From Planctomycetota bacterium (GTDB lineage Bacteria > Planctomycetota > UBA1135), in the NCBI GenBank assembly GCA_014382805.1, contig JACNIZ010000233.1, forward strand, positions 1 to 34,177: a stretch of 34,177 nucleotides of DNA. Reading direction: 5' to 3'. The stretch's first letter is position 1. Every line of letters begins with the position of its first letter. The notes beneath the pieces were generated by a model. The model had not been told where the DNA came from, searched no databases, and saw only the letters and a program-made list of their open reading frames with translations. Below, piece after piece: positions 1-34,177 of the stretch. The translations under genes were made by a program, and so were the position numbers.

Positions 1-1
1 T

Positions 2-97
2 ATCCGGTGGGGCGTTGTAGTGAATACAGATAACAAGGCGCTGCACCGGACGCCAATTCCGCTGCGCTCCATTGCCGCCGGTGAGCTTGGTCGTTAG
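2..97 (+). CDS. C-terminal fragment of an ORF entering from the left edge; reads IRWGVVVNTDNKALHRTPIPLRSIAAGELGR* through the attC site
   Basis: Frame 2 is open from base 2 to TAG at 95-97. The tail is the translation of the attC element, so it is probably a cassette-encoded C-terminus or an incidental reading through attC. Confidence 0.4.
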   Translation: MRWGVVVNTDNKALHRTPIPLRSIAAGELGR

Positions 98-99
98 GC
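28..99 (+). repeat. Integron attC-like recombination site (59-base element)
   Basis: 3' core GTTAGGC at 93-99 matches GTTRRRY. The left end has ...TAACAAGGCGCTGCACCGG and the right arm CCGGTGAGCTTGGTCGTTAGGC. The arms are imperfectly complementary (CCGG/CCGG plus AACAAG.GC / GAGCTTG.GTT), with GC-rich inner sequence between. The 5' inverse core is degenerate (AGATAAC). Confidence 0.7.
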
Positions 100-150
100 A
101 GAGAATTTCACACCTTGATTCATTCTCAACCTCAATTCCTCCTCACCTAA

Positions 151-912
151 ATGGCAAGCAAATCTGAAATTGCCATAAGGGTTGAGGCAATCGAAAGCCT
201 TGGCTCGCACCTTCATAATGAAGTTCTCTTTGCTCGTAAGTTTGTCGCTGAGTCTGAGAGGCCTGCAATTGAAAAGGAGTGGATGACCTGTGTTGATAAT
301 GCTTGCAACTACTCGGCCTTTCTTCTGAAGTCATTCTTGGATTCAATTGATAAATATAGCGGACTCCCAATTGAGCAGTTTTCCTTTTATGTTGGCAAAC
401 TTGCGATCCAGCACTTGCTAGAGGTGATCAATGTATTTGAGCAAATTCTCAATAAGTTCATTGTTCAAAATAGCAGAATAAGAACCCTCATCGAAAGGAG
501 GATTGATAGAAAAGTGGAAGTCATTGAGCGGTGCTGGGCGAGCGACTGCACAGGGAACGATAAAAAGCAAAAGAAAGCTATTGTCGGAATGTATAAGAGC
601 AAAGTGCGCGAAATGGCTTTTATTAGGCAATCCCTTTCCGGTGCAGGGGTAATTGACAAAACGGACCGAGACATTTGGTCCTTTGCCTGGGACATCCGAA
701 ACAGTATGCATATGAATTTCACCGCGACTAAAGCAATTGATTTCCAATACCCTGATATCCGGACTGGAAAAATTTACCAATTCAAATTCGCAAAGGGCGA
801 GGAGCTCTACCACCCTCAGGATTTGCTTGACTTCTACATCATCACGGAGCAGCTCATCTTTATTCTTCTGAAAATCCTCTCCCATTTTGATAAAAATGAG
901 GAACCAGCCTAA
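151..912 (+). CDS. Hypothetical protein, possible cassette-borne ORF, with a HEPN-like 'RNSMH' segment
   Basis: 253 aa ORF directly downstream of the attC core; no recognisable full domain. C-terminal third contains WDIRNSMHMNF. Confidence 0.6.
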   Translation: MASKSEIAIRVEAIESLGSHLHNEVLFARKFVAESERPAIEKEWMTCVDNACNYSAFLLKSFLDSIDKYSGLPIEQFSFYVGKLAIQHLLEVINVFEQILNKFIVQNSRIRTLIERRIDRKVEVIERCWASDCTGNDKKQKKAIVGMYKSKVREMAFIRQSLSGAGVIDKTDRDIWSFAWDIRNSMHMNFTATKAIDFQYPDIRTGKIYQFKFAKGEELYHPQDLLDFYIITEQLIFILLKILSHFDKNEEPA

Positions 913-955
913 CCATGCGTGACAGCCGATTGTGGATGAACCCCCTCCGTTAGCC
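907..955 (+). repeat. Candidate degenerate attC-like site
   Basis: GCCTAAC (907-913) matches RYYYAAC and overlaps the upstream ORF stop codon. GTTAGCC (949-955) is nearly GTTRRRY. The internal arms pair poorly. Confidence 0.3.
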
Positions 956-969
956 ATCCAGAGGAAATC

Positions 970-1341
970 ATGTACGAGCCAGCGGTCCGATATCAAATTG
1001 AGTATGCAGACCAAAATGAAAGCTTCGCGGCTTTTTTGCCTCGAAACGGTACCGTTGCCAGCATGCACTGGAGTTCCAAGGGAGTTGGCCCTTGGGTATT
1101 GCTCGCGTTAGATGTTCCATTCGATTACCAGTTTAAGATTGGCGAGCCCTATCAATACCGAGGAGCAGTAATTGATGCTTTCCTGATTCGGTCTCGATGG
1201 GAAGGGTGCAATATCGGGGATCTCGATGGTGTTTCTGTTTCGATCCTTCTTGTTGAGCAGGGAATGCGTCCGATCAAACACACCATCGATGTGGATGACT
1301 ACGTACATATCGCTTGGGGAACATGCAGGCCTATGGCATGA
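970..1341 (+). CDS. Hypothetical protein, 123 aa, possible cassette-borne ORF
   Basis: ORF with AGAGGA Shine-Dalgarno-like sequence just before ATG; starts 15 nt after the candidate attC core. No family recognised. Confidence 0.55.
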   Translation: MYEPAVRYQIEYADQNESFAAFLPRNGTVASMHWSSKGVGPWVLLALDVPFDYQFKIGEPYQYRGAVIDAFLIRSRWEGCNIGDLDGVSVSILLVEQGMRPIKHTIDVDDYVHIAWGTCRPMA

Positions 1342-1427
1342 TGGCTAATCCACCGTTGCAGAAGCTATCGGCTACGTCGTGTAGTTGAGCAGCACTCCCA
1401 TCGGACGGACGGTATAAAGGAGAAACG

Positions 1428-2300
1428 ATGACTAAAGGCGCCCTCCACCATGCCAGCACAGGATTTGAACCCAATCGAAATTCACTATTGAAGTCCTTCG
1501 CAATCATCGTCCTGTCCGGTTTTCTGCCAGCTTGCGCACAGCCCGTTGAGCAGGACCTGCCCATTGATGGAGGCGAGGTATTCAGGATAGGAGATCGAAC
1601 AGCTTTCTTGATCCTTCCGGAGAAAAGCAATTCTGACGACCTCATTCCATGGGTTTGGTACGCGCCTACGCTCCCAGGTCTTCCGGGTGTGGAGGAGAAG
1701 TGGATGTTCGAACAGTTTCTATCCAATGGCATCGCCATAGCAGGCGTGGATGTTGGTGAATCAAACGGCAGTCCAAAGGGAAGAAGCGTATATTCCGAAC
1801 TGCACAGGGTGCTTACCGAGAGACGTGGGCTGGCACCAAAAGCGTGCTTGCTGGCGCGCAGCCGAGGCGGGCTTATGTTGTACAACTGGGCTGCCGAAAA
1901 TCCGGAGTATGTGGCATGCATTGCCGGGATCTATCCCGTTTGCAATCTACGCAGTTATCCGGGCTTGGCCCGCGCCTGCGACGCATATGGAATGTCAGAA
2001 GATCAGCTTGCTGCGAAATTGGTCGAACACAATCCTATTGATCGCCTTGCGCCGCTTGCAAAAGCAAGGGTGCCCATCTTTCATATTCACGGCGATAGTG
2101 ACAGTGTCGTTCCACTGGATAAGAACTCAGCGGTGGTTAAAGAAAGATATGATCGTCTCGGCGGCGAGATGGAACTCGAAATCGTCAATGAGCAAGGGCA
2201 CAACATGTGGTCTGGCTGGTTTAACAGTCAAGCCTTAGTTGAATTTGTGATCGCCCATGGAAAAGACCAGTCGAGCAATTCCACCCAATCGATAGACTAG
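1428..2300 (+). CDS. Secreted/lipoprotein alpha/beta hydrolase
   Basis: Hydrophobic leader ending FLPAC (lipobox); nucleophile region LLARSRGGL; HIHGDSDSVVP acid region; NEQGHNMW catalytic His region. Confidence 0.8.
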   Translation: MTKGALHHASTGFEPNRNSLLKSFAIIVLSGFLPACAQPVEQDLPIDGGEVFRIGDRTAFLILPEKSNSDDLIPWVWYAPTLPGLPGVEEKWMFEQFLSNGIAIAGVDVGESNGSPKGRSVYSELHRVLTERRGLAPKACLLARSRGGLMLYNWAAENPEYVACIAGIYPVCNLRSYPGLARACDAYGMSEDQLAAKLVEHNPIDRLAPLAKARVPIFHIHGDSDSVVPLDKNSAVVKERYDRLGGEMELEIVNEQGHNMWSGWFNSQALVEFVIAHGKDQSSNSTQSID

Positions 2301-2492
2301 AGATGCGCAATTCGGCTTGGCCCGGCAAAGGGGGGCAGATCATATTGGCCTCAATCGCGGGCAGCTTAATCGGTAATTCCTTGTAGATCGTAAGTCTTGT
2401 TAGAATAGGTGCAGGGATGACTGACGGCGGTTAACTCAAATCTGTCGCTGATTCCTTCATTAACGATTAGGCTGACGTTTTGGGAAAACAGA

Positions 2493-2981
2493 ATGAAACG
2501 GCTCTTCATCTCCTTGCTTCTACTGGCGACATTTGTAGTTTATTATTCTGGTTGTAAGCGGGGCAAGGACAAGGAATTGACTGCCCCAATAGAGAACTCG
2601 CCCGTTCAAACCCCGGGCTTACAACCAAAGCCACCCGGATCCACTGTTCAATCAAGTAGAGAATTGGAAAGAGAATTGGCGAATTGGGCGGAGGTGGCAA
2701 TTGAAATCGAGAAAAACTCTCCGGGTTGGTTGCGAAAATATCTCATAGCTGAGTTCTCTATACCTGCGGAGGATATTAGTTCCGTCAATATTTTACCGTT
2801 TACCCAAGACGGATTTTTCGAGTTTACAAATCGCATCCTTAACAAAATCCCCTGGATTACTGCAGTGCAATATGGATATTTGAAAATTGAAGACGTCGGA
2901 GATCTGGAAAGATTAATTCTTAAAAATTATGGGCGGTCGATGGAGCCCCTCGATAAATCGAAACTGCTTAAAGAGGACTAA
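2493..2981 (+). CDS. Small putative lipoprotein, unknown function
   Basis: MKRLFISLLLLATFVVYYSGC signal peptide with lipobox-like YSGC. Confidence 0.6.
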   Translation: MKRLFISLLLLATFVVYYSGCKRGKDKELTAPIENSPVQTPGLQPKPPGSTVQSSRELERELANWAEVAIEIEKNSPGWLRKYLIAEFSIPAEDISSVNILPFTQDGFFEFTNRILNKIPWITAVQYGYLKIEDVGDLERLILKNYGRSMEPLDKSKLLKED

Positions 2982-3076
2982 CTCCATTGCAACTTTATTT
3001 CCGCGTGTCACTGCAAATGACGACCTGGTTCAGTAATTCGATGTGACAGTTTACGTTTCAAGCCTGGCCGGATCCA

Positions 3077-4378
3077 CTAGGAGCAAAGGTTATTTGCGGC
3101 ATCCATTGCGCCATTGCAAATGGAATCAAATAACTTGCCAGGAAATCCTTTTGGAAGTTTCTGTCCGGTTTTAGAGACAGCGCCTTCAACCTCTTTTGAA
3201 ATGGAGGCAAGTTGAGCTTCCATTTGTTGACCTAAACCCACAGCACTGGCATGAGCAAGCCAATGTCTCGCACCGACTTCCTGCCATCGGTAGTGTCGGT
3301 TTTTGCTCGATACAGCCATCGCCATTTTTAGTTGGCGAACCGGGAGTTTGTTTCGTCCATGTCCGGAGATTGGGTAAGCCGAATGCACGTCGTATAAAGG
3401 CGTCAGGCGAAAGTCGCCGCCGGCGAGGTGCTGAATGCTGAAATTTTTGCCGTGGCCATCTGGGGCTTGGAGCACCCAGAGTAGAACTTGAGTACGGAAA
3501 AAGGTCCAAGCGTCTTGCGGTTGGCTGGACCCGGCGCGAAGCAATTGAACGCAGGATGTAATTCCCGGTCCGCCGTCGCTCTCATATTTTTGCCGCGGTG
3601 GTACAGCCATCGCTTGGCAAAAATCTTCCTGTGGAAGACGCATCCACCATTCTCCATTCGGCGCTAACTTTCGATCAAAGCGTTCGACTGCCAAGCAAGA
3701 CCAATCGCCAAAGTCGAGGACTTCCGATTTTGCAGTTGGGATGCCCAGGGCATTCAAAAGTTGAGCGCACAACCACTCGTTTTCCAACGAATGTGGCATC
3801 GGAACATCTCCAACTTGTTGCAGTGGAAGTTTGAAAATGTGTGTCGTCGGGGTGGAACCTATCGGTCGGCACCACTTGCCTTCATGAAATAGGAAAGCAG
3901 TTTTCTCTTGTGCGCCAGCAAGTGAGATGCGGAAGGGAGTTCCTTCATCAGCCAAGTATTGCGCCGGATGAGCAGTGCGTCGCAGTTCATCCGCGATCTG
4001 TTCTTCGGTTAAAGCACGGCACTGAATCGTGCGTACGTTATCCGGCGTTTGGCCCGGTGCAAGCAACTGAACCGCGCCGACGCAATCCCGTCCGATTTCT
4101 TTGAGCAACTCAAATGGTGTTTGTCCAACTCCAAAGCGTCGCGCGATTTGCTCTCGAATTTGAGCTGAATCTGGAAGCAGGTTCTCGAACCAATCACCTA
4201 CGAGCGGACCTTTGATCCAATCATCGGCGGTTGCCGGCCAAGGGAACGAAGCGGAAAGACGTCGGCTTGCTGGAGAGGCAAGCCAAGAGGCGGCGTAACG
4301 GAATCGATCCGCCCCGTTGGAAACATGCTCCCATTCGCCAACCAATTCACCGTTTTGCCAGAGGTGTAAAGAGCCCAT
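3077..4378 (-). CDS. hipA: Type II toxin-antitoxin HipA-like serine/threonine kinase toxin
   Basis: RISLAGAQEKTAF, PDGHGKNFSI and YDVHSAYP motifs of HipA kinases; immediately follows a HipB-like XRE gene. Confidence 0.9.
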   Translation of the reverse strand: MGSLHLWQNGELVGEWEHVSNGADRFRYAASWLASPASRRLSASFPWPATADDWIKGPLVGDWFENLLPDSAQIREQIARRFGVGQTPFELLKEIGRDCVGAVQLLAPGQTPDNVRTIQCRALTEEQIADELRRTAHPAQYLADEGTPFRISLAGAQEKTAFLFHEGKWCRPIGSTPTTHIFKLPLQQVGDVPMPHSLENEWLCAQLLNALGIPTAKSEVLDFGDWSCLAVERFDRKLAPNGEWWMRLPQEDFCQAMAVPPRQKYESDGGPGITSCVQLLRAGSSQPQDAWTFFRTQVLLWVLQAPDGHGKNFSIQHLAGGDFRLTPLYDVHSAYPISGHGRNKLPVRQLKMAMAVSSKNRHYRWQEVGARHWLAHASAVGLGQQMEAQLASISKEVEGAVSKTGQKLPKGFPGKLFDSICNGAMDAANNLCS

Positions 4379-4380
4379 TT

Positions 4381-4629
4381 TTACCAGTCCGTTTGGGCCG
4401 CGTTGGTGGGGTCGGGTTTCTCAAGCAAGCCTAGATTGAGATCGAGGGCCATGAGCAATTTGAGTAGTGAGCTCAGTTGGCAACTGCCCGGTTTGTTCTC
4501 GAGGGCGGATATGGTTTTCGGCAATAGCCCGGATTGCTTGGCTAGGTCCGACTGAGTCAATCCGAGCCGTTGGCGTTGCAGCCGCAGAGCTTGCGCGAGT
4601 TGTTGCTGGTTGAGGGCGCGGACGGGCAT
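4381..4629 (-). CDS. hipB: HipB-like XRE-family antitoxin/repressor
   Basis: 82 aa HTH_XRE: LAQALRLQRQRLGLTQSDLAKQSGLLPKTISALENKPGSCQLSSLLKLLMALDLNLGL; 2 nt gap to hipA. Confidence 0.9.
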   Translation of the reverse strand: MPVRALNQQQLAQALRLQRQRLGLTQSDLAKQSGLLPKTISALENKPGSCQLSSLLKLLMALDLNLGLLEKPDPTNAAQTDW

Positions 4630-4634
4630 GATTT

Positions 4635-4672
4635 CCCTTGTAGGGTATAGCGTGATTGTGAACCCTGTAGGG
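4635..4672. promoter_or_regulatory. Probable HipB operator pair
   Basis: Two CCCT-n-AGGG palindromes, CCCTTGTAGGG (4635-4645) and CCCTGTAGGG (4663-4672), upstream of hipB, flanked by ATTT/AAAT that extends a larger imperfect inverted repeat. Confidence 0.6.
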
Positions 4673-4825
4673 GAAATTTATAAAAAATACCTCATGCGGT
4701 AGAATTTGCGGTGAATAGCAGGACTCCAGGCCAGTCCAATGGTCTAAAACGCATGAGATTCTGGCCTCAACGGAAATAGTAGTAGCTTCGATTTCCCCAT
4801 TCGGATCGTTTCAACGCTGTCGCCA

Positions 4826-4951
4826 ATGGTCATATTCCACAGAGCTTGCAGGTTTGCTGATAATGGGCCGAAAAAAGCGAAGAAGAAAAAGCGGAAGCAG
4901 TTGAAAGTCCTCGCTGAACAACTACCACCGTGTGGGGTCGTGTCTATATGA
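4826..4951 (+). CDS. Short ORF MVIFHRACRFADNGPKKAKKKKRKQLKVLAEQLPPCGVVSI*, possible remnant
   Basis: 42 aa, ends in ATGA overlap with next short ORF; below the ORF-track length threshold; no SD or homology visible. Confidence 0.25.
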   Translation: MVIFHRACRFADNGPKKAKKKKRKQLKVLAEQLPPCGVVSI

Positions 4952-5163
4952 AATCGAATGACTTTGCCCCGCTCTTGCCACCGGAGTACGATGTCATTGA
5001 CCGTGATTGCTTCTATCAAGCCGCCTGAAATGCACAACAAGAGGCCGTGCTTGGCCTCGAAGGATCCCGTGCGATCCGCCTGGCGGAACGCATGGCAATC
5101 ATGCAAACGCTGGTCCGCTTCGGGCTGGCAAAAATCACCCGGGGAGGGGTCCCAATTGGATGA
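4948..5163 (+). pseudogene. Short reading frame interrupted by one in-frame TGA
   Basis: MKSNDFAPLLPPEYDVIDRDCFYQAA[TGA 5026-5028]NAQQEAVLGLEGSRAIRLAERMAIMQTLVRFGLAKITRGGVPIG*. Protein-like composition on both sides of the TGA in the same frame. Confidence 0.35.
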
Positions 5164-5178
5164 CGGGGTTCTAGTGTG

Positions 5179-6954
5179 ATGCGTAGGATCTTTACACTCA
5201 TTCTTTCGCTTGCTCTCGCCTCGAGGCTAGTTTCAGCCGATCATCAGGCAAGCGAGCATGATGGGGCCGCAAGCGTGCGGATTCCCGTGCAGGTAGAGGG
5301 CCAGCAGGACCTTCGAAGCCTCCAAGTCTTAGGGATCGATCCTCTCGGCCCTGGATTTTCGATTCGCGGCAACCCTCTACATTACTTTGCACGAAGCGCA
5401 AGATATCTGTCTTTAGAATCAGGTGCCTTTGGAGTCCAGTATGAAAAGGGGGGCATCCGAGTGCTCGGGCTTCTCCCAGGGATCTGGTACAGGATAACGC
5501 TTGGTGGTGACGAAGTTGCTTCAGTGGAGATAGTAGTCTCCCCTTTACTTCCGGGAGAAGATAGGGTGCTCGCGCCGGTCCAGGTTCGCCGGACAGCTCC
5601 CGTTTTATGGGGTTTCGTTAGAGACTCGTTTGGCTTTCCGGTCTCCAGGGCGAACGTACGGCTGGTGGACAAGGAGGGCACTTCTATCCTCCGGGCTCCA
5701 ACTGCCGAGACCGGCGTGTTTCGCATCAACCCACCACCAGAATGGGCGGTCTTAGAGATTTCGGCTAAGGGGTGTGAAAGCCTGGCGCTGAGTTGGGAAG
5801 ATCTCAGTGAGTACCGATCGAGCGAACGAGAGTTGCTGGAGGTTGAACTGCAAACATCCATGTCGGTGGGCCTCCGCTTGGACCGCCGCTCATCATTCGA
5901 CGGTCTGGGGTACATGGCGGAATTAGGCGGCACGGGTCCACCTCCGAGCGACGAGCATTACACGAAGTGGCGGGATCAAGATTCGGAGGTTCGGTTCCGA
6001 AGCACCACCCTTATAGCGAAGGAAAGTTGTATTTGGTTGAATATCGGTGGGCAGTGGATTGAAAAAATTGCTTTAGAGGATGCGAGTGGAAACTACTCAT
6101 ACAACGTGCCTAATGGGGCAACGCTCTCGGGATCATTGTTGACACCTTCAGGCCGCCCGGTGCAGTTCGTGCCCGTCCGAATTCGTTCTAATCGACCTTG
6201 GTCCTTGGAGCGGCAGGCCCTTACCGATGGTGAAGGGCGGTTCCAGTTTCAGATGCTCCAGCCGAATGTTGAGTACAGCTTGGCGAGCGACTCATTGGCT
6301 GGTAGTGCAAGCCTAGTTATCGATGAACTTGGTTGGTCCGTAGATGTGGAGATGGAACTGTCAGAGGAGCCAATTCTGGCCCGGGTTCTGGACACGAATG
6401 GAAATGGGCTATCTAAGGTGCCGCTCAAAGTGGACGAGATGGTTCGGCATGGCGGCGGACTGGTTGAGTCAGTCATCACACCTGGGGGCATTTACTATCG
6501 GGCAGGGCGCAAAGAATGGCTCTACGCAGTGACGGGGAGAGACGGGCTTTTCCATCTCAATCCGGAGTTGAATAGGTCAGGCTCAAGGCTGTGGACTGTG
6601 AACTCGGATGTTGTGAGGGCATGTTCTTGGGAACTTGGGCTCGAGCTCGAGGAATTGGCGAGCGGGCTTGTGGTCCCTCTAACGGGGGGGCTTGAGCTAT
6701 CGTTCGTCGGCCGGAATGGAAGTAGCACCCAATCAAAGATTGAATTCGAACTTAAGCCTGCAAGCGAGCTCCAGATTCGGCATTACCCAAATTCTGATAG
6801 TTCCGGTCGCGCGAGTTTTTATGGGCTGCCCTGTGGGGAATATGAGCTTCGGCTGATCTCCAAAGATGGAGTAAGGGTCGATTCGAACGAGGGCTATCAA
6901 ATCTTTGTAGGACCGGATTTAACGGCGAAATTGGAGGTCGTGCTAGAGAATTGA
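5179..6954 (+). CDS. Secreted protein with carboxypeptidase-regulatory-like (beta-sandwich) repeats
   Basis: Signal peptide MRRIFTLILSLALASRLVSA; repeated segments such as LWGFVRDSFGFPVSRANVRLVDKEG, LSGSLLTPSGRPVQFVPVRI...TDGEGRFQF and ARVLDTNGNGLSKVPLKV. ATG at 5179 preferred over GTG at 5176. Confidence 0.65.
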   Translation: MRRIFTLILSLALASRLVSADHQASEHDGAASVRIPVQVEGQQDLRSLQVLGIDPLGPGFSIRGNPLHYFARSARYLSLESGAFGVQYEKGGIRVLGLLPGIWYRITLGGDEVASVEIVVSPLLPGEDRVLAPVQVRRTAPVLWGFVRDSFGFPVSRANVRLVDKEGTSILRAPTAETGVFRINPPPEWAVLEISAKGCESLALSWEDLSEYRSSERELLEVELQTSMSVGLRLDRRSSFDGLGYMAELGGTGPPPSDEHYTKWRDQDSEVRFRSTTLIAKESCIWLNIGGQWIEKIALEDASGNYSYNVPNGATLSGSLLTPSGRPVQFVPVRIRSNRPWSLERQALTDGEGRFQFQMLQPNVEYSLASDSLAGSASLVIDELGWSVDVEMELSEEPILARVLDTNGNGLSKVPLKVDEMVRHGGGLVESVITPGGIYYRAGRKEWLYAVTGRDGLFHLNPELNRSGSRLWTVNSDVVRACSWELGLELEELASGLVVPLTGGLELSFVGRNGSSTQSKIEFELKPASELQIRHYPNSDSSGRASFYGLPCGEYELRLISKDGVRVDSNEGYQIFVGPDLTAKLEVVLEN

Positions 6955-7029
6955 TCGAGTCGTTCAAATGGGCGATGCCTGTCCCAATCTTGGTGCGTCT
7001 AGCAAGCTCGCACTTGGTGGGTTGTATCG

Positions 7030-7075
7030 CCCCTGCGGGGCTGACGGAGCGGAGCGAAATCTGCCCCCGCAGGGG
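7030..7075. repeat. Inverted repeat / stem-loop, 11 bp perfect stem
   Basis: CCCCTGCGGGG (7030-7040) and CCCCGCAGGGG (7065-7075) separated by 24 nt; no T-run follows. Confidence 0.6.
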
Positions 7076-7224
7076 AGGGCGGCAAACTCTTCCGGAGTTA
7101 GGTAACCCTATTCCGTGTAATAAAACTATTGCACACCTAGCCCAGCCATTCAGCGGGTCCATATTCCACACATCAACGTTGGTGAGGGCAGGGTCATTCG
7201 GATGTTCAATTCAAGATGCATGGT

Positions 7225-8430
7225 TCAAATTAATTCGCCGACTTCGATTGTTTGGAGGTCAGCGATGGATTCCGATCCGTCGAGTGAAAAACGTAGTACC
7301 GAATTGCGGTGTTCCTTCGGGAAATTAATCGCGGTCAGGATAGGCGATTCGGTGTGGCCGTGCGCACTGCACGCGGAGCCAGATCCACAGCTAATGCCTT
7401 TGGTTTCCAGCATATGCAGCAGAGTTTCGGCGCGGGTGCCGGGGATGGCAACGCTCAGGATGGAACCCATTACAAATTCCGGATCCGTCGGGCCGGCGAC
7501 GATTAGGTCGGGCACGGCTAGGCGCAGGTGGTTGAGCAATTCGGCGTGACGCTTTAGGTAGCGATCGGGGTCTTCCACCAATCTTTGACGACGGACCTCG
7601 GCCGCTGCGGCGAAGGCTGCGGCGCCCATGACGTTTTCGGTTCCGCTGCGCAGGCCGTATTCATGGCCGCCACCTAAAAACATGGGCACGGGAGCGGGGG
7701 TGCCGTCCTTCAGGAACAGCGCGGCGCAACCCCGGATTCCGCCCATCTTGTGCGCGGCTACAGAAATGGTGTCGGCGCCTAAAGAGTAGAGCGACTCGGG
7801 ACGTTTGCCGGCGGCTTGCACGGCGTCGCAATGGAAGCTGGCATGCGGTGCTTTTTGGCGGGTGAGCGCAACTAGGTCGGCGATTGGACTTAGCGATCCG
7901 AGTTCGTTGTTGGCCCAGTGCACGATGACTAGTGCTACATCCTCAGCCAGCATGGGCGCGAGGGCGTCGGGTTGGATGACTCCTTGAGTGTCCGCTGGGA
8001 TTAACTCAACATCGAAGCCTTGTTTCCGCAGGCTGAGTGCGGAATCCATCGACGACGGGTGCTCGATTGCACCGACCAATACTCGTGGATTGCCCGACGC
8101 ATTGGATTTAGCGGCGGCCAGAAGTTTGGCGTTGGTCCGCACACGCTCTGCCATGCCAAGTATGCCTAGATGGTTGCCCTCCGTCCCGGTCCCCGTCCAA
8201 ATCAACCGGTAATTCCGAGCACCCAACGCCTTGCTCAACTTCTTCCTTGACTGATCCAACGACCGCGCCGCCAACGCACCTAAACCATGCAACGATCCAG
8301 GGTTAGCGTAGGCAGTCTTAGACGCTTTTATAAACGCTTCCATCGCCTCGGGCAGCGGTGGAGCCGTCGCGGCGTGATCCAAATACAACGGCGTGGCCAG
8401 GGGGGCCGGGGTGGGGTCGTTAGCAGGCAT
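7225..8430 (-). CDS. Cysteine desulfurase (aminotransferase class V, NifS/IscS-like)
   Basis: YLDHAATAPP N-terminus, TGTEGNHLGI, HCDAVQAAGK, PLP Lys in SVAAHKMGGIRG, active-site Cys in SCGSGSACSAHG. Confidence 0.9.
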   Translation of the reverse strand: MPANDPTPAPLATPLYLDHAATAPPLPEAMEAFIKASKTAYANPGSLHGLGALAARSLDQSRKKLSKALGARNYRLIWTGTGTEGNHLGILGMAERVRTNAKLLAAAKSNASGNPRVLVGAIEHPSSMDSALSLRKQGFDVELIPADTQGVIQPDALAPMLAEDVALVIVHWANNELGSLSPIADLVALTRQKAPHASFHCDAVQAAGKRPESLYSLGADTISVAAHKMGGIRGCAALFLKDGTPAPVPMFLGGGHEYGLRSGTENVMGAAAFAAAAEVRRQRLVEDPDRYLKRHAELLNHLRLAVPDLIVAGPTDPEFVMGSILSVAIPGTRAETLLHMLETKGISCGSGSACSAHGHTESPILTAINFPKEHRNSVLRFSLDGSESIADLQTIEVGELI

Positions 8431-8517
8431 GGCGCGGTGAGGTCGTAAGGTCGGCGAACCGGCGGGAATTGTCTCAGTTCCTCACGAATCCGCCAATGCG
8501 CCGTAGAATTCGCAGAG

Positions 8518-9978
8518 ATGATTTTCCCCCGCCTACAAATTGTGGCTCTCGGTATGGCCATTTGTGCAGTAACTGCCCCGGTGGCGTCGGCTGCTGCGAC
8601 CATCATGAACCCCGCGACCGCAGCGGCGTCGGCGTTGATTCCGGCCGCCCAACAACAGGCCGAAGACGGACGCGGGCAGTCGCTGTTCACCAAAGAATGG
8701 CACGCCGAACGACGTCAAGCTTTGATGGAAACCTTTCTGGCCAAAGCCACCGACAAGGACGCGGTGATCGTGCTGCGCGGCGCCGGAACCCAGAACGACT
8801 ATCGCGAATTCCGCCAGGACAACAACTTTTGGTATTTCACCGGCATCACCACGCCCAACGCGGTTTACGTCTGCATCCCAAAGACCGGCAAGGAGTATTT
8901 GCTGGTGCCCAAAGTCGGCCAGATGGAAGAACGCTGGAACGGCGATCGCATTGACTCGCGCGAAGCCAAAGAAATAACCGGGATCGAAACCTGCACCAGC
9001 ATCAGCAAACGCGGCGGCGGTCCGTGGAGCAATTTGGAAGCGTTGCTGGATAAACTGGCAGTGGATTACCAGACCTTTTACGTGCAGAAACAACCGGCCG
9101 AAAACTGGATGATGAGCCGCGACAACTTGGCGGGGGCCAAAAACGCGGTGCTGAAGGATCCGTTCGACACACGGCGGACTCGGGGCGGCCAATTCGCGGC
9201 GATGCTGGAGGAAAAGATGGGTGTCAAAACTCAAGACATCACGCTGATGATCGACAACATGCGCCTGAAGAAGACCGCGCCCGAGCTGGAAGCAATGCGT
9301 CGCGCTTGTAGCACTAGCGGAAAAGGACACGTCGCAGCGATGAAATCGGCCAAAGTCGGTGAATATGAATGGCAGCTCGCCGCGCGCATGACCGGCGCAT
9401 TTTTGAACGCTGGCGGCATGGGTGCGGCTTATATGGCCATCGTCGGCTCCGGCCCGAATGCGTGCATTTTGCACTACACCGAAAACACGCGCAGTTTGCA
9501 GCCTACCGACGTGGTGATGATCGATTACGGCGCCGAGTACAACCACTACGTAGCCGATATTTCGCGCACCTGGCCAGTGGCCGCCAAATTCACCGCCCGC
9601 GAACGCGAGGTTTATGAAGCGGTTTATGCCGCCCAGGAAGCTGCGTTCAAAGCATGCAAGCCAGGCGCGACGCTGAACCTGGTTGACCGCGCCGCGCAAG
9701 CCGAAATGTCCAAGCGTGGGTTTGGCCGCATGTGGCACGGCACCTCACATTGGCTCGGCATGGCCACCCACGACGTCGGCGCTTACAACAAAAAGTTCGA
9801 GCCGGGCATGGTGTTCACCGTGGAGCCGGGCATGTACCTACCTGAAGAAGGCTTCGGCGTGCGCATCGAAGATGTCGTCGCCATCACTGCCGACGGCTAC
9901 GAAATCTTGTCCTCCACTATCCCACGCCACATCGACGAAATCGAGGCGCTGCGAGCGTCGGCAGTGGAACTGAACTAG
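8518..9978 (+). CDS. Secreted Xaa-Pro aminopeptidase (M24 family with AMP_N domain)
   Basis: Signal peptide; [20 protein letters not shown] motif; metal-binding motifs [55 protein letters not shown]. Confidence 0.93.
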
Positions 9979-10012
9979 GCCAGCCCGCCGCGGAGGGGGT
10001 ATCCTTTGAGCC

Positions 10013-12298
10013 ATGAAGGAGCAAATCCCCTCTGCAGCGCCGCCGCGTTGGAATTGGTTGATCGCAGGGCTGTTGGTCCTGCTCGCCTTCGGAAGTTACA
10101 GCACGGTATTGGCTAAGGGCGGCTGGATTTGGGATGACGACGATTATGTAATCAACAACCGCACGGTTCGCGAAGAGGGCGGCTTAAAAAGTATCTGGAC
10201 CGATTCATCGGCCAACCCGCAATTTTATCCGATGGTATACACCACCTTTCGGTGGGAGTATCAATCCAATCCGCCGGCCGCACAGCCAGCTCCGGTACCT
10301 GGCGATCCGATCCAAACTCGCAAACCGGTTCCGCCTGATCCGACCCGATTCCACTTCAACAACATCCTGATTTTTGCGATCACGGTGCTGCTGTTTTGGC
10401 GCGTGCTGCAAAAACTACGCATACCCGGAGGGCTCGTTGCAGTCACCTTGTTTGCCGCCCACCCGATCAATGTGGAGTCGGTGGCGTGGATCACCGAACG
10501 CAAAAACATGCTGTCCGGCATGTTTGCGATGGCCGCCGTGTTGATGTATTTGCGCTACGCCCGCATCGGCGACGCCGACGATGACGGCAAGCCAAGAACT
10601 GAAAAACCAGAAATCGGCTTAGGTGAAAATTATTGGGCCAAGCTCGGTTGGGGCAGCTTCGGATTGAGTTTATTGTTTTGGTTCGCCGGCTTGTTCTCCA
10701 AGACAGTGATTGCCTTTGTGCCGCCGGCCTTGTTTCTCATTCTTTGGTGGAAACGGCCGCGCGAATTGTGGCGTTTGAGTTTAGGTTTGCTGCCGTTTTT
10801 GGCGGCTGGCATCTATTTCGGTTTGCAGACGGCCCGGATTGAACGCGAACAGGTCGGCGCGTCGGAGTCATTTTTCGATTTGACTCAGCTGGATAAGTTT
10901 GTGTTGGCTGGCCGGGTCGTGTGGACTTATTTGCTGCACATCATCGCCCCGTTTCAGCAGATGTTCTTCTACCCCAAGTGGGAGGTTGATTCCGGCTCCT
11001 TGATCCAATGGTTGATTTTTGCAGCGGCCATCGCCTTGCCGTTAGCACTGTTGTGGAAGGCCAAAAAACTCGGTCGCGGTCCACTGGTCGCGGTGTTGAT
11101 TTTCGGTGGCGCTTTGGTCCCGGTGATGGGTTTCATTCCCGTCTACCCGATGCGGTTTTCATGGGTTGCCGACCACTTTCAATATCACGCCAACTTCGCG
11201 ATTTTTGCATTGATTGGAGCGCTGTTGATCAAGCTTCCAATCCCGCAAAAAATCGGCAGAGGTGTGTTGGGCGTGGTGTTGGGGCTCCTAGTTTGGAAAA
11301 CCAATGCACAAGGCTTGATGTACCAAAACGTGGAAACTTTGTGGCGCACTACGATCGACGTCAACCCCACCAGTTGGATGGCGCACGAAAACCTTGGGGT
11401 TGAATTAAAGAGTCAAGGCAAGGTCGACGAAGCGCTGGAAGTCATGCATCGCGGTTTGGAAATACACCGCGATCCGCACCTCCTGCAAAGCGTTGCCAAT
11501 GCCCATTTGGAACTGTTTGTGACCAAGCGAAATCCAACTGATTTGGATATGGCACAGGCATATATTGAAGAAGCATTGGAGACGTGGCCAAAGCGCATTG
11601 ACTTCAATATGGTTTACGGAACCGTGCTGTATTTCCGCGGGCCGTCTATGGCCCAGCAGGCGATTGAGCGCTTTGAAATTGCGTTGCAAGCAATCATTGC
11701 CGACGATTACCAAAAAGCTTTTCTTAATGAAAAACTGCAAAGTCAGATCATCGCCATGATGGTAGAAAAGTGGTTGTCGGCTTCAGTCAATGAGGGCAAT
11801 CGCTTGACCTTTCAGGAAGATTACGCCCAAGCGTTGGTGCACTATTCCAAGTCTTATCAAAGCTTCGATGGTAATCAGCCCCAGCGCTGGCGCGATTTGT
11901 ATCGCTGGGGCCAGAACAGTCCTTTCCTTAGCTTAGAATTGCGCCGCATTTGGACCTTAGCCGCATGCGCCGACGCCAAGGTTCGCGATCCGCAAACTGC
12001 GTTGGATCAAGTAAAAGAGTTGTGGCAAATTACGCCTGCACATTTGCAAGCTGGCGGCGTGCCGCAAACCGAGCAATCAAAATTACAAGTTGCGATCCAA
12101 GATACTATGGCGGCATGTTTTGCTAATAGCGGACAATATATCCAAGCCATCGATATTGCCGAAAAAGCCATTCAGCAAGCGGTGGCGCAGAAAGCTCCGC
12201 CGGCTTACGTATCCCAACTTCGCGATCGAGTGGCGATGTACCGCAAGAAACAGCCGTTTTACTACCAGAAGATGATTCCGGTTCCGCAAGGCCTGTAG
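10013..12298 (+). CDS. Multipass membrane protein with C-terminal TPRs, TMTC/DUF1736-like (GT-C type)
   Basis: GGWIWDDDDYVINN near first TM segment, FAAHPINVESVAWITERKNMLSGMF motif, many TM helices, then TPR-like MAHENLGVELKSQGKVDEALEVMHRGLEI. Confidence 0.8.
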   Translation: MKEQIPSAAPPRWNWLIAGLLVLLAFGSYSTVLAKGGWIWDDDDYVINNRTVREEGGLKSIWTDSSANPQFYPMVYTTFRWEYQSNPPAAQPAPVPGDPIQTRKPVPPDPTRFHFNNILIFAITVLLFWRVLQKLRIPGGLVAVTLFAAHPINVESVAWITERKNMLSGMFAMAAVLMYLRYARIGDADDDGKPRTEKPEIGLGENYWAKLGWGSFGLSLLFWFAGLFSKTVIAFVPPALFLILWWKRPRELWRLSLGLLPFLAAGIYFGLQTARIEREQVGASESFFDLTQLDKFVLAGRVVWTYLLHIIAPFQQMFFYPKWEVDSGSLIQWLIFAAAIALPLALLWKAKKLGRGPLVAVLIFGGALVPVMGFIPVYPMRFSWVADHFQYHANFAIFALIGALLIKLPIPQKIGRGVLGVVLGLLVWKTNAQGLMYQNVETLWRTTIDVNPTSWMAHENLGVELKSQGKVDEALEVMHRGLEIHRDPHLLQSVANAHLELFVTKRNPTDLDMAQAYIEEALETWPKRIDFNMVYGTVLYFRGPSMAQQAIERFEIALQAIIADDYQKAFLNEKLQSQIIAMMVEKWLSASVNEGNRLTFQEDYAQALVHYSKSYQSFDGNQPQRWRDLYRWGQNSPFLSLELRRIWTLAACADAKVRDPQTALDQVKELWQITPAHLQAGGVPQTEQSKLQVAIQDTMAACFANSGQYIQAIDIAEKAIQQAVAQKAPPAYVSQLRDRVAMYRKKQPFYYQKMIPVPQGL

Positions 12299-12330
12299 CT
12301 AGGCGTCGGGACTTGGAAGCGTTGCTGCGG

Positions 12331-14619
12331 CTAGCTTTCTATGCGTTCGCGCAACTGCGTCCAGCGCTGGCTTTCTTCGGCGTTGCTTACCGCGCGGCGG
12401 AAGGCTTGCGGTTCGGTAACGACGGTGACGAGTTGGCGTCCGCGGGTGACTGCGGTATAGAGCAAATTGCGGCGCAGCATCATGTAATGCGAACTCGCCA
12501 GGGCGATCACCACAGCCGGTGCTTCCGAGCCTTGCGAACGATGCACAGTTACGCAATATGCCGGAATCAAATCTTTCATTTCTTCACGTCCATAACTGTG
12601 GGCAATTCCTTCGATTTCAATAAATAATTCATCATTTGAAATATGCGTGACGACGCCAGTATCACCGTTGAAAACTTCGCGTTCATAATCATTTTGCACC
12701 ACCATCGCGCGGTCGCCGGTGCGCAAACCGCGTGACCATTCGGCGCCGACGCCGTCGGGATTGAGGCGTTGTGCCAAACGTTGATTCAACGCGTCGACGC
12801 CTAGTGGACCGCGATACATCGGCGACAAAACGAGGATGTCTTTGAGTGGGTCCAAGCCGTACTTTTCTGGTATGCGTTCGCACACTACACGTTCCACCAA
12901 GTCAGCGGCGGCGTCGGCGTTGTCGGGGAAGGTGACGAAAAAATCTCCGGCCGGAGAAGTTGCAGTGGTCGGGGATTCACCATGCAAAATGCTGTGCGCC
13001 GCTTCCACAATCCCTGAGCCCCGCCCTTGACGGTGCACCAACTGCAACCGCGTTTGGGCCACAGTGCGGCAGCGCAACAAATCACGCAAAACCGCGCCCG
13101 CCGATACCGACGGCAATTGATCTGGGTCACCCACCAACAAAACGCGGCAACTGTCGGGCACTGCGCGCAACAACGCGGCGGCTACAAAAACGTCGAGCAT
13201 AGAAACTTCGTCGACGATCAAAAATTCAGCGTCGATGGGATGGTCTTCATCATGTTTCCATGCCGATTGAATGGGATCCCAACCTAACAATCGATGCACC
13301 GTGCCCGCCTGACGGCCAGTGGCTTCGTGCAAACGCTTCGCCGCCCGCCCCGTCGGCGACGCCAACTTGATCGGCCCGACGGCGGCAGCTTCGAGGATGT
13401 CCAGCACCAAACGCAAGGTCGTGGTTTTCCCCGTTCCAGGCCCACCGGTCAACACGCTGAAAGATTCACGCAAAGCCATTTCGACCGCTTGCAGTTGGCT
13501 GGCGTCTGGCTGGTACTGTGCCCGCCGAATAGCTGCCATGACTTGCTCAGGATTGGCAGCAGCGTCGCTGTTTTGAGTATTCAGACGCCGAACGTTGGCG
13601 GCAAATTGAGCTTCCGCCGCGTCGGCTAGCGGATGGGCGTACCAGCGCTGGCTGCCGGAATCGGTGGGTGAAACTTCCGCCTGGGCAGACAAGAACGACG
13701 GACCATCGATACAAACAATGCCCTTGCGTTGAATAAGCTCGACCAGCGCAGCAGTGGCGTTTTTTTCACTCAATCCCAAGGTACTGAGCTGTTGATCAAT
13801 CGCCGCCTCGGGCAGACAAGTGTGCCCCTCGCGCATGCCTTGGCTGAGTAAATGCAGCACCACGCCCTTGCCGCGCACCACCGAATCTTTGGGAATTCCA
13901 AGCTGATGCGCCATGCGTTCGGCGGTCTCAAAACCAATGCCGCGCAACTCACCGATCAACGCATAGGGATCCGCCTTGACGCGCTCAATCGCCGCCGCAT
14001 CCCAACGCTCGTAAAGCTTATTGGCTTGTGAACCGTTCAAACCCAGGCCACGCAGCTCAGCCATTACCCGGTGCCGCGCCCGCCCGACTGCGAAGGCGTC
14101 GGCCAGTATTTTTGCTCGTACCGGGCCGATGCCATCCACCTGCTGCAATTTGGCGGGGCCGGCATCCATCGCCTCGAGCGCGTCGTCGCCGAAATGATCG
14201 ACTAGGCGGCGCGCCATGTCCGGACCGATTCCCGGAAAAGAATCGCTGGCCAAATATTTTTGCAGGCCAATAGCAGTATTCGGGGTGGTTTGCTCCGACC
14301 AACTAGCCTGAAACTGGCGACCGAAGCGTGGATGGTGCTTCCAATGGCCGTGCAACTTCAAAAAATCGCCCTCGTGCACCTCGCCGATGTCGCCCGCCGC
14401 GGTGGTGGTGTCGGGAAGTCCAGTGCTCAGCGGCTCCTCGGGCGGCGCGGTGCCGTCGGAAACTTCCAGCACCACGACGGCAAAACCGCTGTCGGCGGCG
14501 CGAAAAACAATAGAGAGTACTTGTCCGCTGACGGTTTGATGTTCACCGCCACCGCCGTCTTCTCCATTCGGGAAAGACGATCGTCGGCTCTGGACGGGTG
14601 GCAGATTCTCCACTATCAT
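12331..14619 (-). CDS. recD2: RecD2-type ATP-dependent DNA helicase
   Basis: Walker A LTGGPGTGKTTTLRLVL, Walker B LIVDEVSMLD, GDPDQLPSVSAGAVLRDLL, C-terminal YCVTVHRSQGSEAPAVVIAL. The listed ORF starts at 14853, but its first 78 codons are antisense to bS21; ATG at 14619 (MIVENLPP) is preferred. Confidence 0.88.
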   Translation of the reverse strand: MIVENLPPVQSRRSSFPNGEDGGGGEHQTVSGQVLSIVFRAADSGFAVVVLEVSDGTAPPEEPLSTGLPDTTTAAGDIGEVHEGDFLKLHGHWKHHPRFGRQFQASWSEQTTPNTAIGLQKYLASDSFPGIGPDMARRLVDHFGDDALEAMDAGPAKLQQVDGIGPVRAKILADAFAVGRARHRVMAELRGLGLNGSQANKLYERWDAAAIERVKADPYALIGELRGIGFETAERMAHQLGIPKDSVVRGKGVVLHLLSQGMREGHTCLPEAAIDQQLSTLGLSEKNATAALVELIQRKGIVCIDGPSFLSAQAEVSPTDSGSQRWYAHPLADAAEAQFAANVRRLNTQNSDAAANPEQVMAAIRRAQYQPDASQLQAVEMALRESFSVLTGGPGTGKTTTLRLVLDILEAAAVGPIKLASPTGRAAKRLHEATGRQAGTVHRLLGWDPIQSAWKHDEDHPIDAEFLIVDEVSMLDVFVAAALLRAVPDSCRVLLVGDPDQLPSVSAGAVLRDLLRCRTVAQTRLQLVHRQGRGSGIVEAAHSILHGESPTTATSPAGDFFVTFPDNADAAADLVERVVCERIPEKYGLDPLKDILVLSPMYRGPLGVDALNQRLAQRLNPDGVGAEWSRGLRTGDRAMVVQNDYEREVFNGDTGVVTHISNDELFIEIEGIAHSYGREEMKDLIPAYCVTVHRSQGSEAPAVVIALASSHYMMLRRNLLYTAVTRGRQLVTVVTEPQAFRRAVSNAEESQRWTQLRERIES

Positions 14620-14694
14620 GTGTGGCCCATTCGGGCGGCCTGCGCGGTGTTTTTGTCGTGCGGCGCCGGTAATCATAAACAGCCCAGCAATTCC

Positions 14695-14901
14695 TTGATC
14701 AAGGTCCAAGTCCGTTCCAACGAATCCCTCGACGCCGCGCTGCGCCGCTTCAAGCGCCAGTGCAACCAGGCCGGGATTTTTGTCATGATGAAGGAGAAGT
14801 CCTTCTTCACCAAGCCCACCTGGGCTCGCACCGAGGCAAAAGAAGAGCGCCAACGGGTGGTTAAGCGCGCCGAGCGTATTCGTCGCAACTCCCGCTTCTA
14901 A
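14695..14901 (+). CDS. rpsU: 30S ribosomal protein bS21
   Basis: (TTG)IKVQVRSNESLDAALRRFKRQCNQAGIFVMMKEKSFFTKPTWARTEAKEERQRVVKRAERIRRNSRF* matches the bS21 pattern VRxNESxDxALRRFKRxCxxAG...KP. Apparent TTG start; no SD seen. Hidden in the listed ORF 14260..14901. Confidence 0.85.
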   Translation: MIKVQVRSNESLDAALRRFKRQCNQAGIFVMMKEKSFFTKPTWARTEAKEERQRVVKRAERIRRNSRF

Positions 14902-14933
14902 ATTTTTGGAGTTCAGAGCTCATTTGAGCTCAC

Positions 14934-14974
14934 TGAAGCTGGCCCCTGTTCTCGCGAGCAGGGGGCCAGCTTCA
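14934..14974 (+). terminator. Strong stem-loop after rpsU; candidate terminator or 3' end structure
   Basis: TGAAGCTGGCCCC (14934-14946) pairs perfectly with GGGGCCAGCTTCA (14962-14974); loop contains CTCGCGAG. No T-run follows. Confidence 0.55.
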
Positions 14975-15023
14975 CGCATTTCATGCCGCGACCTAGCGCT
15001 AGGCCCCAGCATTACCAACTTTC

Positions 15024-16091
15024 ATGCCGCGCCGACTGAAAAAGAAAAAGCGCCAAGGGCAGCGCGATTTAAGTCAGGAATTCCAGGAATGGACTTTCGA
15101 AGTAGGCGCCGACGAGCACGGCAATCGCCTGGATAAATTTTTACACCAGCGCATCAGTTGGCGCTCGCGCCAGGGGATTCAGAATTTAGTCGCTGAAGAA
15201 GGTGCTGTGCAGGTCGTGCCGGGCAAAGACCCGCAACAGGCGACCATCGGGCTACTGCGCGTGAGTTTGAGATTGCGAACCGGCCAATTTGTCATGGTAC
15301 GGCAGCCCAACCCTAAACCGCCGCCAGACGCCCCGATTGGGCCGGATCCATCGAACTTGGAAGTGGTTTACGAGGACCCGTGGTTGTTGGCGGTGAACAA
15401 ACCGCCGCATATTTCGGTGCATCCGTCGCATGGCCATTTAACCGGGTCGCTGATCCACCTCATTCACGAGCGCCACCGCGCGGTGTGGGGTGAGACCGAA
15501 GATATGCCGACCCTGTGCCATCGACTGGACCGCGAGACCAGCGGGGTGCTGTTGACGGCAAAAACTCAGTTCAGCCGCACTCAAGTCGGCATGCAGTTTG
15601 AGGCAAGGGAAATTAACAAGACTTACCAAGCCTTAGTCGTCGGCGAAATGCAACAGGAGAGTGGCGTGATCGAATTGCCGATCGGGCGCGCGCTGAATTC
15701 CACGGTGCGGCTGCGCATGGGCGTGCGCGAGGACGGCGAGGGCTCGGCCAGTAAAACGGTTTGGCAGGTACTCGACCGCGCGCCGGGTCACACCTTGGTG
15801 AAATTGGAGCCGCATACTGGCCGCACCCACCAACTGCGCGTGCACCTGGAAGCGCTTGGTCATCCCATCGTTGGCGACAAGCTTTACCTAGGCGGCGACG
15901 ACGTTTTTGTGCGTTCGGTAGAGCATGGCCTGACCGATTTGGATCGTGAATTCTTGCAAATGGATCGCCAGGCGCTGCATAACTGGAAGCTGGAAATCAG
16001 TCACCCGGAAAGTGGTGAAGCAACGCTGCTGGAGGCGCCGCTTTATCACGACATCGCCGATTTTCTGGCGGCGCTAAAGGCTGGTTCTTAA
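15024..16091 (+). CDS. RluA-family pseudouridine synthase with S4 domain
   Basis: S4-like NRLDKFLHQRISWRSRQGIQNLV; catalytic HRLDRETSGVLLTAKT; GRTHQLRVHLEALGHPIVGDKLYLG. Confidence 0.92.
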   Translation: MPRRLKKKKRQGQRDLSQEFQEWTFEVGADEHGNRLDKFLHQRISWRSRQGIQNLVAEEGAVQVVPGKDPQQATIGLLRVSLRLRTGQFVMVRQPNPKPPPDAPIGPDPSNLEVVYEDPWLLAVNKPPHISVHPSHGHLTGSLIHLIHERHRAVWGETEDMPTLCHRLDRETSGVLLTAKTQFSRTQVGMQFEAREINKTYQALVVGEMQQESGVIELPIGRALNSTVRLRMGVREDGEGSASKTVWQVLDRAPGHTLVKLEPHTGRTHQLRVHLEALGHPIVGDKLYLGGDDVFVRSVEHGLTDLDREFLQMDRQALHNWKLEISHPESGEATLLEAPLYHDIADFLAALKAGS

Positions 16092-16147
16092 ACGAAACAG
16101 CTGGCCATTGCTTGAGCCGAAGCCCGGCACCGGCGTATCCTTGTTGG

Positions 16148-19100
16148 GTGGATCGTATTTTCACCGCGCATGGGCCGCAGCAAGCCGAAGCATTGCTACT
16201 CAAAAATGTCCTGGCCGACGTCCGTCTCTCGGCCGCAAAGCCGCAATTATTGGCCAAACCGCTGCTGGTGGTGGTGCCGTCTTCGGAATTGCGGCTGAGC
16301 TTGATTTTACGTCTGGCAGCCGCCGGCGCGACGTTGGGGGTAGAGGTGCAGACTTTGCATTCGGTGGCTTTGCAGCTGCATCGCAACGCTGGCAACGACA
16401 CCACCAGTCGCAGTCTGCTGTCGGAAGTGCTGGCCCGCCGCGCCATCGAGCAACAGCCCGGTTTATGTAGTAGCTTTCAGCCACTGGCCGACGGCTTGGG
16501 TTTGGTTGCGTCGACCGTGCGTGATTTGTTGAGCTCCGGTTGGGCGGCCGATGCGGGAGTGGCTGCGGGTGTTGAATCGGGTGCGGGTGCGATGGAGGGT
16601 CCGAGCGTTGGTGCTGGTGCTGGTGCGGTGTCGACCCAAACCGAAGAAACTCTTGCCGCTGCATCTCAAACCGCCAAACTCATGCAACTACACGGTGTCC
16701 GTCGGCCGGGTGATCTGCAGGCGCAAGCGGCGCAATTAGTGAATGAACATTTGCATGCGCGCGCAGTTTGGGTTCACGGATTCGCCGACGTCACTGGCCA
16801 ATCCAAAACCTTGATCCAAGCATTGTGGAATTGGGGTGCAAACTTGATCGTGGATTTGCCGCCGGATCCGGCGTTTGATGGTGAAGATCGTGGTGGTCGT
16901 TTTGCACGCCGTTTTGTCCGCAAAATTTGCAATGTGGAATTGGGCGAGGTGAACATTCCGCCAACCGAGGTAAAGCGAAACTTTTTTCATACTTCCGGAA
17001 CTGCAGATGAAGTGAGGGAGGTTGTCCATCGCATTCGAGTTTTGCTCGCCGACTCCCATTCCAACTCCCACTCCAATTCCAGCGGCCGCTGCAACAAAAA
17101 TTCACCAGAACGCATAGGAGTGGTCGTACGCAACTTTGCCACTTACGCGGCGGATGTGCGTTACTGGTTTGAAGAACTTGGCGTTCCTTTTCGCAGTGGC
17201 TCGGCACCGGCAGGTTCGTTTCCGGATAACCGGCGCATGCAAGCGGCGATTGAGGTTTTGCAGCGCGGTGCTGAAGCATCGGTAGATCGTTGGTTGGATG
17301 CACTTTCACGCTCGGCCAAAGGACAGACTTTGGCTTCCAAGGCCGAAGACTTTCGCATTGCCATGCGCACCCTGGGCGTGGCTCATTTGCAACAAGCGGC
17401 AAAATTGCAGGCCGCGAAAATTGCTGGCGACAGCGGAATTTATCGTTTACCAGTGCGTACTAAAGTCAGTGAAGAGAGTGCCGAAGTGGAAGTCGGCGCC
17501 GAACAAGAAACGCGAAGTATACGTTCCAAAACAAGGTATTTAACCATTGCTCAACTCACCCTCGACATAGGACTACTTCAACAAACCTTGGAACGCCAAC
17601 AGGCGTGGCCGTGCCAAGCACCGCTGGCCGAACACGCCGAATATGCTCGCTTGGCTTTTGAAAAAGACTTCGGTTGGCGTGCCAATGATGACTGGGTGCA
17701 TTTGCTTACCAGTTTGGCCGAGTTGGATGGCCCCGAGCAGGAATATAGCCGCGAGGAATTCATGGTCTTGCTTTCTCGTTCGGCCAAGGATTTTGGCAGC
17801 GAAAACGCCGAAGCCAATGCCGGCGGCGTCGCGATTTTGGACTTTACTCAGGCGCGCGCTCGGACGTTTGATCATCTGTTTATTTTGGGGCTCAATCGCG
17901 GAGTTGTGCCGCGCAGCATTAACGACGACTCAGTTTTGCCTGACAGCCAGCGCGCCAAACTGCAATTCCTATTACCCGACTTGCAACAAAAAAGTCAAGC
18001 TCACGACGAAGAGCGCTACTTGTTTGCTCAACTGTGCGCCTCAGCTCCAAATTTGACCCTATCTTGGTTGCGCGCCGACGACGACGGCAAGGAATTGGCG
18101 CCGTCGCCTTATTTGCAACGCATTTGGTTGGCTGGTCGGGCTGGTGAAGCGGAGGAGCTGGCGTTTGCTGTGCCGCGATTGCGCAGTGCATTGTTTAACA
18201 ATCAGCAGCAACCGTTGAATCGCAAGGAAGCGCCTCAATATTTTGCTTTGCGCGGTGAGCGCGGTAATTGGCGTCAGCTTTTAGCGTTGGATCATTCTGC
18301 TACGCGGCATGCGGTGTTGGATGAGTACGAACCTGATTATGCGGTGCCAGCACAGCGTGAAATCGCAAAAACTGTCGGACCATATTTGGGTTGGATTGGA
18401 GCGCGTAAAACTTCACCCGAGCGAGTATTTGTTACCCGGCTTGAAGCCATTGCGCGTTGTCCGTGGCGCACCTTGTTGGCCTCGCGATTGCGCTTGGAGC
18501 CCATTGCCGATCCCATGCACGACTTGCCTAGTACCGACGCGTTAATGGTGGGCAATGTGGTGCACGAAGCGTTGGAATTATTGATCAAAGATCAAGGCAG
18601 CGAGGTGCCGCGACCCAAGCCGTCGGCGGTTCAGGAAGCATTGGCTGCGTCAGCGCTGAAAGTAGCGTTGGGTGAGGAGTTGCGTTTGCAAGGCATGATC
18701 GACGCCTTGGCTGCCCAAGCCGAACCGTTTTTGCAGCGCGCAGTGAATTTCGAATGGCCGCAACCTGATTTTGTATTGCCGGTCGAGGGCTGCGAAGTGA
18801 CTGAAACTACTACGGTAAATTGGAATGACTTGAGTTTTGAACTCAGCTTTCGCGCCGACCGGGTGGATAGTGGCGAAACTGGCTTGATCTACACGGATTA
18901 CAAAGCGTCTAAGCCGTTGACCTCGGCCAAAGGCGATGCGACGCGGGCCGCAAATCATTTGAAGGAGGTGCAACAGGGCACCCGTTTGCAAGCTACGGCG
19001 TACGCGACTTCGTCTACAGGGGCTGTTGGTCGTTATTTGTTTTTGAACGTGGCCGACGACCTTGAGCGACGCTTGGCGGAAATTTGTGTGGTGGGTAGCG

Positions 19101-19429
19101 ATGCAGGATTCGGTGATTCTTTTAGCCAAACTTGCGGTGTGCTTTACCAATCTTTAATGCTCGGCGTGGCCACTCCGCGATTTGAAACGGCCGATGGCAA
19201 GAAGAATAAAACCTGTGATTACTGTGATGTCGCCGATGCTTGTTTGGTGAATGACTCCGGCAATCGAAGGCGTTTGGTCGCAGCGGTTGAAAACCTTTCT
19301 ATGAGCCGTTGCCATGCCACGATCGAAGACAGTACGAAGGCTGCACTGAGCGGCGCGGAATTGAATTTGACGGACCTCTGGCATTTGAACGACAAACCCA
19401 ATCCGTGGCAAGTGGAGGAAGAATCATGA
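16148..19429 (+). CDS. addB-like: AddB-like / PD-(D/E)XK nuclease with 4-Cys Fe-S staple
   Basis: C-terminal nuclease motifs GNVVHEALELL, FRADRVD...IYTDYKASK, QATAYA; cysteines RCPWR ... CDYCDVADAC. No N-terminal GxGKT motif. GTG 16148 (VDRIFTAHG) is a likely start; listed ORF begins at TTG 16112. Confidence 0.8.
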   Translation: MDRIFTAHGPQQAEALLLKNVLADVRLSAAKPQLLAKPLLVVVPSSELRLSLILRLAAAGATLGVEVQTLHSVALQLHRNAGNDTTSRSLLSEVLARRAIEQQPGLCSSFQPLADGLGLVASTVRDLLSSGWAADAGVAAGVESGAGAMEGPSVGAGAGAVSTQTEETLAAASQTAKLMQLHGVRRPGDLQAQAAQLVNEHLHARAVWVHGFADVTGQSKTLIQALWNWGANLIVDLPPDPAFDGEDRGGRFARRFVRKICNVELGEVNIPPTEVKRNFFHTSGTADEVREVVHRIRVLLADSHSNSHSNSSGRCNKNSPERIGVVVRNFATYAADVRYWFEELGVPFRSGSAPAGSFPDNRRMQAAIEVLQRGAEASVDRWLDALSRSAKGQTLASKAEDFRIAMRTLGVAHLQQAAKLQAAKIAGDSGIYRLPVRTKVSEESAEVEVGAEQETRSIRSKTRYLTIAQLTLDIGLLQQTLERQQAWPCQAPLAEHAEYARLAFEKDFGWRANDDWVHLLTSLAELDGPEQEYSREEFMVLLSRSAKDFGSENAEANAGGVAILDFTQARARTFDHLFILGLNRGVVPRSINDDSVLPDSQRAKLQFLLPDLQQKSQAHDEERYLFAQLCASAPNLTLSWLRADDDGKELAPSPYLQRIWLAGRAGEAEELAFAVPRLRSALFNNQQQPLNRKEAPQYFALRGERGNWRQLLALDHSATRHAVLDEYEPDYAVPAQREIAKTVGPYLGWIGARKTSPERVFVTRLEAIARCPWRTLLASRLRLEPIADPMHDLPSTDALMVGNVVHEALELLIKDQGSEVPRPKPSAVQEALAASALKVALGEELRLQGMIDALAAQAEPFLQRAVNFEWPQPDFVLPVEGCEVTETTTVNWNDLSFELSFRADRVDSGETGLIYTDYKASKPLTSAKGDATRAANHLKEVQQGTRLQATAYATSSTGAVGRYLFLNVADDLERRLAEICVVGSDAGFGDSFSQTCGVLYQSLMLGVATPRFETADGKKNKTCDYCDVADACLVNDSGNRRRLVAAVENLSMSRCHATIEDSTKAALSGAELNLTDLWHLNDKPNPWQVEEES

Positions 19430-22400
19430 GTCCGACTTCCACCGCAACTTCGCTGCACGACGCGGCCTCGCGCCAGGCCGGTCGTACATTATTTGGCAAG
19501 CCGTTGGTTCTGGAAGCTGGTGCTGGTACAGGAAAAACCGCAGTATTGGTAGCGCGGGTGGTGCATTGGTGCATGGGATTGGGCTGGCAGAAATATCAAA
19601 CGGCGAATCGCAATTACGAAGAAATAGCCGAAGCAGTTTGCGAAGGTGTCGTCGCCATTACTTTCACCGACGCTGCGGCCGTAGAAATGCAAGTGCGTGT
19701 GGCAAAGGCTATGCACGGTTTGCATTGCGGCGATCATCCGGCGTGGATGCCGCGCGTAGAGTTTAAATTTCCGGAAGAGGAAATAAAACTGCGTGCGGCG
19801 GCGTTGCTGTCGGCGGCGGATCGTTTACGGGTGCAGACCATTCACAGTTTTTGCTCCGCGTTATTGCGGCAAAATGCCTTAACAATCAACCTACACCCAC
19901 GTTTCGAAATTGACGCCGATGGCTCCCGTGCCGAAGCGCTGGTTTTGGAATATTTAAGCACCCGCTTGCCGCAGCTTTATGGCGATACGCCCAACGCCGA
20001 CGCCGTTCGTCTTGCTAGTCATGGTCACGGCCCCGGCAAAGTCGGCGAGGTACTGCTGATGTTTTTGCGCAATGCCGTCACCTCCGAGGACCTGCCCGAT
20101 GACGCGGTCGACGATGCGACGGTGAGGTCAGTTTGTGAGGAGTTGCAAAAGTGTTTGGCGCCTGCGCTTGAGGTTTTTCAAAGTGCGGTTGCGGAAATGA
20201 AAAGCAAAAAGGGTTTAGCTGGACTTTTGAAATTGGCGGAGCAAATGCCGCTGCTGCAATCTCGCCTGGCGACGGTGCAAAACGTTGCTGGATTGAGCGA
20301 ACTTTTCAGCGCTGGCGCACCGGGGGCGGAGATGAAGTCCAACAAGGCGCAGGAATGGACGCGCAATAAATTTACCAATACTGAAGAAGGGCTGCTTTCC
20401 GAAGCACAGACCGTCACTTTAAATACTGCTTTCACAGGCCTGGGGAGTTGGGCAAAAAACCTGTGCAACCTGGAGCCGGATCTGTTGACGTCGGCGATGC
20501 GATTGGTGAAACTATTGCTCGGCGAAATCAAACAAGAAATGCGACGCGCGGGCGTGCAAACCTATTCCGACCTACTAGTCGACGCGCACGCTTTACTTAA
20601 ACATCATCCGCATTTGGCGGAACGCATGGCGGCCAATATGGACCAGCTCATGGTCGATGAATTTCAAGACACCGACGCCTTGCAATGTGAATTTCTTCAA
20701 TATTTGGTTTTGCAGCCCAAGCAAGCTGGGCTGCCAGCGCCGGATTTGTTTTTGGTCGGTGACCCCAAACAATCCATATATGGTTGGCGGGGTGCCGATT
20801 TGCGCTCGTACCACGATTTTGTGCAAACCCTGTTGGCCAATGGCGGTGTAAAGTTTGACTTGACGGTCAATTTCCGTTCGGTGGTAGCAATTTTGGACGA
20901 GGTTGAGCGCTGCATAGAGCCGATCATGGTGGCGGAAGAGGGTCTGCAACCTGACTTCCAAAAATTGCGTCCGGCGCCTGACCATAGCGCATATTCTACG
21001 GAGGTTGCCGTTGAACATTGGGTTTCATGGCAACACGAAGGCTTAGAAGGAGAATCCACAAGCGCCGGCCGCGCGCGCGAATTAGAAGCGCAGGCTTTGG
21101 CTTTGGATCTCAAGCAACGCCATCAACGCGGGGATTTGAAGTGGAGAGACGCGGCCATACTCATGCGGTCGACTAGCGCGATGGAGACCTACCTCAGTTG
21201 TTTGCGCGACGCTGATATTCCGTTCCAAGTGGAGCGGGATAAAAATTATTACAAGCGTCGCGAAATTATTGATGCTGCTGCATTGGTGCGCAGCATTGTG
21301 GATCCGAATGATCAACTTGCACTTTTAACTTTGCTGCGTTCGCCGGTAGTGGGCGTACCCGACGCGGCATGGTTACCGTTGTGGGCGGAAGAATTTCCTG
21401 GTTTGATGGCGCAGTTGCAAGGCCCGAGTCAAACCGAAACCTTGCAACGTTTGCACGAAGTCGTGCAATCCGTTGCCGCCCAGGTGGAGCAGATGAACAT
21501 CCCTGGGGTAGAGCGTATCGCCGATTGGCATAAGCTGTTGCAGTACGCGATTCACAGTTTGGCCGAATTGCGTCAGGACTTCCACATCCTGCCCGCAGAC
21601 AAATTTGTGCACAAATTACGTCGCCGTTTTCCGTTGGAAGCTACGGAAGCAGCGCGCCACTTGGGTGCGCACCGATTGGCAAATTTGGAACGGTTCTTCC
21701 GTCGCCTAACCGCGTCATTAATGGATAGCGACGGCGGTCCACAATCCATTTTACGTTCGCTGCGCCGAGCGGTGGCCGAAGGCATGGATGAATCGGAAGC
21801 AGCGCCCGGCGATCAGGCGATGGATGCGGTGCGGATTATGACGATTCATAAATCAAAGGGTTTGACCTTCCCGCATGTTTATTTGGTAAACACCCACGCT
21901 ACGCCTAGTGCAAGTCATCGCAAGATGATGGACTTCGGGCGTTCCGGCGGTCGCAATGAATTCCAAATTTTCGGCATGTCCACGCTTGGTTGGACTGGAG
22001 TAGAGGTGCATCGCAGACGGTTGGAAGTTGCTGAGCGTGTGCGCTTGTTATACGTGGCTTTGACTAGGCCGCAATTCCGTTTGGTGATTACCGGCAAGCG
22101 CGCGCCGAGCAAAAAGCCGAAGTCCTTTAGGCAAGCAAAATCGATTGAAGCTTTGCTGCAATTCCGTGGCGGCCTACCCGAATTGTTACCTGATTATCAA
22201 GCCCATGCAGGCAAGAGTTTTGACTTGCATGACATTTTTGGTGCGCGTTGGTTTTTTCCAAATCCGGCATCGGATCCGTCGCTGGTGGAAAGCAAAACTC
22301 CTGTGCCTGATCCTGAGTTAAGTGCTCAAATGCCGTTGTTCGCTACAGCCGGGCGCAGCGTGCCGCAGGTGCTGCATGAACTACAAAAATTGGAAACCGA

Positions 22401-23097
22401 TCGGCGGCGAGCCCAAAAACGTCAAAGCAAAGCGCTGAAGATTACTGCTAGTGGTACCGTTTCGCATGAAGCGTTGCGCGAAGCCGTGCATAGTGGCGAG
22501 GGAGTGGACGTCGGCTTGCCGATTACGGATCCCATTTTTGATCCGGCGGCTCCCGATCGACATGCGCGCGCCGTCGGCACTGCGGTGCACCGTGCATTGG
22601 AGCTGATTGATTTGCAGCAAACTCCGGAAGCGGCCTTAGAGAAACAGTTAGAAAGCCTGCCGCAGGATTTACGCGGCTTCATTGCCACAGCAGATTTGGC
22701 CGACGTCGCCGCTCAGGCCAAACTGGTTTTGCAGCAAATGGATAACAATGGCATGTTGCATGAATTGTTTGAGCGTCGCGAGTACATATTAGGACGTGAA
22801 ATCCCGGTATTGCTCACTCCAACCGACTGCAATCCTGACGAAGATCCGCTCGGCGCCATCGTCGGCACCTTGGATTTACTCTACCGCGATCCCGCCGATG
22901 GCCAGTTAGTTGTTGCCGATTTTAAGTCCGATCAAGTCGCCGACGCGCAAGCCTTAAAGCATTTGGCGAAAGCCTATCAACCACAGGGCGAACTCTATTG
23001 CCGCGCCGTCGAGCAACTGTTCCCCGACGAAGAACCGCCGCGTTTTGAGCTGTGGTTTTTGCGCGCGGGCGAAATCACGAGCAGTGGGGAGGTGTGA
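19426..23097 (+). CDS. addA-like: AddA-like UvrD-family helicase with C-terminal RecB-type nuclease
   Basis: Walker A LEAGAGTGKTAVLVARV; VDEFQDTDALQCEFL; LVGDPKQSIYGWRGAD; IMTIHKSKGLTFPHVYL; LLYVALTRPQ; nuclease GTAVHRALEL...GTLDLLY...VVADFKSDQ. ATG 19426 overlaps addB-like TGA as ATGA, with GGAGGA upstream. Confidence 0.88.
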   Translation: MSPTSTATSLHDAASRQAGRTLFGKPLVLEAGAGTGKTAVLVARVVHWCMGLGWQKYQTANRNYEEIAEAVCEGVVAITFTDAAAVEMQVRVAKAMHGLHCGDHPAWMPRVEFKFPEEEIKLRAAALLSAADRLRVQTIHSFCSALLRQNALTINLHPRFEIDADGSRAEALVLEYLSTRLPQLYGDTPNADAVRLASHGHGPGKVGEVLLMFLRNAVTSEDLPDDAVDDATVRSVCEELQKCLAPALEVFQSAVAEMKSKKGLAGLLKLAEQMPLLQSRLATVQNVAGLSELFSAGAPGAEMKSNKAQEWTRNKFTNTEEGLLSEAQTVTLNTAFTGLGSWAKNLCNLEPDLLTSAMRLVKLLLGEIKQEMRRAGVQTYSDLLVDAHALLKHHPHLAERMAANMDQLMVDEFQDTDALQCEFLQYLVLQPKQAGLPAPDLFLVGDPKQSIYGWRGADLRSYHDFVQTLLANGGVKFDLTVNFRSVVAILDEVERCIEPIMVAEEGLQPDFQKLRPAPDHSAYSTEVAVEHWVSWQHEGLEGESTSAGRARELEAQALALDLKQRHQRGDLKWRDAAILMRSTSAMETYLSCLRDADIPFQVERDKNYYKRREIIDAAALVRSIVDPNDQLALLTLLRSPVVGVPDAAWLPLWAEEFPGLMAQLQGPSQTETLQRLHEVVQSVAAQVEQMNIPGVERIADWHKLLQYAIHSLAELRQDFHILPADKFVHKLRRRFPLEATEAARHLGAHRLANLERFFRRLTASLMDSDGGPQSILRSLRRAVAEGMDESEAAPGDQAMDAVRIMTIHKSKGLTFPHVYLVNTHATPSASHRKMMDFGRSGGRNEFQIFGMSTLGWTGVEVHRRRLEVAERVRLLYVALTRPQFRLVITGKRAPSKKPKSFRQAKSIEALLQFRGGLPELLPDYQAHAGKSFDLHDIFGARWFFPNPASDPSLVESKTPVPDPELSAQMPLFATAGRSVPQVLHELQKLETDRRRAQKRQSKALKITASGTVSHEALREAVHSGEGVDVGLPITDPIFDPAAPDRHARAVGTAVHRALELIDLQQTPEAALEKQLESLPQDLRGFIATADLADVAAQAKLVLQQMDNNGMLHELFERREYILGREIPVLLTPTDCNPDEDPLGAIVGTLDLLYRDPADGQLVVADFKSDQVADAQALKHLAKAYQPQGELYCRAVEQLFPDEEPPRFELWFLRAGEITSSGEV

Positions 23098-23171
23098 CGA
23101 CATTTTGTTTTTGGGGTGTGCGAACCACCTTAATATTGAAACTCTTGCCTGCCCAACGAGCCCGATCAGAG

Positions 23172-25070
23172 ATGAATTCAAACATTAAAAAGCGGAGTCT
23201 GCTTGCCCTCGTGGCATGCCTCTGGTGTGCAATCGGCCTGGTTGGCTCGGCGCCAGCGCAGGAAAAACTTTCAGTCAACGGGCGCCAGTGGAATTATTTG
23301 CCCAAATTGGAGCTCAAATTCAATTCGGTTAATGGGCTGGATGAATATGTATCCGCAAGTGGCTTTATTCTTAGAAACGGCAAACTCAGTCCTAGTTTGG
23401 GACAAGCCGATGACATTTCGGTACACAAATCCTTTCGGCGTAGCTGGGATCATGAATTTGTGAAATCCTTTGGCAGCATGGAGGTGACGCAAAGGCTTTT
23501 GATACTCACCGTCCCTGGACTAGGCGAAGATTGGGGCAAAGACAAGAGCGTAGGCGACGCGATCCGCGTGCAAAGTTTGTGCGGTGCGTTAATGGAGTAC
23601 GGAGCCGGTAAAGGGTTTTCGCCGATTCCAAATGAGAAATTGAAATGGACTAAGATTGGCGGCCAGAGTGCGGTTGAATTCACCTATACCGGGACCTTAA
23701 GCAGAGCGGGCGGCCCACAGTACGACGTGCCATTTTTTGCTACCGGCTGGGCCTTAGACTTTCCCGGCGACGACCTCGTCTTCCTTTTTTCTGGCCCCGA
23801 TTCATCCGAACAGACTTTCAAGGATGCGAGTAAAACTATCAAAAGGGTTGCCGACAAAGTCAAAGCAGTAACAGAAAAAGAAAAAGCGAAAATACTCAAG
23901 GAATTGAATGACCTCGCGCGCGGCAAAATGAAGGCACGCTCTTGGGAGTACCCGCATCGTTCGATCGGTTATCTATCCTGGCTGAGCACGCCATCATTGC
24001 CCGCCGACGTGAATCAATCTTTGACCATTGCAAGCGCCTGGTTAATCAAACAACAACTTGACGGTCATTGGGAAACGCCGGATCAAGCACAACGCACGCA
24101 GGTTGGAGTTACCGCTTTGGCTGGTCGGGCGTTGATTGGCACCAATATATACCTGCAAGATCCTAACATCGAAAGCGCGTTGGAAAAAACAACGCTATGG
24201 ATGCTTAAGCAGCAAAATGAAGACGGCGTCCTGGGCAAAGTATCAGGTAACTCCACCCCCTACAATCATGCAATTGCGAGCGCGTTTTTATTAGATCGTT
24301 ATGAATCCACCCGAAGTTCCACCGCTGCCCTAGCAGCCGAAATTCAAAAAGCATTGGATTTCATTATGGCGACCCAAGACATCGGCGGTGCATGGGATTA
24401 TGAAATTACCGAAACCGACAGTTTGAAATGCGATCCGTCGATAACCTTCTGGAATATTCTTGCGCTTTATCGTGGCTTGGAATGTGGTTTTAAGGTGGAT
24501 CCGGAACGCCTGAAAAGAGCGCGCGTGGCAATGCTCAGCATGGCGGGACCTGATGGCAAAGTCGGTTATTTCGAACCCGGCGGTGACGTTGCTCGAACTG
24601 CCGACGGTGGACCTAAGTTTCCGTGGCATAAATCCGAATCCTTAACTGGGGCGGCGCTGTATTCGACCTTGCTGGTCGACTCCATGTTCTACGATGCAAA
24701 AATCCCAAGCGCTTTTCATTGGCATGCGACGCGGCGTATTTTGAATGCTCCGCCAACCATGGACCCGGAGGCATTTGATATTTATTACTGGCAAGCGGCT
24801 TCTTGCGGAGCGGCCATCATGGGCGGCCAAGAAGCTAAAGAATGGAAACTAGCGCTCAACCACATTCTGCTCGCTTGGCAGTTGGATGACGACCGCGGGT
24901 CCAACTACGGCGCCTGGCCAGCCGAATCGGTTTGGTCTGCCGAGGGCGGTCAGGCTTACACTACAGCCATGGCCATGCTGGCTCTGCTCAACGCGAATTC
25001 GAAAGCTATTCCCTATTTGGTAGCCGAAAGCAGTGAGCCGCCCGCCCAGCAGAGCGGCGTCGAAGATTAA
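23172..25070 (+). CDS. Secreted prenyltransferase/squalene-oxidase (alpha-alpha toroid) repeat protein
   Basis: Signal peptide from MNSNIKKRSLLALVACLWCAIGLVGSAPAQ; repeats like IKQQLDGHWETP, MLKQQNEDGVLG, IMATQDIGGAWDYE, LSMAGPDGKVGYF. Confidence 0.75.
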   Translation: MNSNIKKRSLLALVACLWCAIGLVGSAPAQEKLSVNGRQWNYLPKLELKFNSVNGLDEYVSASGFILRNGKLSPSLGQADDISVHKSFRRSWDHEFVKSFGSMEVTQRLLILTVPGLGEDWGKDKSVGDAIRVQSLCGALMEYGAGKGFSPIPNEKLKWTKIGGQSAVEFTYTGTLSRAGGPQYDVPFFATGWALDFPGDDLVFLFSGPDSSEQTFKDASKTIKRVADKVKAVTEKEKAKILKELNDLARGKMKARSWEYPHRSIGYLSWLSTPSLPADVNQSLTIASAWLIKQQLDGHWETPDQAQRTQVGVTALAGRALIGTNIYLQDPNIESALEKTTLWMLKQQNEDGVLGKVSGNSTPYNHAIASAFLLDRYESTRSSTAALAAEIQKALDFIMATQDIGGAWDYEITETDSLKCDPSITFWNILALYRGLECGFKVDPERLKRARVAMLSMAGPDGKVGYFEPGGDVARTADGGPKFPWHKSESLTGAALYSTLLVDSMFYDAKIPSAFHWHATRRILNAPPTMDPEAFDIYYWQAASCGAAIMGGQEAKEWKLALNHILLAWQLDDDRGSNYGAWPAESVWSAEGGQAYTTAMAMLALLNANSKAIPYLVAESSEPPAQQSGVED

Positions 25071-27676
25071 TGATCCTCGTGCCCCTCGTGTTCGCTGCGG
25101 CTTTCAAATTGAGATTCGTCGCCGTGGATAACCTTTTGTAGGTCAAGCGCGAATTCGAAATTTGGATCGGCCTCCAGGGCTTCCTCAATCAATTTTTCGG
25201 CGCCATCGCTGTCGAGCATTTCGTGCAACGCCGACGCATAAGCCCACAGCAAAGTGGACGTGCGCCAACCTAGGTCGTCGACCAATTTGGGCACGAAATC
25301 CATCAGCCATTCCACTTCACGATTCGCTACAGCCGACCAAGCAAACACCTCGCAGGTGCGTTGCAATAGAAGTGAGTCAGGGTGTAAACGGGCCAATTTC
25401 AGCAAGCCTTTGTAGGTCGCAAAATCGAAATCGGCTTTCTTTTCATCCGCCACCAATTGGTTATCGGGCAAGTCAAAAATCTGCGCATTTTCGTGAGTAG
25501 CCATGACCCAGGGCAATGCGCCCTCTGCGCCTAGTCCGGCCAAAACGCGTCCGGCGCGGTGGAAAGGTAACATGCCCTCTTTTGCAAAATGCGCGGTGCT
25601 CGCCAAAGCCAAGTGCATATTCGGCAGCGGGCCAGCCAGCAAGTTATTGAAATGCTTGGACTCGTCGACGCGGGGCTTAAATTCGAGTACTTTCAAATCG
25701 ACCCCAGGCTTCATCGGATAGCCCATGTAGTCCATTTCTTCCAACACCTTCGCGGCGCCCGGATGTTCGATCCAACGCTGCGTATCCTGACGTCCCTCGC
25801 CACCGGATTTTTGCGCGGTCAAGATCAAACCAGGCACGCGCACGCCATGGGGAATAATCCAATAATGCGTTTCCGCGCCGACGGCATCGGCCAGGGCTTC
25901 TCCAATACGTGAAACCATGCCCGGCAAGGTTCGCGACGGATCCAGCGCCAGCGCCAGCATTCCGCCCGGCGCCAATTTACGTGCCCCGTGACGCAGCGCT
26001 GCTGGTCTAAAACTACGCGCCCGACGTTGCTCCCACATCGCGTTTTCACGTACAAAAATGTAATCAAACTTGCCGTCGGCTTCGGCGGCGGTGGCGGTTA
26101 AACCGTTTAATTCCAATTGCAGCCAACTTGGTTGATAACCCCAAGCCACTTCCGCCAACTCAGGCGGATCAACTGCCCAATGCACGCTTTTTGTGCTGAC
26201 GTTTTTCAACGCACGCATCGACGGTCCATGCGGAGTGCCAACCATCAATACGCGTTCTGCTTTACCTTTTAGAACTAAAGGAAACAGAACTTCGGCCGAC
26301 CACAATCGATCCATTTCTGGCGTCGGCGTAATGACGTTGCGTCCGTCGGCCAAAAAGAAGGTGCCGAATACCGAGGCTGCTCCACCGCGGTCGAGCACGC
26401 GCGCGACCGAACCTCGTCCAGTTTTTTGGCCACTCTGCTCACTATTGTTGATGGCAATTTTGTATTCAAACCAATCGCGAAATGGATGGCCGGTGGTGGG
26501 CACGGTGGGAGCTCCGCTTTGCATGAATGGAATCCCGATTGCGATGATCAACGCCGGAATTCCAAGCCGCAGATTGGCGGCTGTTGCGCATGCCAAGGCA
26601 GCCACCAAGGCGATGGAAAAGGCTGTATTTAAACTCGCCTGACCGGCAAAACGATGGTCCATTCCGCCGAGTAGCAAGTAGCCCAAACCAAAGCCGATCA
26701 ACGCCAAGCCCAATGCCATGGACGTCGGCACGCCTTGTTTGCGCGCGCCCAAAGTTGCGCGCATCGCGGCAGCCCAGGCGAACATTGGCAGCGCGCCTAA
26801 TGCCAAGGTAAACAGCGGCACCCAAACCCAATGGTTTTCGGTCAGCGGTTCGGTACGGCCGAGCAGGTTGAGCAGCGGGCCCCAGCTAATTAATCCGGCG
26901 AACACTTTGGCTTCGGATAATTTTCCGGCCGAAACGGCGGAGGTCGAAATCGCGAAGGCGACCACACCGCACAGCAAAGCCGCGCCCGGGAAACGCAAAA
27001 GTTTGTTGTCGCCGATGGAGGTACCGAGCAGCCACCAACCGAAAGCGAATACACCAACCAGTGAAACGGCGCGGCGCGTATCCTGCAACACCGAACCGTC
27101 GTCGAACAAAGTTAAGTAAGGGTGCAACGCAATCATCATGGCCGCACCGAGCAGCGCGACCATGACGACGCTAACTTGCTGCAAATTTGTTGGCGGCTCA
27201 AAATCGGTCGCTGGATCCGCTTTGCCCACTGGGGGCGGCAGCAAGATTCCAACCAGCATCAGCAAAAACAGCCATGGGCCGGTGCCGAAATTCACCAGCA
27301 TCAAACCCAGGCAAAAGGCCACTAACATGGTGCGACGCCCAGCGCAGGAGGTCGGCGTGAGGACTTGGCCGAGGCGGCGGGCGACGATGGTCAGCGGAAG
27401 GGTCATGCCGAGCAAAATCGGGATGGCCAGCCAGCGCGGGCAGCTCGGTAGGATCCACGCCGCTAATCCAACGGAGGACGCCGATAATAGGTGTAAATGA
27501 CCGCATGGCCCGGGCCGCATTAAGCCGATGCCCAAAGCTAGCGCGACCAAGCCGCCGACCAGCGCATAGTGCGCGTCGGAACCGCCCAGCGCCATCGCGC
27601 CACTATCCACGAATGCCGCCACCACCGTGGTCAGGGCAAAAATGTAACCGGAAAATCTCAGGGAGCGGGGGATCAA
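25067..27676 (-). CDS. Multipass membrane protein fused to degenerate spermidine-synthase-like domain
   Basis: Many TM helices, then RVLMVGTPHGPSMRAL...FDYIFVRENAMWE...KLAPGGMLALALD. TTG 27676 overlaps the upstream methyltransferase stop (TTGA); the listed N-terminal extension from 27862 overlaps that gene. Confidence 0.65.
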   Translation of the reverse strand: MIPRSLRFSGYIFALTTVVAAFVDSGAMALGGSDAHYALVGGLVALALGIGLMRPGPCGHLHLLSASSVGLAAWILPSCPRWLAIPILLGMTLPLTIVARRLGQVLTPTSCAGRRTMLVAFCLGLMLVNFGTGPWLFLLMLVGILLPPPVGKADPATDFEPPTNLQQVSVVMVALLGAAMMIALHPYLTLFDDGSVLQDTRRAVSLVGVFAFGWWLLGTSIGDNKLLRFPGAALLCGVVAFAISTSAVSAGKLSEAKVFAGLISWGPLLNLLGRTEPLTENHWVWVPLFTLALGALPMFAWAAAMRATLGARKQGVPTSMALGLALIGFGLGYLLLGGMDHRFAGQASLNTAFSIALVAALACATAANLRLGIPALIIAIGIPFMQSGAPTVPTTGHPFRDWFEYKIAINNSEQSGQKTGRGSVARVLDRGGAASVFGTFFLADGRNVITPTPEMDRLWSAEVLFPLVLKGKAERVLMVGTPHGPSMRALKNVSTKSVHWAVDPPELAEVAWGYQPSWLQLELNGLTATAAEADGKFDYIFVRENAMWEQRRARSFRPAALRHGARKLAPGGMLALALDPSRTLPGMVSRIGEALADAVGAETHYWIIPHGVRVPGLILTAQKSGGEGRQDTQRWIEHPGAAKVLEEMDYMGYPMKPGVDLKVLEFKPRVDESKHFNNLLAGPLPNMHLALASTAHFAKEGMLPFHRAGRVLAGLGAEGALPWVMATHENAQIFDLPDNQLVADEKKADFDFATYKGLLKLARLHPDSLLLQRTCEVFAWSAVANREVEWLMDFVPKLVDDLGWRTSTLLWAYASALHEMLDSDGAEKLIEEALEADPNFEFALDLQKVIHGDESQFESRSEHEGHEDH

Positions 27677-28326
27677 CGAGCTTGCAGGGTTAGGAGTACG
27701 TTCTCGGAAAGAAGCGGGAAGACGCGACGAAGGGACAAAAGGTTCCAGCCGGCGGCTTCGGCTTCGGCGCGGATGGCGTCGGCTGGGATGTATTCGCGCA
27801 CCACCCGCGCAGGTAGTCCAACTCGATGGCGGATTCGGCGCAGGCGGTTTTTGTAATCCCACCCAGGGTAGTACGCGATCACGGCGCGCGCGGCAATTTG
27901 GCGCAGACTCTTGAGCGCGGCGATGCGATCGGTGGCATCAAAATGTTGCATCAGGCGCAGGCTGAGTAGCACGGTTTCGTCAGGCAGTTGCAGCGGGGAT
28001 CGGTGCAAATCACCGACCACCTCCATGCCGACGCCTTGTTTTAACCGCAAGACCTGCAACATTTGTCGACTCAAATCCAAATTTACCACCTTGCTGCCGA
28101 GGGCGCGGATTCGTTCGGTAAAACGTCCGGTGCCGGCCGGTACGTCGACCACCCATTTCGGCGCGCTGCCACCGTTGGCGCGCTGCAATTCGGCACTCAC
28201 CGCGCGCCAAATGCGCTGATTATTCATGCGCCGAATCGGCCCACGATAGCGTCGGTCGTAACGCGCGGCGATTTCTGCAACGTTGTACTGCCCGGTCCAG
28301 TCGGTGGGTGGTTTGGACACCGGCAT
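27673..28326 (-). CDS. Class I SAM-dependent methyltransferase
   Basis: VVDVPAGTGRFTERI motif I, VVNLDLSRQML motif II, VLLSLRLMQHFD region. Confidence 0.8.
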   Translation of the reverse strand: MPVSKPPTDWTGQYNVAEIAARYDRRYRGPIRRMNNQRIWRAVSAELQRANGGSAPKWVVDVPAGTGRFTERIRALGSKVVNLDLSRQMLQVLRLKQGVGMEVVGDLHRSPLQLPDETVLLSLRLMQHFDATDRIAALKSLRQIAARAVIAYYPGWDYKNRLRRIRHRVGLPARVVREYIPADAIRAEAEAAGWNLLSLRRVFPLLSENVLLTLQAR

Positions 28327-28342
28327 ACGTTACCCGACCGAA

Positions 28343-29089
28343 TCAGCTTAGATCGAACATCAGCAGCTCACATCCGGCGGATCCGGCGGCGAAATCTACG
28401 CGATCCATTTGATTCAAAGCCAAGCCGTCGCCAGCGGATAGGTCAAAATCACCGACGGTGGCTCCGCCGCTGATGACTTGGATCCATGCCCCGCGATGGC
28501 CTCCTTTGCCAGTTTCGCCGGGTGTGCCATGGTCGCCATGCTTGGAGGCCAGATCGCGGTGGCTTTGTTGATTAGGCTGCAATTGAATGGCATGTAGAAG
28601 AGCATCTTGGTGGATTTTCAACGAGCCATTGCGCCCATCCGGCGACGCTACCAACTGCCATACGCCCGGATTTTCGTGCACGCCGATCGGCCGCGATTCA
28701 TAACTGGGCGCCAAGCCACGCTGCTGCGGCGTAATCCAAATTTGCAACAGGTGCAAATCCTCGTCGGCCGACGGATTGAATTCGCTGTGAGTGACCCCAG
28801 AACCGGCAGTCATGCGCTGCACTTCACCGGCAGAAATCACTGACCGATTTCCCATGCTGTCGCGATGTTCAATCGCGCCGGAAATCACGTAGGTAATGAT
28901 TTCCATGTCGCGATGGGGGTGTTCCGGAAAGCCGCCGCCCGCCGCGACCCAGTCCTCGTTGATCACGCGCAAACTGCGGAAACCCATGTGCACGCGATCA
29001 AAATACTCGGCAAAACTGAAGCTGTAGCGGGTTTTCAGCCAACCATAATCGCCTTGACCGCGCTCGCTAGACCGCCGCAAGCTTTGCAT
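28343..29089 (-). CDS. Pirin-family bicupin protein
   Basis: TRYSFSFAEYFD, GGGFPEHPHRDMEIITYVISGAIEHRDSMGN, GEVQRMTAGSGVTHSEFNPS; perfect SD AGGAGGTGA upstream. Confidence 0.92.
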   Translation of the reverse strand: MQSLRRSSERGQGDYGWLKTRYSFSFAEYFDRVHMGFRSLRVINEDWVAAGGGFPEHPHRDMEIITYVISGAIEHRDSMGNRSVISAGEVQRMTAGSGVTHSEFNPSADEDLHLLQIWITPQQRGLAPSYESRPIGVHENPGVWQLVASPDGRNGSLKIHQDALLHAIQLQPNQQSHRDLASKHGDHGTPGETGKGGHRGAWIQVISGGATVGDFDLSAGDGLALNQMDRVDFAAGSAGCELLMFDLS

Positions 29090-29667
29090 TATTTCACCTC
29101 CTGGGCGACGTCGGCAAGATCGCGGCGTTCGCTTGGAGTTTCTTTTTGCGCGTAACCATCAGGCAGAGCGCTAGCCGGGCCAGGTTTGCCGATGACAAAC
29201 GCGGCTTGGGCTCGGTATTCGGATTCGTCGACGTCAAAAGCTTGGTAGGCAAGCGCGTGGTCGAAACCGCCCATGAAGTGGCTGCCCAGACCCAACATCG
29301 AAGCTTGCAGCGCCATGCCGTAAGCCGCTGCGCCGGTATCAAAGGTGTGGTAGCTATTGGGTTTTTCGTTGTGGCGGAAATTACGACGACTGAAAATTAC
29401 GCCTATGACCGGTGCGTTTTCGGCCCAAACGCGATTGCCTTCGACCAGGACTTGAGCGGCGTCGGCGTGGGGACCGGAATTACGTTGGATGTAGCGGATC
29501 ATCCACGGTTGCTCGTTGTAACAAGACGGCGCCCAGCGTGCGGCTTCGAAAACCGCGTTCAGAGTTTCGGCTGGAATGGCGTCAGTCAGGTATGAGCGCG
29601 GGGACCAGCGGCCGACGAAGATTGGGTCGGCTTTTGCCTGTGGAGTTCGGGTGGTTGTGGTCTGCAT
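29089..29667 (-). CDS. Nitroreductase-family protein
   Basis: RWSPRSYL...ETLNAVFEAARWAPSCYNEQPWMIRYI typical N-terminus; FDTGAAAYGMALQASMLGLGSHFMGGFD. ATG 29667 preferred over the listed 29817 start. Stop overlaps pirin start (TAATG). Confidence 0.9.
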   Translation of the reverse strand: MQTTTTRTPQAKADPIFVGRWSPRSYLTDAIPAETLNAVFEAARWAPSCYNEQPWMIRYIQRNSGPHADAAQVLVEGNRVWAENAPVIGVIFSRRNFRHNEKPNSYHTFDTGAAAYGMALQASMLGLGSHFMGGFDHALAYQAFDVDESEYRAQAAFVIGKPGPASALPDGYAQKETPSERRDLADVAQEVK

Positions 29668-29673
29668 GCGGAT

Positions 29674-29709
29674 ATTATCTGTTATAACAACTATTGGTGC
29701 AACTATAAT
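29674..29709. promoter_or_regulatory. Divergent promoter region with palindromic MarR operator
   Basis: Minus strand TTGCAC-17 nt-GATAAT; plus strand TATAAT at 29704-29709; perfect palindrome TGTTATAACA at 29680-29689 lies in the minus-strand spacer. Confidence 0.6.
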
Positions 29710-29718
29710 CTGGCCACT

Positions 29719-30177
29719 GTGGTCAAAGACCTTCCAAAATCCGTCACCCGGGACGCTCACTTGGCATTGATACAAGTACATGAAGCTGTATCCGATGAAT
29801 TTCGACTGCTTTTTCAACAGTTTGGATTAACTGCCACCCAGTTCAACGTGCTACGAATTTTGGTACAAGGTGACCCCGAAGGCGAATCCTGTGGTCACAT
29901 CGGCAGCCACTTGATTCATCGTGTGCCCGATGTAACCCGCCTCGTCGACAGGATGCAAGAGCACGGTTTGCTCGAACGATGTCGCAGCCACAATGACCGC
30001 CGCGTAGTCAATATTTGCATTACCCAACACGGTCGCGAGCTGTGCGAAACCCTATACGAACCGCTGGCTGAATTAGAGGACCACATCATGAAAGTGCTCA
30101 ACCTGGAAGAGCAGGCGCAACTAAATTTGCTACTGCGTCGGATTTTGCTGCAATTCCAAACGCAAGGCAGCGCATGA
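29719..30177 (+). CDS. MarR-family transcriptional regulator
   Basis: wHTH: FGLTATQFNVLRILVQGDP...IGSHLIHRVPDVTRLVDRMQEHGLLERCRSHNDRRVVNICITQHG; GTG start. Confidence 0.9.
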   Translation: MVKDLPKSVTRDAHLALIQVHEAVSDEFRLLFQQFGLTATQFNVLRILVQGDPEGESCGHIGSHLIHRVPDVTRLVDRMQEHGLLERCRSHNDRRVVNICITQHGRELCETLYEPLAELEDHIMKVLNLEEQAQLNLLLRRILLQFQTQGSA

Positions 30178-31175
30178 TCCCCGGCCTACTGACCTGGTTT
30201 GTAGATCGACGCCGCAATTTGCCGTGGCGGCGGGTGGCAGATCCCTATGCCACGTGGGTTTCCGAAATCATGTTGCAGCAAACCCGCGTCGAGGCGGTGA
30301 TCCCATACTTCGAACGCTGGATGGCGCGTTTCCCCGACGTGCATGCTCTGGCGCGCGCGTCTGAAGAGGAGGTTCTGCAACACTGGGCTGGGCTTGGTTA
30401 CTACCGACGCGCCCGTTTTTTGCATCAGGCAGCATTCCGCTTGGTGAAAGAGAGTAATGGCGAATTGCCGCGGACGTCGGCGGAATTGCAAAAAATGACC
30501 GGCGTGGGTGAGTACACGTCGGCGGCGATTGCGTCGATTTGTTTTGATGAGGCCATTCCGGTGGTGGACGGCAACGTGAAGCGCGTGGCGGCGCGGTTTT
30601 TATTGCTGGATTTGGCCGCCAACGACCGCAAGTTGCATCGCGCTGCTGACGAATGGGGCCGCGGTTTAATGGCCCAATTGGTGGCCGCCGACAATCCCGG
30701 CCAGCACGAGGAAATCGAACAAAAATCGGCCCGCGCTGGTGCGCTCAACGAAGCACTCATGGAACTAGGCGCGACCATTTGCACGCCGCGCAGTCCGCAG
30801 TGTGCTCTGTGCCCAATTCGTTTTGCCTGCAAGGCTGTAAAAAAGGACGTCGACCCGGCGGATTACCCACGCTCAGCCAAACGCACGCCGTGGAAGGTGC
30901 TGGAGCTAAATCTCATTTGGCACCAGGACGGGCCCTTGTGTTTGCTACAGCAACGCACAGAAGGTTGGAATCCTGGCCTATGGGAACCGCCGACGGTGGA
31001 GCAGGGCATCGGCGAAGAAATTTGCCAAGTCAAGCACACCATTACACATCACAGAATTACCGCGCGGGTCTTTAAACTGCGCGGTCCAGTGAGCGCTCCT
31101 CTAACGCCGCCCGACGCGGTCCCGCTGACTGGATTGGCCAGGAAAATTTTGGCCATGTGTTGGAAAGCATGCTAA
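30174..31175 (+). CDS. mutY: A/G-specific adenine glycosylase
   Basis: LPWRRVADPYATWVSEIMLQQTRVEAVIPYFERW, HhH MTGVGEYTSAAIASICFDEAIPVVDGNVKRV, Fe-S CTPRSPQCALCPIRFAC; ATGA overlap with marR. Confidence 0.93.
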   Translation: MIPGLLTWFVDRRRNLPWRRVADPYATWVSEIMLQQTRVEAVIPYFERWMARFPDVHALARASEEEVLQHWAGLGYYRRARFLHQAAFRLVKESNGELPRTSAELQKMTGVGEYTSAAIASICFDEAIPVVDGNVKRVAARFLLLDLAANDRKLHRAADEWGRGLMAQLVAADNPGQHEEIEQKSARAGALNEALMELGATICTPRSPQCALCPIRFACKAVKKDVDPADYPRSAKRTPWKVLELNLIWHQDGPLCLLQQRTEGWNPGLWEPPTVEQGIGEEICQVKHTITHHRITARVFKLRGPVSAPLTPPDAVPLTGLARKILAMCWKAC

Positions 31176-33325
31176 TTCCCATCCTGTCCATTTTGCTTGG
31201 CCTGACCCAGCCGCAGTCGTCTAGTGGCGACGGCCAGAATATTCCGTCGGCGCAGGTACCGACGCTGAGCGCCGAAATCGAATTGGACGGCGAATTACGC
31301 GAGGCAATTTGGAGTCAAGCTTTGGCGCTGGGCGACTTCACCGAGGTGGAGCCCATCGAAGGCAAACTTGCCGATCCTAAGTCCGAGGTGTTTCTATGGC
31401 GTTCTCGCACTCACCTCTACATCGGCTTGCGCTTTTGGGAGCCTGACACTGCCAACATGGTGCTGCAAAACATGCACCGCGACGCGTTTTTGAATGAAGA
31501 TGATCGGGTGCAAATTGTATTCGACACCTTTCGCGATGGCAAAAACGCCTACTTCTTCCAGCTCAGCGCGGCTGGCTCGCGTGGCGACGCGTTAATCGGT
31601 GGCAATGGTCAAAATTTCAACAAGCGTTGGGATGGTTTTTGGGAATCTAAGACCAAAGTTCACGCCGACTGCTGGACTGCCGAAATTGCGATCCCTTTCC
31701 GCACTTTGGCCTGCGGCGATGACGGCGTTTGGGGTGCAAATTTTGAGCGCTTCCGCAGCGCCAACCGCCAAACCACACGCTGGACTGGCGCCAAGCGCGA
31801 ATACGGCATGATGACCGTGCAGGACATTGGTGTACTGACTGGTTTTCAAGATGTGGATCAGGGCAATGGCGTCACGGTGACTCCGTATTTCAAAGTCAAG
31901 CGCCTCAGCGAACACGGCGGCAGCAAAGATTGGGACGTCGGTTTTGGTGGCGAAGTGGATTGGTGGATCACGCCACAGCTGAAGATGTCACTGACCGCGC
32001 GCACCGACTTTGCTGAGACGGAGGTCGACAGCCGTAAGGTCAACCTGTCGCAATACAGCCTGTTCTTCCCGGAAAAACGCGACTTCTTTTTGGAGGACGC
32101 CAACCTGTTCGAATTTGGTCCACGTGGAAGTACGGTACTACCTTTCTACAGCCGTCGAATTGGTTTAGTTAACGGCGAAGAGGTTGACGTCGAGGCGGGC
32201 ATGCGCCTCCGTGGACGAGCCGGTCCGTGGGGTTTGGGATTGCTGACGGGGGGCACGCCGACCACACCACCTGAGGAACGCACGTTGGGTCCCGAGGCCG
32301 AGTGGTTTGTTCCGCCAACCCGGTTCAAACCTCATTCGGGAACAGCACAATGCGGCAATTGGACTTAATGCTACACCCCAGTCCACAGCCGAAACCTAGT
32401 CACCGGGGCGGACTGGCGCTACAGCACCGACGCCTTCGGTGGGCAATTTGACCTCAATACCTACGCCGTGCGATCCGATGACGAAGCTACTAGCGACGTA
32501 GATGGAATGGTTGGCGGTCGCGCCGAGTTGCGCACCAGTGATTGGAATTGGACGGTTGACCTTCACATGGCGAAAGGCGAATTTGATCCGGCGATGGGTT
32601 ATGTCGCCCGCCCCGGCCAGTCAAACTTCAATACTCGTGTCGATTGGGAGCCGCGCCCGACTGACCCAGGAAGTTCGATCCGCAAATATCAATTCCGCTT
32701 TGAACCGCGCTTGTGGTTTGAAAACGGCGGTCGCGTGATGTCGCATAACTTAATTGTGCAGCCTTTCGGTTTGGAATGGCACGACGGTAGTGAGTTGCGC
32801 TTTTTCACCTCGCTGAATGGCGACCGTGTCACCAGCACAGACTTCGAACCAGGCGGCGTACCGGTTTCTTCCGGCTACCACAGCTGGGAAAGCGTGACTA
32901 CGCGTTATGAATCTTCTGAAGCCAACGACCTTTCGTGGGAGGGCTACCTCGGTTACGGCTCCTGGTACGACGGCTTTCGCACCCGATTTGGTTTCGACTT
33001 GAACTATCGACCCGTGCCCGAGTACTCGCTGATGATGGAGTACGACGAAAACCAAGCCGATTTAGAAAACGGCGATTTTGTCACCCGCGTGGTCGCTTTG
33101 GGCGGCAACTTTTACACTGAATCCGAGTTGAGTTGGCAGAACCTAGTGCAGTTGGATAATCAATCCAAAGAACTCGGTTGGCAAAGCCGTTTACGTTGGA
33201 TTCATCGCGATGGTCAAGAGCTGTTTTTGGTCGCGAATTTGGGTTGGATGGAAGATTTCGACGGCTCCATCATTCCAACCGAGCGCGACGTGGCGATGAA
33301 GTTGGTTTACTCTATACGCCTGTAA
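31169..33325 (+). pseudogene. CBM9-like / DUF5916 outer-membrane beta-barrel protein, frame broken by two compensating A-run indels
   Basis: N-terminal CBM9-like domain (31169-about 32325) and C-terminal beta-barrel (about 32390-33325). Removing one A at 32327-32329 and adding one A at 32392-32394 restores RFNLIREQHNAAIGLNATPQSTAENLVTGADWRYSTDAF. Confidence 0.75.
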
Positions 33326-33369
33326 TCGCCTTGGCGCCGGCGTCGCCGGCTCGCGCCCATCATTGATTC

Positions 33370-34177
33370 ATGAATCCACGCAATCCAAAATCGTTGCTTG
33401 CGCTGCTATGCGTGATTGCGATTTGTTTGTTACTGGGGACTAGCGCACGGTGGGGGCAGGACCTGCGGCAGCAACGGTTGGACGGGCTGTTTCCGGCCAT
33501 CGCGATAACCGAATCGAGCGACGAGCAGGGGGAAGACATTGCAGCCTGGTTCAGCATCGACGGCGACGGTCTTTATCACACGCGCCGCGTTTCGCGATTA
33601 TTCGAAGAAGGTTTCCCGGTCGCCGCAACCGATGAACGCCTTAACCACCCCGACGGCGCCGCAATTCCATGGCCGCCGTTTTATGAAAACGTTTGTTACG
33701 CGCTGCTCTCGCCATTCGCCCCGAGTGATCCCGCCGCACGCAGCCAGTATTTAGAACAAGCCGTCGCCATGCTGCCGTTTTATTTTGGTTTGCTGAGCAT
33801 AGTTTTATTGATTTGGGTAGTTCTGAAAATGCCGACGAATGCCGAATCGAAAAATGCATCTCAATTGCCGGCCGCACTCTTGGCCGGGCTTTTATTAGCT
33901 CTTAATTACGGTGCAGCCCACTACAGCGCGCCCGGCATCGGCGACCACCATGCCTGGGTGGCTCTATTAACCTTAGGTATGTGGGCGCTGATTGCCGTCG
34001 GCATGCGCGAGGATGTTTTGGAACAACCGAGACGCGCGGCGAAGTATGGGGTCATGGCTGGCGCGGTGGGCGGCGTGTTGTTGGCACACCAACCCGGCCC
34101 GGCACGTGCCCGGCCTGGCGGTGGCCACGGCCATTCGGGGGGGAGCTCGCGGGCCAGAGGGCGTGTTAGCCAGGGCA
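33370..34177 (+). CDS. STT3/oligosaccharyltransferase-like GT-C membrane protein, truncated by window edge
   Basis: Open frame from ATG 33370 to window end (absent from ORF track because no stop). IDGDGLYHTRRVSRLFEEGFPVAATDERLNHPDGAAIPWPPFYE and GIGDHHAWVAL resemble the two acidic motifs of STT3-type enzymes. Confidence 0.7.
   Translation, partial: MNPRNPKSLLALLCVIAICLLLGTSARWGQDLRQQRLDGLFPAIAITESSDEQGEDIAAWFSIDGDGLYHTRRVSRLFEEGFPVAATDERLNHPDGAAIPWPPFYENVCYALLSPFAPSDPAARSQYLEQAVAMLPFYFGLLSIVLLIWVVLKMPTNAESKNASQLPAALLAGLLLALNYGAAHYSAPGIGDHHAWVALLTLGMWALIAVGMREDVLEQPRRAAKYGVMAGAVGGVLLAHQPGPARARPGGGHGHSGGSSRARGRVSQG

Follow-up and report, generated by a model that had tools for sequence, protein, structure and literature searches.

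The window is a whole contig of 34,177 bases (C57) from a Planctomycetota MAG of 402 contigs that is 84.6% complete, and its first base is a contig end. At this left edge lies an integron attC site, whose R' core and paired arms had been recognized in the first-pass annotation. Multi-phylum relatives, strong covariation and an IntI integrase encoded in the same genome all bear out that identification. The features at this end of the window, all on the forward strand, are as follows.

28–99, forward strand: attC site, 72 nt from R'' to R', with the bottom strand as folding strand (basis: sequence, blastn relatives, covariation, covariance model)
28–34, forward strand: R'' box, AGATAAC (basis: sequence and alignment of relatives)
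93–99, forward strand: R' core, GTTAGGC (basis: sequence)
31–33, forward strand: TAA within R'', which would close frame 1 (..YPVGRCSEYR)
18–20, forward strand: TAG, which would close an upstream gene in frame 3 (..SGGAL) and overlaps GTG 20–22 as TAGTG
20–97, forward strand: candidate coupled mini-ORF across the attC site, GTG 20–22 to TAG 95–97, MNTDNKALHRTPIPLRSIAAGELGR; the class is backed by statistics, and the window copy presumably belongs to it
151–912, forward strand: next ORF, 253 aa, with no Pfam match and no relative; its stop TAA lies inside GCCTAAC
907–955, forward strand: possible second, degenerate attC site, GCCTAAC ... GTTAGCC (P about 0.04 within the first 1450 bases, by shuffling)

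Structure and relatives of the attC site

The R' core matches the GTTRRRY consensus, and the R'' box deviates from the complementary RYYYAAC at its outer bases, as it does in many relatives. The crossover point is presumably located between G93 and T94 of the R' core, as expected for attC sites in general. Over 41 related sites, the 25 stem pairs are 90.5% standard, and 15 of them show double changes, indicating that in this imperfect palindrome the structure is conserved rather than the sequence. The covariation score of the stem was 0.303; shuffles gave 0.115, and sliding the partner gave no more than 0.058. Compensatory change was observed in 97 cells, compared with 34 in shuffles, and this signal also disappeared when partners were slid. 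The stem of the window copy is standard except for a single internal mismatch at base 53. In the model, the top-strand A at base 51 (T on the bottom strand) has no pairing partner; it is invariant in the 45 unique cores counted, a set whose selection required this A.

Several measures are less informative for the window site alone. Its single-strand DNA fold is unexceptional (z −0.82), about one chance match to a loose R''/R' pattern is expected per window, and Rfam at gathering thresholds gave zero matches in the window. The covariance model scores the site at 91 bits, partly by construction, as the window is one of its 41 rows. The apical loop (bases 56–70, bottom strand, and related loci) reads GCGNAGC with a variable N, a motif known from DNA mini-hairpins of very high stability, and might aid folding of the bottom strand.

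Blastn found sites 91–96% identical to that of the window on plasmids from three unrelated bacteria, Geoalkalibacter, Citrobacter and Thiolapillus. A degenerate pattern located near-identical sites at 50 places on 49 named genome contigs. These represent about 15 phyla or lineages: Pseudomonadota, Cyanobacteria, Chlorobi, Chloroflexi, Nitrospirota, Desulfobacterota, Planctomycetota, Acidobacteria, Zixibacteria, Actinomycetes, Bacillota, Verrucomicrobia, Bipolaricaulota, Nitrospinia and one Bathyarchaeum MAG. MAGs are numerous among these carriers, and individual placements may reflect binning errors. The contig binned as Candidatus Bathyarchaeum (SOJY01000013.1) carries attC sites at 1755–1825 and 3621–3691, which represents either an archaeal integron or misbinning. 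A site is also carried by a Planctomycetota record of 94,130 bases (JALUUL010000072.1) from the same order as the window genome. Viral contigs yielded neither the attC-like pattern nor an exact match to the 29-mer upstream of the site, and no attC site was found in phage records.

Bases 28–99 are thus a genuine integron attC site, of a type that occurs in many bacterial phyla. It resembles the attC (59-base element) of gene cassettes in its R'' and R' boxes, L arms, unpaired stem base, compensatory stem changes and position after a cassette gene; it differs in that it belongs to a 69-nt type whose sequence varies unusually little from phylum to phylum. In published work, attC sites resemble one another more closely inside a genome or order than they do across orders, and cross-phylum matches of 95–100% have also been reported (PMC9668308). 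Near-identity across phyla is the mark of a widely exchanged cassette pool. The site looks functional and, as an attC, would be recombined by IntI.

Integron context in the genome

The genome encodes an integron integrase of 325 aa at 4443–5420 of contig C97, separate from the contig of the window (TIGR02249, 427 bits against a cut-off of 265). Its best PDB match is IntI4 (2a3v, E 9.8e-86), to which it aligns nearly end to end, and the profile and this alignment both show the IntI-specific extra domain. C97 stops about 100 bp past intI, where cassettes should begin; intI and the attC site each lie near a contig end. In a genome of the same family (G003), intI is followed downstream on one molecule by a cassette and then by a 93% identical attC site. 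We infer that C97 and the window contig are linked; the site at 28–99 is probably part of a chromosomal integron of this Planctomycetota genome, with the assembly broken inside the cassette array.

The first-pass annotation had pointed to further attC sites as a check. This yielded the weak candidate at 907–955, which has weak inner arms and was missed by the covariance model; neither that model nor a genome search found another convincing site in the genome. That scarcity would fit a solitary or relic attC site unconnected to the genome's integron, as would the location of the best intI match, which in those same-family genomes that were examined is on another contig than the homologue of the gene at 7228–8430; synteny between the two was not found in relatives. 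The break in C97 at the expected cassette start, the fragmentation and incompleteness of the MAG, and the good preservation of the site, in which only a single stem pair and the outermost bases of R'' deviate, make such a relic unlikely. A relic would be consistent with each of the readings of the frame across the site.

Covariance-model matches elsewhere in the genome, including window 7020–7088, were rejected, as the best of them are hairpins that have the apical loop alone in common with the attC site. The bottom-strand apical loop GGAGCGNAGCGNAAT has 8 exact matches in the genome, one of them in the attC site, compared with 0 for a reversed control pattern. The hairpins bearing it, at window 7020–7088 and on contigs C159, C178, C208 and C303, lack R boxes, and their stems vary from copy to copy.

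The ORF at 151–912 is a probable cassette gene, with zero relatives in plasmids, viral contigs and 10 same-family genomes. It is preceded by no obvious Shine-Dalgarno sequence (..TCCTCCTCACCTAAATG), so that translational coupling would be useful to it. Adjoining the cassette-like region, a HipA-like kinase and a HipB-like HTH partner are encoded on the minus strand at 3077–4629.

Stop positions of upstream cassette genes

From base 2 onward, frame 2 is uninterrupted and reads IRWGVVVNTDNKALHRTPIPLRSIAAGELGR up to the stop TAG 95–97, as noted before and confirmed by translation. Two explanations had been offered for this openness: that the site gives unrelated proteins a shared C-terminal peptide, or that the openness is incidental. 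The openness itself, together with a few short ORFs among the relatives that end in the same peptide, would agree with a tail on the upstream cassette protein. The stop positions of upstream genes, however, rule against it. The longest upstream ORF was traced at 101 unique sites, which gave 75 ORFs of at least 100 aa. The TAA of the R'' box closes 22 of these, making it the commonest single stop position for upstream cassette genes of this attC type, while 47 stop earlier and 6 enter or pass the site. A total of 69 of the 75 therefore stop before attC or at the R'' TAA, and only one enters in the reader's frame, ending early after a frame change.

Annotated records are in agreement. In three annotated plasmids, the region matched by blastn lacks any annotated gene, and TrlF, an annotated gene of an E. 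coli plasmid, terminates exactly at the R''-box TAA. The peptide, NKALHxTAIPLRSIAAGELxR, is indeed found again after upstream DNA that is unrelated, but there it ends short ORFs and not full-length proteins; it has no match in PDB sequences, and nothing relevant was present among the literature matches listed. A tail is improbable in the window as well, because the R'' TAA is present here too, along with the frame-3 TAG at 18–20. We regard this explanation as extremely improbable.

A proposed mini-ORF across the attC site

The reader's frame is open across the attC site at 79 of 94 sites, compared with 54 and 22 for the other two frames. This constitutes weak, non-independent evidence, because the stem sequence is inherited. 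The upstream DNA, in contrast, differs between sites, and start codons located there are therefore informative. In the first set, an uninterrupted in-frame ATG at most 45 nt upstream was present at 36 of 86 sites, compared with 14 for the next frame and with a mean of 17.0 (largest 22) for control offsets upstream in the same frame. A second set of attC sites was collected with the covariance model after this effect was known; it has some genomes in common with the first, and the test was left unchanged. An in-frame ATG occurred at 26 of its 81 sites used, as against 14.2 in the control (largest 20) and 7 in each of the other frames. Once related upstreams were removed, the three frames had an in-frame ATG at 60, 18 and 10 of 156 sites. 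The 60 sites exceed both the 29.7 expected from the offset controls (binomial, 1e-8) and the 18 of the next frame (McNemar, p 4e-7). An ATG or GTG start followed by an open frame up to R' was found at 58, 13 and 1 sites, respectively. Nevertheless, about 60% of the sites have no such upstream ATG, and with GTG counted the excess of the second set over the offset control is weak (binomial p 0.074).

The starts often overlap the stop of the upstream gene (ATGA, TAATG). ATGA was found at 10 of the 23 gene ends whose phase puts the ATG in the mini-ORF frame, compared with 7 of 86 otherwise. In a class 1 aadA cassette, TAATG occurs in this phase too, and the ORF there stops inside the stem. In the window copy, the overlap is TAGTG (18–22); the mini-ORF start would be GTG 20–22 instead of ATG, the weaker case, and the upstream gene lies off the contig. 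Selection on the peptide beyond that on the stem was not detected by a permutation test (synonymous fraction 0.344, compared with 0.273 under the null; P=0.13), and one bottom-strand frame performs equally well. Third-codon pairs had at first looked the most variable, a hint of such selection that this test did not bear out.

These observations can be accounted for by a mini-ORF that crosses the attC site and is coupled to the upstream gene by overlapping stop and start codons. The upstream cassette gene would most likely end at TAG 18–20 or at the R'' TAA 31–33 rather than at 95–97, and the open frame would be a separate short ORF. Ribosomes finishing the upstream gene may restart at the overlapping start codon, which is ATG in many relatives and would be GTG 20–22 here. 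By translating the mini-ORF, they would open up the hairpin that attC forms in the mRNA before stopping at TAG 95–97, near the next cassette gene at 151, to the presumed benefit of that gene. This TAG occupies positions 3–5 of GTTAGGC, which means that the stop would be supplied by the next cassette.

Openness may instead be incidental in an ordinary attC site: the stem happens to be open, the ATG excess reflects gene ends near R'', and the site is untranslated. The stem accounts for the conservation of the peptide (P=0.13), and its inheritance deprives the 79 of 94 open sites of independence, both of which favor this explanation. A frame-specific ATG excess that is seen in two sets and persists with related upstreams removed, and stop-start overlaps clustered in the right phase, argue against it and suggest that the openness may not be incidental; we give this explanation slightly less than an even chance. 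The coupled mini-ORF is the best-supported alternative to the tail and stands at about even odds with incidental openness. That the window site is of the widely exchanged type and that its open frame is such a mini-ORF is, in our assessment, a finely balanced proposition.

Related ideas exist for class 1 integrons. Stem-loops of attC in mRNA reportedly hinder ribosomes (PMC8876359), and for class 1 cassettes a short ORF inside attC has been put forward as a means of relieving this block, as outlined in section 3.2 of that paper, which cites Jacquier 2009. The termination-reinitiation mechanism proposed there is the one proposed for the coupled mini-ORF; what the present analysis shows is a frame-specific statistical signal in a single attC type over many phyla. 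The ORF-11 of attI1 likewise has TAG at core positions 3–5, with the next cassette supplying the stop (section 3.1). It is similar to the window ORF in being a short ORF over the recombination point that takes its TAG from positions 3–5 of the GTTRRRY of the next cassette. In contrast, the window ORF lies within attC, and its start overlaps the stop of the preceding gene.

More tentatively, and with some doubt on our part, many attC sites could act as a translational relay, in which a mini-ORF in fixed phase with the crossover would be entered from the preceding stop and closed by the stop of the next cassette, such that any cassette order would stay coupled. Gene cassettes are mostly promoterless. 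A relay ORF in the recombination site would, if true, explain the expression of distal cassettes in whatever order, and would offer a testable prediction applicable to any attC site. At one related locus (L188, attC 523–593), R' lacks a stop and the attC frame continues into the downstream ORF, 326 aa in all, possibly as an N-terminal extension of the next cassette protein.
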